Shown here piece after piece: positions 1 through 64,000 of a stretch of 64,000 nt of DNA. The stretch lies in NCBI RefSeq assembly GCF_036346595.1, contig NZ_CP107834.1:1922001-1986000 (forward strand), given 5' to 3'. How positions within the stretch are numbered: the first letter of the stretch is position 1; every line of letters starts with the position of its first letter. Origin of the DNA: Streptomyces sp. NBC_00525. Its GTDB lineage: Bacteria > Actinomycetota > Actinomycetes > Streptomycetales > Streptomycetaceae. Both the position numbers and the translations under genes were made by a program. Below the pieces are notes generated by a model that was not told the origin of the DNA, did no database searches, and saw only the letters and a list, made by a program, of their open reading frames with translations.

Positions 1-478
1 CGCGGCCACCGGCCTGATCGACGAGGAGGAGATCGACGCCGAGTACGCGCGGGACCGGACGGCGGCGGGCGAGCGCCACGCGGCCTCCGCCCGTGCGGCG
101 CGGCCCACCGAGGAGGCGAAGGCCGAGGCGTGGGCGTCGGTCGTGGAGTCCGACAAGCTGCCGAACTCCCTCCAGGAGGCGGTCATCGCGGGCTTCGTGC
201 AGACCGACCAGCACGAGCTGCTGGCCCCGTACGCGGAGAAGTTCTTCGCCTCGGTGAAGGGTGTCTGGGACTCGCGGAGCCACGAGATGGCCCAGCAGGT
301 GGCCATCGGCCTGTACCCGGCGCTCCAGGTCTCGCAGGAGACCCTGGACGCGACGGACGCCTGGCTGGCCGCGGCCGAGCCGGGCGCGGGTCTGCGCCGG
401 CTGATCTCGGAGTCCCGCTCGGGCGTGGAGCGCGCGCTGCGGGCACGGGAGGCGGACGCGGCGGCCGCGACCGCGTAA
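1..478 (+). CDS. pepN: Aminopeptidase N, C-terminal fragment (gene starts before the window)
   Basis: This is the last 158 residues of an M1-family zinc aminopeptidase, read in the frame that starts at base 2. The part present is the helical C-terminal domain (ERAP1_C-like), with the segments NSLQEAVIAGF, LLAPYAEKFF and SHEMAQQVAIGLYP that I recognise from Streptomyces PepN. The HExxH catalytic domain lies outside the window. The enzyme is cytoplasmic and removes N-terminal residues from peptides. The gene ends just before a long perfect palindrome and faces the allantoicase gene, so it is probably the last gene of its transcript. Confidence 0.85.
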   Translation, partial: AATGLIDEEEIDAEYARDRTAAGERHAASARAARPTEEAKAEAWASVVESDKLPNSLQEAVIAGFVQTDQHELLAPYAEKFFASVKGVWDSRSHEMAQQVAIGLYPALQVSQETLDATDAWLAAAEPGAGLRRLISESRSGVERALRAREADAAAATA

Positions 479-489
479 CCGGTACGTGT

Positions 490-527
490 GGGTAAGGGGC
501 ACCCCTCCGGAGGGGTGCCCCTTACCC
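490..527. terminator. Bidirectional terminator between convergent pepN and allantoicase genes
   Basis: A perfect 38-nt palindrome with 19-bp arms and no spacer. Each arm contains GGGTAAGGGGCACCCCTCC or its complement. It sits 12 nt after the pepN stop and 14 nt before the allantoicase stop, so it can end transcription from both sides. There is no long T tract, which is usual for Streptomyces terminators. Confidence 0.85.
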
Positions 528-541
528 GTGCCCTGGGTCCG

Positions 542-1681
542 TCAGGCGCGGGACGCCTCGTGGCGGGCGGCCAGTTCGGCGGCGCCGGTCTCCGTGAGGG
601 AGCCGTGCAGGCGCATCCGGGCGACGCCGCCGTCCGGGAAGGCGTCCAGCCGGACATGGGTGACCACGGCTTCCTCCGGCAGCGGGAAGCGGTGGACGGT
701 GTCGGGCTGGAGCCGGGTGCGCGGGATGATCTCGAACCAGTCGCCGTCCTCGCCGTCCCGGCCGTGCAGGGCGATCCAGCCGGCCGCGTTGCCCAGGAGG
801 CAGGCGGTGTCGATCTCGACCGCGCGGACGGCGCCCTGGGCGGGCAGCCGGAAGCGGACCCAGTCGTTGGTGCCGCGGACCCGGCGGCGGCGGTTCTCCC
901 AGCCGTCGTCCATCTTGCGGGAGGTGCCGGGCAGGATGATCTGGGTCGGCGAGGAGTAGAAGCGGTCCGAGGCGTCCTCGTAGCTGCCGCCGTTGAGGAC
1001 CGCGATCAGGTCGAAGGTGCCGAGCGCGGCCAGCCAGGACGGGTCGGGGACCACTTCGCCGTGCACGCGCAGACGGGCGATGCCGCCGTCGGGGTGCTGG
1101 CAGAGCCGGATGTGGGTCCAGCGGCGTCCGCCGGTGACCTCGAAGCCGTTGGCGGCGTGGCCGCGTACGGGGGTCGGCGGGACGATCTCCTCCCACTTCA
1201 CGTCGTCGGCGAGCAGCTCATCGGGGCCGGGCGCGCCGTCCACGCAGGTGGCCTGGACCGAGACGCGCTGCGGGTAGTTGCCCCGGAAGTGGGCGGTGTC
1301 GACGACGATGCCCCGGATGATGCCGGGGGCGCCGAGGCGGATCAGGGCCCAGTCGTGGTCGTCGGGGGCCGGGAACGGATGGGCGGCGTCGGTGCCGCGC
1401 CGGCGACGGGTCTCCCAGCCGTCCATGATCTTGCCCTTGTGGCCGAAGCGCTCCGGGTCGAAGACCGCGCGTTCGCGCAGGAGGAGGTTCTCGCGCTGGG
1501 CGAAGAACTCGTCGTTGGCGGCGATCACGCCCGCGCCGAGCCGCCGGTCGGCGAGGTCCACGAGGTCGGTGAAGGGGAGGTCGGCGGTGCGGTAGTCGGC
1601 GTAGGGGTCGCCACCGCCGTAGGGGGCCGCGTCGTTGGCATGGGGATCGTCGTGCCGGGTCTCATCCTGTTCGGTGGTCAT
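542..1681 (-). CDS. alc: Allantoicase
   Basis: Allantoicase (allantoate amidinohydrolase) converts allantoate to ureidoglycolate and urea in purine nitrogen recovery, in the cytoplasm. The protein (379 aa from this start) shows the internal duplication of the family: KIMDGWETRRRR in the first half is matched by KMDDGWENRRRR in the second, and each half has a DWxLIRL/DWVRFRL strand followed by a VDTAHF/IDTACL motif. The ATG at 1681 gives a normal N-terminus (MTTEQDE); a GTG at 1708 in the same frame would add nine residues, and neither has a strong ribosome site. It follows a LysR regulator on the same strand after a 59-bp gap, so that regulator may control it. No other allantoin-pathway gene is nearby. 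Confidence 0.9.
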   Translation of the reverse strand: MTTEQDETRHDDPHANDAAPYGGGDPYADYRTADLPFTDLVDLADRRLGAGVIAANDEFFAQRENLLLRERAVFDPERFGHKGKIMDGWETRRRRGTDAAHPFPAPDDHDWALIRLGAPGIIRGIVVDTAHFRGNYPQRVSVQATCVDGAPGPDELLADDVKWEEIVPPTPVRGHAANGFEVTGGRRWTHIRLCQHPDGGIARLRVHGEVVPDPSWLAALGTFDLIAVLNGGSYEDASDRFYSSPTQIILPGTSRKMDDGWENRRRRVRGTNDWVRFRLPAQGAVRAVEIDTACLLGNAAGWIALHGRDGEDGDWFEIIPRTRLQPDTVHRFPLPEEAVVTHVRLDAFPDGGVARMRLHGSLTETGAAELAARHEASRA

Positions 1682-1719
1682 GGGCCCACTGTCGTACGCC
1701 GGAAGCACGTAGGTCCATC

Positions 1720-1728
1720 GAAAGTTTC
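1720..1728. promoter_or_regulatory. Short palindrome GAAAGTTTC in the LysR-allantoicase gap
   Basis: A 9-bp palindrome in the gap upstream of allantoicase. Read on the minus strand it lies within GGAAACTTTC, the same 10-base core found in the ROK operator of the csn operon. It may be an operator or a chance match. There is no extended symmetry beyond the nine bases. Confidence 0.25.
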
Positions 1729-1740
1729 CGCACGAACCGT

Positions 1741-2691
1741 TCAGGATTCCCGAATGGTCCGCGGGGCGGTCTCGGGGTCGTCGTACGGCCGCGCCGCCTC
1801 GCGCAGGGCGGCGAGGACCCGGGCGACGGCCGGGGCGTCCTCACCGCCGCGCCGGACGGCGGCGACGACATGGCGCCGGGGCCGGTCCGCCTCCAGGGCC
1901 CGCATCACCACGCCCTCCCGGCCGTGCCGTTCCGCCGACGCCATGCGCGGGACCAGGGCGATGCCCATGCCGGCCGCGACCATGGCGAGGATCGCCGTCC
2001 AGCCGGACGCGCTGTGCGCACGGGCGGGTACGAAGCCCGCCGCCCGGCACGCGGAGCGGGTGATCTCCGACCAGGGGCCCGAGCCGCCGTAGATCCAGGG
2101 CTCGGCGGCAAGGTCGGCCAGCCGCAGTCCGGGCACGTCCGCGAGCGGATGGCCGGCGGGCAGGGCCACGTCGAGCGGGTCGGCGAGCAGCGGCAGCACG
2201 GTGAACCGGGGGTCGCAGGACGCGGGGGCGTCGGCGGCCAGCGACAGGGCCAGATCCGCCTCGGCGGCGGCGAGCAGTTCGTACGCGCGGGCGGCCTCCG
2301 CCTCCCGCACCCGGACGTCGGGGCCGGGGCGGCCGGCCGTGCGCAGCAGCTGCACGGCGGGGACGACCAGGGCGGGTACGGCGGTGGCGAACGCGGCGAC
2401 GCGGACCTCGCCCGCCTCGCCGCGCAGATAGCCGGTCAGTTCGGCGTCGGCGCGCTCCAGCTGGGCGAAGACCGCCTCGGCGTGCCGCAGGACGAGATGG
2501 GCGGCGTCGGTGAGCCGCACCCGCCTGCCCTGGGCCTCCAGGAGCGGCACGCCGAGCTGTTTCGCCAGGTTGGAGAGCTGCTGGGAGACGGCGGACGGGG
2601 TCATCAGCAGGGCGTCGGCGGTCGCGGTGACCGTGCCCCGGTCGCGCAGGGTGCGCAGGATGCGGAGCTTCTTGACGTCCCACTCGGTCAT
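1741..2691 (-). CDS. LysR-family transcriptional regulator
   Basis: A 316-aa protein with an N-terminal winged helix-turn-helix (residues about 3-62, with the typical GTVTATADALLMTPSAVSQQL recognition segment) and a C-terminal periplasmic-binding-like effector domain (about 90-300). Family length is normal. LysR proteins bind DNA as tetramers and respond to a small co-inducer. The nearest target would be the allantoicase gene downstream on the same strand, but this is inferred from position only. The ATG at 2691 has no strong ribosome site; the small membrane-protein gene ends 34 nt upstream. Confidence 0.9.
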   Translation of the reverse strand: MTEWDVKKLRILRTLRDRGTVTATADALLMTPSAVSQQLSNLAKQLGVPLLEAQGRRVRLTDAAHLVLRHAEAVFAQLERADAELTGYLRGEAGEVRVAAFATAVPALVVPAVQLLRTAGRPGPDVRVREAEAARAYELLAAAEADLALSLAADAPASCDPRFTVLPLLADPLDVALPAGHPLADVPGLRLADLAAEPWIYGGSGPWSEITRSACRAAGFVPARAHSASGWTAILAMVAAGMGIALVPRMASAERHGREGVVMRALEADRPRRHVVAAVRRGGEDAPAVARVLAALREAARPYDDPETAPRTIRES

Positions 2692-2725
2692 GGCCGCGAC
2701 CGGCCCCGGCCGCCGGGCAGGTGGG

Positions 2726-2956
2726 TCAGACCTGCTTCTTCGACTTGTCGAGGACCATGACCAGGCCCGTGATGACGGCGAACAGGACGATGGGCGCCGC
2801 GACGTACAGGCCGAGGGTGTCGAGCACGCTCAGGCCCGGGCCCGGGTCGTCGCCGTCGTCGCGGGTGAGCGCGAGCGCGGGGGACGACATGAGCAGCATC
2901 ATCAGCGTCGTTCCGGCGGCGACGGCGCCGGCGCGCATAGCGTTCTTCTTGTCCAC
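2726..2956 (-). CDS. Small two-helix membrane protein, function unknown
   Basis: A 76-aa protein with two hydrophobic segments: residues about 8-29 (AGAVAAGTTLMMLLMSSPALA), which could be a signal peptide cut after ALA, and about 48-68 (YVAAPIVLFAVITGLVMVLD). It ends in a basic KSKK tail. Between the segments is a short acidic stretch (DDGDDPGPG). Small proteins of this shape are common in Streptomyces without assigned function. It precedes the LysR gene on the same strand and follows malQ, so it may be an independent unit. Confidence 0.75.
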   Translation of the reverse strand: MDKKNAMRAGAVAAGTTLMMLLMSSPALALTRDDGDDPGPGLSVLDTLGLYVAAPIVLFAVITGLVMVLDKSKKQV

Positions 2957-3013
2957 GGTGCCAACGTAGCGAACGCCCGCGCGGGCCGCGCGTCCGGGGT
3001 GCCGTACGGGCGC

Positions 3014-5191
3014 TCAGCAGCCTCCCCCCGCCGGGTGCAGTACGTCCATCAGGCGGTGCAGCCGGGGCGAGGCGGCGAGCTGTTCCAGGGTGACGGGGCG
3101 GCCCTCCGCGTCGGCGACGGGCAGCCGCCAGTTGGGGTACTCGTCGCAGGTGCCGGGGAGGTTCTGCGGGCGGCGGTCGCCGATGGTGTCGGGCAGCCAG
3201 ATACCGGTGAGCCGGGCGGGGGTGCGCAGCAGGAAGCGGTGGACGGCGCGCACGGCCGCCTCCTCGTCGCCGCCTCCGGGGAGCGGGCCGGGGGCGCCCC
3301 CAGGGAGCAGCCCGAGCCGGGTGAACAGGGCCAGCCACTCGGCCGTCTCGGCGCCGTCCCGCCGGTGTTCCTCGTCCGGGGGGCCGGTGAGCAGGCCCAG
3401 CCGGTGGCGCAGCGTCACATGGTCGCCGGTCAGCCGGGCCGCGGTGGAGGGCAGGTCGTGGGTGGTGGCGGTGGCCAGGCAGTCGGCGCGCCAGCGCTCG
3501 GGGGCGAGGGGCCGGCCGTCGCCCGCCCAGTCCCGCTCGAACCAGAGCACCGAGGTGCCGAGCACGCCGCGCCGGGCGAGCGCCTCGCGGACGCCGGGTT
3601 CGACCGTGCCGAGGTCCTCGCCGAGGACGGCCGCGCCGGCCCGGTGCGCCTCCAGGACCAGGACGGCGAGCATGGCCTCCGCGTCGTAGCCGACGTAGGT
3701 GCCCTCGGTGGGCGGGCGGCCCTCGGGCACCCACCAGAGCCGGGACAGGCCCATGACGTGGTCGATGCGCAGGGCGCCGGCGTGGGCGAGGAGGCCCCGC
3801 AGCAGGTCCCGGAAGGGGGCGTAGCCGCTCGCGGCGAGGGCGTCGGGGCGCCACGGGGGCAGGCCCCAGTCCTGGCCGCGCGCGTTGAAGGCGTCGGGGG
3901 GCGCGCCGACGGACATGCCGTGGGCGAAGGTGTCCTGCTGGGCCCAGGTGTCGGCGCCCGAGGGGTGCACGCCGACCGCGAGGTCGTGCACGATGCCGAC
4001 GGTCATCCCGGCGTCCAGGGCGGCGCGCTGGGCCTCGGCGAGCTGGGTGTCGGTGAGCCAGGCGAGCCGGCAGTGGTGGTCGACCCGGTCGAGCAGTTCG
4101 GCGCGGGCGCGGGCGGTGGCCTCGGAGCGCGGGTCGCGCAGCCCGTCCGGCCAGCCGCGCCAGTCGGGGCCGTGCGCCTCGGCGAGCGCGCACCACAGGG
4201 CGTGGTCCTCCAGGGCCTGGCCCTGGCGGGCGAGGTAGTCGCAGTACGCGGCGTGCCGGCCGGGGGTGAGGGGGACGGCGAGGATCAGGTCGAGGGCTTG
4301 GCGCTTGAGGTCCCGTACGGCGTCCCGGTCGATGAGGGCGCCCTTGTCCAGGACGGCTTCCCGCAGCCGGGCGCCCTTGCGGCGCAGCGCGTCGAGGGCG
4401 GCCGGGTCGGGGACGTGGCCGTACTCCGGGACGGACTCGACGCGCAGGTGCACCGGGTCCGGGAAGCGCCGGGACGAGGGGCGGTAGGGCGAGGGGTCGG
4501 TGGGGGCGCCGGGGACCGCCGCGTGCAGCGGGTTGACCTGGACGAAGCCGCAGCTGAGCCGGCGGCCGGACCAGGAGGCGAGGTCGGCGAGGTCACCGAG
4601 GTCGCCCATGCCCCAGGAGCGGCCGGAGAGCAGGGAGTAGAGCTGAACGAGGAAGCCGTGGCCCCGGCCGGGGGGCTGCGGGGCGCGGGGCGGGGCGACG
4701 ACGAGCGCGCAGCGCTGCTCCCGGCGGTCCGGGGCGCGGACGGTCAGCCGGTGGACGCCGAGCGGGGGTTCGGTCCACCAGGGGTGGCCGGACGGTCCGG
4801 GCTCCCCGGCGGGCCGGGGTGCGGCATCGGGTCCGGCATCGGGTCCGGGCTCCCCGGCGGGCACCCGCATCGGTGCCTCCCCCGCCCCGCCGCTCCCGCG
4901 CGCCCCGTCCGGCGGCCCGACCGTCAGTTCCGTGCCGGGCGGCAGGCCGGTGAGCGCGGGCGGCAGCGGTTCGCCGGACCAGACCACCACCGTGTCCGGG
5001 AGGAGCCGGGCGCGGGCCGCCGACTCGGCGGCGGCGAGCGCGGCCCGTACCGCCTCGGGTGTGGTGGCGTCCACGCCGAGCGCGCCGAGCACGGCGACGA
5101 CCGTGCTCTCGGGCACCGGCGCGGTGGCGCCGGAGGGCGGGGAGAAGGAGGTGGCGACGCCGTGCAGGGCGGCGAGCCGGGACAGGCCCAT
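3014..5191 (-). CDS. malQ: 4-alpha-glucanotransferase (amylomaltase, GH77)
   Basis: Transfers alpha-1,4-glucan segments between maltodextrins, in cytoplasmic maltodextrin and glycogen metabolism. The 725-aa protein carries the GH77 catalytic signatures: the nucleophile region RIDHVMGLSRLWW, the acid/base region GEDLGTV and the third Asp in TTHDLPS. The amino-terminal ~130 residues are poorly conserved, with a Gly/Pro/Asp-rich linker (repeated GPDAGPDA and GEPG) before the catalytic domain. The ATG is preceded by AGGAG at good spacing and is directly adjacent to the TGA of a 64-codon ORF, so translation of the two is probably coupled. Confidence 0.93.
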   Translation of the reverse strand: MGLSRLAALHGVATSFSPPSGATAPVPESTVVAVLGALGVDATTPEAVRAALAAAESAARARLLPDTVVVWSGEPLPPALTGLPPGTELTVGPPDGARGSGGAGEAPMRVPAGEPGPDAGPDAAPRPAGEPGPSGHPWWTEPPLGVHRLTVRAPDRREQRCALVVAPPRAPQPPGRGHGFLVQLYSLLSGRSWGMGDLGDLADLASWSGRRLSCGFVQVNPLHAAVPGAPTDPSPYRPSSRRFPDPVHLRVESVPEYGHVPDPAALDALRRKGARLREAVLDKGALIDRDAVRDLKRQALDLILAVPLTPGRHAAYCDYLARQGQALEDHALWCALAEAHGPDWRGWPDGLRDPRSEATARARAELLDRVDHHCRLAWLTDTQLAEAQRAALDAGMTVGIVHDLAVGVHPSGADTWAQQDTFAHGMSVGAPPDAFNARGQDWGLPPWRPDALAASGYAPFRDLLRGLLAHAGALRIDHVMGLSRLWWVPEGRPPTEGTYVGYDAEAMLAVLVLEAHRAGAAVLGEDLGTVEPGVREALARRGVLGTSVLWFERDWAGDGRPLAPERWRADCLATATTHDLPSTAARLTGDHVTLRHRLGLLTGPPDEEHRRDGAETAEWLALFTRLGLLPGGAPGPLPGGGDEEAAVRAVHRFLLRTPARLTGIWLPDTIGDRRPQNLPGTCDEYPNWRLPVADAEGRPVTLEQLAASPRLHRLMDVLHPAGGGC

Positions 5192-5386
5192 TCAGACTCC
5201 TGGGGACTCCGGGCCCCACGCGCAACCGGTCGCGGCCGGTTCGCTGGTCAGCGGGGCGAGGACGGCGAGCGGGGGCTCGCTGGTCAGGGGGGTGGCCTCG
5301 GCGAGCGGGGGCTCGCTGGTCAGGGGTATGGCGCCGGATGCCTGCTTGGGAAGGTCGGAGAGCGGGAGCTGCGCGGTGGCGGGCAT
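5192..5386 (-). CDS. Short ORF upstream of malQ with PLTSEPPLA repeats
   Basis: A 64-aa ORF with a good ribosome site (AGGAGG, then CCACC before the ATG). Its TGA touches the malQ ATG with no gap. Third codon positions are mostly G or C, as in real genes here. The protein contains three copies of a PLTSEP unit, two of them extended to PLTSEPPLA, and no obvious domain or signal peptide. It could be a small acidic/proline-rich protein or a translated leader controlling malQ. I do not recognise the family. Confidence 0.6.
   Translation of the reverse strand: MPATAQLPLSDLPKQASGAIPLTSEPPLAEATPLTSEPPLAVLAPLTSEPAATGCAWGPESPGV
5266..5315. repeat. Two copies of a small hairpin inside the malQ leader ORF
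   Basis: CGAGC-GGGG-GCTCG occurs twice, 36 bases apart, each able to form a 5-bp stem with a four-base loop. The copies sit in a longer direct repeat, GCGAGCGGGGGCTCGCTGG, that encodes the PLTSEPPLA repeats. The arrangement could also act at RNA level ahead of malQ. Confidence 0.6.
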
Positions 5387-5699
5387 GGTGGCCTCCTGGC
5401 CGTGGAGAACAGGACAGTGACGGCCTACCCAGCGGACGCCGCCGCAGACGTAGGCGTTATGACAACGAGTTCAACGTGCTGCGGGTCACATTCCGTTCCC
5501 ACGGGGCCGGTTGCCCGCAAGACGTTCGCCGATTTCGGCCATTCGGCGCTGTCTTTCGCGTAGTGGACCGCCCTGCGCGGCGCGCCCGCCGCACTGCTCG
5601 TACCAGGACATTCCGCCATCGAACGACTCGCACATTGACACCCTCGCGCGCGGGGTGGTGGGCTCGGAGCCCGAGGTGGGAGCGAGGGGAGAGACCGCG
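5387..5699. other. Divergent intergenic region between malQ leader and GH84 gene
   Basis: This 313-bp gap must hold the promoters for both directions. I see no convincing -35/-10 pair. GCCTAC at 5423 and GTAGGC at 5450 form a 6-bp inverted repeat with a 21-base loop, which could be a leader hairpin. The middle part is less GC-rich than the genes around it. No RNA gene or further ORF with a good ribosome site was found. Confidence 0.5.
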
Positions 5700-8600
5700 A
5701 TGGGGCTCAGTGGCAGGACGCGGGCGACGGCGGTGGCCGTGGCCGTGCTCGGCGGGCTGCTCTCCGCCGGTGCCCCGCCCGCGCTCGCCGCTCCCCCGGA
5801 CCCCGCGAGCGCCTCCGCCGCCGGGCCGGGGCGCACGGCGCAGGGCGCGCCCCCGGCGGTGTGGCCGCGCCCGCAGAGCATGGCGGCGGCCGGTCCCGGG
5901 GTCGCCCTGGGCCACGAGGTCACGCTGGTCGCGGACGCGGCGGCCGATCCGTACGCCGTGGCGGCGCTGCGCACGGTCCTGCGGGACGCCGGGGTGCGGA
6001 CGGTCCACGAGGCGCTGCCGGGTGCCGGGCCGGTGATCCGGCTGGGCGGCGCCGGGGCGGCGGACGCGCTGCGCGCCCTGGGCGCGCCGGACCGGGCGGA
6101 CCTGCCGGCGGGCGGTTACCGGCTCGCGGCGGGCCCGGTCGCGAAGCGGGGCACGGTGGCGCTGGAGGGCGTCGGCGAGGACGGGCTGTTCCACGCGGTG
6201 CAGACGCTGCGCCAGCTGGTCCGGGGCGGGAAGGTCGCCGGGGTCACCGTCCGGGACTGGCCGGCCACGGCGGTGCGCGGGCTGACCGAGGGGTTCTACG
6301 GACAGCCGTGGAGCCGGGAGGACCGGCTCGCGCAGATCGACTTCCTGGGGCGCACCAAGCAGAACCGCTATCTCTACGCGGCGGGCGACGACCCCTACCG
6401 GCAGGCCCGCTGGCGCGACCCGTATCCGGCGAAGCGGCGCGCGGACATCCGGGAGCTGGCCGACCGGGCCGCCGCCGCGCATGTGGTGCTCGGCTGGGCG
6501 GTGGCGCCGGGCCAGTCCATGTGCCTGTCGTCGGACGGCGATCTGAAGGCGCTGAACCGGAAGATCGACGCGATGTGGGACCTGGGGGTGCGCGCTTTCC
6601 AGGTGCAGTTCCAGGACGTCAGCTACAGCGAGTGGCACTGCGCGGCCGACGCGGACACGTTCGGCAGCGGCCCGGAGGCGGCGGCTCGGGCGCAGGCCCG
6701 CGTGGTGAACGGCGTGGCCCGGCATCTGACCGCGCGGCATCCGGGGGCGGCGCCGCTGTCGGTGATGCCGACGGAGTTCTACCAGGACGGCGCCACCGCG
6801 TACCGCACCGCGCTCGCCGGGGAGCTGGCGGACGGTGTGGAGGTCGCCTGGACCGGGGTCGGGGTCGTGCCGAGGACGATCACGGGCGCCGAACTGGCGA
6901 GGACGCGGGCCGTGTTCGGGCATCCGCTGATGACCATGGACAACTACCCGGTCAACGACTACGCGCACGACCGGATCTTCCTCGGCCCGTACACCGGCCG
7001 GGAGCCCGCCGTGGCGGTGGGCTCGGCGGCGCTGCTGGCCAACGCGATGGAGCAGCCGTCCGCCTCGCGCGTCCCGCTGTTCACGGCCGCCGACTTCGCG
7101 TGGAACCCGAGGGGCTACGACCCCGCGCGGTCCTGGGAGGCCGCCATCGACGACCTCGCCGGTTCCGGCGGGGACGGGGCCGACGCGCTGCGGGCCCTGG
7201 CGGGCAACAGCGCGGGTTCGGTGCTCGGCGGCACCGAGTCCGCCTATCTGCGGCCGCTGATCGCCGCGTTCTGGAAGGCGTACGCCGGTGACGACGCCGG
7301 CGCGCTCGACGCGGCGGCGGACCGGCTGCGCGACGCGTTCGGCGAGATGCGCGCGGCGCCGGGCGGTCTCGCGGGGGTGGCCGGGGGCCGGCTCGGTGAC
7401 GAGGTCCGCCCGTGGAGCGCGCAGCTCGCCCGCTACGGCCATGCCGGTGAGCTGGCCGTCGACCTGCTGCGCGCCCAGGCCACGGGCGACGGGGCTGCGG
7501 CCTGGCGGGCGTCGCTGGCGCTGGAGCCGGTGCGCGAGGACATCGCGGCGGGCGGGGCGAAGGTCGGCGAGGGCGTGCTCGGCCCGTTCCTGGACCGGAC
7601 CCGCAAGGAGGCCCGTTCCTGGACGGGCACGGACCGGGCGGGCGGCGAGGTGAGCGAGGCGCCGGGCAGCTATACGGTCCGGCTGGACCGGGCCCGTCCG
7701 CTGGAGGCCGTCACCGCGACGACCGTGCCGGACGCCGGGGCCGCCGCGGGCGCCACGGTGCAGGCTCATGTGCCGGGCGAGGGCTGGCGGTCGCTGGGCC
7801 GGCTGTCGGCGAGCGGCTGGACCCAGACGGCGGGCGGGGGGCTGCGGGCCGACGCGGTCCGGATCAGCTGGCCCGCCGCCACTCCGGTGCCGGCCGGGTC
7901 GCCGCCGCTGATCATCCCGCCGCTGGCCGGGGCGTCCGTGGGCGCGGGCACCGCCCCCGATGTGCGCTCCCTGGTGCCGTGGTTCGAGGACGAGCCGGCC
8001 GCCCGGCTGGACCTGGCGCGCGGCGAGACCGACGCCGTGATCGGCGGGAAGCCGCAGGAGGTGCGGGCCCGGCTGTCCGGGCGCCGGCCGGCCGAGGTGC
8101 GGGGCAGGCTGGTCGCGAAGGCGCCCGAGGGCATCGAGGTCCGGGTGCCGAAGCGGACGACCGTTCCGCGCGGGACGCGCACCGAGGTCCCGGTGGAGAT
8201 CACGGTCCCGGCGGACACCCCGTCCGGGGAGTACGAGGTGCCGTTCTCCTTCGGCGGCGAGGAGACCACGCTCACCGTGCGGGCCTATCCACGCACCGGC
8301 GAGGCCGATGTGCTGCGCGGGGCCACCGCCTCCTCGTCGGCGGACGAGACCGCGGACTTCCCGGCGTCCGCCGCGCTGGACGGCGACCAGGAGACCCGCT
8401 GGTCCTCCCCGGCCGCGGACGGGTCGTGGTGGCAGGCGGAACTGCCCGCCCCGGTCCGGCTGGGGCGGGTGGTGCTCGACTGGCAGGACGCGTACGCCTC
8501 CCGCTACCGGGTCCAGGTCTCCGGCGACGGGCGCACCTGGCGCACCGCGGCGACCGTGCGCGAGGGCGCGGGCGGCCGCGAGTCGGTGCGGATGGACGCG

Positions 8601-8702
8601 AAGGACACCCGGTTCGTGCGCGTCCTGGGCGACGAGCGGGCCACCGAGTACGGCATCTCGCTCTGGTCGGTGAAGGCGTACGCGGTGGCCGGGCACGACT
8701 GA
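5700..8702 (+). CDS. Secreted beta-N-acetylglucosaminidase-like protein (GH84) with CBM32
   Basis: A 1000-aa exported protein related to bacterial GH84 beta-N-acetylglucosaminidases (hyaluronidase/O-GlcNAcase family). Layout: signal peptide 1-30 ending ALA; a GH20b-like N-domain (about 50-185); a GH84 barrel (about 190-470) with GFYGQPWSREDR and YLYAAGDDPYR; a helical region; an Ig-like NEW3-type domain (about 765-863); and an F5/8-type carbohydrate-binding module (about 870-1000, with SAALDGDQETRWSS). Where the family has a catalytic Asp-Asp pair, this protein reads FQDVS, so the first Asp is Gln. The ATG at 5700 follows GAGGGGAGAG and directly starts the signal peptide; upstream in-frame codons are poor starts. 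It stands alone and faces the HNH gene. Confidence 0.85.
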   Translation: MGLSGRTRATAVAVAVLGGLLSAGAPPALAAPPDPASASAAGPGRTAQGAPPAVWPRPQSMAAAGPGVALGHEVTLVADAAADPYAVAALRTVLRDAGVRTVHEALPGAGPVIRLGGAGAADALRALGAPDRADLPAGGYRLAAGPVAKRGTVALEGVGEDGLFHAVQTLRQLVRGGKVAGVTVRDWPATAVRGLTEGFYGQPWSREDRLAQIDFLGRTKQNRYLYAAGDDPYRQARWRDPYPAKRRADIRELADRAAAAHVVLGWAVAPGQSMCLSSDGDLKALNRKIDAMWDLGVRAFQVQFQDVSYSEWHCAADADTFGSGPEAAARAQARVVNGVARHLTARHPGAAPLSVMPTEFYQDGATAYRTALAGELADGVEVAWTGVGVVPRTITGAELARTRAVFGHPLMTMDNYPVNDYAHDRIFLGPYTGREPAVAVGSAALLANAMEQPSASRVPLFTAADFAWNPRGYDPARSWEAAIDDLAGSGGDGADALRALAGNSAGSVLGGTESAYLRPLIAAFWKAYAGDDAGALDAAADRLRDAFGEMRAAPGGLAGVAGGRLGDEVRPWSAQLARYGHAGELAVDLLRAQATGDGAAAWRASLALEPVREDIAAGGAKVGEGVLGPFLDRTRKEARSWTGTDRAGGEVSEAPGSYTVRLDRARPLEAVTATTVPDAGAAAGATVQAHVPGEGWRSLGRLSASGWTQTAGGGLRADAVRISWPAATPVPAGSPPLIIPPLAGASVGAGTAPDVRSLVPWFEDEPAARLDLARGETDAVIGGKPQEVRARLSGRRPAEVRGRLVAKAPEGIEVRVPKRTTVPRGTRTEVPVEITVPADTPSGEYEVPFSFGGEETTLTVRAYPRTGEADVLRGATASSSADETADFPASAALDGDQETRWSSPAADGSWWQAELPAPVRLGRVVLDWQDAYASRYRVQVSGDGRTWRTAATVREGAGGRESVRMDAKDTRFVRVLGDERATEYGISLWSVKAYAVAGHD

Positions 8703-8733
8703 CCGCCTCCGGGCCCCGGCGGACGGGGTCCGC

Positions 8734-8767
8734 AGACGACGAGGGCCCGGAGACGACGAGGGCCCGG
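8734..8767. repeat. 17-bp tandem duplication downstream of the GH84 gene
   Basis: AGACGACGAGGGCCCGG occurs twice head to tail without a spacer. It lies between two convergent genes, immediately before the HNH gene stop. It looks like a replication-slippage duplication; a role in termination is not evident. Confidence 0.8.
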
Positions 8768-8769
8768 TC

Positions 8770-9306
8770 TCAGGCTGAGATGCCGTCGATCCGGGCCATC
8801 GCGTCGTCCGCGCCGAACGGTTGCAGATAGGGCAGCCAGCGCGGGTCGCGGTGGCCCGTGCCGATGATCCGCCAGGCGAGTCCGGTGGGCGGGGCGGGCT
8901 GCTGGTGGAGCCGCCAGCCCAGCTCGGGCAGATGCCGGTCGGCCTTGACGTGGTTGCAGCGGCGGCAGGCCGCCACCACGTTGTCCCAGGCGTGCTGTCC
9001 GCCGCGGCTGCGCGGAATGACGTGGTCGACGCTGGTCGCGGCGGCCCCGCAGTACATGCAGCGCCCGCCGTCCCGCGCGAACAGGGCCCGCCGGGTCAGC
9101 GGCACCGGACCCCGGTAGGGAATCCGGACGAACCGTTTGAGGCGGACGACGCTGGGGGCCGGGACGACACGGGTGGCGCTGTGCATGAGGGCACCGGACT
9201 CCTCGAGGCAGATGGCCTTGTTCTCGAGGACGAGGACGAGTGCGCGGCGGAGCGGTACGACGCCGAGCGGCTCGTACGACGCGTTGAGAACCAGGACATG
9301 CGGCAC
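8770..9306 (-). CDS. HNH endonuclease
   Basis: A 178-aa protein with the zinc-stabilised HNH fold at residues about 75-125: CMYCG, then DHVIPRSRGG, then NVVAACRRCNHVK. The two CxxC pairs bind a structural zinc and the DH pair is the nuclease site. The conserved N-terminus (VLNASYEPLGVVPLRRA) identifies the widespread actinobacterial stand-alone HNH group whose biological role is not settled. The start is a GTG five bases after AAGGAGG. It is divergent from the MscS gene. Confidence 0.9.
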   Translation of the reverse strand: MPHVLVLNASYEPLGVVPLRRALVLVLENKAICLEESGALMHSATRVVPAPSVVRLKRFVRIPYRGPVPLTRRALFARDGGRCMYCGAAATSVDHVIPRSRGGQHAWDNVVAACRRCNHVKADRHLPELGWRLHQQPAPPTGLAWRIIGTGHRDPRWLPYLQPFGADDAMARIDGISA

Positions 9307-9529
9307 GGATGCCTCCTTGTACGCCGGCGGCGCGTGGCTCGCGCCGGGACGATCTCCGTTCTCAGTCTCCCCTCACGCCGGGTCATAGCGCCACCACGTG
9401 CGGAAAGGAATTTCACCGGGTGAGCCGCGTCTCTCCCCCCGCTCACGGCAACGGAGCACGGGTGATGCCCCGTTAGTGTGGTTGTTCAGCGCTGCACCAC
9501 TCGGCGCTCACCCCCCAGGAGGTCTCGTC

Positions 9530-10585
9530 GTGTCCCTGTCCGCCCTGTTGGCCGCAGCCCCGTCACCGCAGCCCGGTGGCTCGCTGGACGAAGCCGCGGA
9601 GCAGGCCGGCAACGCCGCGGGCTGGGTGGAGGAGAACTGGTCCACCTGGCTGAACACCGGACTGCGGATCGTGCTGATCGCGGCCGTCGCGATCGTGCTG
9701 CGCCATCTGATCCGCCGTGCCCTGACCAAGTTCATAGACCGGATGAACCGCAGCGCCCAGGCGGTCCAGTCCACCCCGCTCGGCAGTCTGCTGGTCAACG
9801 CGGAACGGCGCCGCCAGCGCTCGGAGGCGATCGGCTCGGTGCTCCGGTCGGTGGCCTCGTTCCTGATCATGGGCACGGCGGCGCTGATGATCCTGGGCGC
9901 GTTCCAGATCAACCTGGCGCCGCTGCTGGCCTCGGCCGGGGTGGCCGGCGTCGCGCTCGGCTTCGGCGCCCGCAACCTGGTCACCGACTTCCTGTCCGGG
10001 GTCTTCATGATCCTGGAGGACCAGTACGGAGTCGGCGACCAGATCGACGCGGGCGTCGCGTCCGGCGAGGTCATCGAGGTCGGTCTGCGCGTCACCAAGC
10101 TGCGCGGCGAGAACGGCGCCATCTGGTACGTGCGCAACGGCGAGGTGAAGCGGATCGGCAACCTGAGCCAGGGCTGGTCCACCGCAGGGGTCGATGTGCA
10201 GGTGCTGCCCACGGAGGACCTGGAGAAGGTCCGTGCGGCGATCACCGGGGCCGCCGAGGAGATGGCCAAGGACGAGCCCTGGTCCGAGCGGCTGTGGGGT
10301 CCGGTGGAGGTCCTGGGCCTGGACGCGGTGCTGCTGGAGTCGATGACGGTCCGGGTCAGCGCCAAGACGATGCCGGGCCAGGCGGTGGGCGTGGAGCGGG
10401 AGCTGCGCTGGCGGATCAAGGTGGCGCTGGACGCGGCGGGCATCCGGATGGTGGCCGGCACCCCGGAGGAGGCCCCGCAGGCCGACCCGACGGCGGGCAT
10501 GGCCGCCCCGTCCGCGTACGCGTCGGCGACCTCGCCGCAGTCCCTGGCGGCGACCCCGATCCCGCCGCCGAACACGGCGAAGTAG
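9530..10585 (+). CDS. Small-conductance mechanosensitive channel (MscS family)
   Basis: A 351-aa membrane channel that opens under membrane tension to release solutes on osmotic downshock. Three transmembrane segments are visible (about 43-63, 108-128 and 133-160). The pore helix has the Gly/Ala pattern of the family (ASAGVAGVALGFGARNLVTDFLSGVFM), followed by the beta domain (EDQYGVGDQI) and the alpha/beta C-terminal domain. The tail is Ala/Pro-rich. The GTG start follows AGGAGG with an eight-base spacer; the frame is open further upstream but without a ribosome site. A hairpin terminator follows. Confidence 0.9.
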   Translation: MSLSALLAAAPSPQPGGSLDEAAEQAGNAAGWVEENWSTWLNTGLRIVLIAAVAIVLRHLIRRALTKFIDRMNRSAQAVQSTPLGSLLVNAERRRQRSEAIGSVLRSVASFLIMGTAALMILGAFQINLAPLLASAGVAGVALGFGARNLVTDFLSGVFMILEDQYGVGDQIDAGVASGEVIEVGLRVTKLRGENGAIWYVRNGEVKRIGNLSQGWSTAGVDVQVLPTEDLEKVRAAITGAAEEMAKDEPWSERLWGPVEVLGLDAVLLESMTVRVSAKTMPGQAVGVERELRWRIKVALDAAGIRMVAGTPEEAPQADPTAGMAAPSAYASATSPQSLAATPIPPPNTAK

Positions 10586-10589
10586 CCGC

Positions 10590-10620
10590 CCGGCCGGGGA
10601 CCCGCGTGGGCCCCGGCCGG
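10590..10620 (+). terminator. Terminator after the MscS gene
   Basis: CCGGCCGGGG pairs with CCCCGGCCGG around a short inner stem (CCC/GGG with loop GCGT) with one unpaired A. The stem ends directly before TGTCGTTTTCC, giving a short T-rich tail. It lies four bases after the stop codon. Confidence 0.8.
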
Positions 10621-10661
10621 TGTCGTTTTCCGGCCGGACCGATTTTCGGGTAACGCTTTGG

Positions 10662-10700
10662 TTGCCACCGGCCGTCAGGTCATTGACGCCCCGGTGGCAA
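10662..10700. promoter_or_regulatory. Perfect 10-bp inverted repeat spanning the csn promoter -35
   Basis: TTGCCACCGG and CCGGTGGCAA are exact reverse complements separated by 19 bases. The -35 hexamer lies between the arms. This is a good candidate for a second regulator site, additional to the ROK operator 26 bases downstream. The protein that binds is not known. Confidence 0.55.
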
Positions 10701-10712
10701 GGGCCCTACCTT
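10683..10712 (+). promoter_or_regulatory. Promoter of the csn-type operon
   Basis: A -35 hexamer TTGACG at 10683-10688 and a -10 hexamer TACCTT at 10707-10712 are separated by 18 bases, close to the vegetative sigma-factor consensus of Streptomyces. Transcription would start near 10719, just ahead of the 15-bp palindrome, so a bound repressor would block it. Confidence 0.65.
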
Positions 10713-10725
10713 CCTTCTCACCGAA

Positions 10726-10740
10726 TAGGAAACTTTCCTA
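10726..10740. promoter_or_regulatory. ROK-type operator TAGGAAACTTTCCTA
   Basis: A perfect 7-1-7 palindrome, 17 bases before the csnR start and just after the predicted transcription start. GGAAA-N-TTTCC palindromes are the usual targets of ROK repressors in Streptomyces, and the adjacent gene encodes such a repressor. Autoregulation of the operon is inferred. Confidence 0.85.
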
Positions 10741-10757
10741 ACAGAGGGGCAGGTGCA

Positions 10758-11984
10758 GTGAGCATGGCCGGAAACACGCCGGGCACCCCCAGCGTTCTGC
10801 GCGCCATGAACGACCGTGCCGCCCTCGATCTCCTCCTGGAGCACGGTCCCCTCTCACGGACGCGGATCGGGAAGCTCACCGGCCTCTCGAAGCCCACCGC
10901 GTCCCAGCTGCTCGCCCGCCTCGAAGCGGCCGGACTCGTGGTGGCCACCGGCACCGCGGCCGGCCGCCCCGGACCCAACGCCCAGCTGTACGCGGTCAAC
11001 GCCGCCGCCGCCCATGTCGCCGGGCTCGATGTGAACGCCCACCGGATCGTCGCGGCGGTCGCCGACGTGACCGGCGAGACGGTCGGGGAGTTCGAGCTGC
11101 GCACGCCCGGCCGGCGCGCCGAGAGCGTGCTGCGGCAGGTGACCGGGGCGCTGGACGGCGCGCTCGCGGAGGCCGGGCTGACCAGGGCCGATGTGCACCG
11201 GGTGGTCATCGGCACGCCGGGCGCCTTCGACCCGAACACGGGCCGGCTGCGCTACGCCTCGCATCTGCCGGGCTGGCACTCCCCCACGCTGCTGGACGAG
11301 CTGGCGGCCGTGCTGCCGATGCCCGTCGAGTACGAGAACGACGTGAACCTCGTCGCCGTGGCCGAGCAGCGGCGCGGCGCGGCACGCGGCCACGACGACT
11401 TCGTCCTGCTGTGGAACGAGGAGGGCCTGGGTGCCGCCCTCGTGATCAACGGCCGGCTGCACCGGGGCTTCACCGGGGGCGCCGGCGAGGTCGGCTTCCT
11501 GCCGGTGCCGGGCGCGCCGCTGGTGCGCCAGGTCACCAAGGCCAACGCGGGCGGCTTCCAGGAGCTGGCCGGCGCCCAGGCCCCGGCCAGGCTGGCCCGG
11601 GAACTCGGCGTCGACGGGGCGGTGCCGGACTCCGGCACGCACCACGAGATCGCCGCCGCCCTGATCGGCCGGGCCGCCGAAGCGGTGGAGGCGGGCGAGG
11701 AGGGGCCGTACGGCCTGCTGCTCGACCGGCTCGCCACCGGGCTGGCCACCGGTCTCGCCTCCCTGGTCGCGGTGCTCGACCCGGAGGTCGTCGTGCTCTC
11801 GGGCGAGCTGTTCTCGCGCGGCGGCGAGCCGTTGCGCGCGCGGGTCGCGGCCGAGCTGGCCCAGCTCGCCGCGTCCAGACCCCGGCTGCTCGCCGGGGAC
11901 GTCACCCACCATCCCGTTCTGCGCGGCGCGCTGGAGAGCGCGCTCGCCACGACCCGCGACGAAGTGTTCGACACCTCGCGCTGA
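10758..11984 (+). CDS. csnR: ROK-family transcriptional repressor (CsnR-like)
   Basis: A 408-aa repressor with an N-terminal MarR-like winged helix (LLLEHGPLSRTRIGKLTGL, SKPTASQLLARLEAAGLV) and a C-terminal sugar-kinase-like ROK fold (about 80-405, with LDVNAHRI and the DVNLVAVAE region). ROK regulators release DNA when a sugar ligand binds. It opens an operon of ABC sugar uptake genes, a GH4 glycosidase and a kinase, the same order as the S. coelicolor csnR-K operon for chitosan (glucosamine) oligosaccharides. The GTG at 10758 follows GAGGGG; an ATG two codons later is the alternative. A perfect palindrome ahead of the gene suggests autorepression. Confidence 0.85.
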   Translation: MSMAGNTPGTPSVLRAMNDRAALDLLLEHGPLSRTRIGKLTGLSKPTASQLLARLEAAGLVVATGTAAGRPGPNAQLYAVNAAAAHVAGLDVNAHRIVAAVADVTGETVGEFELRTPGRRAESVLRQVTGALDGALAEAGLTRADVHRVVIGTPGAFDPNTGRLRYASHLPGWHSPTLLDELAAVLPMPVEYENDVNLVAVAEQRRGAARGHDDFVLLWNEEGLGAALVINGRLHRGFTGGAGEVGFLPVPGAPLVRQVTKANAGGFQELAGAQAPARLARELGVDGAVPDSGTHHEIAAALIGRAAEAVEAGEEGPYGLLLDRLATGLATGLASLVAVLDPEVVVLSGELFSRGGEPLRARVAAELAQLAASRPRLLAGDVTHHPVLRGALESALATTRDEVFDTSR

Positions 11985-12052
11985 ACCCCCCACTCCCCGC
12001 ATTCCCGTACACGTTCCGTCCTTCCTGCCCACCTCGTACCGGGAGACCCACC

Positions 12053-13390
12053 ATGTCCGGAAACCGCCGGAAGCCGGCCGTCGCGCTCGCCGCGACCGCC
12101 GCGATAGCCCTGTTCGCCTCCGCCTGCACCGGGCAGAGCGACTCCGGGGCGCAAGACGACGCCTCCAAGGAGACGACCATCACCTTCTGGCACGGCTGGA
12201 GCGCGCCGGGCGAGGTGAAGGCCATCGAGGCCACGATCGACGCCTTCGAGAAGGCCCACCCCAACATCCATGTGAAGGTCGTCGGCAACATGACCGACGA
12301 CAAGATCAACCAGGCGCTGCGGGCCGGCGGCTCCAAGGCGCCGGACGTGGTGTCCTCCTTCACCACCAACAACGTGGGCAAGTTCTGCTCCTCGAAGGCG
12401 TTCGTCGACCTCAACCCGTTCTTCGAGAAGGACGGCATCGACCCGGCGGCCACGTTCCCGAAGGCGATGAACGAGTACACCCAGTTCAACGGGGTGCGCT
12501 GCACGGTTCCGCTGCTGGGTGACGCGTACGGGCTGTACTACAACAAGGACGCGTTCGAGGCGGCCGGCATCGACAGCCCGCCAAAGACCTGGTCCGAGCT
12601 GGCGACCGTCGCGAAGAAGCTGACGAAGACCAAGGGCGACTCGTACGAGCAGCTGGGCTTCATGCCGAACTTCCACGGCTACGAGACCACCACCGAGCAC
12701 TACCTCGGCGGCTGGAACCCCTCGTACTTCGACGCGGACGGCAAGTCGAACATCGCCAAGGACCCGGCGTTCGCCGACATGCTGACCACCCAGAAGAAGC
12801 TGGTGGACACGCTCGGCGGCTACGAGAAGCTGGAGAAGTTCCGGGCGTCCTTCGGTGACGAGTGGGGCGCCAAGCACCCGTTCCACCTGGGCCAGGTGGC
12901 GATGCAGCTGGACGGCGAGTGGCGTCTGGGCATGGCCGAGGACACCAAGCCGAAGTTCGAGATCGGCGTGGCCCCGATGCCCGTCGCGGACAGCGAGGCG
13001 GACACCTACGGCAAGGGCTACCTGACCGGCACCATCGCGGGTATCGCGGCCACCTCCGGCAAGCAGAACGCCGCCTGGGAGCTGGTCAAGTTCATGACGA
13101 CCGACACGGACGCGGTCGTGAACTTCGCCAACGCGATCCACAACGTGCCCTCCACGCTGGAGGCGCTGAAGTCGCCGAAGCTGAAGTACGACCCCCGGTT
13201 CAAGACCTTCCTGGACATCGCGGCGAACCCGAACTCCACCACCACCCCGCCCTCGGTGAACGGCGGCGCGTACCTGGTGTCCCTGCAGAACCTCGGCTTC
13301 GACGTCGAGAAGGGCAAGCAGAAGGACATCAAGGCGGGTCTGGAGAAGACCGCGAAGGAAATCGACGCGGCGATCGACCAGGCGAAGTAG
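12053..13390 (+). CDS. csnE: ABC transporter sugar-binding lipoprotein (CsnE-like)
   Basis: The 445-aa extracellular solute-binding component of a carbohydrate ABC importer. The signal peptide ends in a lipobox (LFASAC), so the mature protein is lipid-anchored outside the membrane. The body begins with ITFWHGWSAPGE and has the two-lobed family-1 solute-binding fold, including YNKDAFEAAGI and the GKGYLTGTIAGIA hinge region. In the csn context the ligand would be glucosamine oligosaccharides (inferred). The ATG has GGGAGA seven bases upstream. It is followed ten bases later by the permease gene, with a strong hairpin at the start of that gene. Confidence 0.88.
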   Translation: MSGNRRKPAVALAATAAIALFASACTGQSDSGAQDDASKETTITFWHGWSAPGEVKAIEATIDAFEKAHPNIHVKVVGNMTDDKINQALRAGGSKAPDVVSSFTTNNVGKFCSSKAFVDLNPFFEKDGIDPAATFPKAMNEYTQFNGVRCTVPLLGDAYGLYYNKDAFEAAGIDSPPKTWSELATVAKKLTKTKGDSYEQLGFMPNFHGYETTTEHYLGGWNPSYFDADGKSNIAKDPAFADMLTTQKKLVDTLGGYEKLEKFRASFGDEWGAKHPFHLGQVAMQLDGEWRLGMAEDTKPKFEIGVAPMPVADSEADTYGKGYLTGTIAGIAATSGKQNAAWELVKFMTTDTDAVVNFANAIHNVPSTLEALKSPKLKYDPRFKTFLDIAANPNSTTTPPSVNGGAYLVSLQNLGFDVEKGKQKDIKAGLEKTAKEIDAAIDQAK

Positions 13391-13400
13391 AGCCACCACG

Positions 13401-14342
13401 ATGAGCACGTACACACTCCGTTCGAAGCGCCGCAGGTCGGCGCTTCGAACGGCGGCCTTCATGTCGCCGTGGCTGATCGGGTTCTGCGTCTTCTTCGCCT
13501 ACCCGCTGATCTCCACGCTCTACTTCTCGTTCACCAGCTACGACGGGTTCGCCGCCCCCGAGTTCAGCGGCTTCAAGAACTGGTCGTACGTCTTCAACGA
13601 CTACCCGCTGTTCTGGCCGGCGCTGCGCAACACGCTCTGGCTGGTCGTGGTGATGGTGACCTGCCGGGTGGTCTTCGGACTCGGTGTCGGGCTGCTGATC
13701 ACCAAGATCAAGACGGGCACCGGGGTCTTCCGGACGCTGTTCTACCTGCCGTACCTGGCCCCGCCGGTCGCCGCCACGCTGGGCTTCGTCTTCCTGCTCA
13801 ACCCCGGCACCGGACCGGTCAACTCCATCCTGGGCGACCTCGGTCTGGGGACGCCCGGCTGGTTCACCGACGCCACCTGGTCCAAGCCGGCGCTGACCGC
13901 GCTCGCGGTGTGGGGCGTGGGCGACCTGATGGTGATCTTCATGGCCGCGCTGCTCGACGTACCGAAGGAGCAGTACGAGGCCGCCGAGCTGGACGGGGCG
14001 ACCGCGTACCACCGGTTCCGGTACGTCACGCTGCCGAACATCTCGCCGATCATCATGTTCGCCGTGGTCACCGGCATCATCCAGACGATGCAGTACTACA
14101 CCCAGCCGCTGGTGGCCGGGAAGGTCGCGTCCGGCGTCATCGGCGGCTCCGGCCAGCAGTTCGAACCGGGCTATCCCGACAAGTCGACACTGACGCTTCC
14201 GCAGCTGGTCTACAACCTCGGCTTCCAGCGCTTCGACTACGGCTCGGCCTGCGTGGTCGCGCTCGTTCTCTTCGCGCTCGCGATGGCGTTCACCGCACTG
14301 CTGATGCGGCGCCGCAGCGGACTGATCCAGGCAGGTGAATGA
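13401..14342 (+). CDS. csnF: ABC sugar permease, MalF type (CsnF-like)
   Basis: A 313-aa inner-membrane subunit of the importer, with six hydrophobic segments starting with LIGFCVFFAYPLISTLYFSF. The EAA loop that contacts the ATPase reads YEAAELDGATAYHRFRYVTLP. No ATPase gene is present in the operon; Streptomyces sugar importers commonly share the multitasking MsiK ATPase encoded elsewhere (established for related systems, inferred here). The ribosome site is weak. A perfect 15-bp stem lies at codons 6-18, which may lower its translation relative to csnE. Confidence 0.9.
   Translation: MSTYTLRSKRRRSALRTAAFMSPWLIGFCVFFAYPLISTLYFSFTSYDGFAAPEFSGFKNWSYVFNDYPLFWPALRNTLWLVVVMVTCRVVFGLGVGLLITKIKTGTGVFRTLFYLPYLAPPVAATLGFVFLLNPGTGPVNSILGDLGLGTPGWFTDATWSKPALTALAVWGVGDLMVIFMAALLDVPKEQYEAAELDGATAYHRFRYVTLPNISPIIMFAVVTGIIQTMQYYTQPLVAGKVASGVIGGSGQQFEPGYPDKSTLTLPQLVYNLGFQRFDYGSACVVALVLFALAMAFTALLMRRRSGLIQAGE
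13418..13452 (+). promoter_or_regulatory. Perfect 15-bp stem-loop inside the start of csnF
   Basis: CCGTTCGAAGCGCCG and CGGCGCTTCGAACGG are exact reverse complements around the loop CAGGT. In mRNA this is a very stable hairpin 28 bases downstream of the csnE stop. Hairpins between a binding-protein gene and its permease gene often protect the upstream transcript and reduce downstream expression. Its position inside coding sequence makes chance conservation of perfect pairing unlikely. Confidence 0.75.
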
Positions 14343-14343
14343 C

Positions 14344-15246
14344 ATGGCGCAGGTTCTCGACACCCCGGCGACCGCGGGCCCGGCGAGCGAGCCCGCCTCG
14401 CCGGAGCAGCGCACCGCGCGCCGCAAGGCGCTGCTGCACTGGATCGCCGTGCACTCGCTCGGCGTGGCCGCGGCCCTCTTCTTCGTGCTGCCGTTCGTCT
14501 TCCTGGTGCTCACCTCGCTGATGAGCGACCACCAGGCGCTCACCCGCGACCTGTGGCCGCACCCCTTCGAGTGGGCCAACTACAAGAAGGTGTTCGACAC
14601 TCCGGGCTTCCTGACCTGGTGGAAGAACACCCTGCTGTACGCGGGCCTGGGCACCGTCCTGACCGTGGTGTCCTCGCTGCCCGTGGCGTACGCGCTCGCC
14701 AAGTTCCGCTTCCGCGGCCGGCATCTGTCGCTGATGCTCGTCATCTCGATGATGATGCTGCCGCCGCAGGTCGTGGTCATCCCGATGTACCTGTTCTGGG
14801 CCAAGGAGCTGGACCTGTCCGGCTCGCTGTGGCCGCTGATCATCCCGATGGCCTTCGGCGACGCGTTCTCCATCTTCCTGCTGCGGCAGTTCCTCCTCAC
14901 CATCCCGGACGAGTACCTGGACGCGGCGAAGGTGGACGGCTGCGGCGAACTGCGCACGCTGCTGCGCGTGGTGGTGCCGATGGCCAAGCCGGGCATCGCC
15001 GCCGTCGCCCTCTTCCAGTTCTTCTACGCCTGGAACGACTACTTCGGCCCGCAGATCTACGCCTCGGAGAACCCGGGCGCCTGGACCCTGAGCTACGGAC
15101 TGGAGTCCTTCAAGGGCGCACACCACACCGACTGGAACCTGACCATGGCCGCGACCGTTCTGGTCATGGCCCCTGTGATCGTCGTCTTCTTCTTCGCACA
15201 GAAGGCCTTTGTCGAGGGCGTCACACTGACCGGAGTAAAGGGCTGA
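14344..15246 (+). CDS. csnG: ABC sugar permease, MalG type (CsnG-like)
   Basis: The second membrane subunit of the importer (300 aa, six hydrophobic segments). The EAA loop reads YLDAAKVDGCGELRTLLRVVVP and the N-terminal tail is Ala/Pro/Glu-rich. The ATG at 14344 follows the csnF stop by one base, with AGGTGA upstream; a GTG three codons earlier, overlapping csnF, is also possible. Tight packing with csnF indicates cotranslation of the heterodimeric permease. Confidence 0.9.
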   Translation: MAQVLDTPATAGPASEPASPEQRTARRKALLHWIAVHSLGVAAALFFVLPFVFLVLTSLMSDHQALTRDLWPHPFEWANYKKVFDTPGFLTWWKNTLLYAGLGTVLTVVSSLPVAYALAKFRFRGRHLSLMLVISMMMLPPQVVVIPMYLFWAKELDLSGSLWPLIIPMAFGDAFSIFLLRQFLLTIPDEYLDAAKVDGCGELRTLLRVVVPMAKPGIAAVALFQFFYAWNDYFGPQIYASENPGAWTLSYGLESFKGAHHTDWNLTMAATVLVMAPVIVVFFFAQKAFVEGVTLTGVKG

Positions 15247-15249
15247 ACC

Positions 15250-16515
15250 ATGAAGCTCGCTGTAGTGGGTGGCGGGTCCACCTACACCCCCGAACTGATC
15301 GACGGATTCGCCCGGCTGCGTGACACGCTGCCGGTCGAGGAGCTGGTCCTCGTCGACCCGGCCGCCGACCGGCTCGACCTCGTGGGCGGCCTCGCCCGGC
15401 GGATCTTCGCCAAGCAGGGCCACCCCGGCCGCATCGTCACCACCTCGGACGTCGACGCGGGCGTCGCCGGGGCGGACGCCGTCCTGCTCCAGCTGCGCGT
15501 CGGCGGCCAGGCCGCCCGCAACCAGGACGAGACCTGGCCGCTGGAGTGCGGCTGCGTCGGCCAGGAGACCACCGGGGCCGGCGGCCTCGCCAAGGCCCTG
15601 CGCACCGTCCCGGTCGTCCTGGACATCGCCGAGCGGGTCCGGCGCGCCAACCCCGACGCCTGGATCATCGACTTCACCAACCCGGTGGGCATCGTCACCC
15701 GCGCCCTGCTCCAGGCCGGTCACAAGGCCGTCGGCCTGTGCAACGTGGCGATCGGCTTCCAGCGCAAGTTCGCCGCCCTGCTCGACGTGGCCCCCGGCGA
15801 GGTGCACCTGGACCACGTCGGCCTCAACCACCTCACCTGGGAGACGGGCGTGCGCCTGGGCGGCCCCGGCGGCGAGGACGTGCTGCCCCGGCTGATCGCC
15901 GAGCACGGCGACGCCATCGCGGACGACCTGCACCTGCCGCGCGCCGTCGTGGACCGGCTCGGCGTCGTCCCCTCGTACTACCTGCGGTACTTCTACGCGC
16001 ACGACGAGGTCGTCCGCGAGCTGGGCAGCAAGCCCTCCCGCGCGGCCGAGGTCGCCGCCATGGAGAAGGAACTGCTGGCGATGTACGGCGACCCGGCGCT
16101 GGACGAGAAGCCCGCGCTGCTCGCCAAGCGGGGCGGCGCCTTCTACTCGGAGGCGGCCGTGGACCTGGCGGCGGCGCTGCTCGGGGGCGGCGGCTCGGCC
16201 CACCAGGTGGTCAACACGTACAACAACGGCACGCTGCCGTTCCTGCCGGACGACGCGGTCGTCGAGGTGCAGGCGAAGGTGGACGCCTCGGGCGCGACGC
16301 CGCTCGCCGTGCCCGCCCTGGACCCGCTGTACGCGGGGCTCGTCGCCAACGTCACGGCGTACGAGCATCTGGCGCTGGAGGCGGCGCTGCGCGGCGGCCG
16401 GGACCGGGTGTTCAAGGCGCTGCTCGCCCACCCCCTGATCGGCCAGTTCGAGTACGCCGAGGCGCTCACCGACAAGCTGATCGCGCACAACCGGGAGCAC
16501 CTGGCGTGGGCGTGA
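15250..16515 (+). CDS. csnH: GH4 family glycosidase, 6-phospho-beta-glucosidase type (CsnH-like)
   Basis: A 421-aa NAD- and metal-dependent glycosidase of family GH4. The N-terminus has the dinucleotide-binding motif GGGSTYTPEL, the metal-binding Cys lies in LCNVAIG (Cys164) and the metal-binding His in GLNHLTW (His194). GH4 enzymes cleave by an oxidation-elimination route and usually act on 6-phosphorylated sugars. Here uptake is by ABC transporter rather than PTS, and a sugar kinase gene follows directly, so the kinase probably supplies the phosphorylated substrate or handles the product. In the csn context the substrate is likely a glucosamine oligosaccharide. Confidence 0.88.
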   Translation: MKLAVVGGGSTYTPELIDGFARLRDTLPVEELVLVDPAADRLDLVGGLARRIFAKQGHPGRIVTTSDVDAGVAGADAVLLQLRVGGQAARNQDETWPLECGCVGQETTGAGGLAKALRTVPVVLDIAERVRRANPDAWIIDFTNPVGIVTRALLQAGHKAVGLCNVAIGFQRKFAALLDVAPGEVHLDHVGLNHLTWETGVRLGGPGGEDVLPRLIAEHGDAIADDLHLPRAVVDRLGVVPSYYLRYFYAHDEVVRELGSKPSRAAEVAAMEKELLAMYGDPALDEKPALLAKRGGAFYSEAAVDLAAALLGGGGSAHQVVNTYNNGTLPFLPDDAVVEVQAKVDASGATPLAVPALDPLYAGLVANVTAYEHLALEAALRGGRDRVFKALLAHPLIGQFEYAEALTDKLIAHNREHLAWA

Positions 16516-17480
16516 ACGGCGCGGTCCTGGCGATCGACGCGGGGAACAGCAAGACCGATGTGGCCCTCGTCGGCGCGGACGGCACGGTGCTGGCCACGGC
16601 CAGGGGCGGCGGGTTCCAGCCGCCGTACGTGGGCGTGGAGCCGGCGGTCGACGTCCTCGGGGACGCGGTGGCGCGGGTGCTGGCCGCGGCCGGCGCGGAC
16701 ACCTCGTCGGTCGCCCATGTGTCGGCGTGCCTGGCCAACGCCGATCTGCCGGTCGAGGAGGAGCGGCTGACCGCGGCGCTGGCGGCGCGCGGCTGGGGCC
16801 GAACGGTCGAGGTCCGCAACGACACCTTCGCGATCCTGCGGGCCGGGGTGGACGAGCCGCGCGGCGTCGCCGTGGTCTGCGGCGCGGGCATCAACTGCGT
16901 CGGCATGGTCCCGGACGGGCGCACCGCGCGCTTCCCGGCGATAGGCCGCATCTCCGGTGACTGGGGCGGCGGTTCGGGCCTGTCCGAGGAGGCGATGTGG
17001 TTCGCCGCGCGCGCCGAGGACGGCCGGGGCGAGCCGACCGCGCTGGCCCGGACGCTGCCCGCGCACTTCGGGCTCGACTCGATGTACGCGCTGATCGAGG
17101 CGCTGCACCTGGGCCGCATCGAGGCGGAGCGCCGGCACGAACTGGCCCCGGTGCTCTTCGCGACGAGCGCGGCCGGTGACCCGGTGGCGCGGGGTCTGGT
17201 GGACCGGCTGGGCGAGGAGGTGGTGGCGCTGGCCTCGGTCGCGCTGAGCCGCCTGGAGCTGCTGGACGAGGAGGTGCCGGTGCTGCTCGGCGGCAGCGTC
17301 CTGGCGGCGCGCCACCCGCAGTTGGACGAGCGGATCGCCGAACTCCTCGCGGCGCGGGCCCCGAAGGCCGTGGTGCGGGTGGTACGGGAGTCCCCGGTGC
17401 TCGGCGCCGGGCTGCTCGGCCTGGACCGCACGGGCGCCGCGCCGCAGGTGCACGCCCGGCTGCGGGCGCAGTACGCCTGA
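16506..17480 (+). CDS. csnK: BadF/BadG-family sugar kinase (CsnK-like)
   Basis: A 324-aa kinase of the ASKHA fold, in the group that includes N-acetylglucosamine and glucosamine kinases. The ATP-binding elements are AIDAGNSKTDVAL (phosphate-1), the catalytic Asp region EVRNDTFAIL and VCGAGINCVG (phosphate-2/adenosine). The GTG start overlaps csnH by ten bases and follows GGGAG at eight bases, so translation is coupled. It likely phosphorylates the imported glucosamine unit in the cytoplasm. A hairpin terminator closes the operon. Confidence 0.87.
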   Translation: MGVNGAVLAIDAGNSKTDVALVGADGTVLATARGGGFQPPYVGVEPAVDVLGDAVARVLAAAGADTSSVAHVSACLANADLPVEEERLTAALAARGWGRTVEVRNDTFAILRAGVDEPRGVAVVCGAGINCVGMVPDGRTARFPAIGRISGDWGGGSGLSEEAMWFAARAEDGRGEPTALARTLPAHFGLDSMYALIEALHLGRIEAERRHELAPVLFATSAAGDPVARGLVDRLGEEVVALASVALSRLELLDEEVPVLLGGSVLAARHPQLDERIAELLAARAPKAVVRVVRESPVLGAGLLGLDRTGAAPQVHARLRAQYA

Positions 17481-17486
17481 GAGTTC

Positions 17487-17518
17487 GGACGGCCGGGGAA
17501 TCCGGGTTCCGGCCCGTC
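17487..17518 (+). terminator. Terminator of the csn-type operon
   Basis: GACGGCCGG pairs with CCGGCCCGTC across a loop that contains a further GGAA/TTCC pairing; one G is bulged. It begins six bases after the csnK stop. Confidence 0.7.
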
Positions 17519-17819
17519 AGGGGCGCCCCTCCGCCTGCGGGTTGCGGGGCGCCTTTCGCGTGTCCGGGAACCGATCGGGTGTCCCGAACGTGTTGATGGT
17601 GGGGAGGACGGTTCGGCGGGGGATCGCGCCGTTCGCCTTGATCAACGGCGCCGGTCTTGATCGAATGCCGTTGACCGCGGCCGGCCGTCGCGTGGCCCGG
17701 TGCCCGATCCAGGCGTTCTGGATGTGTGTGCCGGTCCCGGCGGCCATACTTCTGGCCGGGTACCAGTCCCCCGATCGGCCGGGGGGCGGGCCGCCGTCAA
17801 TGACCGAGGGGGAGGTCAC
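17519..17819. other. Intergenic region upstream of the GlnX-like gene
   Basis: About 300 bp between the csn operon and the signalling cluster. It contains a 12-bp palindrome AGGGGCGCCCCT near 17520, and two TTGATC hexamers 19 bases apart (17638 and 17657) in an otherwise GC-rich stretch, which might form a promoter or operator. No convincing -35/-10 pair was found. A 93-codon frame runs through it but lacks a ribosome site. Confidence 0.4.
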
Positions 17820-19220
17820 GTGACACACCCGCCGAGTGCGCGCCAGGCGCCGCACCGCGCTCCGGGGCAGCCGCCCGCGCCGGCGGCCGTACCCGTGCCG
17901 CCGCGGCCCGGCGCCCGTGCGGCCCTGGCCGGGCGGATGCGCGCCGCGGCCACCACCGAACCGGGCCGGCTGAGGATCATCGGGGCCGTCCTGGCGCTGC
18001 TGGTCCTGGCGTTCGGGGCGGTGACGGCGTTCGAGATCAGCGGCCGGGGTGCCGCCGCCGACGACGTGGTGGAGCGCAGCCAGCCGCTCAGCGCGGACGC
18101 GGCGGGCATCTACCGCTCGCTGGCGGACGCGGACGCGGCGGCGGCGAGCGGCTTCCTGGCCGGTCCGCAGGAGCCGCGCGCGGTGCACGAGCAGTATGTG
18201 AAGGACATCGAGGAGGCGTCCCGGCTGCTGGTGAAGGCCGCGGCGAACACGGAGGCGTCCTCGGCGTCGGGCCGCGAGATCACCACGCTCAACGAGGGGC
18301 TGCCGCGCTACACGGGCCTGATCGAGCGGGCCCGCGCCAACAACCGGCAGGGCCTTCCGCTGGGCGGCGCCTACCTGCGGTACGCGAACCAGCAGATGTC
18401 CGGTGAGCTGCTGCCGGCCGCCGAGCGGCTGTACGCGGCGGAGACCGGCCGGCTGGAGGCGGACCACGGCTCCGCGCGGGCCTGGCCGCTGTTCTCGGTG
18501 GCCGCCGGGGTGATCGCGCTGGCCGCGCTGGTGTGGGCGCAGCGGCGCAACTACCGGCAGACGAACCGGGTGTTCAACCAGGGGCTGCTGGCGGCGACCG
18601 CCGCGGCGACGGTGCTGCTGCTGTGGCTGGCCGTGGGGCACACGGTGGCCAGGGCCGATCTGGCGGAGGCCGACGCGCACGGGCAGCAGTCGATGGACGT
18701 GCTCAACCGGGCGCGCATCGACTCGCTGAAGGCGCGCGCCGACGAGAACCTGACGGTGGTGGCCCGCGGCGCGGTGCTCACCGCGGACGGCAGGAACGAC
18801 AAGTACGAGACCGATTACGCGGCGGGCATGAAGGCGCTCGGCGAGGAACTGGCCGCGGCGGCGAAGCTGGCCGACGAGACCGGGGACACCGAGGGCGGCA
18901 AGCCGGTCGCCGCGGCGGCCGCCGCGGTCACGGAGTGGCAGGAACGGCACCGCACCGCCCGGAAGACCGACGACGCCGGGGACTACGAGTCCGCGCTGGA
19001 GCAGATCATCGGCCAGGAGAATTCCACCGGAGAGTCCTTCAAGAAGGTGGACGACGCGCTGCGCGACGCCCTGGCGCACGAGCAGAGCGAGTTCACCCGT
19101 GCCGCGCGGGACGGCCGCGACGCCCTGGGCGGCCTGCCCGTGGGCGCGGCGGTGCTGGCCGTGCTGGGCGCGGTGGCGGCGATCGTCGGCGTCAACCGCA
19201 GGCTCTCGGAGTTCCGGTGA
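17820..19220 (+). CDS. GlnX-like membrane sensor of the PknG pathway
   Basis: A 466-aa membrane protein with four hydrophobic segments (about 52-72, 220-241, 254-277 and 437-459). This gives two extracytoplasmic helical loops of about 150 residues, the topology of the mycobacterial/corynebacterial GlnX protein. The N-terminal cytoplasmic stretch is Pro/Ala-rich. Its neighbours are a GlnH-like binding protein and a PknG kinase, as in mycobacteria, where GlnX passes amino-acid availability sensed by GlnH to PknG. Assignment rests on topology and context. The GTG follows GAGGGGGAGG. Confidence 0.75.
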   Translation: MTHPPSARQAPHRAPGQPPAPAAVPVPPRPGARAALAGRMRAAATTEPGRLRIIGAVLALLVLAFGAVTAFEISGRGAAADDVVERSQPLSADAAGIYRSLADADAAAASGFLAGPQEPRAVHEQYVKDIEEASRLLVKAAANTEASSASGREITTLNEGLPRYTGLIERARANNRQGLPLGGAYLRYANQQMSGELLPAAERLYAAETGRLEADHGSARAWPLFSVAAGVIALAALVWAQRRNYRQTNRVFNQGLLAATAAATVLLLWLAVGHTVARADLAEADAHGQQSMDVLNRARIDSLKARADENLTVVARGAVLTADGRNDKYETDYAAGMKALGEELAAAAKLADETGDTEGGKPVAAAAAAVTEWQERHRTARKTDDAGDYESALEQIIGQENSTGESFKKVDDALRDALAHEQSEFTRAARDGRDALGGLPVGAAVLAVLGAVAAIVGVNRRLSEFR

Positions 19221-19231
19221 CAGGGGGAGCG

Positions 19232-20275
19232 ATGACAGCGAAGGACCCGAGGACGGGCCGCGGACCGCTGCGCCGGCTGCGTGGCTGGGGCGGGGTGACG
19301 GCGATGGCCGCGGCCTGCGCGCTGACGGCGTCGCTGACCGTGCTGCCGCTGTCCCACGACGGCGACGACGTCTTCGGCCCCCAGATGACGGGGCCGGGCG
19401 CGGCGCATGCCCTGCAGGCGCGCGCCGACACGTGCACGGAGCCGGAGGCGAGTCTGCGGCCGGGCGCGGTGGACGGGGACGCGGTCAGGAAGATCAAGGA
19501 GCGCGGCAAGCTCATCGCGGGCGTCGACCAGAACAGCTTCCAGTGGGGCTTCCGCAATCCGGAGTCCGGTCATCTGGAGGGCTTCGACATCGACCTGGTG
19601 CGGGCGATCGCCGAGGACATCCTCGGGGACGGCGACAAGGTGATCTTCCGGGCCATCCCGACCAATCAGCGCATCGCCGCGCTGGAGAACGACAAGGTGG
19701 ACGTCGTCGTGCGGACGATGACGATCAACTGCGCCCGGCTGAAGCAGGTGTCGTTCTCGACGGCCTACTTCCAGGCCGGCCAGCAGGTCCTCGCCGCGAA
19801 GGAGGACCACTCGATCACCGGGTTCAACTCCACGCTGGCCGGCAAGCGGGTCTGCACCGCCGAGGGCTCCACGGCGTACGAGGCGCTGGAGAAGGAGTCG
19901 TTCGGCTCGGTCTACAAGGACGAGGCCGACGGCACGGCGGCCGACCGGGACCGGCTGACCGTCCCCAACCAGCTGGACTGCCTGGTGCGGCTCCAGCTGG
20001 GCGAGGTGGACGCGGTCGTCACGGACAACGCGCTGGCCGCCGGCCAGGCCGCCCAGGACCCGGCCGTGGAGCTGAAGGGCGACCCGTTCACCACCGAGTA
20101 CTACGGCGTGGCGGCGAAGAAGGGCGCGGACGATCTGGTGGCGCGGGTCAACAAGGTGCTGGAGGGCTACCGCGCGGGCGGCTCGGACAGCCGCTGGATG
20201 AAGTCGTACCGCGCGTGGCTGGAGGGCGGCCTGCCGGGGATCGAGGCGCCGCCGGCACCGAAGTACCGGGACTAG
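19232..20275 (+). CDS. glnH: GlnH-like amino-acid-binding protein
   Basis: A 347-aa membrane-anchored periplasmic-binding protein (family 3). After an N-terminal hydrophobic segment (about 22-43) comes the binding fold: ERGKLIAGVDQNSFQWGF, GFDIDLVRAIAEDILG, RIAALENDKVDVVVRTMTIN and DNALAAGQA. Ligands of this family are Glu, Gln or Asp; the mycobacterial counterpart binds Asp/Glu and signals rather than transports. No permease or ATPase gene is adjacent, which supports sensing. There is a Cys in the hydrophobic segment but hydrophobic residues continue after it, so a lipobox is doubtful. The ATG is preceded by GGGGGAG; a GTG five codons earlier overlaps the GlnX-like gene. Confidence 0.83.
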   Translation: MTAKDPRTGRGPLRRLRGWGGVTAMAAACALTASLTVLPLSHDGDDVFGPQMTGPGAAHALQARADTCTEPEASLRPGAVDGDAVRKIKERGKLIAGVDQNSFQWGFRNPESGHLEGFDIDLVRAIAEDILGDGDKVIFRAIPTNQRIAALENDKVDVVVRTMTINCARLKQVSFSTAYFQAGQQVLAAKEDHSITGFNSTLAGKRVCTAEGSTAYEALEKESFGSVYKDEADGTAADRDRLTVPNQLDCLVRLQLGEVDAVVTDNALAAGQAAQDPAVELKGDPFTTEYYGVAAKKGADDLVARVNKVLEGYRAGGSDSRWMKSYRAWLEGGLPGIEAPPAPKYRD

Positions 20276-20346
20276 ATCCGTCCGAGCGCGGGCGGCGGCA
20301 CTGATCCTGCGGGCCCCGGCCGGCAGGGAGAGCGGAGAGGTGATCG

Positions 20347-21678
20347 ATGGGCGTCGCTGGCCCCTTCCCCAGCTACGCGGCCCGGCCCCCCGGTCCGGTC
20401 ATGGACCGGGACGAGGCCGACCGTGCGCTGGCCCGGCTCGGCGCGGAGCACGAGGCGATCGAGACCTCGCTCCTCGCCCTCCAGGACCACGCGGGCCGCA
20501 GGCTCCTGGAGGGCGCCGAGCTGTCCGGCGTCACCCGCGAGCGATGGGCCGTCACCGAGCGGTCGGTCACCCTGCTGTGGAGCTACTTCGAGGCGTACGC
20601 GGGAGTGCTCGACCAGGCGCGCGAGGTGCGGGCCAGGCGCCGCCACCCCAACCGCGAGGATCTGACGGTCCTGACCGAGCTGCTGCGCGGCCAGGGGGTC
20701 ACCGTGGCGCACGCCGCCGCCGGGCACGACCCGTCCGTCACCGGCCCGGCCCGGCTCTCCGAGCGGTTCACGCTGGAGGAGCTGGTCGCCCGGATGAACC
20801 GGCTGTACGCGAGCGCCCTGGACATGGTGGTGGCGTCGGACACGGTGTGGTCGGCGATGCCCGCCCGGATAGACCTGCTCGCCGCCGAGCTGCGCCGCAC
20901 GCACTCGCTGGCGCACTCGGTGGGCGTACGGCCCGGTGAGCATCCGGCGGGCGACGAGCTGGAGGCGATCACCGAGGAGCTGGGCACGCTGCGCGCCCAG
21001 GTGATCGCGGACCCGCTGGCGTTCTGGCTGCCGGGGCCGGGCAGCGCCGCGCCCGGCGGCGGGCGCCCGGACACGACGCGCTACGACCGGGCGGCGCGGG
21101 CCCTGGAGGACGTACGGCGCGAGGTCGAGGCGGTGCTCGCGGTGCGGCAGGACGCCGAGCAGCGGCTGGTGCACCTGCGCGACGTGCTCTCCCGCGCCGA
21201 CCGCACGCTGGCCGAGGCGCGGACGGCGCGCGGCGAGGTGCTGGCCAAGATCGCGGCGTCGGAGGTGCCGGTGGTCAACGGCCCGCCGACCGCCCTCCAG
21301 GAACGGCTGGCCGCCGCGTCGGAGTACCGCAGGCATGCCCGCTGGCACCGGCTGTCCCCGCTGCTGGAGGCGCTGGAGCGGGAGGCGGAGGAAGAACTGC
21401 TGCGGGCCCGCGAGCAGTTGACGGCGGTGACCGCGCCGCTGGCCGTCCGGGCGGAGCTGCGCGGCCGGCTCGACGCGTACAAGGCGAAGGTGGCCCGCAA
21501 CGGCCTGGCCGAGGACCCGGTCCTGATCGAGCGGTACGACGCGGCGCGGCGGATGCTGTGGAGCGCGCCGTGCGATCTGCGGGTGGCCGCGCAGGCGGTG
21601 CAGCGCTACCAGGACGCGGCGCTGGAGCTGCTGGACGTCCCGTCGAGGCGGCGGGGCGAAGAGGGGGAACGAACATGA
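20347..21678 (+). CDS. Coiled-coil protein of the PknG cluster, function unknown
   Basis: A 443-aa soluble protein, almost entirely helical and rich in Ala, Glu, Arg and Leu. Heptad-like stretches lie around residues 20-100 and 235-380 (for example DVRREVEAVLAVRQDAEQRL and LLEALEREAEEELLRAREQL). No catalytic motif, signal peptide or membrane segment is visible. Its stop overlaps the pknG start by four bases (ATGA), so it is translated with the kinase and probably works with it as a scaffold or regulator. The ATG follows GGAGAGG. Confidence 0.8.
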   Translation: MGVAGPFPSYAARPPGPVMDRDEADRALARLGAEHEAIETSLLALQDHAGRRLLEGAELSGVTRERWAVTERSVTLLWSYFEAYAGVLDQAREVRARRRHPNREDLTVLTELLRGQGVTVAHAAAGHDPSVTGPARLSERFTLEELVARMNRLYASALDMVVASDTVWSAMPARIDLLAAELRRTHSLAHSVGVRPGEHPAGDELEAITEELGTLRAQVIADPLAFWLPGPGSAAPGGGRPDTTRYDRAARALEDVRREVEAVLAVRQDAEQRLVHLRDVLSRADRTLAEARTARGEVLAKIAASEVPVVNGPPTALQERLAAASEYRRHARWHRLSPLLEALEREAEEELLRAREQLTAVTAPLAVRAELRGRLDAYKAKVARNGLAEDPVLIERYDAARRMLWSAPCDLRVAAQAVQRYQDAALELLDVPSRRRGEEGERT

Positions 21679-24431
21679 GTACGCAGTGCCAGCGCCCCGC
21701 GTGCGAGGGCAGCTACGAGGACATGGGCGGCGGTGAGCTGTACTGCGACACCTGCGGTCTGGCGCCTGTCGTCTCTCCGAACGGGATGGTCAGTTCGCCG
21801 CCGACCGGGGTCGCGGTGGGCGGCCGGGGCAGCCGTGGGTCGAACAGCTCGTCGGCGCGCAGCGGTTCGCAGTCCTCGTCGCGGGCGTCCTCGCGCTCCT
21901 CGTCCCGGTCCTCGACGTCGCGGCGCTCGGTGTCGGGGCGGCTCTCGCGGTCGCTGTCCGGCGCGGCCACCGCGCATTCGGTCTCGGTGCGCTCCTCCGC
22001 CAGGTCGACCAACTCCTCTGGCCGCAACCGGCTGGGCGCGGGCCTGGTGCAGGTGCCGGACGTGCCGCGCCCCGATCCGCGTACGGCCGTCATGGAGAAC
22101 CCGGAGGTTCCCGAGCGCAAGCGGTTCTGCTCGCGGTCGGACTGCGGGGCTCCGGTGGGCCGGGCGCGGGGCGAGCGGCCTGGCCGCACCGAGGGGTTCT
22201 GCACCAAGTGCGGCCACCCGTACTCCTTCGTGCCCAAGCTCGAGGCGGGCGACGTGGTGCACGGCCAGTACGAGGTCGCGGGCTGTCTGGCGCACGGCGG
22301 GCTCGGCTGGGTCTACCTGGCGGTGGACCGGGCGGTGTCCGACCGGTGGGTGGTGCTCAAGGGCCTGCTGGACACGGGCGACCAGGACGCGATGGCGGCG
22401 GCGATATCGGAGCGGCGGTTCCTCGCCGAGATCGAGCACTCCAACATCGTGCGCATCTACAACTTCGTGGAGCACCTGGACCAGCGGACCGGTTCGCTCG
22501 ACGGCTACATCGTCATGGAGTACGTCGGCGGCAAGTCGCTCAAGGAGATCGCCAACGAGCGCCGCACCCCGGCCGGGAAGCGCGATCCGCTGCCGGTGGA
22601 GCAGGCGTGCGCGTTCGGCATCGAGGCGCTGGAGGCGCTGGGCCATCTGCACAGCCGCAACCTGCTGTACTGCGACTTCAAGGTGGACAACGCGATCCAG
22701 ACCGAGGACCAGCTGAAGCTCATCGACATGGGCGCGGTCCGCCGGATGGACGACGAGGAGTCGGCGATCTACGGCACCGTCGGCTACCAGGCCCCCGAGG
22801 TCGCGGAGCTGGGCCCGTCGGTCGCCTCCGACCTGTACACGGTGGCCCGGACGCTCGCCGTGCTGACCTTCGACTTCCAGGGGTACACGAACGTCTTCGT
22901 GGACTCGCTGCCGGACCCGGACAACATCGAGGTGTTCCGGACCTACGAGTCGTTCTACCGGCTCCTGGTGCGGGCGACCGACCCGGACCCGGCCCGCCGG
23001 TTCGCCTCGGCGGCGGAGATGGCGGAGCAGCTGACGGGTGTGCTGCGGGAGGTGGTGTCCCTGCAGAGCGGGCGTCCGCGTCCGGCGCTGTCCACGCTGT
23101 TCGGCGGGGAGTTGCGGGTCACCGACACGGAGCTGTTCGCGGACGGTGCGGGCGAGGTGTCGCGCCTGGGCGCCAGGGCCGCCGCGTCCGGCGGGCGCTT
23201 CGGCCGCCGGAAGGGCGGTACGGCCGCCGGGGCGCCGGCCGCGCCCGCCGCCGTGACCCCGCCCGGCGGGACGCCGGGGGCGCTGCCCGCCGGGCCCGCC
23301 CCGTCGCCCGCGGGCGCGGCGCCGGTGCCGTCGGCCGCCACCCACGTCCGTACGCCGGGTGGCGCGGGCACCGGCGCGGGCCCGCTGCCGTACGCGCCGG
23401 CGGCGAGTGTTCCGGCGCCGCGCAGCCCGCTCCCGGCCCCCTCCCCCGGCGCCGCGCCCGCGGTTGCGGGGGGCGGCGCGCCCCGGCTCGCCGGGCTCGA
23501 CGTACGCGGGACCTCGCTGGCGCTGCCCGTGCCGCGTGTCGACGCGAACGACCCCAACGCCGGTTTCCTGGCCGGGGTGATGGCGTCCGCGCCGGCCGAG
23601 CTGATCGCCGCGTTGCAGGCGGTGCCGGCCGCGTCGCTGGAGACCCGGCTGCGTGAGCTGCGGGCCCATCTGGAGATGGGCGACCTCGGTGCGGCGGCGA
23701 AGACCCTGGGCGAGCTGGAGGGACAGCACGCGGACGACTGGCGCGTCGTCTGGTACCGGGGCCTCACCTCGCTGGTGACCGGTGCCAACGAGAACGCGGC
23801 GCTGTCGTTCGACGCGGTGTACGACGCGTTCCCCGGCGAGCCCGCGCCGAAGCTGGCCCTGGGCATCTGCGCGGAGGTCCTGGGGCAGCTGGACAACGCC
23901 GCCGAGTACTACCGGCTGGTGTGGCTGACCGATCCCAGCTTCGTGAGCGCGGCGTTCGGCCTGGCCCGGGTGCAGATCGCGGCCGGTGACCGGAACGCGG
24001 CCGTCCGGACGCTGGAGTCGGTGCCGGAGGCGTCGATCCACTACACGGCGGCCCGGATCGCGGCCGTCCGGGCCCGGCTGCGCGAACGCGCCCCGGACGA
24101 ACCGCTGATGGCGGACCTGACGGCGGCGGCGGCCCAGGTGTCGGGGCTCACCGGGCTCGGACTCGACGCGGTCCGGCGGGAGCGGCTCGCGACCGAGGTT
24201 CTCGGCTCGGCGCTCGACTGGGTACTCTCCGGTAGCCCGTCCGGCCCGCAGCCCGCCGCGCAGGCGGGGCCGCGCCCGGCGACGCTGCTGGGCAGCGAGC
24301 TGGACGAGCGCGGTCTGCGTTTCGGTCTGGAGCGTGCGTACCGGATGCTCGCCCGGCTCGCCGAGCCCGGCGACGAGAGGATCGAACTGGTGGAACGGGC
24401 CAACCGCTTCCGCCCCCGAACGTGGGTGTGA
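21675..24431 (+). CDS. pknG: PknG-type serine/threonine protein kinase
   Basis: A soluble 918-aa kinase with the PknG layout. Residues 1-30 hold a zinc ribbon (CQRPACEG...YCDTCG). Residues about 57-120 are a Ser/Arg-rich disordered stretch. Next are a rubredoxin-like element (CSRSDCG...CTKCG), the kinase (about 193-460: LAHGGLGWVYLAVD, VVLKG, catalytic loop YCDFKVDN, LIDMGAV, YGTVGYQAPE), a Pro/Ala-rich linker and a TPR domain (about 650-915, ending RANRFRPRTWV as in mycobacterial PknG). PknG phosphorylates an FHA protein (GarA/OdhI) that controls 2-oxoglutarate use; an FHA gene lies three genes on. The first rubredoxin knuckle is CxxxxCG instead of CxxCG. Confidence 0.92.
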   Translation: MSTQCQRPACEGSYEDMGGGELYCDTCGLAPVVSPNGMVSSPPTGVAVGGRGSRGSNSSSARSGSQSSSRASSRSSSRSSTSRRSVSGRLSRSLSGAATAHSVSVRSSARSTNSSGRNRLGAGLVQVPDVPRPDPRTAVMENPEVPERKRFCSRSDCGAPVGRARGERPGRTEGFCTKCGHPYSFVPKLEAGDVVHGQYEVAGCLAHGGLGWVYLAVDRAVSDRWVVLKGLLDTGDQDAMAAAISERRFLAEIEHSNIVRIYNFVEHLDQRTGSLDGYIVMEYVGGKSLKEIANERRTPAGKRDPLPVEQACAFGIEALEALGHLHSRNLLYCDFKVDNAIQTEDQLKLIDMGAVRRMDDEESAIYGTVGYQAPEVAELGPSVASDLYTVARTLAVLTFDFQGYTNVFVDSLPDPDNIEVFRTYESFYRLLVRATDPDPARRFASAAEMAEQLTGVLREVVSLQSGRPRPALSTLFGGELRVTDTELFADGAGEVSRLGARAAASGGRFGRRKGGTAAGAPAAPAAVTPPGGTPGALPAGPAPSPAGAAPVPSAATHVRTPGGAGTGAGPLPYAPAASVPAPRSPLPAPSPGAAPAVAGGGAPRLAGLDVRGTSLALPVPRVDANDPNAGFLAGVMASAPAELIAALQAVPAASLETRLRELRAHLEMGDLGAAAKTLGELEGQHADDWRVVWYRGLTSLVTGANENAALSFDAVYDAFPGEPAPKLALGICAEVLGQLDNAAEYYRLVWLTDPSFVSAAFGLARVQIAAGDRNAAVRTLESVPEASIHYTAARIAAVRARLRERAPDEPLMADLTAAAAQVSGLTGLGLDAVRRERLATEVLGSALDWVLSGSPSGPQPAAQAGPRPATLLGSELDERGLRFGLERAYRMLARLAEPGDERIELVERANRFRPRTWV

Positions 24432-24433
24432 AC

Positions 24434-25669
24434 ATGTCGCAGAACCACCAGGAGACGGCCCTGCCGAGGTGCCCCGGCTGCGCGGAGCCGCTGGAGCGGG
24501 ACGACCTGTTCTGCGGCGCCTGCGGGTACGACCTGTCGGCCGTGCCGGAGCCGCCGCGCGACCGCCCCACGGTCGCCATCGCCGCGCCGGACGCCCCCGG
24601 ACCGGCTCCGGCCGCCGCACCGCGCGCCGCCGCGCCGGACCCGTCGTCCCCGGTGCGCCACGACGGGCCCGCCGCCTCCGCCGACTTCGAACTGGCCGCG
24701 CCGGGCGCCGCCCCCGATCCGCGTACCGGGCCGCCTGCGGCCCCGGCGGCCGGCGGCGCGGTCTGTGTGGCCTGCCGGGCCGGGCGGGTCGACGGCGACG
24801 GCTACTGCGAGAACTGCGGCCACGCGCAGCCGCGCGAGCGCGACCACATGGAGCGGGAGCTGGGTTCGGTCGCCGCGGTCAGCGACCGGGGGCTGCGCCA
24901 CCACCGCAACGAGGACTCGTTCGCGGTGTCCACGACCGCGCTGCCGGACGGTTCGGCGGCCGTCGTCGCGATCGTCTGCGACGGGGTGTCGTCGGCCAGC
25001 AGGCCCGACGAGGCGTCGGCCGCGGCGGCGGGCGCGGCCAACGAGTCGCTCCTGGAGTCGCTGCCGCGCGGTACGCATCCGCAGCAGGCGATGCACGAGG
25101 CGATCGTGGCGGCGGCGGAGTCGGTCAACCGGCTGGCCCAGCAGGCCGTTCCGGAGCGTGATCCGCACCGCCACCAGAACGCCCCGGCGTGCACGCTGGT
25201 CGGCGCGGTCATGGCGAGCGGGCTGCTGGTGGTCGGCTGGGTCGGCGACAGCCGCGTGTACTGGGTGCCGGAGGACCGCTCCACCGCGCCCGCCCGGCTC
25301 ACCGAGGACGACTCGTGGGCCGCGCAGATGGTGGCGACGGGCCTGATGAACGAGGCGGAGGCGTACGCGGACGAGCGCGCCCACGCCATCACCGGCTGGC
25401 TCGGCGCGGACGCCTATGAACTGGAGCCGCACACCGCCTCGTTCAAGCCCGACCGGCCGGGCCTGGTGGTGGTCTGCACGGACGGCCTGTGGAACTACGC
25501 GGAGTCCGCCGCCGAGATGGCCGCCGCGGTGCCGCAGGACGCGTACGCCCATCCGCTGCGCGGGGCGCGGGCTCTGGTGGGGCACGCCCTGGACGGCGGC
25601 GGCCACGACAACGTAACAGTGGCCCTGCTGCCGTTCGCCGTCTCCCCGCAGGGGGCAGGCTCCGCCTGA
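24434..25669 (+). CDS. PP2C-family protein serine/threonine phosphatase with zinc ribbons
   Basis: A 411-aa phosphatase, likely the partner of PknG. Two zinc ribbons come first (CPGCAEP...CGACG at 11-30; CVACRAG...CENCG near 115-135), separated by a Pro/Ala-rich linker. The PP2C domain follows with its metal-binding motifs: SDRGLRHHRNEDSF, CDGVSS, GWVGDSRVYW, CTDGLWNY and GGHDNVTVALL. The ATG at 24434 is three bases after the pknG stop; a GTG four codons earlier overlaps pknG. No separate promoter is apparent. Confidence 0.9.
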   Translation: MSQNHQETALPRCPGCAEPLERDDLFCGACGYDLSAVPEPPRDRPTVAIAAPDAPGPAPAAAPRAAAPDPSSPVRHDGPAASADFELAAPGAAPDPRTGPPAAPAAGGAVCVACRAGRVDGDGYCENCGHAQPRERDHMERELGSVAAVSDRGLRHHRNEDSFAVSTTALPDGSAAVVAIVCDGVSSASRPDEASAAAAGAANESLLESLPRGTHPQQAMHEAIVAAAESVNRLAQQAVPERDPHRHQNAPACTLVGAVMASGLLVVGWVGDSRVYWVPEDRSTAPARLTEDDSWAAQMVATGLMNEAEAYADERAHAITGWLGADAYELEPHTASFKPDRPGLVVVCTDGLWNYAESAAEMAAAVPQDAYAHPLRGARALVGHALDGGGHDNVTVALLPFAVSPQGAGSA

Positions 25670-25772
25670 TTGAGACCGACCGGCGAATGGCGGGTCCGCC
25701 CCCTCCCGCCTTCGATGCTTTGTCCGTACCTCTGTCTTCATCTGACAGGTGGAGCCTCAAGGAGCCGATCAG

Positions 25773-27110
25773 ATGGCCAACTTCTCCAAGTCGAACGTGC
25801 CGCAGTTCTCCGTCGAGGTGTACCAGAACGAGTTCCTGCCCGAGGGCGGCCGCGAGGTCAACGGCATCATCACGGTCACGTCGACCGGGGGCGGCACCAC
25901 CGGGGGCGTACCGCTGCCGGGGACGCCGGAGCGGTCCGGCGGCGCCGCGGTGGTGATCATGGTGGACTGCTCGGGTTCGATGGACTATCCGCCGACGAAG
26001 ATGCGCAACGCCCGCGACGCGACGGCGGCGGCCGTGGACACCCTGCGCGACGGCACCTCGTTCGCCGTGGTCGGCGGGACGCATGTGGCCAAGGAGGTCT
26101 ATCCGGGCAACGGCCGGCTCGCGGTCGCCGACGCGCGGACCCGGGCCGAGGCCAAGCAGGCGCTGCGCCGGCTGAGCGCGGGCGGCGGTACGGCGATCGG
26201 GACCTGGCTGCGGCTGGCGGACCGGCTGCTGGCCGCCGCCGACGTGGACATCCGGCACGGCATCCTGCTGACGGACGGGCGCAACGAGCACGAGGCACCG
26301 GAGGACCTGCGCGCGGCGCTCGACGCCTGCGCGGGCCGGTTCACCTGTGACACGCGCGGGGTCGGCACCGACTGGGAGGTGAAAGAAGTCACAGCGATCG
26401 CCTCGGCGCTCCTGGGCACCGCCGACATCGTCGCCGATCCGGCCGGGCTCGCCGCGGACTTCACGCGGATGATGGAGAACGCCATGGGCAAGGAGGTCGC
26501 GGACGTGGCGCTGCGGCTGTGGACCCCGGTCGGCGTGGAGATCAGGTTCGTGAAGCAGGTCGCGCCGACGGTCGCCGATCTGACCGGCCGCCGCACCGAG
26601 GCGGGCCCGCGCGCCGGGGACTACCCCACCGGCTCCTGGGGCGACGAGTCCCGCGACTACCACGTGTGCGTCCGGGTGCCGGAGGCCGGCATCGGGCAGG
26701 AGATGCTCGCGGCCCGGGTCTCGCTGATCCTGCCGGACCCGGCGGGCGGGGCGCCGCAGACCCTCTCGCAGGGACTGGTCCGGGCGGTGTGGACGGACGA
26801 CATGGCGTCCTCGACCGCGATCAATCCGCAGGTCGCGCACTACACGGGTCAGGCCGAACTGGCACAAGTCATCCAGCAGGGACTCGATGCCCGCAAGTCG
26901 GGAGACTTCGACGGCGCGACGGCCAAACTCGGCCGCGCGGTGCAGTTGGCGTCGGCGTCCGGGAACGAGGACACTGCGAAACTGCTTTCGAAGGTGGTAG
27001 ACGTCGTCGACGCCGCGACAGGTACTGTGCGACTGAAGGCGAAGGTCGCGGAAGCGGACGAGATGACTCTCGAAACGCGCTCCACGAAGACGGTTCGCGT
27101 CAAGAAATAG
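25773..27110 (+). CDS. Von Willebrand factor A domain protein of the PknG cluster
   Basis: A 445-aa protein with a VWA domain (about 50-230). The metal-ion adhesion site is complete: DCSGSMD, then a Thr around GGGTAIGTW and an Asp in LLTDGRNEH. The N-terminal part is a beta-sandwich-like stretch (SVEVYQNEFLPEGGREV). The C-terminal ~60 residues are helical with A/T-ending codons more frequent than in the body. VWA proteins assemble complexes through a metal-bridged acidic partner; the Asp/Glu-rich neighbours are unknown. AAGGAG eight bases upstream selects the ATG at 25773. The position between phosphatase and FHA genes points to the same pathway. Confidence 0.88.
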   Translation: MANFSKSNVPQFSVEVYQNEFLPEGGREVNGIITVTSTGGGTTGGVPLPGTPERSGGAAVVIMVDCSGSMDYPPTKMRNARDATAAAVDTLRDGTSFAVVGGTHVAKEVYPGNGRLAVADARTRAEAKQALRRLSAGGGTAIGTWLRLADRLLAAADVDIRHGILLTDGRNEHEAPEDLRAALDACAGRFTCDTRGVGTDWEVKEVTAIASALLGTADIVADPAGLAADFTRMMENAMGKEVADVALRLWTPVGVEIRFVKQVAPTVADLTGRRTEAGPRAGDYPTGSWGDESRDYHVCVRVPEAGIGQEMLAARVSLILPDPAGGAPQTLSQGLVRAVWTDDMASSTAINPQVAHYTGQAELAQVIQQGLDARKSGDFDGATAKLGRAVQLASASGNEDTAKLLSKVVDVVDAATGTVRLKAKVAEADEMTLETRSTKTVRVKK

Positions 27111-27152
27111 CGACGGCCCGCCGGCCGGAGAAGGAGAGGGGGAAGCGCCGAC

Positions 27153-28427
27153 ATGCCGACCTGCCCGAACGGACACCAGTCGGGTTCCGAGGACTGGTGC
27201 GAGGTCTGCGGCCATCGCATGGCCGGGGCGGGCGCGCCTGCGGGTGCGGTTCCCCCGCCTCCTCCGCCGCCCCCGCGGTACGGATATCCCCAGCCGCACG
27301 ACCCGGACGCGACGGCCCAGGCCGAGCTGTGCCCGCAGTGCCGCACCCCGCGTGAGGCGATGGCGCCGTTCTGCGAGGAGTGCCGCTGGAACTTCCTCAC
27401 GAACACGGCGACGTCCTACACGCCGCTGGCTCCCCGGCACAACATTCCGGGCGACCCCGGCCCGGCCGGCAACCGGCCGCCCGGCTTCCCCGCGCAGCAG
27501 CCGCCGCCCCCGTCGCAGGCGCGCGACCCGTTCGACTACCAGGGCTCCCGGCCCTCGCAGATGAACCGGTCCGCCGAGCCGCTGTCCCCCGGTCCGGGCC
27601 AGTCGGGCCCGCAGGGCCAGGGTCAGGGTCAGGGCCGGCCGCCGTTCGGCCAGAGCCCGCAGGGCACCCCGCCGCCGTTCCAGCAGGGCCCACCGCCCGG
27701 TCCGGAGGGCCGCCAGGGTCCGCCGCCCCCGCCCCCGTACCAGCAGGGGCCGCAGGGCTCGCCGCCCCCGTTCCAGCAGCAGGGCGCGCCGCCGCCCGCC
27801 TTCCAGCAGCAGACGGCGCCGCCGCCGGCCCCGCCGCGTTCGGACGGCGACGACTGGCTGCTGTCCCCGCCCTCGCAGCCGGCGCCGCAGGCCCGGACCC
27901 CGCAGGACCCGATGGGGCAGCCGCCCTTCCCCGGTCAGCAGGGGCCCGGTCAGCCGCACGGCGCCGGTCCGCAGGGCCACGGCCCGCTGCACGGTCCGGG
28001 CGCCGGTCAGCCGCCGCTCTCCAACAACTGGACGGCGTTCATCGCGCCGGACCGCGAGTACTTCCTGGCGATGATGCAGCGCAGCGGCCCCGAGGCGACC
28101 GGGCTCAACCTGCCCGCGTACTCCCCGGAGCAGCAGCTCGCGCTCACCGGCAGCCAGATCACGATCGGCCGCCGCCGGCACAGCACGGGCGAGTCCCCGG
28201 ACATCGACCTGTCGGTGCCGCCGGAGGACCCGGGCGTCTCCCACCAGCACGCGGTGCTGGTGCAGCAGCCGGACGGCAGCTGGGCCGTGGTCGACCAGAA
28301 CTCCACCAACGGCACCACGGTCAACGGTTCCGAGGAGCCGATCCAGCCGTACGTCCCCGTCCCCCTCCAGGACGGCGACCAGGTGCACGTCGGGGCGTGG
28401 ACGACGATCACGATCCGCCGGGACTGA
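27153..28427 (+). CDS. FHA-domain protein with N-terminal zinc ribbons and Pro/Gln-rich linker
   Basis: A 424-aa protein and the probable phosphothreonine-binding adaptor of the pathway. Zinc knuckles: CPNGHQSGSEDWCEVCG at the start and CPQCRTP...CEEC near 65-85. Residues about 110-290 are a low-complexity Pro/Gln/Gly linker. The FHA domain (about 315-420) has GRRRHSTGESPDIDLS, VSHQHAVL and STNGTTVNG, which are the phosphopeptide-binding loops. A Thr/Ser cluster (TNTATSYTP, about 90-98) just ahead of the linker could be a kinase target, comparable to the N-terminal sites of GarA/OdhI (inference). A good GAGAGGGGG site precedes the ATG; a palindromic terminator follows. Confidence 0.9.
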   Translation: MPTCPNGHQSGSEDWCEVCGHRMAGAGAPAGAVPPPPPPPPRYGYPQPHDPDATAQAELCPQCRTPREAMAPFCEECRWNFLTNTATSYTPLAPRHNIPGDPGPAGNRPPGFPAQQPPPPSQARDPFDYQGSRPSQMNRSAEPLSPGPGQSGPQGQGQGQGRPPFGQSPQGTPPPFQQGPPPGPEGRQGPPPPPPYQQGPQGSPPPFQQQGAPPPAFQQQTAPPPAPPRSDGDDWLLSPPSQPAPQARTPQDPMGQPPFPGQQGPGQPHGAGPQGHGPLHGPGAGQPPLSNNWTAFIAPDREYFLAMMQRSGPEATGLNLPAYSPEQQLALTGSQITIGRRRHSTGESPDIDLSVPPEDPGVSHQHAVLVQQPDGSWAVVDQNSTNGTTVNGSEEPIQPYVPVPLQDGDQVHVGAWTTITIRRD

Positions 28428-28428
28428 G

Positions 28429-28452
28429 CGCCCCGTCCGGCCGGACGGGGCG
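28429..28452 (+). terminator. Terminator of the PknG signalling cluster
   Basis: CGCCCCGTCCGG followed by its exact complement CCGGACGGGGCG, a perfect 24-nt palindrome starting one base after the FHA gene stop. It separates the signalling cluster from the globin gene. Confidence 0.8.
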
Positions 28453-28469
28453 TCTGCGACCATGGACGG

Positions 28470-28874
28470 GTGACTGAGAACCCGCGCGACACCATGCAGG
28501 TCGTGACCTTCTACGAGCAGGTCGGCGGCGAGGACACCTTCAGGCGCCTGGTCCACCTCTTCTACCTGGGCGTCGCCGGAGATCCGCTGCTGCGGCCGAT
28601 GTATCCGGAGGAGGACCTCGGACCGGCCGAGGAGCGGTTCGCGCTCTTCCTGATGCAGTACTGGGGCGGCCCGCGCACCTACAGCGAGCGGCGCGGCCAC
28701 CCCCGGCTGCGGATGCGGCACGCCCCGTTCCGGGTGGACCGGGCCGCGCACGACGCCTGGCTGGGCCATATGCGGGCGGCGATGGACGAGCTGGCCCTCG
28801 ACCCGGAGCACGACCGGCAGCTGTGGGAGTACCTGACGTACGCGGCCGCCTCGATGGTGAACACCGACGGCTGA
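28470..28874 (+). CDS. glbO: Truncated hemoglobin, group II (GlbO type)
   Basis: A 134-aa haem protein, very close in pattern to mycobacterial trHbO. Visible are TFRRLVHLFY (B helix with Phe/Tyr), YPEEDLGPAEERFALFLMQYWGGP (E-helix region) and RGHPRLRMRHAPF, which contains the proximal His. The following AWLGHM region contains the conserved G8 Trp. Such proteins bind oxygen or NO or serve in redox protection. The GTG start is poorly supported because no clear ribosome site precedes it; ATG at codon 9 (MQVVTF) is an alternative. Confidence 0.9.
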   Translation: MTENPRDTMQVVTFYEQVGGEDTFRRLVHLFYLGVAGDPLLRPMYPEEDLGPAEERFALFLMQYWGGPRTYSERRGHPRLRMRHAPFRVDRAAHDAWLGHMRAAMDELALDPEHDRQLWEYLTYAAASMVNTDG

Positions 28875-29046
28875 CCTACGGTCACGTACCGCCCACATAC
28901 GTGCGGAATGCGGAACTCCGCGGCCGGATACCGGTCACGAATGCGTCAAGTTGTGTCCGTAAGCGGTTTCACGAACCACCTGGTGTCTGAAAGCATCCAG
29001 GCAACGCCGGGGGCGGGCGGGGCGGATGCGGTGACGAGGGGGCCAG

Positions 29047-32000
29047 GTGACGGGGTTCGTCTTTCTGCGGGTGAGGGCGCACCGGCTCCTGCTCGCCGCG
29101 GCCGTGCTGGCCGTGCTGCTGACCACCTCGGTCCTGGCCGCGCTCACCGCGTTCTCCGGCTCCGTGGGCGACGCGGCCCTGCGCCACACACTCACCCACC
29201 GCTCCGCCGAGCCCGCCTCGCTCGTGATCTCCGCGCAGCTGCGGCCCGAGGAGCGCGAACCGGCCGACGCGGCGGCGCGCAAGGCCGCGCGGGAGACATT
29301 CGACGGGCTGCCGGTGACCGTGCGGACGCTGGAGGCGTCCGGCCCGTACGCCCTGCCCCGCAGCCTCCAGTCACCGGCCGCCCGGCGCGGTGACCCCGAC
29401 CTCACGCACTTCGCCGCGCTGGACCGCAGCCGCGTCCGCGTCACCGCCGGGCGCCTGCCGGCCGCCGGGGCGGGCGGGAGCGGCGGGCCCGTCGAGGTCG
29501 CCCTGCCCGCGACCGCCGCCGAGGCGCTGTCGGTGAAGCCCGGCGCCCGGTTCGAGGTCACCGACCGGCTGGGCGGCAAGCCGCTGGACATCGTGATCAC
29601 CGGGTTCTACAAGGCCGCCGACCAGGCCGACCCGTACTGGCAGCTCGACGCGCTCGGCGGGCGCGGCATCCGCAAGGTCGTCTTCACCACCTACGGGCCG
29701 CTGCTCGCCGACCCCGCCCTGCTCGGCTCGGGCCGCACCAGCGCGGGCGAGACGGCCTGGCTGGCGACCGCCGACTTCCGCACGGTCACCACGGACGCGA
29801 TGGCCGACCTGCGCGAGGCGGCGACCGCGGGCCCCGAGCGACTGCTGGCCGCCCCCGAGTTCAAGGACGGGGCCACCGCCCGCACCTCGCTGCCCACCGT
29901 GCTCGAGGAGATCGACCGCGCCCTGCTGGTCTCCCGCTCGACGCTGACCATCGTGGCCGTCCAGCTGGTCCTGCTCGCCGGCTACGCCCTGCTCCTGGTG
30001 GCCCGGCTGCTCAGCAGCGAGCGCGCCGGTGAGACGGAGCTGCTGCGGGCGCGCGGCGGTTCGCGGGCCCGGATCACCTCGCTCGCCGCCGTCGAGGCGC
30101 TGCTGCTGGCCCTGCCCGCGGCCGTCGTCGCACCGCTGCTCTCCGGCCCGCTGACCCGGCTGCTTGCCGACCGCAGCGAACTCTCCCGGATCGGGCTCCG
30201 CCTGGACACCGGCATGACCGGCCAGATGTGGCTGGTCGCCGCCGTCACCGCGCTGGCCTGCGCGCTCGCCGTCGTGGCGCCCGCCCTGGCCGCCAGCGCC
30301 GGGGGCCGGCGCAGCACCCGGTCCGCCGCGCTGCCCGGCCCGGTGCGGGCCGGCGCCGACCTCGCGCTGCTGCTGATCGCGGCCGTGGCGTACTGGCAGC
30401 TGGACCGGCAGACGAAGGGTTCCGGCGGCGGCGCGCTCAGCGGCGACCGCTCCGGCGGTCTCGGCATCGACCCGCTCCTGGTGGCCGCGCCCGCGCTGCT
30501 CCTGCTCGCCGGCACCGTGCTGACGCTGCGCCTGCTGCCGCCGGCCGCGCGGCTCGCGGAGCGCCGTGCGGCCGGCGGGCGGGGGCTGGCCACCGCGCTG
30601 GCCGGCTGGCAGTTCAGCCGCCGGCCGCTGCGCGGCGCCGGGCCCGTGCTGCTGCTGGTCCTTTCGGCGGCGATGGGCATGCTGGCGATCGGGCAGAGCG
30701 CCTCGTGGAACCGTTCGCAGAGCGACCAGGCCGACTTCCGCTCGGGCGCCTCGGTGCGCATGACCGGCGGCATCAACGCGGACCCGGCGAAGTCGGGCGC
30801 GTACGAGGAACTGCCCGGCGTACGCGGGGTGGCGCCCGCCTTCCGTACGACGGTGGACCTCTCCGGCGAGCGCACCGCCGACGTTCTCGCCCTGGACACC
30901 GCGCACGCCGACGAGCGGATGCTGATGCGCGACGACCTCGGCGCCGGCTCCACCGACCGGCTCTTCGACTCGCTCGCCCCCGCGAAGCCGGCGCGCCCCG
31001 GCCTCGTGCTCCCCGCCGGGAGCACCCGGCTCCGCTTCGACCTGGCCGTCTCCGCGCCCGCCGCCCCGCACAACACCTCGCCCTCCGGCAGGGACCCCCG
31101 GCTCACCGTGCTGCTGGAGGACCGCTACGGCCTGCCGTACCAGGTGTCCGCCGGGCAGGTGCCGGTCGACGGGAAGGCCCGGCCGTACGAGATCAAGGTG
31201 TCCGCGGCCGGCGGGCTGGCCGTCACCGGCTTCGAGCTGGACGACAAGCAGCCGGTGGACCGCGGCGAGACGCACCGCCTCACCCTGACCGGGCTGCGCG
31301 CGGTCACCGGGGGCGGCGCCGAGCGGCCGGTCCCGGTCCCCGGCGGCTTCCGCTGGCGCGCCGCCGTCACGACCGACACCTTCGGCGAGGTCCGCCCCGG
31401 TGCCGCCGCCTTCCCGACCTCGTCGGCCGCCGCCCCGCTGGCCGTCGAGTACCGCACCGGCTCGGTCACCTCCGAGGACGCCGTGTACGCCGTGCCCGGC
31501 CTCAACGTGCGGATCACCGCCGAGCGCCCCAAGGCCCCGGCGGTCATCCGGGGCGTCGCCACGGACGCCTACCTCCGGGCGACCGGCGCGAGGACCGGGC
31601 AGGCCGTCGATGTGACGCTGGCCGGCGAGCGGGTCCGGGTGAAGATCGCCCGGACCGTGGACCGGCTGCCGACGACCGGCCCCGGCGGCTCCGCCGCGAC
31701 CACCACGGAGTACCGGCGGGCCAGGGACGGCGGGGCGCTGCTGCTCGACCTCCGGTCCCTGGGCCAGGTCTTCGCCGAGCGCCCCAACGCCCGGCTCACC
31801 GTGTCCGAGTGGTGGATGAGCACCGAGCCCGGCCGCACCGCCGACGTGGCCGCAGCACTGCGCGCCCTGCCGGACGTCGACCCTGCGCAGGTGCTGGTGC
31901 GCGACGAGGTCGCCGACGAGCTGGTCAGCGACCCGCTGGGGGCCGGGCCGCAGTCGGCGCTGCTCGCGGTCGCGGTGATCGCGGCGGCCCTGGCGGCGGT

Positions 32001-32367
32001 CGGCTTCGCCGTGGCGGCGGTCGGCTCGCAGCGGGAACGTTCCGCCGAGTTCGCCGTGCTGCGGGCGCTCGGCACCCCGCGCCGCCAACTGGCCCGGATG
32101 ACCGCGGCCGAGCAGGGCGTCCTGATCGCCATCGCGCTGCTCGTCGGAGGACTGCTCGGGGCCCTGCTCACCCGTGCCGTCGTCCCGCTGATCGTGCTGA
32201 CCGGACAGGCGGCCCAGCCGGTGCCCCCGGTCCTCGTACAGCTGCCGGCCGGGCAGGTGGCCCTGCTGCTGGCCGGGGTCGCCGCGCTGCCGCTGCTCAT
32301 CGTCGCGGCCCTCGCGCTGCGCCGCGCCGACCCCGCGATTTCGCTGCGCCACCAGGGGGACCACTGA
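29047..32367 (+). CDS. ABC transporter permease, FtsX/MacB-like (first subunit)
   Basis: An 1106-aa membrane protein with an N-terminal anchor (about 12-38), an extracellular domain, a central block of several hydrophobic helices (about 300-540), a second large extracellular domain and a C-terminal FtsX domain (about 965-1100, with AEFAVLRALGTPRRQLARM). This duplicated FtsX layout is that of lipoprotein- or peptide-exporting ABC systems rather than importers. It forms an operon with a second FtsX permease and an ATPase gene. The GTG follows GAGGGGGCCAG. Substrate unknown. Confidence 0.88.
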   Translation: MTGFVFLRVRAHRLLLAAAVLAVLLTTSVLAALTAFSGSVGDAALRHTLTHRSAEPASLVISAQLRPEEREPADAAARKAARETFDGLPVTVRTLEASGPYALPRSLQSPAARRGDPDLTHFAALDRSRVRVTAGRLPAAGAGGSGGPVEVALPATAAEALSVKPGARFEVTDRLGGKPLDIVITGFYKAADQADPYWQLDALGGRGIRKVVFTTYGPLLADPALLGSGRTSAGETAWLATADFRTVTTDAMADLREAATAGPERLLAAPEFKDGATARTSLPTVLEEIDRALLVSRSTLTIVAVQLVLLAGYALLLVARLLSSERAGETELLRARGGSRARITSLAAVEALLLALPAAVVAPLLSGPLTRLLADRSELSRIGLRLDTGMTGQMWLVAAVTALACALAVVAPALAASAGGRRSTRSAALPGPVRAGADLALLLIAAVAYWQLDRQTKGSGGGALSGDRSGGLGIDPLLVAAPALLLLAGTVLTLRLLPPAARLAERRAAGGRGLATALAGWQFSRRPLRGAGPVLLLVLSAAMGMLAIGQSASWNRSQSDQADFRSGASVRMTGGINADPAKSGAYEELPGVRGVAPAFRTTVDLSGERTADVLALDTAHADERMLMRDDLGAGSTDRLFDSLAPAKPARPGLVLPAGSTRLRFDLAVSAPAAPHNTSPSGRDPRLTVLLEDRYGLPYQVSAGQVPVDGKARPYEIKVSAAGGLAVTGFELDDKQPVDRGETHRLTLTGLRAVTGGGAERPVPVPGGFRWRAAVTTDTFGEVRPGAAAFPTSSAAAPLAVEYRTGSVTSEDAVYAVPGLNVRITAERPKAPAVIRGVATDAYLRATGARTGQAVDVTLAGERVRVKIARTVDRLPTTGPGGSAATTTEYRRARDGGALLLDLRSLGQVFAERPNARLTVSEWWMSTEPGRTADVAAALRALPDVDPAQVLVRDEVADELVSDPLGAGPQSALLAVAVIAAALAAVGFAVAAVGSQRERSAEFAVLRALGTPRRQLARMTAAEQGVLIAIALLVGGLLGALLTRAVVPLIVLTGQAAQPVPPVLVQLPAGQVALLLAGVAALPLLIVAALALRRADPAISLRHQGDH

Positions 32368-32368
32368 C

Positions 32369-35182
32369 ATGAGCCCGCGTACGAGAACCCCCCGCGCGGC
32401 GGCCGCCGGCGCCCCCTGGGTGCGCACCCGACTGCGGACCGCGCCCGGCGCCTCCCTCGCGTTCGCCCTGCTGGTGCTGGTCACGGCGTTCCTGGCCGCC
32501 GCCTTCCCCCGGTCCGTGGACCGCTACGAGGGGCAGGGGCTGCGCCACGACCTCGGCGCCGTCGAGCCCCGGCGCGGCGTCCTGGAGATCAGCAGCCCGC
32601 AACCCGGCCTCGAACTGCCCTCGGAGGCCCGCGAGGAGGCGGTGCGCGGAGCGACGCTGGGGGCCGTCCAGCGCGACCTCCTGCGCACTCTGCCCGCGCC
32701 GGTACGGGCCGACGCCACCCAGTCCGCCTACGGCATGCGGACCTCCAAGGGCATCGCGGCGGGGGAGGCGTGGTTCCCGCGCCCGTACGGTCTCGACCCC
32801 TCACTCACCTACGTCACCCAGGCCGGGCTTCCCGACCACGCCACCCTGCGCACCGGCTCCTGGCCGACAGTCCGCGGCAAGGTGACCCTGCGGACCCGCG
32901 AGGTCGAGGCCGCCGTCACCGAGGCGACCGCGAAGGCCCTGCACATCGAGGCGGGCGCGACGATCGCCGTCCCGACGCGGGGCAACGGAACCCTGACCGT
33001 GCGCGTCACGGGCATCGTCACCCCGAAGCGGCCCGAGGCGTCCTACTGGTCGGCCGAGCAGCTGCTGCGCACCCCGTCCCTGGTGCCCATCCCGACCAAG
33101 GAGACCCCGCGCTACTACTGGACGGCCGCCCTCCTGCTGCCGCCGGACGCCGCCCCGGCCCTGCTCTCCACGACCGGGCAGCCCGAGGTCTACTGGCGGC
33201 TCGCACCGGACAGCACCGCCCTGAGCGCCCGTGACGTACCCGGCCTGCGGACGGCCATCGCCTCCCTGGAGGGCGGCCCCGGACTGCTCGCCATACGCGA
33301 ACGCGCCGGGAACACGGCCACCCTCACCACCGATCTGGACGAGGTCCTGGCCGGCTACGACGGCATGCGCACCGCCATCCAGCCGGTCGTCGCCGTGGCC
33401 GCCGTCGGCATCGGGGCCGTGGCCGCCGTCGTCCTGCTGATGACGGGCGGCCTGATCGCGGCCCGCAGGCGCGCCGAGCTGTCCCTGCTGCGCGCCCGCG
33501 GCGCCTCCCTCACCGGCATCGGCGGCCGGCTGCTGGCCGAGACCGCGGTGCTGGCCGTACCGGCCGGCGCGCTGGGGCTGCTGCTCGCGGTCCGCACGGT
33601 GGACGAGGCCCGGTTCGGCCCGGCCGCCCTGGCCGCGGGCGCGGTCGTCGCCCTGGTCTGCGTGGCGCTCCCGCTGCGCACGGCCCTGCTGCACCGCAGG
33701 CACCGGGCGCACGGCGAGCGCGACGACCTCGCGACCGCCCGCCCGTCCCGGCGGCGCACCGTCGCCGAGCTGACCCTGCTGGTGCTGGCCGCCGGCGCCG
33801 TCGTCGCGCTGCGCAGGCGCGGCACGGACGCGGAGGGCGGCACCGATCTGCTGGTCAGCGCCGCGCCCGTGCTGGTCGCGCTGATCGCGGCCGTGGTCCT
33901 GGTCCGGCTCTATCCGCTGCCGCTGCGGCTCGCGCTGCGCTCGGTGTCCCGGCTGCGGGGCGCGGTCGGCTTCCTCGCCCTGGCCCGCGCCGGGCGCTCG
34001 TCCGCCGCCGGCACGCTGCCACTGCTCGCCCTGCTGGTCGCGCTGACCACGGCCGCGTTCGGCGGGTCCGTGCTGGCCGGGGTCGCCGACGCGCGCGACG
34101 ACGCGGCCGTCCTGGCCACCGGCGCCGACGCCCGGATCAGCGGCCAGGGCGACTCCGTACCGCTGCCCGCCGACCTGATCCGGGCCGCCGGGAAGGCGGA
34201 CGGCGTGCGCCAGGCGGTACGGGTCCAGATCGAGTACGGGGTCGCGCTGCCGCCCGCCGAGAACGGGGTCGAGGACGCCAAGGGCGCCACGCTGATCGGT
34301 GTCGACCCGGAGGCGTACGCGGAGCTGGCGCGCGGCCTCGGGCTCGGCTCCTTCCCGGCCGGCCCGCTGAAGGCCGCCGACGCACGGCCCGTGAAGGGCG
34401 AGCCGGCCTCCCGCGACCGGGTGGTGCCCGTGATCGCCTCGCCGTCCGTCGCCGAACGCCTCGGTGACCGGCCGCGCGACCTGGAGTCCGTGGCCGGTGA
34501 CTTCAAGGTGAAGGTGGCCGGCACGGTGGCGCACGCCCCCGCCGTCAACGGCTCCTCCTTCATGATCGTGGACTCCTCCGCCCTCACCCACCGGCAGACC
34601 ACCGTGCTGCTGCTCACCGGCGACCACCTGGACGCGAAGGCCCTGCGGGCCGCCGCCGACAAGGCGGGCGAGCACTTCTCCGTACAGCTGCGCTCCGAGA
34701 CGCGCGAGGCGTACGTGGACACCCCGATGCAGAACGGCGCCGAGCGGATCTATCTGGCGGCCATCGCGGCCGGCGCCGGATACGCCCTGCTCGCCGTCCT
34801 GCTGTCGCTGCTGCAGACCGCGCCGGAGCGCACCACACTGCTGGCCCGGCTGCGGACCATGGGCCTCACCTCCCGGCAGGGCGGGCGGCTCCTCGGCTTC
34901 GAGGCCATGCCGCAGGCGGTGCTCGCCGCCGTGGGCGGGCTGCTCGTCGGCCGGGCGACCATCGCCCTGCTCGCGCCCGGCATCGACCTGGTGCACCTCG
35001 CGCTCTCGACCGGCCCCGGCTCCGGCGTACTGGCCACCGCACCGCTGCGGACCGACCCGTGGTCCCTGGTCCTGCCGGCGGTGGGCGTGATCGTCCTCGC
35101 CGCCGCGGTGGCCGGTGTGCAGGCCTGGTGGACCGGCCGCCGCGGATCGATCACCGAACTCAGGGCAGGAGACTCCCGATGA
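32369..35182 (+). CDS. ABC transporter permease, FtsX/MacB-like (second subunit)
   Basis: A 937-aa membrane protein homologous in plan to the preceding permease: N-terminal helix (about 28-50), extracellular domain, central FtsX domain with RAELSLLRARGASLTGIG, a second extracellular domain and a C-terminal FtsX domain (TLLARLRTMGLTSRQGGRLLGFE). It starts two bases after its partner and overlaps the ATPase gene by four bases. The two proteins probably form a heterodimer driven by one ATPase. Confidence 0.88.
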   Translation: MSPRTRTPRAAAAGAPWVRTRLRTAPGASLAFALLVLVTAFLAAAFPRSVDRYEGQGLRHDLGAVEPRRGVLEISSPQPGLELPSEAREEAVRGATLGAVQRDLLRTLPAPVRADATQSAYGMRTSKGIAAGEAWFPRPYGLDPSLTYVTQAGLPDHATLRTGSWPTVRGKVTLRTREVEAAVTEATAKALHIEAGATIAVPTRGNGTLTVRVTGIVTPKRPEASYWSAEQLLRTPSLVPIPTKETPRYYWTAALLLPPDAAPALLSTTGQPEVYWRLAPDSTALSARDVPGLRTAIASLEGGPGLLAIRERAGNTATLTTDLDEVLAGYDGMRTAIQPVVAVAAVGIGAVAAVVLLMTGGLIAARRRAELSLLRARGASLTGIGGRLLAETAVLAVPAGALGLLLAVRTVDEARFGPAALAAGAVVALVCVALPLRTALLHRRHRAHGERDDLATARPSRRRTVAELTLLVLAAGAVVALRRRGTDAEGGTDLLVSAAPVLVALIAAVVLVRLYPLPLRLALRSVSRLRGAVGFLALARAGRSSAAGTLPLLALLVALTTAAFGGSVLAGVADARDDAAVLATGADARISGQGDSVPLPADLIRAAGKADGVRQAVRVQIEYGVALPPAENGVEDAKGATLIGVDPEAYAELARGLGLGSFPAGPLKAADARPVKGEPASRDRVVPVIASPSVAERLGDRPRDLESVAGDFKVKVAGTVAHAPAVNGSSFMIVDSSALTHRQTTVLLLTGDHLDAKALRAAADKAGEHFSVQLRSETREAYVDTPMQNGAERIYLAAIAAGAGYALLAVLLSLLQTAPERTTLLARLRTMGLTSRQGGRLLGFEAMPQAVLAAVGGLLVGRATIALLAPGIDLVHLALSTGPGSGVLATAPLRTDPWSLVLPAVGVIVLAAAVAGVQAWWTGRRGSITELRAGDSR

Positions 35183-36207
35183 CGACGCCGTCGACCGATT
35201 CCACGCTGGCGGAGCTCGAACAGCGGGCCACCGCCCGGCGCGACCGGCCCTCCTACGGGCACGACGCGCTGATCGCCTGCGACCGTCTGGTGCGCATCTT
35301 CACCACGGACGGGGTCGAGGTGCAGGCCCTCCAGGGGCTCGACCTGCTGGTCGAGGAGGGCGAGCTGCTGGCCCTGGTCGGCGCGTCCGGCAGCGGCAAG
35401 TCCACGCTGATGAACATCCTGGCGGGCCTGGACGAGCCCACGGCCGGAGCGGCCAAGGTGGCGGGCTGCGATCTGCTGAACATGGGGCAGAAGGAGCGGC
35501 TCCGCTACCGCCGGGACGTCGTCGGCTTCGTCTGGCAGCAGACCGCCCGCAACCTCCTGCCGTATCTGACGGCGATCCAGAACGTCACCCTGCCGATGCA
35601 GCTGCGCGGGCGCGGCCGGGCCCGCGAGCGGGCGGCGCGCGCCGAGACGCTGCTGAAGATGCTGGAGGTCGACGACTGCCGGGACAAGCGCCCGCAGCAG
35701 ATGTCGGGCGGCCAGCAGCAGCGGGTGGCGATCGCCGTCTCGCTCGCCAACTCCCCCTCGGTGCTGCTCGCCGACGAGCCGACCGGTGAGCTGGACTCGG
35801 CCACCGGCGAGCAGGTCTTCGCCGCGTTCCGCCGCGCCAACGAGGAGCTGGGCACGACGATCGTGATCGTCACCCACGACCAGGCGGTGGCCAGTGAGGT
35901 GCGGCGTACGGTCGCGATCCGCGACGGCCGGACGTCCTTCGAGGTGCTGCGCCGCACCGAGGTGGACGCGGCGACCGGCCAGGAGTCCCAGGTGGCCCGC
36001 GAGTACGCGATGCTGGACCGCGCGGGCCGGCTGCAGCTGCCCGCCGACTACACCGAGGCGCTGGGCATGGAGCACCGGGTGATGCTGGAGCTGGAGCAGG
36101 ACCACATCGGCGTCTGGCCGGACGGCGCGACTCCGGGCGCGAACGCGGACGCGGCCAAGAACACGGGTGCGGGTGCGGACACGGACGCCGGCACCGGCGC
36201 CGCGTAG
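35179..36207 (+). CDS. ABC transporter ATP-binding protein (LolD/MacB type)
   Basis: A 342-aa ATPase. Walker A is GASGSGKST, the signature MSGGQQQRVAIA, Walker B VLLADEPTGELDS and the switch His VTHDQAV. The long C-terminal extension (about 270-342) has no recognisable domain and ends in Ala/Gly/Asp-rich low-complexity sequence. The ATG overlaps the preceding permease stop (ATGA). It powers the two FtsX permeases, in a mechanotransmission-type exporter. Confidence 0.9.
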   Translation: MTTPSTDSTLAELEQRATARRDRPSYGHDALIACDRLVRIFTTDGVEVQALQGLDLLVEEGELLALVGASGSGKSTLMNILAGLDEPTAGAAKVAGCDLLNMGQKERLRYRRDVVGFVWQQTARNLLPYLTAIQNVTLPMQLRGRGRARERAARAETLLKMLEVDDCRDKRPQQMSGGQQQRVAIAVSLANSPSVLLADEPTGELDSATGEQVFAAFRRANEELGTTIVIVTHDQAVASEVRRTVAIRDGRTSFEVLRRTEVDAATGQESQVAREYAMLDRAGRLQLPADYTEALGMEHRVMLELEQDHIGVWPDGATPGANADAAKNTGAGADTDAGTGAA

Positions 36208-36237
36208 CCGCCGCTCGGGCGTCCGCTGACCGGCCGT

Positions 36238-36243
36238 TAGTAT
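36238..36243 (+). promoter_or_regulatory. -10 element placed for a leaderless transcript of the DUF2804 gene
   Basis: TAGTAT ends seven bases before the ATG, which would put the transcription start at or next to the start codon. No ribosome site is present in the gap. This arrangement is the known signature of leaderless mRNAs in actinobacteria. No clear -35 is visible. Confidence 0.5.
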
Positions 36244-36250
36244 CCGGGCC

Positions 36251-37300
36251 ATGACGACGTTCGAACGCGAGATCACCGAGCCGGTCGACCTCTGTCTGCC
36301 CGACGGGCGCCTCGACCCGTCGGCGGTCGGCTGGTCGCGGGTGCCGCTGCACCGCGCCAATCTGCGCGGCTGGGGCCGGACGAAGCGCTGGGAGTACTGG
36401 TGCGTGACGACGCCGACCCATCTGGTGGCGCTGACCGTCAGCGATCTGGACTTCCTGGCCCTGAACAGCGTCTATCTGCTGGAGTACGCACCCGGCGGGC
36501 TGGAGTTCGAGCGCACGGCGGTCATCCCCGGCGGCGTGGGCGTGAGCCTGCCCGACACGGTGGCCGGCTCGCCCGGCGCCCCGGACGTGGTGACGGGCCC
36601 GGCCCGCCCGACCGGCGGCAAGGTGCGCGTGGAGATCCGCGACGAGCCCGGCGGGACCCGGCTGCGGGCGCGCTGCCTGACCCCGGAGCGGGTGCCGGTG
36701 GAGGTGGACCTGCTGGTCGCCCGCCCGGCGGACCACGAATCGCTCTCCGTCGTCGTGCCGTGGGACAGCCGGCGCTTCCAGTACACCTCCAAGCAGACCG
36801 CGCTGCCCGCGTCCGGCCGGGTCCGGGTGGGCGGGGAGTACCTGGACTTCGACGGCGAGGACACCTGGGCCGTCCTGGACCACGGCCGGGGCCGCTGGCC
36901 GCGTACGGTCGACTGGAACTGGGGCGCCGCGTCCGGCCGGACGGACGGCCGTACGGTGGGCCTCCAGCTCGGCGGGCGCTGGACGCTGGGCACCGGCTCC
37001 ACGGAGAACGCGCTGTGCGTGGACGGCCGGCTGAGCAAGATCGGCGAGGAGCTGGACTGGCGCTGGTCGCCTTCCGACCTGCTCGCGCCGTGGACGATCC
37101 GCACACCGGTGACCGGGCAGGTGGACCTCACGTTCACCCCGTTCCACAACCGGCGCGCCCGCACCGAGGCGGGCCTGATCGTCAACCGCACCGATCAGTG
37201 CTTCGGCCACTACGACGGCCGCATCCGCACCGACGACGGCGCGGAGATCGCGGTGGAGCGCCTGCTGGGCTGGGCGGAGGACGTACACATGCGGTGGTGA
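36251..37300 (+). CDS. DUF2804 domain protein
   Basis: A 349-aa protein matching the DUF2804 family over its whole length. Typical stretches are LCLPDGRLDPSAVGWSR, GWGRTKRWEYWCV, DHGRGRWPRTVDWNWGAASG and ENALCVDGRLSKI. It has no signal peptide or transmembrane segment. The family has a beta-rich fold related to lipocalin-like/AttH proteins, and no function is established. It is transcribed alone, probably as a leaderless message. Confidence 0.85.
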   Translation: MTTFEREITEPVDLCLPDGRLDPSAVGWSRVPLHRANLRGWGRTKRWEYWCVTTPTHLVALTVSDLDFLALNSVYLLEYAPGGLEFERTAVIPGGVGVSLPDTVAGSPGAPDVVTGPARPTGGKVRVEIRDEPGGTRLRARCLTPERVPVEVDLLVARPADHESLSVVVPWDSRRFQYTSKQTALPASGRVRVGGEYLDFDGEDTWAVLDHGRGRWPRTVDWNWGAASGRTDGRTVGLQLGGRWTLGTGSTENALCVDGRLSKIGEELDWRWSPSDLLAPWTIRTPVTGQVDLTFTPFHNRRARTEAGLIVNRTDQCFGHYDGRIRTDDGAEIAVERLLGWAEDVHMRW

Positions 37301-37308
37301 CGGGGGCT

Positions 37309-37348
37309 GTTCCCGTACGCAGTGCGGGCCGTTCCCGTACGCGGTGCG
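37309..37348. repeat. Two 18-bp direct repeats between convergent genes
   Basis: GTTCCCGTACGCAGTGCG and GTTCCCGTACGCGGTGCG, 22 bases apart start to start, differing at one base. No function is evident. Confidence 0.7.
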
Positions 37349-37350
37349 CG

Positions 37351-37366
37351 CCGGCCGTGCGGCCGG
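37351..37366. terminator. Short hairpin between DUF2804 gene and the next operon
   Basis: CCGGCC-GTGC-GGCCGG forms a 6-bp GC stem with a four-base loop, between convergent stops. It may terminate transcription from either side. Confidence 0.45.
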
Positions 37367-37380
37367 GGACGCGGTACGGG

Positions 37381-38091
37381 TCAGCCGCGTACGGAGACCG
37401 CGAGGTTGCCCAGGCCGCCCGCCGCGTCCGCCCGGCGCAGGGCGACGGAGCCGTACGGGGTGCGCAGGCGCAGCCAGCTGCCGGCCGCCAGGAGGGCGAC
37501 CGGGAAATCGGGGGCGGCGCGCAGGAAGCCGAGGGACTGCGCGGCGTGCACCGCGCGCAGCGGGAGCCCGGTGCCGGCGACGGTGCGCGACCAGATCTCG
37601 TGGCCGATGCGGTCGCGCTCGGCGCGGGTGCGCCGGTCCTCGGGCAACGCTTCGTCGCGGGTCCGGAACTCCTGGACGGCGGCGGTCAGCGCGGTGCGCA
37701 GGGCGACGGGGTCGGGCAGTCCGCCCTGTTCCCGCCAGCCGCGGCGGGGCGGCAGGACACCGGCCCAGGGCGGTCCGGTGACCGGGGCGGGCAGGGCGCC
37801 CGCGTCAGGTTTTCCGGGGCCCGGTCCTTCGGCGTCCTCGGCGGGCAGGGCCTCCAGCAGGTCGCCGGCCGACACGGTGGTGTCGAACTCCTGTGCCTCG
37901 GCCAGCCGTACGGCACGGATGGCCAGCACCTCGAAGGAGGGCGGCCGGCCGAACACGGCGAGCGCGCCGCCGCCCGCCTGGAGGCGTACGGCGGCGGCGC
38001 GGTCGTAGTGGAGCAGCCGGCCGAGGAAGGCCGCCAGATCTGCGGCCTCCCTCGCGTCGGCGAACCGAAGCGGCTGTACGGACACGGTCAT
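37381..38091 (-). CDS. Conserved actinobacterial protein, function unknown
   Basis: A 236-aa protein with no signal peptide or membrane segment and no motif that I recognise. The N-terminal ~70 residues look like a helix-rich module (DAREAADLAAFLGRLLHYDRAAAVRL). The middle is a Pro/Gly linker. The C-terminal half is helical (TRAERDRIGHEIWSRTVAGTGLPLRAVHAAQSLGFL). Its ATG overlaps the TGA of the thioesterase gene by four bases (ATGA), so the two are translated together, downstream of ettA. Confidence 0.8.
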   Translation of the reverse strand: MTVSVQPLRFADAREAADLAAFLGRLLHYDRAAAVRLQAGGGALAVFGRPPSFEVLAIRAVRLAEAQEFDTTVSAGDLLEALPAEDAEGPGPGKPDAGALPAPVTGPPWAGVLPPRRGWREQGGLPDPVALRTALTAAVQEFRTRDEALPEDRRTRAERDRIGHEIWSRTVAGTGLPLRAVHAAQSLGFLRAAPDFPVALLAAGSWLRLRTPYGSVALRRADAAGGLGNLAVSVRG

Positions 38092-38510
38092 ACCGCGGCG
38101 GGCTCCTCCGCGAGGTACTCCTGGAGGAACAGTTTCTCCTCCGGGGAGATCCGCCGGGGGCGCTCCTCGGCCAGGTCGTAGGGGACGACGACGGTGGACG
38201 CCCGTACGTAGACCTGTTCCGGGTCCTTGATCTCGTAGGCGATCGTCAGCGACGCGGCGCCGATCTTCGTGACCCAGGACTCGACGGTCACCGGACGGTG
38301 CCGGTGGACCAGGGGCCGCAGGTAGTCGATCTCGTGCCGCGCCACGACGGAGCCGCCCGCGAAGGACGGCGAGCCGTCCCCCGGCGCCAGCCGGAACATG
38401 AAGTCGATGCGCGCCTCCTCCAGATAGCGGAGGAAGACCACGTTGTTGACGTGGCCGAAGGCGTCCATGTCCGACCAGCGCAGTGGGCAGCTGTAGATGT
38501 GACGAGCCAA
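38088..38510 (-). CDS. Acyl-CoA thioesterase (4HBT hot-dog fold)
   Basis: A 140-aa single-domain hot-dog thioesterase. The motif WSDMDAFGHVNNVVFLRYLEEAR contains the catalytic Asp and the HVNN helix start of the YbgC/FadM-like group. It hydrolyses acyl-CoA or related thioesters in the cytoplasm. The start is a TTG nine bases after GAGG and five bases past the ettA stop; the frame continues upstream into ettA but without homology. It is sandwiched between ettA and the unknown gene in one transcript. Confidence 0.87.
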   Translation of the reverse strand: MARHIYSCPLRWSDMDAFGHVNNVVFLRYLEEARIDFMFRLAPGDGSPSFAGGSVVARHEIDYLRPLVHRHRPVTVESWVTKIGAASLTIAYEIKDPEQVYVRASTVVVPYDLAEERPRRISPEEKLFLQEYLAEEPAAV

Positions 38511-38515
38511 GACGA

Positions 38516-40180
<1,665 letters not shown>

Positions 40181-40295
40181 GAGAAACCGTCCGGCAATCG
40201 ATGTGTGGGCAGATACACCCCATCTTGCCTGACGGCCGCCTCTTGACGGAAACCGGTCCGGTGCGCGATACGCGCGATCCCGGCTCGGGAGACGC

Positions 40296-40332
40296 GAAGG
40301 CCCCGGCGGGCCTGTGGCTCGCCGGGGCCTTC
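40296..40332 (-). terminator. Terminator of the surface-protein gene
   Basis: GAAGGCCCCGGCG and CGCCGGGGCCTTC are exact complements with an 11-base loop. It lies 46 bases downstream of the surface-protein stop and ahead of ettA on the same strand, so it insulates the two. Confidence 0.85.
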
Positions 40333-40378
40333 GTCAGTGGCGGTGACGCCGCGTCGTCGCGGGGTCACTCACCGCCGG

Positions 40379-41836
40379 TCACTCACTGGCGGTGCGCTTG
40401 CGGCGCAGGAGCAGGACCGCTCCGCCGCCGACGACGACCAGGGCGATGGCGACGCCCGCGATGACCGGGGTGGCGCTGGAGCTGCCGGTCTCGGCGAGGT
40501 CGGTGCCGCCCGAGGTGCTGCCGCCGGCCGTGGCCGTGGTCGGCGCGGTCGGGGTGGGCTCGCTGCCGGTCTGGGTCTCCGTGCCGCCGGTGCCGCCGGT
40601 GCCGCTGCTGGTGGTCTTGCAGTCCAGGACGCCCTTGAACGTCTTGGAGAAGCCGTTGGGGCCGGTGACCGTGATGTCGTACGCCTGGTCCTCGGCGACG
40701 GGCACCGTCACGGTCGTGGTCTTGCCGGCCTCGACGGTGTGCTCCTTGCCGTCGAGCTCGAAGGTGAACGCCTCGTCGCCCTTGTTGCCGACGGTGATGT
40801 CGACGCCGCCCTTGTCACAGTTCTTCTCGGCGGTGGCCGTGGGGATCGGGCCCTGCTTCGCCCAGGTGGCGGTGGCGGTCGCGGAGACCGTCGACTCGCT
40901 GGAGCCGGCCAGGATCATGGTCTGGCTCTTGGTGACCCCGGCGAAGGCGCGGCCGACCGGGACGGAGGTGGTCGCCTGGACGGTCAGCGAGGCGCTGCCC
41001 TCCTCGGAGTCCGCCGGCACGTCGAAGTAGAGCTTGGTGCCGTCCGACGCCGTGGTGACGGGCTTGCCGTCCTTGTCGGTGACCTTGACGCCGCTGGCGA
41101 GGTCCGCCGGCGGGGTCACCGTGGCCTGGCCGGCGTTGGTGTGGACGGTGACCGGGCCGACCCGCTCACCGGAGCGGCCGGAGACCGCGATCGGGTCGAG
41201 CGCCAGGGAGGCCTTGGGCTCGGGGGTGTCGGTGGCGGACTTCTCCAGCCAGTCGGCCAGCTTCTCCGCCTGCTCGTCGGCCGCCTCCACGTCGACGTGG
41301 TCGGAGAACCGCCAGATCGCGACCTGGGTACCGGCCGCCGCGGTCTTGTCCGTGAGCGTCCCGGTGCCGGCCGCCTTCGCCAGCGCCGAGAGGTCGTTCA
41401 CCTGCGGGTAGGAGTGCTGCAGAATCCAGAGGATCTTGCCCGCGTCGTTGTTGCCGCCCAGCGAGGACTGACCCCAGGGGGTCTCCAGGTACTTCGCCCG
41501 GTCCTGGGTGGGGTTGTGGATGTCGATGCAGTACGTCTTGAGCGTGCCGCCGCCGTCGACGTTCATCTCGAACAGACCTGCGGCCACCTTGCGCTTCTTG
41601 CCGTCCTCGTTCAGGACCGCGGTGCCATAGGTCTTCAGCCCGTCCAGCACGGCGGTGGCCCCGCCCTGGTGTGCGGGCACCTCGTCGGCGGCCGCACTGC
41701 CCGCGCCGACGAGGGCACCGGCCACGACCAGGCCGGACGCCGCCACCGACGCGGCGAGCCGGGATATGCCCCGGCGCCGTCCTGTGCGGCCCGCCGCCGC
41801 GGATGACGAAACGGTCTCTGAAGAAGCAGAAAACAC
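40379..41836 (-). CDS. Thioester-forming (TQXA) surface protein with LAxTG sortase signal
   Basis: A 485-aa cell-surface protein. It has a signal peptide (1-50, ending SAAA-DE). The thioester domain (about 60-185) has Cys103 in TYCIDIH and Gln171 in AGTQVAIW, the TQxA pair that forms an internal Cys-Gln thioester able to bond covalently to targets. Ig-like repeats follow (two, about 210-430). The sorting signal is LAETG, a hydrophobic helix (VIAGVAIALVVVGGGAVLLL) and a basic RRKR tail, the form used by class E sortases. The GTG start follows GGAGGGG. It is monocistronic between ettA and ssbB, with its own terminator. Confidence 0.9.
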   Translation of the reverse strand: MFSASSETVSSSAAAGRTGRRRGISRLAASVAASGLVVAGALVGAGSAAADEVPAHQGGATAVLDGLKTYGTAVLNEDGKKRKVAAGLFEMNVDGGGTLKTYCIDIHNPTQDRAKYLETPWGQSSLGGNNDAGKILWILQHSYPQVNDLSALAKAAGTGTLTDKTAAAGTQVAIWRFSDHVDVEAADEQAEKLADWLEKSATDTPEPKASLALDPIAVSGRSGERVGPVTVHTNAGQATVTPPADLASGVKVTDKDGKPVTTASDGTKLYFDVPADSEEGSASLTVQATTSVPVGRAFAGVTKSQTMILAGSSESTVSATATATWAKQGPIPTATAEKNCDKGGVDITVGNKGDEAFTFELDGKEHTVEAGKTTTVTVPVAEDQAYDITVTGPNGFSKTFKGVLDCKTTSSGTGGTGGTETQTGSEPTPTAPTTATAGGSTSGGTDLAETGSSSATPVIAGVAIALVVVGGGAVLLLRRKRTASE

Positions 41837-41897
41837 TTATTTCCCCTCCGGGCGAGACCCTCGCGCCCGGTACGCGTGTGGGGATAGTCCCGCCTGC

Positions 41898-41918
41898 TAC
41901 TCAAGTGCCTTGTGAGTA
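41898..41918. promoter_or_regulatory. Inverted repeat upstream of the surface-protein gene
   Basis: TACTCA and TGAGTA enclose nine bases that contain a second, smaller pairing (CAAG-TGC-CTTG). It lies about 62 bases ahead of the start codon in a relatively AT-rich stretch and could be an operator or 5' leader hairpin. Confidence 0.4.
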
Positions 41919-42090
41919 CGGGGAGATCCTATGGAGCGGGCCAAGAACAATCCCCCGTCATACCGTCCGACAACCATTCCGAATCGCAATCGTTATCCCC
42001 GGTAACTCCCGCCGCCGGGCGGCCACCGTCCACGGGTACGCTTGGTCATCGCCCGGTCGCCGGCGGGTCACCACACCCCCGCGTGCCGCT

Positions 42091-42720
42091 TCACTCCGCC
42101 GCCACCAGGTCGGGCTCCTTCTTCCGGGGTGCGGCGGCGGCCCTTTGACGTACCGTCCGTTTACGAGCCGCGGGCCGCTCGGCCGCGCCCTCCGCCGAGC
42201 CATCCTCGACGCGCCCCTCCGCCCGCTCCCCGCCCGACGTCTCACCCGATCCCTCCGGCGTGGCGGGGACCGCCGGAACCCCCGAAACCTCCGGCACCGC
42301 CCACGGGTCGTCCCCCGCCGCGACCGGCGCCGGGCCGAACCGCGAGGTCAGGGTCGGGTCGTTGCGCAACGCCCGCCGGAAGGCCGCCGTACCCCGCGTC
42401 AGATCGTGGCCCACCGCCACCGCCTCGATGTCCACGAACGTCCGGCGCGGACCCTCCACTTCCTCCTCGCGCACCTTCAGCCTGCCGTGCACCACCAGCG
42501 GCTCCCCCACCGACACCGATCCCGCCAGGTTCGCCGCGAGCGTCCGCCACGCCCACACGGTGTAGAAGCTCGTATGCCCGTCCGCCCACGCCTCCCTGGC
42601 CCGGTCCCACCTCCGGGGCGTGACGGCGAACCGGAACCGGGCCATCCCTCCCGTCGCTGTCTCCCGGAACTCCACCGCCGTCGCCGCGTTGCCCACCAGC
42701 GTCACCCAGGTCTCGTTCAT
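42091..42720 (-). CDS. ssbB: Single-stranded DNA-binding protein SsbB
   Basis: A 209-aa SSB with an OB fold at residues 1-115 (ETWVTLVGNAATAVEF, MARFRFAVTPRR, VWAWRTLAANLAGSVSVGEPLVVHGRL). The tail is Glu/Gly/Ala- then Lys/Arg-rich and ends KKEPDLVAAE. It lacks the acidic DDDIPF tip through which housekeeping SSBs recruit repair proteins, as reported for the paralogue SsbB of S. coelicolor, which acts in chromosome segregation during sporulation. It lies next to the dynamin-like pair on the same strand, 100 bp downstream of dynB. Confidence 0.87.
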   Translation of the reverse strand: MNETWVTLVGNAATAVEFRETATGGMARFRFAVTPRRWDRAREAWADGHTSFYTVWAWRTLAANLAGSVSVGEPLVVHGRLKVREEEVEGPRRTFVDIEAVAVGHDLTRGTAAFRRALRNDPTLTSRFGPAPVAAGDDPWAVPEVSGVPAVPATPEGSGETSGGERAEGRVEDGSAEGAAERPAARKRTVRQRAAAAPRKKEPDLVAAE

Positions 42721-42820
42721 GACTCCGCCTCCCCCTCGCCCGGACTTCGCGACCGCGCCGTACGCGCGGTCACCGATTCCATGCTGGAGGGGAGGCGGAA
42801 TTCCCGCTGGGAGCTGTGGG

Positions 42821-44746
42821 CTAACGGCCCGTTGTGGAAAGCTCCGTCACCGCCACGTACCGCTCGCGCACTTCGCGGTAGCGCGCCAGCTCCGCCGCGA
42901 CCGGGTCGAGCACCCTGGCCCGTCCGCAGGCCGCCGCCGCCTCGCGCAGCCGGCGTTCGGCCTCCTGGCCGTACCTCCTGGCCGGTCCCCGTGCCGCCGC
43001 CGCGCACGACCACTCCACCAGCGGGCCGCCGACGATGCCCGCCAGCATCACCAGGGCGGGCGTCAGCAGCCCCGGCTCCAGGACGCCGATGATCTGGCCG
43101 GCCAGCCACAGGCCGCCGAAGATCTGGAGCAGCGTCATCGCGACCTGGGCCAGCACGGCCGCAGGCCACCAGGCGGGACGCGGCGGCTTCCCGGCCGCCC
43201 GGCCCTCCGTACCGCGTGCGCCCGTCGCGTCACCGCCCGTGCCCGTACCGCCTGCGCCCGTCGCCTCGCCCCCCACCCGGCCCGCCAGTTCGTCCAGCGC
43301 GTCCGGCAGCCCCTTCGCCCCGTGCACCGCGGCCTCGCGCACCGCCTGTGCCCAGGGTCCGGGCAGTCCGGCGGAGGCGTCGTCCGCCACCGTGCGCACG
43401 GCCTGCTCGACGCGCTGACGTGCAGTGAGCCGTTCCTCGGGCGGGGTGGCGAGCGGGACCCGGTCCCGGGCGCCGGGCTGCCGGGTCGACTCGTACCAGC
43501 GCCACAGCCGCAGCCACGGCGTGCCGCACGCCCGTCCGGCGTTGCGGCGCCACTCGCGTTCGGCGGCCTGGCCCGCAGCCGCCGCGCCCACGGCCTCCGC
43601 GAGGCGGTCGGCGAACTCCTCCCGCGCCCGCTCCCCCAGGCCCGCCCGCCCCTCGGCGACGTACACCGGGCGCAGTCTGGCCGCCGCCGCGTCCACGTCG
43701 GCGGAGAGGCGGCGGGTGGCCGCCGTGCGTTCCTGGACGAACCTGCCCAGCAGTTCGCGCAGCTCGCCGACGCCCTCGCCGGTGAGCGCGGACAGCGGAA
43801 GCACGGTCGCGCCGGGGTCGCCGTGCTCGCCGAGGGCCATGCCGTCCTCGTCGAGCAGCCGGCGCAGGTCGTCCAGGACCTGGTCGGCGGCCTCGCCCGG
43901 CAGCCGGTCGATCTGGTTGAGGACGACGAAGGTCACCTCGGCGTGGCCGGCCAGCGGGCGCAGATAGCGCTCGTGGAGTGCGGCGTCCGCGTACTTCTCC
44001 GGGTCCACCACCCAGATCACCGCGTCGACCAGCGCCAGCACCCGGTCCACCTGATCGCGGTGGCCCTTCGCCGCAGAGTCGTGGTCGGGCAGGTCCACCA
44101 GGACCAGGCCCTGCAGCGCCTCCTCGGACGCCGCGCCGGGCTGCGGCCTGCGGCGGAGCCTGCCGGGCACGGCGAGCCGGTCGAGCAGTCCGGCGGCGCC
44201 GTCGGTCCAGGAGCAGGCGAGCGGGGAGGAGGTAGTGGGCCTGCGCAGGCCGGTCTCGGAGAGCTGGGCACCGGCGAGCGCGTTGAACAGGGTCGATTTG
44301 CCGCTGCCGCTGGCGCCGGCGATGGCGACGACGGTGTGCCGGGAGGAGAGGCGCTGCCGGGCCGCCGCCTCGTCCAGCACCCGGCCGGCCTCGGCGAGCG
44401 CGGCCCGGTCCAGGCGCGCCCTGGAGAGCCCGACGAGTTCGCGCAGGGCGTCCAGGCGGGGGCGCAGCGGGCTGCCGGAGTCCACGTACGCCTCGACCTG
44501 CGGCCGGGTCTCGTCGTCCTCCGGAACGATCTCGTCCGGGGTTCGGACGGCCTCCTTCCGCGCTTCCTGGGCGCGCCGGGCGATCAGCCCGTCGTCCCAG
44601 CCGCCGTTCTCCGAGCGCCCGGGGTCGCGGTCGTGGTCCGCCGCGTCCTGTTCCCGCCGCGCGCGGGCCGGGCGGCCCGGCTCCCGGCCCGATTCCCGTA
44701 CCGTGTCCCGGCCCTGTCCCGGATTCTCGTCAGTGACGGCAGTCAT
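42821..44746 (-). CDS. dynB: Dynamin-like GTPase DynB
   Basis: A 641-aa membrane-linked GTPase. The N-terminal ~75 residues are charged and disordered. The GTPase domain follows with P-loop GASGSGKST, switch region [17 protein letters not shown] (G3) and NQID (G4). A long helical region comes next, then two hydrophobic segments (about 545-590, [20 protein letters not shown] and [14 protein letters not shown]). The pairing with a second GTPase gene matches the Streptomyces dynA-dynB operon, whose products stabilise FtsZ rings in sporulation septa; the membrane segments identify this one as DynB. The ATG follows GAGAGGTGG and overlaps the dynA stop. Confidence 0.8.
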
Positions 44747-46404
44747 CGCTGCCACCTCTCCTTCTGCAGTAGGGACAGCGCGGCGATCAGTTCCGCCTGC
44801 GGTTCGGGGGCCACGTCGAGGGCGTCCAGGGGTGCGAGGCGCCGGTCGCGTTCGCCGTTGAGGACGTGGTCGAGGTAGGTGGTGAGCAGTGCGCCGCCCT
44901 TGTCGCGCAGGCGCAGCGCGCCCTGGGCGCCCATGCGTTCGGCGAGTTGTTCGCCCGCGGTGCGGGCGCGGCGCCCGCCGAGGAGGGCGGCGGCCAGGAG
45001 AGCGGCGACGGTCTCGGGGTCCGGGGCGGTGTTGCGCTCCATCAGGCGCAGTTCTTCCTCGGCCAGTTCCTCCAGGATGCGGCGCCACCGGCGTACGGTC
45101 ATGGCGATCCGGCCCCGGATGTCCTCGGCCGGGCCCCAGCCGCCCTCCTCGCGGCCGGCCGCCTCGTAGGCGAAGGCCGCGGCGGCGGGCTCGCGCCGCC
45201 AGACGGTACGGATCTGCTCGTCGGCGGCGGCGACGGCACACTCAAGGAGCGCGGCCAGGCTCTCGACGAGCGCGTCGAGCACTTCCTCGGAGGTACTGTA
45301 CGTGGGGTAGCCGCGCCATCTGGTCCGGGCGTCGCCCGCGAGCGCGCCGCCGTTCTTCAGCCGGCGGCGGACCCTGGCGCCTTCCTTCCCGTACGCGTCC
45401 TCGACCACGCCCGTCAGCCGTACGGCGGCGGCGTACTGGGCGGCGACGGCCCCGGCGAGGGCGGGCATGCGGACGTCCAGCGAGTCGATGACCCCGGCGG
45501 CGGTCCGGCCGACTGCCTGCTGACGCGCCGCCGGGTCCTGGACGCGGTGGGCGAGCCAGGCGCGCAGCGGGGCGACGGCGGTGGTGGGCAGCAGTCCGCG
45601 GCCGCCGCCCGCGGACTCGGGGAGTTCGGGGATGGTGAACCGGGGCACTTCGCCGAGCCCGGCCTTGGTGAGGAGCGCGCCGTACTGCCGGGAGACCTCG
45701 GCGATGACCTGGTGGGGGACGCGGTCGAGGACGGTGACGAGCGAGGCGTTGTACTCCTTGGCGGTACGCAGGAGGTGCCAGGGCACGGCGTCGGCGTACC
45801 GGGACGCCGTGGTGACCATGACCCAGATGTCGGCGGCGCAGATGAGTTCGGCGGCCAGGACGCGGTTGCGGACGACGAGGGAGTCGATGTCGGGGGCGTC
45901 GAGCAGGGCGAGCCCGCGCGGAAGCCCGGGTGCGGTCTCGATGCGCAGGGCGGTGCCTTCCTCGGCGGCGTTCCCGTCGGGGCCGTCGAGGTCGTCGCAC
46001 TGGCCGGGGTCGGCGTACTCCTCGGGCGACAGCCATACGCGGGTGAGCTGCGGCAGCACCCGTACGCCCGTGAACCAGTGCTGGTCGTCGGGGTGGCAGA
46101 CGAGGACGGGCGTACGGGTGGTGGGCCGGAGCACTCCGGCCTCGCTGACCCGGCGCCCCACCAGCGAGTTGACGAGCGTCGACTTGCCGGCGCCCGTCGA
46201 TCCCCCGATGACCGCGAGCAGCGGCGCCTCGGGGTCCTTCAGCCGGGGCAGCAGGTAGTCGTCGAGCTGGGCAAGCAGCTCGATCCGGGTCTGCCGGGCA
46301 CGGGCGGCTCCTGGGAGCGGCAGTGGGAGACGCACGGCAGCGACACGGTCGCGCAGGGCGGAGAGTGCGTCGATGAGCTGAGGCCGTACGTCCAAGGTCA
46401 CCAC
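44743..46404 (-). CDS. dynA: Dynamin-like GTPase DynA
   Basis: A 553-aa GTPase with P-loop [10 protein letters not shown], switch [17 protein letters not shown] (G3) and TVLDR in the G4 position. The rest is helical, with no transmembrane segment, which fits DynA, the partner of membrane-bound DynB at the sporulation septum. The start is uncertain: GTG at 46404 or the adjacent GTG at 46401, with no ribosome site upstream. The frame stays open to 46521, but that extension (with [14 protein letters not shown]) is not typical. It is cotranslated with dynB through an ATGA overlap. Confidence 0.78.
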
Positions 46405-46714
46405 ATGCGAAGAATGCCCAATTTTGGCGCCCTTTTGAAGCGTATAGCCACTTCTGCGCGCCGGTTCCCCCGTCCGGACAGAGGGGATGAGTGGGACGCA
46501 GGCATAACGAGTGCACAACACCCGAGGCGTGAAGCGTCAAAAGCGGTGCGTGATCCGTACCCACCTGCGATTATCGTCTCGCTTCACCGAACCTCCACAT
46601 AGTGCCACGGAGGTGAAGCAACGAGGTCCAGCCAATCGGAGCCCTATCCTTGTCCCGGCAAGGTCACGGACCACCAGGGTCCCAGGGAGCTCCGGAACAC
46701 CGCAGCCACCACCG
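46405..46714. other. Divergent region between dynA and tRNA-Arg
   Basis: About 310 bp holding the promoters of dynA (leftward) and the tRNA gene (rightward). It is noticeably richer in A and T than the genes (for example TTTTGAAGCGTATAGCC near 46435 and GATTATCG near 46570). I cannot fix a -35/-10 pair with confidence. No additional ORF with a ribosome site was found. Confidence 0.45.
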
Positions 46715-46787
46715 GCCCCCGTAGCTCAGTGGATAGAGCAGGTGCCTTCTAAGCACTTGGCCGCAGGTTCGAGTCCTGCCGGGGGCG
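46715..46787 (+). tRNA. tRNA-Arg, anticodon UCU
   Basis: A complete cloverleaf. The acceptor stem GCCCCCG/CGGGGGC is perfect. The D stem is GCTC/GAGC, and the anticodon stem GGTGC/GCACT has one G-U pair. The anticodon loop CTTCTAA has TCT at 46748-46750, the variable loop is TGGCC, and the T arm is GCAGG-TTCGAGT-CCTGC. The discriminator is G and CCA is not encoded. It reads AGA codons, which are rare in this genome. Confidence 0.97.
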
Positions 46788-46797
46788 CACGTCGCAC

Positions 46798-46820
46798 GAC
46801 CCTCCTCCGGGAGGGTCTTT
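46798..46820 (+). terminator. Terminator of the tRNA-Arg gene
   Basis: GACCCTCC-TCCG-GGAGGGTC forms a perfect 8-bp stem with a tetraloop, followed directly by TTTCTC. It starts ten bases after the tRNA end. Confidence 0.85.
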
Positions 46821-46923
46821 CTCAGGCTGACGCTCGTCGGCGGCTCGACGCCGCCACCGCGCAGGGCCCCGTACACGTGGATGCCGGGTCCGGTGCGGTG
46901 GCGGCTCGGCACGGGGCGTGGGT

Positions 46924-47979
46924 TCACTCCCCGATGACCCTGGACCACTTCCCGAGCGTCGCGGTCTTCCGCAGCACGCCTCCCACGACATCATGGGCCG
47001 GCCTGAGCAGGCCGCGGGGATTGATGCGGATTCTGTTCGAAAAAGGATGGGCGCCGCGATTGAACCCTCGCCAAGTCCCGTCGCCCCTGCGCTCGCGGGG
47101 CTTCATCACGTCGAGCAGCCGATACGCTTCAAGGGCTTGGACGGTGTCGTGCACATCTCGGGACAAACCGAAGAGTCCGGCCCTCTCCCGCCAGGAAGCC
47201 ACATGGTATTCGGCGCCGGAACTCAACTGCGACCACATCAGGTAGGCCGCGATTTCGCTTTTCGTCAGCACCTGGACCCAGCCCCGCGTAAAGAATTGAA
47301 CGGGGATGCTCAGCGTTTCCTCCTCCTCCCGAGGGACGCGGTAGTCGACGGCCCCGGCCGGGGAGCTGCGCCCGTCCTCCGTGAGGAGCCTGAAGCCCTC
47401 GTACCTGTCTCTCGCCCCGGGCACTCCGATGTCCGCCAAGCCGCGCCTGGACAAGAGGCCGAGGGCGGAACGGAACTGGCGCAGCTTATTGGCCGTGTAA
47501 GCCGATGCCTGCGTGCTGCCCTTGCCCGAACTCGCGGATACGGCCATGAGGTCCAGCCAGCTCGTCGCCCCCGATTCGCGCCTGCCGAGGGGAATGGAAT
47601 TTCCCCATGTCCGGCCGGGCTTCGTTTGGCATTGCGCGACGAACATCGCCATGAGGTGGAATTTCAGCGCCACCCCTTGCGACAGGATCAGGTGTGCCAT
47701 CGGAGGGAGGACCCGATCTGCGGGGCGCCTGCGTTCGTCGACGTCGGGGCCGAAGCGGAGAGCCGCCGGCCATGGATACGGGCTCCAGAGATCGGTGTCC
47801 GGGACAGCCTGATTGCGCAGATAAGGGACTCGGATGTTGATTTTCCCGGGTTCCAGCCCACTGGTCCGTAGCCTCTCCGTGGCGTCCAGGACCTCCAGGA
47901 GTCCCCTCTCGCGTACGAGAGCTCTGAGGGCCTCCGCGCGCTTGCGTGCCCTCTGCTGATTCTGCGTCACATCGCTCAC
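46924..47979 (-). CDS. Unknown protein with atypical codon use beside the tRNA-Arg gene
   Basis: A 351-aa protein that I cannot assign. It is basic, without signal peptide or membrane segment. Helical stretches near residues 155-190 (ASAYTANKLRQFRSALGLLSRRGL) and 235-290 (LTKSEIAAYLMWSQLSSG, LSRDVHDTVQALEAYRLLDVM) resemble winged-helix arrangements, so a DNA-binding or replication-initiator-like role is possible but not shown. Third positions are often A or T (CAA, ACA, GGA, AAT, ATT), unlike the surrounding genes, which suggests transfer. The GTG start has a strong GGGGGAGGG site. A large nested palindrome lies just upstream. Confidence 0.75.
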   Translation of the reverse strand: MSDVTQNQQRARKRAEALRALVRERGLLEVLDATERLRTSGLEPGKINIRVPYLRNQAVPDTDLWSPYPWPAALRFGPDVDERRRPADRVLPPMAHLILSQGVALKFHLMAMFVAQCQTKPGRTWGNSIPLGRRESGATSWLDLMAVSASSGKGSTQASAYTANKLRQFRSALGLLSRRGLADIGVPGARDRYEGFRLLTEDGRSSPAGAVDYRVPREEEETLSIPVQFFTRGWVQVLTKSEIAAYLMWSQLSSGAEYHVASWRERAGLFGLSRDVHDTVQALEAYRLLDVMKPRERRGDGTWRGFNRGAHPFSNRIRINPRGLLRPAHDVVGGVLRKTATLGKWSRVIGE

Positions 47980-48000
47980 GGTCAGCCCTCCCCCAGGCCA

Positions 48001-48066
48001 TGACGTCTTGGTCCGTCCTTCCGAATGTCGCGCGCACGCGCGCGAACAAGTCGGACCAAGGCGTCA
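48001..48066. repeat. 66-bp nested palindrome upstream of the unknown gene
   Basis: The outer arms are TGACGTCTTGGTCCG and CGGACCAAGGCGTCA, 15 bases with one mismatch (a G-U pair in RNA). Inside lies a separate perfect repeat TCGCGCG-CACG-CGCGCGA. Beyond the outer arms, CCAGGC (47994) and GCCTGG (48075) can extend the pairing. It lies 22 bases upstream of the start codon of the 351-aa protein and could be an operator, a leader structure or an origin-type element. Confidence 0.7.
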
Positions 48067-48207
48067 CAAGATCCGCCTGGCCCACTCCCGTTGGTCGCCC
48101 AGAATGACTTCACCGAGCGGCACCCGCCGACTCGGTAGCGAGGGCGGCAGCGCCGCCAAGCATCCACCGCCCCCGTACCCGATCAACAGCGTCCCGGAGG
48201 AACACTG

Positions 48208-48417
48208 ATGCCCATCAAGCCTACGCAGCTCGGCATTGAAGCCGCAGTCTTCGTTGCCATTCTGGCGGTCGGCGTACTGCTCATCATGAGTCGGTCCGCC
48301 AGCGCCCAGGACGTGTCCGTACTCACGCCTGCGCTCGGCGGGCTGTACGCCGTCTGGCTCAACCGCTCGCCGGCCCGCTCCAGCCAGGTAGTGCTCACGC
48401 CGCTCTCGCGGGCCTGA
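48208..48417 (+). CDS. Small membrane protein, function unknown
   Basis: A 69-aa protein with one clear transmembrane helix (residues about 10-28, EAAVFVAILAVGVLLIMS) and a weaker hydrophobic stretch at 39-51 (LTPALGGLYAVWL). An excellent ribosome site (GGAGG, then AACACTG before the ATG) supports expression. Several codons end in A or T, as in the neighbouring unknown gene, so both may belong to the same acquired segment. A hairpin overlaps its stop codon. Confidence 0.72.
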   Translation: MPIKPTQLGIEAAVFVAILAVGVLLIMSRSASAQDVSVLTPALGGLYAVWLNRSPARSSQVVLTPLSRA

Positions 48418-48432
48418 GCAGCCCACGAGAGC
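48402..48432. terminator. Hairpin overlapping the small membrane-protein stop
   Basis: GCTCTCG-C-GGGC and GCCC-A-CGAGAGC pair with one C/A mismatch around a seven-base loop. It lies between convergent stops and can serve both the small membrane-protein gene and the HEAT-repeat gene. Confidence 0.65.
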
Positions 48433-48447
48433 GGCGGCCGCACCACC

Positions 48448-50628
48448 TCATTCGGTCTCGTCGCCGTCCGGTTCAGGGCGTCCCGGTCCCCTGAACGTCG
48501 CGAGGAGCGCGCGGGCGCGGTCCCGGAAGGCTTCGTCGTGGCGGATGATGCGGTCCTCGACGCCCGAGCGGACCACTCGGGCGTCGCCCTCGGCGAGGGC
48601 TTCGAGCCGGCGCAAGCGGTCGCCGTTCAGGGCGGCGCCGCCGAGGGCCGCCAGGGCGTCGCACGCCCCGGTCGGATCGGCGTCCGACTCGGCCGCGGCC
48701 AGAGCGGCGGAGGCGAGCGCGGCGCGGTTCACGGCGGCCGGGTCCGCCACGGCCAGGAGAGCCGTCGCCACGGCCGGGGCCTGCACCGGATCGCCGAGGG
48801 CCGCATCGAGGGCGGCGGTGAGCGAACGGCCGGCCGGACCCAGGAGCGCGGTCGCCCGGGCGGCCCGCACCACCGACCAGCGGGCCCACCGGCTCCGCGA
48901 GGCACGGTCGAGGACCGACGCGAGGACGGCGACGACGGGTTCCGGGTCGCCCGTGACCCGCCACAGGGCTTCGGCCAGGGCGGTGTCCGTGTCCAGCGCG
49001 GGCGTGGTGTCCTTCTCCGGGTCGCCGAGCGCGCCGCGCAGGAGCGGGGCCAGAGCGGCTCCCCGGGGACCGAGTGCGCCGGCGGCCCTGGCGGCATCGC
49101 GCAGGCCCCACCCGTTACGGCCGAGTTCCTGTTCGAGGCAGCGCAACAGCGGGGCGGGGTCGTCCGTGAGCTCGTACAGGGCCTGCGCCGCCGGAAGGAC
49201 GTCCCGGCGGGCCGCAGCCCGCAGCGCGGCAACGGCCGTGTCGCGATCCGACGGAGCGCAGTCGGCCGCGACGGAGGCAAGGGCACGTGAAGCTTGGTCG
49301 GGAAAGTGCGGGACGGCCGCGCACAACTCGGGCAGCGCGGCCGACGCTTCGGCGCCCCAGCCGGCCAACAGGCCGGTCAGCTGACCGGGTTCGTTGCCGC
49401 TGAGCGACGCGGGCCGGGAGAGGCGGGAACGTACGGCGTCGAGGAGGTCCCCGTCGAACGGGAAGGGCGCGGCTTCCGCGTCCCACAGGCCGGTCGCCGC
49501 GTCCAGGGCACGCGGGCGGCGCCCCAGGCCGGCGGCGAGGAGCGGGGCCGCCCGCTCGGGTGCGACGAGCACGAGTGCGGCCAGAGCGCGGTCGGCGTCA
49601 TCGTCCTCAAGGTCCGGGCGCCGTGCGGCGAGTGGGGCGAGCACGTCCGCGGCCGGTTCGGCGGCACGGGCCAGCCGTCCCAGCAGGGACGCCATGCCCA
49701 CCACCGCCTCCTCGTCGACGGCCGCCGCGCACAGGCCCGCCACCAACCGCCGCGGGGCTCCGCGCGAGAGCATGCAGGCGCGGTCGGCCGCCCAGGTGCC
49801 CTCGGCCCGGACCGCGGCCCGGCTGTCCCGCAGGGCCGCGTCGACCAGGGCGAACGCCGCCTCCCGGTCCGCGTCGCGGTGCCGGGAGAGAAGGATCTCG
49901 ACGACAGCGGCCAGCGGCTCGCCGCGTTCGAAGTCGAGGTCGGAACGCAGGGAGTCGGCGGGCAGGAGCGACAGCATCGCCGTGTGCAGGGAGTCGTCCC
50001 AGGGAGCGTCCGCGTCGAGGAGGGCGAAGAGGGCGGCCAGCCGTACGACGGCGGGCTGGGAGGGGTCCAGGGCACAGGCCGCCGCGGCGGCCCCGCGCTG
50101 CGGGTCGAGCCGGGCGATCCCGGCGAGCACTTCGGCCCGGACGGCGGGCTCGGTCTCCTGCGCCCAGCGGGTCTCCAGCGCGGGCAGGACGGTTCCACCG
50201 TCGCGGGTCTGCGAAACCGCCCAGGCGGCGACCCGCCGGACATCCGGTTCGGCACCGTCCAGCAACGGCAGCAGCAACTCCGACTGCGCGGCCACGGCCT
50301 TCCGTACAGCGCCCGGAGCCACGCCGTACTCGTCCTCGCTCTCGGCCATGCCACCGAGCAGCCCCAGGATGTCGGCCGTACGGTGGCCGGCCGCCGCGAT
50401 CCCGGCGAGGAACGGCACCGCTTCCGCGCTGGCCGCGTAGACGGTCCCCTGGTGCAGCACGCTCCCGTACAGCTCCGACAGCGCTTCGGCCGCCGCGGCG
50501 GCGTCCGTACCCGCAAGGGTCCGGAGCAGTTCGGGAACGTCTTCCGCGCTGCCGTACGCGTGGGAGGAGGAGGCCCATGACACGGCGTCCAGGCCGTCGA
50601 GCGGGTGTGCGAGATCCATAGGGGGCAT
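48448..50628 (-). CDS. HEAT-repeat protein
   Basis: A 726-aa protein built of tandem alpha-helical HEAT/PBS-lyase-type repeats. Units of about 35-45 residues recur, with patterns such as RRVAAWAVSQTRDGGTVLPAL and VRAEVLAGIARLDPQRG, then VVRLAALFALLDADAP. There is no signal peptide or membrane segment. Such proteins act as protein-protein scaffolds, and related Streptomyces proteins have no assigned role. The ATG at 50628 is the one with GGAGG upstream (11 bases); ATG at 50619 is an alternative. It is divergent from the BlaI gene. Confidence 0.85.
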   Translation of the reverse strand: MPPMDLAHPLDGLDAVSWASSSHAYGSAEDVPELLRTLAGTDAAAAAEALSELYGSVLHQGTVYAASAEAVPFLAGIAAAGHRTADILGLLGGMAESEDEYGVAPGAVRKAVAAQSELLLPLLDGAEPDVRRVAAWAVSQTRDGGTVLPALETRWAQETEPAVRAEVLAGIARLDPQRGAAAAACALDPSQPAVVRLAALFALLDADAPWDDSLHTAMLSLLPADSLRSDLDFERGEPLAAVVEILLSRHRDADREAAFALVDAALRDSRAAVRAEGTWAADRACMLSRGAPRRLVAGLCAAAVDEEAVVGMASLLGRLARAAEPAADVLAPLAARRPDLEDDDADRALAALVLVAPERAAPLLAAGLGRRPRALDAATGLWDAEAAPFPFDGDLLDAVRSRLSRPASLSGNEPGQLTGLLAGWGAEASAALPELCAAVPHFPDQASRALASVAADCAPSDRDTAVAALRAAARRDVLPAAQALYELTDDPAPLLRCLEQELGRNGWGLRDAARAAGALGPRGAALAPLLRGALGDPEKDTTPALDTDTALAEALWRVTGDPEPVVAVLASVLDRASRSRWARWSVVRAARATALLGPAGRSLTAALDAALGDPVQAPAVATALLAVADPAAVNRAALASAALAAAESDADPTGACDALAALGGAALNGDRLRRLEALAEGDARVVRSGVEDRIIRHDEAFRDRARALLATFRGPGRPEPDGDETE

Positions 50629-50747
50629 GCTGTCATCCGCCTCCGACAGGGCCTTGCCGCGTCCGGCTGTCCGCCGGGGACGGGGGCCGTCAGTAGCATG
50701 GGGCCGCGCTCGCCGTGGTGGGGGCGTGGGACGGTGGGAGGCCTGGG

Positions 50748-51143
50748 ATGACGGAGCAGCGGGGGGCCGGGGCGCGGCGGCGGGGGCAGGGGGAGCTGGA
50801 GGCCCAGGTGCTGGCCACGTTGCGTGCGGCGCCGGGGCCGGTGGTCGCGGGGTGGGTGCAGGAGCGGCTCGGGGGCGGTCTCGCGTACACGACGGTGGTG
50901 ACGATCCTGACCCGGCTGCATGCCAAGGGGGCGGTGGCGCGGGAGCGGTCGGGGCGGTCGTTCCAGTGGACGGCGGTCGCGGACGAGGCGGGGCTGGCCG
51001 CGTTGCGGATGCGGCGGGTGCTCGACTCCGAGGCCGACCGCGAGGCGGTGCTGGCGAGTTTCGTGAACACGCTGTCTCCGGGGGACGAGCGGCTGCTGCG
51101 CACGCTGCTGGAGACGGCGGAGCCCTCGGAGGAGGGAGACTAG
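50748..51143 (+). CDS. BlaI/MecI-family transcriptional repressor
   Basis: A 131-aa winged-helix repressor (about 15-85, with GGLAYTTVVTILTRLHAKGAV and RSFQWTAV) and a C-terminal helical dimerisation region (LLRTLLETAEP) typical of BlaI/MecI. Such repressors are inactivated by cleavage triggered by an M56 membrane peptidase, and the next gene encodes one four bases downstream. GGGAGG precedes the ATG. A target beyond its own operon is unknown; no beta-lactamase gene lies in the window. Confidence 0.9.
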   Translation: MTEQRGAGARRRGQGELEAQVLATLRAAPGPVVAGWVQERLGGGLAYTTVVTILTRLHAKGAVARERSGRSFQWTAVADEAGLAALRMRRVLDSEADREAVLASFVNTLSPGDERLLRTLLETAEPSEEGD

Positions 51144-51147
51144 GGCC

Positions 51148-52077
51148 ATGGGGGTCTTCGTCTTCCTGCCACTGGTACTGCCGCTGACGGCCTGGCCCGT
51201 GGCGCGGCTGGCCGAGCATCATCTGCACCCTCGGGCGGCGACCCGGCTGCTGAGCATGGTCGCGGCCGTGCTCGCGCTGTGCAGCACCCTGTGTCTCGGG
51301 CTGCTCATGGTGGTGGGCACCGCTCAGCTGCCCGGCAATCCGCTGCCCGACGGCTGGTCGGACCCGGAGGTGCGCGCCGCCGTGCCGCACGACGAGATCG
51401 CCGGCCGGATGGCGATCCCCGCCCTGGTCGCCGTGCTCGCCGCGTGTACGGGGACGGCGCTGCGGCACCGCCGGGTGCGGCGCCGGGCCGCGCGGGCCCT
51501 GGCCGGGCTGCCGGACACGTCCGTGGCGGTGCTGCCCGACGAGGCGGCGTACGCGTACGCCCTGCCGGGCAGGCGCGACCGGGTCGTCGTCAGCACGGGC
51601 ATGCTCGCCGGGCTCGCCCCGGCCGAGCGGCGGGCGATGTTCGCGCATGAGCGGGCCCATCTGGCCGGTCGTCACCACCGTTTCCTGCTGACCGTCCAGC
51701 TGGCCGCCCGCGCCAATCCCTTCCTGCGCCCGCTGCGTACGGCGGTGGCCTACTCCACCGAGCGGTGGGCGGACGAGGAGGCGGCGCAGGCCGTGGGCGA
51801 CCGGCGGACCGTGGCGCGGGCGGTGGGCAAGTCGGCGCTGATGGCGGGGGTTTCGCCCGCGCCCGGCCTGGCGCACTTCGCGGCCGCCGGGCCGGTGCCG
51901 CGGCGGGTTGCGGCGCTGCTCGGGCCCGCCCCCTCGCCCCGGACCTGGCCCCCGGTGTTCACCCCGGTCGGACTGGCCGCCTGGACGGCGACCGCCGGAA
52001 CGACCGTCTCGGCGCTGTCCTCCGCGAATGCGACCGTGACGCTGTTCTTCATCCTGCACGCCGCCACCCCCGTGTAG
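51148..52077 (+). CDS. M56 (BlaR1-like) membrane metallopeptidase
   Basis: A 309-aa membrane protease with hydrophobic segments at about 1-20, 33-57, 89-109 and 274-305. The zinc motif HERAH (167-171) and a downstream Glu in STERWADEEA complete the metallopeptidase site on the cytoplasmic side. Unlike staphylococcal BlaR1 it has no extracellular penicillin-sensor domain, so its trigger is unknown. It pairs with the BlaI-type repressor immediately upstream. Confidence 0.88.
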   Translation: MGVFVFLPLVLPLTAWPVARLAEHHLHPRAATRLLSMVAAVLALCSTLCLGLLMVVGTAQLPGNPLPDGWSDPEVRAAVPHDEIAGRMAIPALVAVLAACTGTALRHRRVRRRAARALAGLPDTSVAVLPDEAAYAYALPGRRDRVVVSTGMLAGLAPAERRAMFAHERAHLAGRHHRFLLTVQLAARANPFLRPLRTAVAYSTERWADEEAAQAVGDRRTVARAVGKSALMAGVSPAPGLAHFAAAGPVPRRVAALLGPAPSPRTWPPVFTPVGLAAWTATAGTTVSALSSANATVTLFFILHAATPV

Positions 52078-52133
52078 CGGGGGCGGGGCGTGGCCCCGGC
52101 GACGGTCAGCCGGACAGGCCGTACGGGCAGGCC

Positions 52134-52589
52134 CTAGAGGTCGAACTCGTGGGGCGGGAGGTCGAGGGTGAAGCACGCCTCGCGCACGACGGCCCGTTCC
52201 GTGTCGTCGAAGTGGCCGTCGGCGCCGCCGATGACGATGCCGATCTGGATCACGGCGCGCGCCTCGGCCGGCTTCTTCTTCGCCTTGGCGATCTCCTGGA
52301 GCACGCCGACCTTGCCGAAGCCGAAGTCGGCCGTCAGCTTGTTCAGGTTCTCGTCGAACCGGCGCCGGAGGTCGTTCGCGTCGAAGTTCTGCAACACCTC
52401 GTTGGTGGCGATGAGCTGGGCCACGCGCTGCCGTTCGGAGGGGTCGATCGAGCCGTCCGCCGCGGCCACGAGGGCGCACATCGCCATGGAGGCGTCCCGG
52501 AAGGCACCGGACTTGAGGTCGTTCTTCTTCGCCAGCAGCTGCGTCTGCATCGTCGACGCGGACTCCTTGATGCGGTCCCACAGGGCCAT
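52134..52589 (-). CDS. TerB-family tellurite-resistance-type protein
   Basis: A 151-aa all-helical TerB protein. It starts MALWDRIKESASTMQTQLL, and two acidic helix-loop motifs, AADGSIDPSERQRV and GADGHFDDTERAVV, contain the conserved Asp/Glu residues that bind metal in this family. TerB proteins are cytoplasmic or membrane-associated and link to metal stress and phage resistance in ter systems; here no other ter gene is present. GGGAG precedes the ATG. A TCTACA-N4-TGTAGA palindrome lies 70 bases upstream and recurs in front of spo0M/ArsR and of a 72-aa gene. Confidence 0.92.
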   Translation of the reverse strand: MALWDRIKESASTMQTQLLAKKNDLKSGAFRDASMAMCALVAAADGSIDPSERQRVAQLIATNEVLQNFDANDLRRRFDENLNKLTADFGFGKVGVLQEIAKAKKKPAEARAVIQIGIVIGGADGHFDDTERAVVREACFTLDLPPHEFDL

Positions 52590-52658
52590 CCCGCACTCCC
52601 AACGCGCTTGGTGGGCCCGCCCGAGCCGGGGTGGGGTGGCGGCTCGGACGGACCCAAC

Positions 52659-52676
52659 TTCTACATTACTGTAGAA
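52659..52676. promoter_or_regulatory. Palindrome upstream of terB (site 1 of 3)
   Basis: TTCTACA-TTAC-TGTAGAA, a perfect 7-4-7 inverted repeat. The core TCTACA-N4-TGTAGA is identical in the three sites found between 52.6 and 54.6 kb. Likely the operator of the local ArsR-type regulator. Confidence 0.8.
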
Positions 52677-52724
52677 ACTACCAGTCCGGAGAGGCCACGC
52701 CCCGGCCGCGCGGACCGCCCGGTC

Positions 52725-53756
52725 TCACCCCTCGTCCTCCCTCTCCTCCTCTTCGTCACCCTCGAAGAAGTCGCCCACCTCGTCGACGACTTCGGCGGCC
52801 ACCACGGCGCCGACCACGCCGACGGCCAGGCCCGCCGCACCGGCGGCGACCGCCGTCCCCACTCCGGGGCCGGAGCGATGACCGTCACCGCCGTGGCCGT
52901 CATGCCCTCCGTAGCCGCCGTGGCCGTCATGGCCCCCGTGCCCGCCCTGCACGAACAGCGCGCCGTCCGCCTGCCCGTACGCGGCGCGGTGCTCGACGAG
53001 GCGTCGAATCCAGCCGTCGACCTCCGCGTTCCAGTCCGTCCCCGCGACCTCGTGGTGGCCGACGGTGTGGCGGACCAGGGCGTCGTGCCCCTCGGAGAGG
53101 AAGCCGTCGCGCTTGTCGGCCTCCAGGACCACCTCCAGACCGGTGGGCCCGGCCAGGAAGGTCACCTCGATCTCGTTGAGCTGGTGGGCGTACTGGGGCG
53201 CCAGGGACAGCTCGATCTCCTGGTAGAACGGCAGCTGTTGCCCCGTACCGCCGATGCGGCCGAGTTCCAGGTCGGCCGACCTGAAGCCGAAGCCGAGTTG
53301 CCCGAGCGCCTCCAGGACCGCTTCCTGAGCCGGCAGGGGGCGCACGGCGAGCGGGTCGAGGTCGCCCTTGTCCCTGGCGCCGGCCACCCCGAGTTCGGTG
53401 CGGACGCCGAGGACGATCCCCAGCTCCTGCCCGTACAGTTCCGTGATCGGCGTCTCCCACGGCAGCGTCAGCGCGAAGGGCACCGCGCGGTCCTCGCCCC
53501 CGGAGAGGCGGAAGCCGCCCGCGACGGCACACCGGTGGAAGGCGACGAAGCCTTCGGACTCTCCGTCGTCGTGCTCGGCCTCGACGCGGGCGACGAGTTC
53601 CAGGGTGATGTGCTCGATCGTGACGTCACCGTCGCCGCCCCGGAGGCGTACCTCTCCGGTGACGTCACCGCCGGGCGCGACCGCGCCCGCCTCCAGCACG
53701 GTGTCCACCGAGGGGCCCCCGATGCCGAGCGAGCCGAGCAGACGCTTGAACACCAT
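52725..53756 (-). CDS. spo0M: Spo0M-family sporulation-control protein
   Basis: A 343-aa protein. The first ~250 residues match Spo0M, an arrestin-like beta protein affecting sporulation control (MVFKRLLGSLGIGGPSVDTVL, LRGGDGDVTIEHITLEL, FALTLPWETPITELYGQ, LRTELGV-like strands). An unusual His/Gly/Asp-rich segment follows (about 270-293, with units such as GGHDGHGGYGGHDG). Then come a Gly/Ala/Val hydrophobic stretch (about 300-324) and an acidic tail (EGDEEEEREDEG). AAGGAG precedes the ATG. It is divergent from the ArsR-type gene, with a shared palindrome between them. Confidence 0.9.
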   Translation of the reverse strand: MVFKRLLGSLGIGGPSVDTVLEAGAVAPGGDVTGEVRLRGGDGDVTIEHITLELVARVEAEHDDGESEGFVAFHRCAVAGGFRLSGGEDRAVPFALTLPWETPITELYGQELGIVLGVRTELGVAGARDKGDLDPLAVRPLPAQEAVLEALGQLGFGFRSADLELGRIGGTGQQLPFYQEIELSLAPQYAHQLNEIEVTFLAGPTGLEVVLEADKRDGFLSEGHDALVRHTVGHHEVAGTDWNAEVDGWIRRLVEHRAAYGQADGALFVQGGHGGHDGHGGYGGHDGHGGDGHRSGPGVGTAVAAGAAGLAVGVVGAVVAAEVVDEVGDFFEGDEEEEREDEG

Positions 53757-53820
53757 CGGGCGTTCACTCCTTCATATGGCTTGTGCGGTACAGCACTTCG
53801 GCCGCCGCGACCAGCGACCG

Positions 53821-53836
53821 TCTACACTTGTGTAGA
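53821..53836. promoter_or_regulatory. Palindrome between spo0M and the ArsR-type gene (site 2 of 3)
   Basis: TCTACA-CTTG-TGTAGA, a perfect 6-4-6 inverted repeat ending five bases before the regulator ATG and 65 bases ahead of spo0M. Position fits autorepression and control of spo0M by the same protein. Confidence 0.85.
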
Positions 53837-53841
53837 AGCAT

Positions 53842-54231
53842 ATGAGGGGCGACGGCCGGCGGACGGGATACGAGCAGGTGGACACGACAGGAACCGGCGG
53901 CCTCGGCGACGCTCCGGGCGCGGGTACGGACACCGTCGCCAGGGTCTTCGCGGCCCTCGCTTCTCCCGCGCGTCTGCGCATCCTCCAGGTCCTCACCCAG
54001 GGGCCGAGCGATGTGACGCGTCTGGTGGAGCAGGTGGGCGGAGCCGCGTCCACGGTGAGCCAGCACCTGTTCACCCTGCGGCGGGCCGGGTTCGTCGATT
54101 CCCGCAGGGAGGGGCGTCGGCAGGTGTACTTCACCGAGGAGTCGCAGGCGCTCACCGAGGTCCGGCGGGCGGCCGAACGGCTGGCCGCGCGCCAGGGCGA
54201 CGCCACCGGCCGGGGAGCGGCCGGCGGCTGA
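53842..54231 (+). CDS. ArsR/SmtB-type winged-helix regulator
   Basis: A 129-aa regulator. The winged helix covers about 30-105, with ALASPARLRILQVL, then ASTVSQHLFTLRRAGFVDS (recognition helix) and a wing RREGRRQVYF. It has no Cys, and the ELCVCDL metal site of ArsR/SmtB is replaced by DVTRLVEQV, so it may sense something other than a thiol-bound metal. The ATG at 53842 has only GAAG upstream; a GTG 12 codons later is an alternative that leaves the palindrome further upstream. It is the best candidate for binding the three local TCTACA-N4-TGTAGA sites. Confidence 0.87.
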   Translation: MRGDGRRTGYEQVDTTGTGGLGDAPGAGTDTVARVFAALASPARLRILQVLTQGPSDVTRLVEQVGGAASTVSQHLFTLRRAGFVDSRREGRRQVYFTEESQALTEVRRAAERLAARQGDATGRGAAGG

Positions 54232-54246
54232 CACCGCCGGCCGGAG

Positions 54247-54266
54247 CGCCGCCCGGCCGGGCGGCG
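54247..54266. terminator. Bidirectional terminator between the ArsR-type gene and the 72-aa gene
   Basis: CGCCGCCCGG followed by its exact complement CCGGGCGGCG, a perfect 20-nt palindrome between convergent stops. Confidence 0.75.
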
Positions 54267-54274
54267 GGGTCGCG

Positions 54275-54493
54275 CTACTTGGCGGCGTCCAGCGCGGCCA
54301 GCGCCTGCGCCCACCGTACGTACTTCAGCGAGGCCAGGTCCGCCACGGTCCTGACGCCGAACGCCTCGTCCAGCAGCTCACCGTCCCGGTCGGACACGCC
54401 CTTCAGAGCGGCCACCGGCGCGGCCAGGATCTCCGACAGCTCCTTGTCCGCCCACGCCGAGTCCAGCACCTTGCCGAGATCGATCGAAGCCAT
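54275..54493 (-). CDS. 72-aa helical protein under the third palindrome, function unknown
   Basis: A small soluble protein. Its second half (LLDEAFGVRTVADLASLKYVRWAQALAAL) has the helix-hairpin-helix look of domains that end in a GxxTVADLA turn; the N-terminal helix starts with SIDLGKVLDSAWADKELSEIL. DNA or protein contact is possible but not shown. The ATG at 54493 follows GGAGGG by seven bases. The palindrome TCTACA-CTTC-TGTAGA lies 41 bases upstream, so it shares control with terB and spo0M. Confidence 0.8.
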   Translation of the reverse strand: MASIDLGKVLDSAWADKELSEILAAPVAALKGVSDRDGELLDEAFGVRTVADLASLKYVRWAQALAALDAAK

Positions 54494-54534
54494 GTCCAAC
54501 CCTCCGGGAACGAGTGGGTGCGACCGCCGCACCC

Positions 54535-54550
54535 TCTACACTTCTGTAGA
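54535..54550. promoter_or_regulatory. Palindrome upstream of the 72-aa gene (site 3 of 3)
   Basis: TCTACA-CTTC-TGTAGA, a perfect 6-4-6 inverted repeat, identical to the other two sites outside the four-base spacer. Confidence 0.8.
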
Positions 54551-54627
54551 AAATACGAGCCCGGATCACCCCTCAAGGGCTTGATCGGGTCTCCGCCAAA
54601 AACGGCTGAAAGTACCGCCTTCTGCGG

Positions 54628-54681
54628 CTTCAGGGCCTTCGGGGTCTTCGGGTCCTTCAGGGTCTTCAGGGCCTTCGGGAC
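54628..54681. repeat. Six tandem copies of a 9-bp unit
   Basis: Units CTTCAGGGC, CTTCGGGGT, CTTCGGGTC, CTTCAGGGT, CTTCAGGGC and CTTCGGGAC run head to tail (consensus CTTCRGGGY). They lie just downstream of the DUF1772 gene stop and upstream of the third palindrome. They are probably noncoding. Confidence 0.85.
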
Positions 54682-54701
54682 GAGAGGTACCGAAGGACCC
54701 G

Positions 54702-55151
54702 TCAGCCGGCCGCCACCGCCAGCAGCGCGAACGCCGCCAGGGACAGGACCGTGCGGATGCGGTGGAAGGTGTTCCAGCGGGCCTCGAACGCGGTGCGGGC
54801 CGCCGTGTCGTCGCCGCCCTCGGACTGTGCGAGGGCGTTGTTCAGCGGGATGTTGCCCGCGACCGTGATCAGGTGGGAGGCCACGGCGCAGACCAGTGCG
54901 GCGAGCAGCAGGGGCCAGGTGTCCTCGCCGGTCTCCGTGAAGACGGGGACGGCCGGGAAGGCGATCACGCCGAGGAAGAGGAGCAGGAAGACCGGGCCGG
55001 GGACCTTCTCGTTGAAGCGGCGCATCGCGGCCGTGAACCCGGCGTCGGGCAGGACCGCGAGGCCGGGCATCACCGCGATGAGGAAGGTCAGCAGGAATCC
55101 GGCGTAGAGGCCGGTCGTGAGCACGGCGAGGGTCAGGAACAGCGAGGCCAT
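54702..55151 (-). CDS. DUF1772 (anthrone-oxygenase-like) membrane protein
   Basis: A 149-aa protein with four hydrophobic segments (about 3-30, 49-70, 80-103 and 130-148) and the DUF1772 pattern: AMRRFNEKVPGP near the second helix, GNIPLNNALAQ and FEARWNTFHRIRTVLSLAAF. Family members are small four-helix membrane proteins, some related to anthrone oxygenases; the bacterial role is mostly unknown. The ATG at 55151 has only a weak ribosome site. A 6-6-6 inverted repeat lies 41 bases upstream. Confidence 0.88.
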   Translation of the reverse strand: MASLFLTLAVLTTGLYAGFLLTFLIAVMPGLAVLPDAGFTAAMRRFNEKVPGPVFLLLFLGVIAFPAVPVFTETGEDTWPLLLAALVCAVASHLITVAGNIPLNNALAQSEGGDDTAARTAFEARWNTFHRIRTVLSLAAFALLAVAAG

Positions 55152-55192
55152 GGGCCCATCATGGCCTGCGGGGAGCGGCCGCACCGCCTGAT

Positions 55193-55210
55193 TTCGCAGA
55201 TGTGTGCGAA
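55193..55210. promoter_or_regulatory. Inverted repeat upstream of the DUF1772 gene
   Basis: TTCGCA-GATGTG-TGCGAA, perfect 6-6-6 symmetry in the gap between the VWA lipoprotein stop and the DUF1772 start. It looks like a dimeric regulator site; no regulator gene is adjacent. Confidence 0.5.
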
Positions 55211-55231
55211 CCGCTCCCCGGTGCGCGGCCG

Positions 55232-56845
55232 TCAGTCCATCTCGCCCTCTCCGGTGTCCTCCACGACATCCCCGCCGCCCTTGAGCCGGTCGGCGCGGCC
55301 GATCGCGTCGGCGAGCTTGGAGACCGAGGAGTCCTCCGTACGCGTGGCCAGCTTGCGCGCCCGCGCGGCGAGTTCGCCGAGGCCGGGGGCGCCGGGCAGG
55401 CTGCCGCCGCGCAGGTTCTCCGCGAAGTAGGCGGCCACCGCCGTGACCTGGAGCCGGTCGCTGCGGCCGCCCCACAGCTTGCCGGTGACCGCGCCGGTCT
55501 CCACCGAGCCGGTCTTCTCGTGCGGGGTACGGGTCTTGGGGTCGAGCCAGCGCACCGTGGCGGTGGCGACATGGCCGGAGGCGCCGTCGCGCAGGTGCAC
55601 CGCGTACAGGGCGGTCACCGTGTGGCCGGGGCCGACCTCGCCGCCGTCCACGCTGTCGTCGCGGAAGTCGTCGTCGGCGACCTTGCGGTTCTCGTAGCCG
55701 ATCAGCTTGAACTTCTCGACGGTCTCCGGGTCGAACGCGACCTGTGCCTTGGCGTCGCGGGCGGTCAGTTCGAGGTGGGCCGGGAGCTGGTCGACGAAGA
55801 CCTTGCGGGCCTGCTCCTCGTCGGAGACGTAGGTGGTGTGGCCGTCGCCCTTGTTGGTCAGCTCCTCCATGAAGGCGTCGCCGTACTCGCTGCCGACGCC
55901 CACGCCGAACAGGGTGATGCCGTGCTCGCGGCGGGCGGAGTCGATGCGTTCGAGGATGTCGTCCGCCTTGGTTTCACCGGTGTTGGCCAGTGCGTCGGAG
56001 AGCAGGACGACCCGGTTGTTGGCGCCCTTGCGCAGGCCCTCGACGGCCTCGTCGTAGCCGCGCTCCACACCGGCGCCGACGTTGGTGGAGGAGCCGGGCT
56101 CCAGGGAGTCGACCGCGTCGCGGACCTCGCCCCGGTGGCCCTTCAGCCGGGTCATGGGCCGGACGGTCTCCGCCTCGTCGCTGAAGGTGACCAGGCTGAT
56201 CGAGTCGTCGTCGCGCAGTTCGTCGGTGAGGATGCCGAGCGAGGTCTTCACGAGCCCGAGCCGGTCGGGCGAGTTCATCGAGCCGGAGACGTCCACCACG
56301 AAGGTGAGGGCGGCCGGGGGCCGGTCGGCGCTGCTGGGCGCCGCCCTGGTGGCCAGCCCGACCCGGACCAGCGACCAGTCGCCGCCCTCGCCGCCCGCCC
56401 GGGCGCCGTCCACCGAGACCGAGAAGCCGTTGCCGGTGGGCCGGTGGTAGCCCTGCCGGAAGCTGTTGACGAACTCCTCCGGCCGCACGCTCTGGGCACC
56501 GGGCAGCCGCCCGTCGGCGAGGGTGCGGCGGGCGTAGCCGTACGAGGCGGTGTCCACGTCCAGCGCGAAGGTGGACAGGTAGTCGGGTGCGTCGGGGCCC
56601 TTGAGCCGGTCGGGGCCGTCCGTGGGGCCGCCGTTCGGCCCGTCCGTGGGCCCGGCCCGCAGATCGTCCGTCGCCCCCTTGGTGCCGGCGGGCGCGGGTG
56701 CGGGCGCTCCGGCGCGGCGGTCGGCCGAGGAGGCCGCGTCCCGGCCCGGCTCGCCCGAGCAGCCGGTGAGCAGCACGCCGGCCGCGAGCAGCAGCCCGAG
56801 CGCCCCCTGATGCCTCCGCCGGTGATTCCGTGTGCGGCGTTCCAT
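55232..56845 (-). CDS. VWA-domain lipoprotein (YfbK-like)
   Basis: A 537-aa exported lipoprotein. The signal peptide ends in LLTGC. A low-complexity Ala/Pro/Gly/Asp region follows (about 35-85), then the N-terminal YfbK domain (YLSTFALDVDTASYGYARRTL, VRPEEFVNSF). The VWA domain (about 175-350) has an intact metal site DVSGSMN, an SSTN Thr region and LLSDALANTG. The C-terminal DUF3520-type domain follows. Such proteins sit on the outer face of the membrane with unknown partners. AGGGGG precedes the ATG. It is a single gene between the ABC unit and the DUF1772 gene. Confidence 0.9.
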   Translation of the reverse strand: MERRTRNHRRRHQGALGLLLAAGVLLTGCSGEPGRDAASSADRRAGAPAPAPAGTKGATDDLRAGPTDGPNGGPTDGPDRLKGPDAPDYLSTFALDVDTASYGYARRTLADGRLPGAQSVRPEEFVNSFRQGYHRPTGNGFSVSVDGARAGGEGGDWSLVRVGLATRAAPSSADRPPAALTFVVDVSGSMNSPDRLGLVKTSLGILTDELRDDDSISLVTFSDEAETVRPMTRLKGHRGEVRDAVDSLEPGSSTNVGAGVERGYDEAVEGLRKGANNRVVLLSDALANTGETKADDILERIDSARREHGITLFGVGVGSEYGDAFMEELTNKGDGHTTYVSDEEQARKVFVDQLPAHLELTARDAKAQVAFDPETVEKFKLIGYENRKVADDDFRDDSVDGGEVGPGHTVTALYAVHLRDGASGHVATATVRWLDPKTRTPHEKTGSVETGAVTGKLWGGRSDRLQVTAVAAYFAENLRGGSLPGAPGLGELAARARKLATRTEDSSVSKLADAIGRADRLKGGGDVVEDTGEGEMD

Positions 56846-56977
56846 TCCGTACCCCCTGTGTCGTCACGTCAGCACTTGTGAATGTGACGCGCGAGCGGGG
56901 CCGCGGGACCGGCCGAAAGCGTTGCGGAACGATCTCGATGCGGCAACGGGGAGCGCACAACGGGCGGAATGTCAAGG

Positions 56978-57856
56978 TCAGGACACGATGTCCTTACGAC
57001 TGAATCCCCGGAAGGCGAAGGCGAGCAGGATCAGGGCATAACTCACCGATACCGCCGCGCCCTTGGCCATGCCGCCCCACTCGATGGCGGGCTGGAGGGC
57101 GTCGGCCCAGGCGAACTGCCAGTGGGCGGGCAGCAGCTCGCGCCAGGAGCCGAGCGCGGTCACCGCGTCGAGCACATTGCCGACGATGGTGAGCCCCACC
57201 GCGCCGCCGACCGCGCCGAGCGGGGCGTCGGTCCGCGTCGAGAGCCAGAACGCCAGCCCGGCGGTCACCAGTTGGGACACGAAGACGAACGCGACGACGA
57301 GCGCGAGGCGCCACACCGCTTCCCCGGCCGCCAGCGTCCCCCCGGTCGGCAGCTCCAGCGGCCCCCAGCCGTACGCCGCCGCGCCGGCCGCGAGCGCGAC
57401 GAGCGGCAGCAGCACCATCGCGGCGAGGCTGAAGCCCAGCGCGACGACGAGCTTGCTCCACAGCAGCCTGCTCCGGGGCACGGGCGCGGCCAGCAGATAG
57501 CGCAGCGAGGACCAGCTCGCCTCGGACGCCACGGTGTCGCCGCAGAACAGCGCGACCGGGACGACGAGCAGGAAGCCCGCCGAGACGAACAGGCAGGTGG
57601 CGGCGAAGTTGGCGGCGGACGCGGTGGCGGTGTCCATCAGCGTGATGCGGTCGTCGCCGCCGGGCCCGCCGTCCGGGGTGCCGCCGATGGCGAACGCGAT
57701 GATCAGGACGAACGGCAGCGCGGCCAGCACTCCGCCCATGAGCAGCGTGCGGCGGCGGCGCAGTTGCCGTACCGCCTCCACGCGCAGCGGGAGCGTGTGG
57801 CGGGCGCGGTAGCCGGGGGCCTCGGGGGCCGTGGTGAGGTCGGCTGCGGTGCTCAT
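56978..57856 (-). CDS. ABC-2 type permease
   Basis: A 292-aa membrane protein with six hydrophobic segments, beginning at RTLLMGGVLAALPFVLIIAF after a basic cytoplasmic N-terminus. The CGDTVASEASWSSLRYLLAAPV stretch is typical of ABC-2 exporters. Its ATG overlaps the stop of the hydrolase-ATPase fusion gene by four bases (ATGA), so the fusion protein supplies its ATPase. Substrate unknown. Confidence 0.88.
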   Translation of the reverse strand: MSTAADLTTAPEAPGYRARHTLPLRVEAVRQLRRRRTLLMGGVLAALPFVLIIAFAIGGTPDGGPGGDDRITLMDTATASAANFAATCLFVSAGFLLVVPVALFCGDTVASEASWSSLRYLLAAPVPRSRLLWSKLVVALGFSLAAMVLLPLVALAAGAAAYGWGPLELPTGGTLAAGEAVWRLALVVAFVFVSQLVTAGLAFWLSTRTDAPLGAVGGAVGLTIVGNVLDAVTALGSWRELLPAHWQFAWADALQPAIEWGGMAKGAAVSVSYALILLAFAFRGFSRKDIVS

Positions 57857-60513
57857 GCGGAGCCTCCGGAGATCAGGGTGAGGAAGGCGTCCTCCAGGCG
57901 GCGGTGCGGTCCGACGCCGGTCAGCGGCACGTCGAGGCGGACCAGTTCGGCGACCAGGCCGGGCGCCGTCGCCCCGTCGAGCCGGACCAGCAGGCCGTGG
58001 CCGTCGTCGGTGCGCACGGCGGAGCCGATGCCGGGCAGGGCGGCGATCTTGTCCACGACGGGTTCGGTGAGCGGGTCGGCCGCGGTGACCAGGAGCATGT
58101 CGCCGGAGCCGGTGATCTCCGCGACCGGGCCGGCCTGGACGAGCCTGCCGCGGTCCATGACGACCAGATGCGTGCAGGACTGCTCGACCTCGGACAGGAG
58201 GTGGCTGGAGACGATCACGGTGCGGCCGCCGGCCGCGTACCGGATCATCACGTCCCGCATCTCGCGGATCTGCGGCGGGTCGAGCCCGTTGGTCGGTTCG
58301 TCGAGGATGAGGAGGTCCGGCATGCCGAGCATGGCCTGGGCGATGGCCAGGCGCTGCCGCATGCCCTGCGAGTAGGTGCGCACGGCGCGGGCCAGGGCGT
58401 CGCCGAGACCGGCGATCTCCAGTGCCTCCTCGATGTGCGCGTCCTCGGCGGGGCGGCCGGTGGCCTGCCAGTACAGCTCCAGGTTGGCGCGGCCGGACAG
58501 ATGCGGGAGGAAGCCGGCGCCCTCGACGAAGCAGCCGACGCGGGACAGCACGGGCGCGCCGGGGCGGATGGCCTGCCCGAAGACCCGGATCTCGCCGTCG
58601 TCGGGGGTGATGAGCCCCATGAGCATGCGCAGTGTCGTCGTCTTGCCGGCGCCGTTGGGCCCGAGCAGGCCGAGCACCTGCCCCTTCTCGACCCGGAAGG
58701 ACAGGTCGCGGACGGCATACCGCTCGGCGGACCCGGCGTACTTCTTGGACAGGCCGGTGATCCGCAGCGGTACGTCGGCGAGTGCCGGATCGGGTGCGGG
58801 CGTCGCGGTACGGCGCCGGGCGGTGAGCAGCAGGGCCGCGGCGGCGGCCAGCGCGGCGGCGGGCAGCCCCCAGGTCCACCAGGGCAGCGGGGCCGCGCCG
58901 GTTTCGAGGCCGGGCGCGGTGGGAAGCGTGAGGGGCCCTTCGAGGGAGACGGTGTACGTGGCCGGCGCGGCCGGGGACGCGTAGCCGAGGTCGGTCGTGG
59001 CCAGGACGAGCCGGAGCCGGTGGCCCGCTTCGAGTTCGTGGTCGATCGCGGGCAGCGTCAGCTCCAGCGGCTTGCCCTGCCGCTCGGGCGTGATCCGGTA
59101 GGGGGCGACGAGCTGGGCGGGCAGTACCTGGCGCTTGCCGTCCGGGGAGACGTCGTACACCTTGCCGAACAGGACCGCGTCGCCGTGGTCGGCCTCGACG
59201 GTGACCCGGACGGTGGGGGCGCCGGTGACGCGGCGGGCGGTGGTCAGCGGGGCGGAGTCGAAGCGGGCGTACTGGCCGGGGAAGTCGAGGGCGAGGCCGA
59301 GGCCGAAGGTGGAGAGCCGGGCCAGTGAGCCGCCGGCGCCGGGGACCGCGGAGATGGCGGGCGGGTTGCCGCCGGGCGGGTTGGCGATCTTCTGCGGTTC
59401 GCCGCGCAGTTCGACGGGGACCCCGCCGCTGTGCAGCCCCGGATAGGTGTCGGAGGTGGCGCCCCGGGTGAGGGCGGCGCCGTCGGTGGAGTCGATGCCG
59501 CCGGTGCGGGTGGTGCGGAAGGCGGGGCCGGTGTCGGCGCCCTCCTCCCCCTTCAGATAGCGGTCGAACCAGGTGCCGATCCTCTTCTCGACCCGGTCGG
59601 TCTCGCGGTCGCCGCCGTCGTGGCCGCCGGCGATCCAGTCCACGGAGACGGGGGCGCCGTTGGCGGCGATGGCCTTCGCCATGGCGTCGGCCTGGCCGAG
59701 CGGGAAGAGGGAGTCGGTCTGGCCCTGGACGATCAGGGCGGGGGCCTTGATGCGGTCGGCGACGGCGCTCGGGGAGCGTTCGGCGAGCAGGGTGCGCGCG
59801 GCGGCGTCGGGCTTGCCGCTGACGGCGACCCGTTCGTACAGCTCGCAGAGCTTCTTCTCGAAGTTGCCGCAGCCGCCGCCGGAGTTGACGAAGATCCCGG
59901 CCCAGAGTTTCTTGAACACCCCGTCCGGGAAGAGCGCGTCAGCGAGGTTCCAGTAGGTGATCTGCGGGGCGATGGCGTCGACGCGCCGGTCGTGGCCCGC
60001 GGCGAGCAGCGAGACGGCGCCGCCGTAGGACGCGCCGGTGATGCCCACGCGCGGGTCGCCCTCGGCGTCGAGCCGCACCTCGGGGCGGCCGGCGAGCCAG
60101 TCGATCAGCCGTGAGACGTCCTCGACCTCGCGGTCCGGGGCGTTCAGCGAGATGGTTCCGCCCGACTTGCCGAAGCCGCGCGCGGACCAGGTGAGCACGG
60201 CGTATCCGTCGCGGGCGAGCCGCTCCGCCTGGGCACGGGTCTCCGCCTTGCTGCCGCCGAACCCGTGGCCGATGAGCACGGCGGGCCTGCGCCCGGCGCC
60301 GCCGGCCGTGAAGTAGGAGGTGTCCAGGGTCACCCCGTTCACGTGCATCATCCGGTCCTGGCGGTGCACGGCGGGCCCGCTGTCGTCGGCCGCGGCGCTC
60401 CAGGTGCCCGCGCCGGCCAGTACCAGGAGCGCGGCACCGGCCGCCGTCCAACGGCCTCGGGTGCGCGGCAGCAGCCGCCGCCACCGGGGCGTACGCGCAA
60501 CAGGGGTGTCCAT
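57853..60513 (-). CDS. Fusion of an extracellular alpha/beta hydrolase with an ABC ATPase
   Basis: An 886-aa two-part protein. A signal anchor (about 21-42) precedes an X-Pro-dipeptidyl-peptidase/CocE-type alpha/beta hydrolase (about 45-530). Its nucleophile Ser161 is in GASYGG, with an oxyanion HGFGGSK, an Asp in QGQTDSLFP and a His in AGGHDGGD, then a C-terminal beta-jelly-roll. One transmembrane helix (about 541-562) leads to a cytoplasmic ABC ATPase (580-886: GPNGAGKTT, YSQGMRQRLAIAQAML, LLILDEPTNGLD). The topology places hydrolase outside and ATPase inside. It is cotranslated with an ABC-2 permease. Likely hydrolyses a substrate or product of the same exporter; the substrate is unknown. 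Confidence 0.88.
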   Translation of the reverse strand: MDTPVARTPRWRRLLPRTRGRWTAAGAALLVLAGAGTWSAAADDSGPAVHRQDRMMHVNGVTLDTSYFTAGGAGRRPAVLIGHGFGGSKAETRAQAERLARDGYAVLTWSARGFGKSGGTISLNAPDREVEDVSRLIDWLAGRPEVRLDAEGDPRVGITGASYGGAVSLLAAGHDRRVDAIAPQITYWNLADALFPDGVFKKLWAGIFVNSGGGCGNFEKKLCELYERVAVSGKPDAAARTLLAERSPSAVADRIKAPALIVQGQTDSLFPLGQADAMAKAIAANGAPVSVDWIAGGHDGGDRETDRVEKRIGTWFDRYLKGEEGADTGPAFRTTRTGGIDSTDGAALTRGATSDTYPGLHSGGVPVELRGEPQKIANPPGGNPPAISAVPGAGGSLARLSTFGLGLALDFPGQYARFDSAPLTTARRVTGAPTVRVTVEADHGDAVLFGKVYDVSPDGKRQVLPAQLVAPYRITPERQGKPLELTLPAIDHELEAGHRLRLVLATTDLGYASPAAPATYTVSLEGPLTLPTAPGLETGAAPLPWWTWGLPAAALAAAAALLLTARRRTATPAPDPALADVPLRITGLSKKYAGSAERYAVRDLSFRVEKGQVLGLLGPNGAGKTTTLRMLMGLITPDDGEIRVFGQAIRPGAPVLSRVGCFVEGAGFLPHLSGRANLELYWQATGRPAEDAHIEEALEIAGLGDALARAVRTYSQGMRQRLAIAQAMLGMPDLLILDEPTNGLDPPQIREMRDVMIRYAAGGRTVIVSSHLLSEVEQSCTHLVVMDRGRLVQAGPVAEITGSGDMLLVTAADPLTEPVVDKIAALPGIGSAVRTDDGHGLLVRLDGATAPGLVAELVRLDVPLTGVGPHRRLEDAFLTLISGGSA

Positions 60514-60685
60514 GCACCGACCCTATGCGGCCCGCCGCCCGGCCCCGCCTGCCCCGGGGCGGAACTCCCGCACCTCCTCAAGAGGTACGGGGCCCGGCCC
60601 GCGTACTCCGCGCGCGGTACGCGCCGGTCCCCGCGCCTGTGGGAATCGGGTCGCCCGGAGGGCCGTGCTCTGGAACGCTGCCGTC

Positions 60686-61222
60686 ATGCATCGACCGGAG
60701 GCACTGCTGATCGGCGGACGCGCCGGGGTGGGGAAGACGACGGCGGCGTGGGAGGTGTCGGCCCGGCTGCGCGCGGCCGGAGTGGCACACGCGGTCGTGG
60801 ACGGCGACTTCATGGGCGCCGTGCATCCCGCGCCCGACGGCGACCCGGACCGCTCCCTGATCACCGCACGCAATCTGGCGGCCGTCTGGGCCAACTACGC
60901 GGAGCTGGGCCTGCGCCGGCTCGTCTACACCAACACGGTGAGCGTGCTGGCCGGTTCGGCGCCCATGTTCGAGCGGGCGATGGGGGCGGAGGTGCGGTGC
61001 GTACGGGTGCTGCTGACCGCGTCCGACACGACGGCCGCCGAGCGGCTCGCCGGCCGCGAGACCGGGTCGGGGCTGGAGCGGGAGTTGCGGAACAGCGCCC
61101 GCAAGGCCCGGCTGCTCGACGCGCAGGCCCCGCCCGACACGGTGCGGGTGCCGACGGACGGGCGGACGGTGGTGGACGTCGCGGCACGGATCGTCGCGCT
61201 GACGGGGTGGCTGGGGCACTAA
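60686..61222 (+). CDS. P-loop nucleotide kinase-like protein
   Basis: A 178-aa small P-loop protein. Walker A is GGRAGVGKTT near the start, DGDFMG follows as in adenylylsulfate/chloramphenicol-kinase-like enzymes, and a Walker B-like YTNTVSVL and an Arg-rich lid (RLAGRETGSGLERELRNSARK) come later. It probably phosphorylates a small molecule, but the substrate cannot be read from sequence. The start at ATG 60686 gives the P-loop at the usual position. Its stop overlaps that of the DUF4291 gene by four bases on the opposite strand. Confidence 0.8.
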   Translation: MHRPEALLIGGRAGVGKTTAAWEVSARLRAAGVAHAVVDGDFMGAVHPAPDGDPDRSLITARNLAAVWANYAELGLRRLVYTNTVSVLAGSAPMFERAMGAEVRCVRVLLTASDTTAAERLAGRETGSGLERELRNSARKARLLDAQAPPDTVRVPTDGRTVVDVAARIVALTGWLGH

Positions 61223-61842
61223 GGCGTGGGCACGGGCAGCGGGGTGCCCTCGGGCAGCGGGTACGGGGACTCGGCGGGGAGCAGCGTGCTCGCCTCGTCC
61301 GTCGCTCCGGCCCGGACCAGGGCGTGGATCTTCCGGGCGAGCGGGGTGACGTCGCGAACGGCGACGGTCCACTCGTCCGCGTACCGCCGGGACGCCTCGC
61401 CCGCGAGCCCGAGTTGCAGCGAGCGGTGCGGGAGGCGGTTGAGGTGCAGGTCGCGTTCGGGGTCCCACTGGACGCGGGCGGGGGCGCGGCGCAGATCGCG
61501 CTGCCAGGTGGCGCGGTCGGGGTGCACGCCGTGTTGGTAGTGGGAGAGTTCGGCGTGGCCGAGGGCCCAGTCGAAGCCCTCGCGGGTGATCTCGATGGCG
61601 AGGACGGTCTCCTGGCCCTCCTTCGTCCCCCAGCCGCAGCGGTACATCATCCACAGGAAACTCGGCTTGATCCATGTCATCCGGTCGCGCTTCCAGGCGG
61701 CCGGGAAGCGCCCGTCGCGGGCGGCCGGGAGACCGAGCGACGGGGTGTACGCCTGATAGACGGTCACGGTGTCGGCGGTGTGGAGCGCGCGGATCTCGTG
61801 CGGGGGCCGGGTGGTCGCGGATACGGACACGGATGCGGTCAT
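61219..61842 (-). CDS. DUF4291 family protein
   Basis: A 207-aa soluble protein matching DUF4291 along its length: IRALHTADTVTVYQAYTPSLG, MTWIKPSFLWMMYRCGWG, EITREGFDWAL and QWDPERDLHLNRLPHRSLQLGL. The Trp/Met/Tyr-rich motif is the family hallmark; the function is unknown. The ATG at 61842 begins MTASVSVSATTRPP. It is convergent with the kinase-like gene and divergent from the VC0807-family gene. Confidence 0.85.
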   Translation of the reverse strand: MTASVSVSATTRPPHEIRALHTADTVTVYQAYTPSLGLPAARDGRFPAAWKRDRMTWIKPSFLWMMYRCGWGTKEGQETVLAIEITREGFDWALGHAELSHYQHGVHPDRATWQRDLRRAPARVQWDPERDLHLNRLPHRSLQLGLAGEASRRYADEWTVAVRDVTPLARKIHALVRAGATDEASTLLPAESPYPLPEGTPLPVPTP

Positions 61843-61921
61843 ACGGGCATTCCAGCACCGGGGGCCGGGGGACGGCGAACGAGTTTGCGTACGCCGGTGC
61901 CCGGCGGTGTCCTCCCGCACG

Positions 61922-61946
61922 CGCATACGGTGACATCTGTCATGCG
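61922..61946. promoter_or_regulatory. Palindromic site between the DUF4291 and VC0807-family genes
   Basis: TGACA-TC-TGTCA flanked by CGCAT on the left and ATGCG on the right (four extra bases on the left side), giving a compound inverted repeat in a divergent gap. It resembles operators of response regulators or TetR proteins; the binding protein is not known. Confidence 0.5.
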
Positions 61947-62050
61947 GAGGTCGGGACACGCGGCTCTGCCGGGCAGGGGGGCCGGCGGAGCAGTCTGTAC
62001 GTGTCGAGAGCGGGAGCCGCGAGGGCGCCGCCGGAACGGGAGGAACCGAC

Positions 62051-62752
62051 ATGAGCAGCACGGCCGTCACACTCCACGCACCTGTCGCCGACGCCGCTCC
62101 GATCGCTCCCCGCAAGGCGCTCGTGGACAGTCTGAAGCCGCTGCTGGTGGATGTCGCGCTGCCGCTGGCCTCCTACTACGCGCTGAAGGCGGCGGGGCTC
62201 GGCACCTTCGCCGCGCTGGCCTGGAGCAGTACGGTGCCGGCGGTGCGCACGGTGTGGGGCGCGGTGCGCGAGCGGCGGCTCAACGGGCTCGCGGCGCTGA
62301 TGGTTTCGGTGAACGCGGTGTCGCTGCTGCTGGGGCTGGTGGCCGGTGACCCGCGGCTGATGCTGCTCAAGGACAGCGGGGTGAGCAGCATCGTCGGGCT
62401 GACGTTCCTGGTGACGGCGGTGCGGGGGCGGCCGATGCTGTCGGCGGGGCTGCGGCCGTGGCTGACGCGGGGCGAGGCCGCCAAGTCGGCCGCCTGGGAG
62501 CGGCTCGCGGCCGGTTCGCCGGAGTTCCGGCGGGCGGAGACGCGGTTCTCGGCGGTGTGGGGCGGGGCGCTGCTCGCGGAGTGCGCGGTGCGGGCGGTGG
62601 GGGCGTACACCGTGCCGGTGGAGACGATGGTGTGGGCCGGGACGGTGCTGATGATCGGCGCGATGGTGGTGGCGTTCCTGGTGTCGGGCCGGGTCGGGGT
62701 CGTGCCCATGGAGCGCATGATCGCGGCCGAGGCCGGCACGACGGAGCGCTGA
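62051..62752 (+). CDS. VC0807-family membrane protein
   Basis: A 233-aa protein with five to six hydrophobic segments (for example LLVDVALPLASYYALKAAGL, LAALMVSVNAVSLLLGLVAG, VETMVWAGTVLMIGAMVVAF) and the family region RLMLLKDSGVSSIVGLTFL and GRPMLSAGLRPWL. The family is related to intracellular septation protein A (YciC/IspZ), but no function is established. The ATG follows GGGAGGAACC. It is transcribed away from the DUF4291 gene. Confidence 0.83.
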   Translation: MSSTAVTLHAPVADAAPIAPRKALVDSLKPLLVDVALPLASYYALKAAGLGTFAALAWSSTVPAVRTVWGAVRERRLNGLAALMVSVNAVSLLLGLVAGDPRLMLLKDSGVSSIVGLTFLVTAVRGRPMLSAGLRPWLTRGEAAKSAAWERLAAGSPEFRRAETRFSAVWGGALLAECAVRAVGAYTVPVETMVWAGTVLMIGAMVVAFLVSGRVGVVPMERMIAAEAGTTER

Positions 62753-62768
62753 GGCCGTCCACGGGATT

Positions 62769-62803
62769 CCGCAGGGCCACTCCGGGGGGGGGTGGCCCTG
62801 CGG
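62769..62803. terminator. Bidirectional terminator between VC0807-family and mmsA genes
   Basis: CCGCAGGGCCAC and GTGGCCCTGCGG pair perfectly (12 bp) around an 11-base loop. A second small hairpin, CGGGCG-TGTC-CGCCCG, follows at 62801. It lies between convergent stops. Confidence 0.85.
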
Positions 62804-62828
62804 GCGTGTCCGCCCGTGCGGCGCCGGG

Positions 62829-64000
<1,172 letters not shown>

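Follow-up and report, generated by a model that had tools for sequence, protein, structure and literature searches.

A 64,000-nucleotide stretch of DNA (the window) contains three copies of one perfect palindrome lying among genes for two putative transcriptional regulators, and the question raised by this locus is which regulator, if any, acts through them. Our reading, to which we assign a probability of about 0.78 judging from sequence, is that the palindromes are operators of a BlaI-type protein that would control terB, spo0M, and a gene encoding a 72-aa protein.

The first gene of the locus, blaI (50748..51143, + strand), encodes a 131-aa BlaI-type protein that lacks cysteine and is the candidate binder; it matches the Penicillinase_R winged-helix family (PF03965, E 4e-23) with 82 bits against a cut-off of 22.6. 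Beside it lies the gene for a 309-aa M48/BlaR1-like membrane zinc protease (51148..52077, +; Peptidase_M48 PF01435, E 2e-14), which has hydrophobic segments in a hydropathy profile and carries an HExxH motif at residue 167; a Pfam search of this protein found no domain besides M48, and no penicillin-binding sensor. These are followed by terB (52134..52589, -; 151 aa; TerB PF05099, E 1e-27), spo0M (52725..53756, -; 343 aa; Spo0M PF07070, E 9e-77), a gene for an ArsR-like regulator without cysteine (53842..54231, +; HTH_5, E 3e-10; NF033788, 74 bits against a cut-off of 55), and the gene for the 72-aa protein (54275..54493, -). The Pfam matches confirm the names TerB, Spo0M, ArsR-type, and BlaI-type given in an earlier note on this DNA. 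The 72-aa protein belongs to no Pfam or NCBIfam family at E 0.001. Its predicted fold is a weak helical model (mean pLDDT 71.7), for which the best match in a fold search, to Y-family DNA polymerases (E 0.07), is too weak for use; among the 120 listed of its 381 relatives, the named ones are from Streptomyces and one Actinospica acidiphila.

The palindromes share the form TCTACA-N4-TGTAGA and differ solely in their spacers (TTAC, CTTG, and CTTC), as had been claimed for them. Predicted operator 1 (TCTACATTACTGTAGA, 52660..52675, one base beyond the 52659 first given for it) lies 70 nt upstream of the terB start. Predicted operator 2 (TCTACACTTGTGTAGA, 53821..53836) lies between spo0M and the divergent arsR-like gene. 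It precedes spo0M by 64 nt, the initial ATG of the arsR-like gene by 5 nt, and an in-frame GTG at 53878, which we take as the likelier start of that gene, by 41 nt. Predicted operator 3 (TCTACACTTCTGTAGA, 54535..54550) lies 41 nt upstream of the 72-aa gene. The positions of the second and third sites had been given correctly, and all three sites, each an exact match without an assigned strand, are placed as promoter elements would be; a promoter and terminator scan of 52500-54700 gave no result. The assertion that the three copies are not chance is also borne out. When up to two mismatches are allowed, the window holds one extra match, at 22456, and the mean over 100 shuffles is 0.13. Across the 7.1-Mb host genome the three window sites are the sole matches at one mismatch or fewer (reversed-pattern control, one match); at two mismatches there are 29 matches versus 23 for the reversed control, near background. 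The one other match in the host genome to the ten-base core of the motif, TCTAC-N6-GTAGA (at G000:C1:2723795, TCTACCGGTGGGTAGA), was considered as a fourth site and taken as chance because it has C and G at the two positions where 87% of sites have A and T. The host genome encodes 17 TerD-domain genes, none of which has an exact or one-mismatch site.

The half-sites of the window motif equal the TACA/TGTA half-sites of BlaI/MecI/CopY operators, with a spacer of N4, not N2. The earlier note had named the BlaI-type protein as an alternative binder, and this suggestion is strengthened by the promoters of its relatives. A dyad search for 5-mers, performed without prior knowledge of the motif on 380-nt stretches at 80 blaI loci (fetched from the 97 genomes with a close BlaI, a few of which contributed two), returned TCTAC-N6-GTAGA as the top pattern, present in 46 of the 80 stretches, whereas random stretches drawn from these loci averaged 6.35. 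The best match per blaI promoter was exact in 40 cases, had one mismatch in 12, and had four to six mismatches in 28; the site is thus present at one mismatch or fewer in 52/80 of these promoters and missing from 28/80, and random stretches of the same loci gave 7% exact and 2% one-mismatch matches. Spacing is sharp, with TACA-N4-TGTA in 44/80 promoters and the canonical N2 operator of BlaI and CopY, TACA-N2-TGTA, in 0/80, so the latter was rejected. Tandem operators were considered and set aside, since close pairs of sites are few in the loci examined, though in a neighbouring genus (g242) six genomes have pairs of sites 19 bp apart.

The distribution of the motif across genomes follows that of the BlaI subfamily. 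Among 149 relatives, 97 encode a close BlaI (E<1e-38) and 52 do not. The site is present in 95 of the 149, and the exact motif occurs in 84/97 genomes with a close BlaI versus 11/52 without (Fisher p 2e-15). The 13 genomes with a close BlaI and no exact motif all carry the core with G or C beside the spacer, in a check covering the fetched blaI or terB regions (reversed-core control, 0/13), and in one of the 11 motif-bearing genomes without a close BlaI (G018, locus L014) the motif lies at a more distant BlaI. Upstream of terB, the core was found in 83/92 genes from genomes with a close BlaI, leaving nine without it, versus 2/15 from genomes without (p 2e-9). This count comprises all 107 listed terB genes of at least 68% identity, terB-like genes below 64% identity being left out; for terB with a close BlaI, the first 75 have the core in 72 cases and the other 17 in 11. 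The core is also found at terB genes far from blaI, whether on the same contig at 47 kb to 6.9 Mb (12/14) or on other contigs (23/25). For the 72-aa gene, a core with one mismatch or fewer is present upstream in 20/21 cases with a close BlaI and 0/5 without. A tree-aware test on the first 90 terB genes had only five supported independent pairs, of which a mean of 2.7 pointed the same way, 0.0 the opposite way, and 2.3 showed no difference (median p 0.25); its direction agrees with a link to BlaI, but it is underpowered. Across 63 Streptomyces genomes the ten-base core has 194 matches versus 204 for the reversed control, and is therefore meaningful only at promoters. Outside the family, the motif occurs in 10/384 other-genus genomes of a phylum sample versus 9/384 for the reversed control.

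In relatives, the start of a listed neighbour gene is no more than 320 nt away for 95 of 101 exact sites and for 19% of random positions; for the window's own families alone, the figures are 80/101 and 9%. The usual neighbours are blaI, terD, terB, the 72-aa gene, spo0M, and envelope genes. The earlier note had suggested testing whether the motif tracks the four gene families of the locus; in relatives it is located at blaI, terD, terB, spo0M, and the 72-aa gene. The relatives thus seem to have a regulon of more than four genes, but the host genome has just the three sites.

These sites, the genes adjacent to them, and their link to the BlaI subfamily across the genus are direct results of computation; from them we infer binding by BlaI, the direction of control, its relief by a protease, and the type of signal. 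A BlaI dimer would bind TCTACA-N4-TGTAGA at sites 1.5 to 3.4 kb from its own gene and would repress terB, spo0M with the divergent arsR-like gene, and the 72-aa gene. An envelope-type signal would then cause BlaI to be inactivated, most likely by the M48 membrane protease encoded beside blaI, and the Ter, Spo0M, and 72-aa proteins would be made together. It is also conceivable, though we hold it unlikely, that BlaI binds these sites as an activator or that its inducer is something other than the M48 protein. The protease lacks a sensor domain, like its M. tuberculosis homologue (PMC9834060, seen in part), and in 11/80 loci no M48 gene lies directly behind blaI; against this, such a gene is found directly behind blaI in 69/80 loci of relatives. 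Where their function is known, BlaI/MecI/CopY proteins act as repressors, which argues against activation.

A somewhat less likely alternative is that the motif is bound by a third regulator, whose gene lies elsewhere and is inherited together with blaI, with BlaI merely one of its targets. The support for BlaI is co-occurrence throughout. The blaI promoter of the window has no site (best match, five mismatches), and the same holds for that of the close relative G147 (95% BlaI; locus L047); of the two terB genes that have the core and no close BlaI, one is from a genome without a BlaI match at E 1e-10 (G136) and the other from a fragmented assembly (G102). This reading is opposed by the dyad search, in which the motif came first at blaI promoters, as autoregulation would give, and by the identity of the half-sites with those (TACA/TGTA) described for BlaI and MecI operators in the part of PMC7253601 available to us. 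For DasR, a known Streptomyces regulator, the accessible portion of PMC4398421 gives another type of site, ggtctacacc.

Binding of the three sites by the ArsR-like protein (53842-54231), which would also autoregulate and leave BlaI a bystander, is very improbable, although the earlier note had called this protein the natural binder. Its gene lies inside the cluster with site 2 directly at its start, and relative G147, which has no spo0M between the sites, retains the site before arsR. In 9/90 terB loci an arsR homologue stands divergent beside terB, with the site shared in seven of the nine; among these same pairs (first 90 terB genes), however, the site is present in 7/7 with a close BlaI and 0/2 without. 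We rejected the ArsR-like protein as binder because of its distribution: an ortholog of more than 80% identity is found in 1/149 relatives, and its stronger homologues (E <= 4e-18) are not associated with the motif (34/50 genomes with it versus 61/99 without, p 0.48). The core was found in the promoters of 2 of 24 of the strongest arsR homologues, both divergent from terB, and a 12.4-kb locus of S. roseolus retains both the terB and the spo0M site with no arsR found. The protein has the ArsR helix-turn-helix and, with no cysteine and one histidine, lacks a cysteine metal site. Cysteine-free ArsR sensors exist, so the missing cysteines lower the likelihood of metal sensing and do not exclude it. 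In a few species the arsR-like gene would belong to the regulon as an accessory, and here it probably encodes a member rather than the binder.

That the repeats are RNA hairpins, remnants of mobile repeats, or chance is a negligible prospect: they are indeed palindromes in intergenic DNA, but 10-12 bases stay fixed across sites while the spacer varies, the N4 spacing is sharp, and their position before orthologous genes persists across the genus and is mostly lost without a close BlaI.

We lean, by a narrow balance, towards the view that throughout Streptomycetaceae a BlaI-M48 pair that once served beta-lactam or copper responses now forms a dedicated switch for the Ter, Spo0M, and envelope genes, through an operator whose half-sites are separated by 2 bp more than in the published BlaI/MecI/CopY operator; the pair would then be the regulator of an actinobacterial Ter stress response. 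To our knowledge, Ter proteins have no agreed role, and they are numerous in Streptomyces, as the host genome illustrates. With a named regulator, a well-defined operator, and few genes to follow, their signal would become testable, and BlaI-family dimers would be seen to accept different half-site spacing.

In the portions of the literature available to us, searches turned up no dedicated BlaI-type regulator of Ter genes, and no description of TCTACA-N4-TGTAGA or of BlaI with TerD in Streptomyces. Ter (TerB/TerD) stress gene neighbourhoods share with the system described here the grouping of TerB and TerD proteins with other genes. CopR/CopY copper repressors belong to the same repressor superfamily as the window BlaI; their operator, in the accessible part of PMC7253601, is RNYKACANNTGTMRNY with an N2 spacer and they carry a C-terminal Cys-X-Cys, whereas the window operator has N4 and its BlaI no cysteine. 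The BlaI/MecI-BlaR1/MecR1 systems of Staphylococcus and Bacillus likewise place a winged-helix Penicillinase_R repressor gene beside a membrane zinc protease gene and use palindromic TACA/TGTA half-sites. They differ in the N2 spacing and the penicillin-binding sensor of the protease, and the site neighbours identified here comprise Ter, Spo0M, and envelope genes; none of those identified is a beta-lactamase gene. The closest solved structure to the window BlaI is 2g9w (E 3e-5), which we take to be M. tuberculosis BlaI (Rv1846c). The targets of that protein include Rv2151c and also Rv1303, which shares a transcript with ATP-synthase genes, and the part of the cell-division paper describing them that we could consult does not mention Ter or Spo0M genes (PMC12565901). 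In both the M. tuberculosis BlaI system and the window, the associated protease has no sensor domain.

The three palindromes of the form TCTACA-N4-TGTAGA that an earlier note had placed at promoters are all exact and promoter-placed: at 52660-52675 for terB, at 53821-53836 for both spo0M and the divergent ArsR-like gene (arsR), and at 54535-54550 for the 72-aa gene, all within 1.9 kb. These are the sole matches in the 7.1-Mb genome when up to one mismatch is allowed; the reversed pattern, used as a control, matches once. Adjoining them (50748-52077) are genes for a BlaI-type repressor and then an M48 membrane protease, which has an HExxH motif and no second domain. Since no site lies at the window's own blaI, an autoregulatory loop would be open here. 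The genome contains 17 TerD-domain genes above the Pfam cut-off, none with an exact or one-mismatch site, though in relatives terD often shares a site with a divergently transcribed blaI. Adjoining the 72-aa gene, 54702-55151 encodes an anthrone-oxygenase-family membrane protein with an NCBIfam match to ChrI under its cut-off.

Judged from sequence, the palindrome is a genus-wide signal. An exact site occurs in 96 of 150 Streptomyces genomes, this one included, and the control in 4; in a phylum sample of 396 genomes it occurs in 9 of the 12 of the same genus, with no excess over the control in other genera (10/384 versus 9/384). Its presence follows a close BlaI subfamily (E<1e-38 to the window's BlaI). 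Such a BlaI was found in 97 of the 149 relatives; the exact motif occurs in 84 of them, versus 11 of the 52 others (p 2e-15), absence of a relative not being absolute since at most 28 candidates per genome were scored. All 13 apparent exceptions carry TCTAC-N6-GTAGA, with G or C beside the spacer, in the fetched blaI or terB regions (reversed control 0/13), which indicates that the true core is ten bases. An unbiased dyad count at blaI in 80 loci ranks the same dyad first. The best match at these genes is exact in 40, has one mismatch in 12 and four to six in 28, and half-site spacing is fixed (N4 44/80, N2 0/80). One genome, G136, has a site at terB and no BlaI match at E 1e-10; in another, an exact site lies just upstream of a more distant BlaI (L014 in G018, 48% identity), so the operator may be common to a wider BlaI subfamily.

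The core is also present in other genera of the family, among them contigs of Kitasatospora sp. DSM 101779, Actinacidiphila glaucinigra and Wenjunlia vitaminophila, and most genomes of one such genus, g249, have 4 to 10 core sites versus 0 to 3 for the control. Across 63 own-genus genomes of the family sample there was no genome-wide excess (194 core matches versus 204), and the core is therefore informative only at promoters. The consensus of 184 sites chosen by the core is TTCTACAgNNcTGTAGAA, with weakly A/T flanks. In six genomes of a neighboring genus, g242 (G556, G572, G584, G596, G631, G666), the core occurs in pairs with a separation of exactly 19 bp, which would be compatible with two adjacent BlaI dimers.

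Natural losses of BlaI were examined at terB, using all 107 listed genes of at least 68% identity and up to 200 nt upstream. The core precedes 83 of 92 terB genes in close-BlaI genomes versus 2 of 15 without (p 2e-9); among the first 90 alone the figures are 72/75 and 2/15, and among the remaining 17, which are second copies and more distant genes, the core is found in 11. For the 72-aa gene, a site with at most one mismatch is present in 20 of 21 genomes with close BlaI versus 0 of 5 without, covering all 26 genomes with a match. Hitch-hiking with a linked blaI does not account for this pattern, because the core is kept at 12 of 14 terB genes lying 47 kb to 6.9 Mb from blaI on the same contig and at 23 of 25 on other contigs. 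The terB genes compared share ancestry, and in a tree of the first 90 proteins both traits change nine times; five supported independent pairs (2.7 the same way, 0 opposite, 2.3 undiffering) are too few for significance.

The ArsR-type regulator, which the earlier note regarded as the natural binder, fares poorly in this role. A relative above 80% identity was found in 1 of 149 genomes, and its homologues are unassociated with the motif (34/50 genomes with, 61/99 without, p 0.48). Of 24 arsR promoters (20 of the strongest homologues plus four from other loci), two contain the core, those of G148 and G147, and in each of these arsR runs divergently from terB. Homologues do adjoin terB in 11 of 90 terB loci, the window's included (L268, L269, L272, L273, L284, L287, L291, L292, L309, L317, L318), nine being divergent within 600 nt; seven of these nine share a site, 7/7 with close BlaI and 0/2 without. 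The arsR gene is a recurrent accessory partner of terB.

The 101 exact sites of the 80 blaI loci were sorted by the Pfam family of the adjoining gene, with shared divergent promoters counted twice: blaI 41, terD 33, terB 29, acyltransferase 8, the 72-aa gene 6, tatA 6, spo0M 5, LytR-CpsA-Psr 5, ion channel 1, and none of these 6. The window's families alone account for 80 of the 101, versus 9% of random positions; all listed families account for 95, versus 19%, a partly circular tally, as the extra families were chosen from site neighbors in loci L004-L033, partly from the same genomes. A second set of 80 named loci, sharing species with the first, has an exact site in 37 of them; 56 of its 59 sites belong to the listed families or to arsR, versus 12% at random. 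A protein of about 81 aa (starting MATR, with VRWVYQPVE) recurs beside unassigned sites (L065, L076, L099, L031); its L031 copy has no Pfam match. All three sites recur in Streptomyces sp. AC1-42W (L162), whose BlaI is identical, and in Streptomyces sp. R302 (L164), with arsR at 61%; S. roseolus (L233) has sites at terB and spo0M, and arsR was not found in the locus. The 72-aa gene directly precedes spo0M in L026 and L033; in the window, arsR sits between them.

No account of this BlaI-Ter motif system was found in the open-access library searched. BlaI-type dimers act as repressors from TACA/TGTA palindromes, and the three sites are predicted to be operators of BlaI dimers, with repression probably relieved through a membrane protease as in BlaR1 systems; the M48 gene lies directly 3' of blaI in 69 of 80 loci. 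Further site neighbors, an LCP-family protein, TatA, an acyltransferase and, at one site, a PAP2 phosphatase, point to a role in the envelope, and we infer such a link for the regulon. S. coelicolor sco2368 is a TerD-domain gene. It appears as a sigma-E envelope-stress target, its protein rising with vancomycin (PMC6767563). In S. aureus, BlaI is cleaved by the membrane protease BlaR1, and the M. tuberculosis protease is without a beta-lactam sensor (both PMC9834060). The window's M48 protease is likewise without one, so that induction probably does not depend on a beta-lactam binding to the protease.
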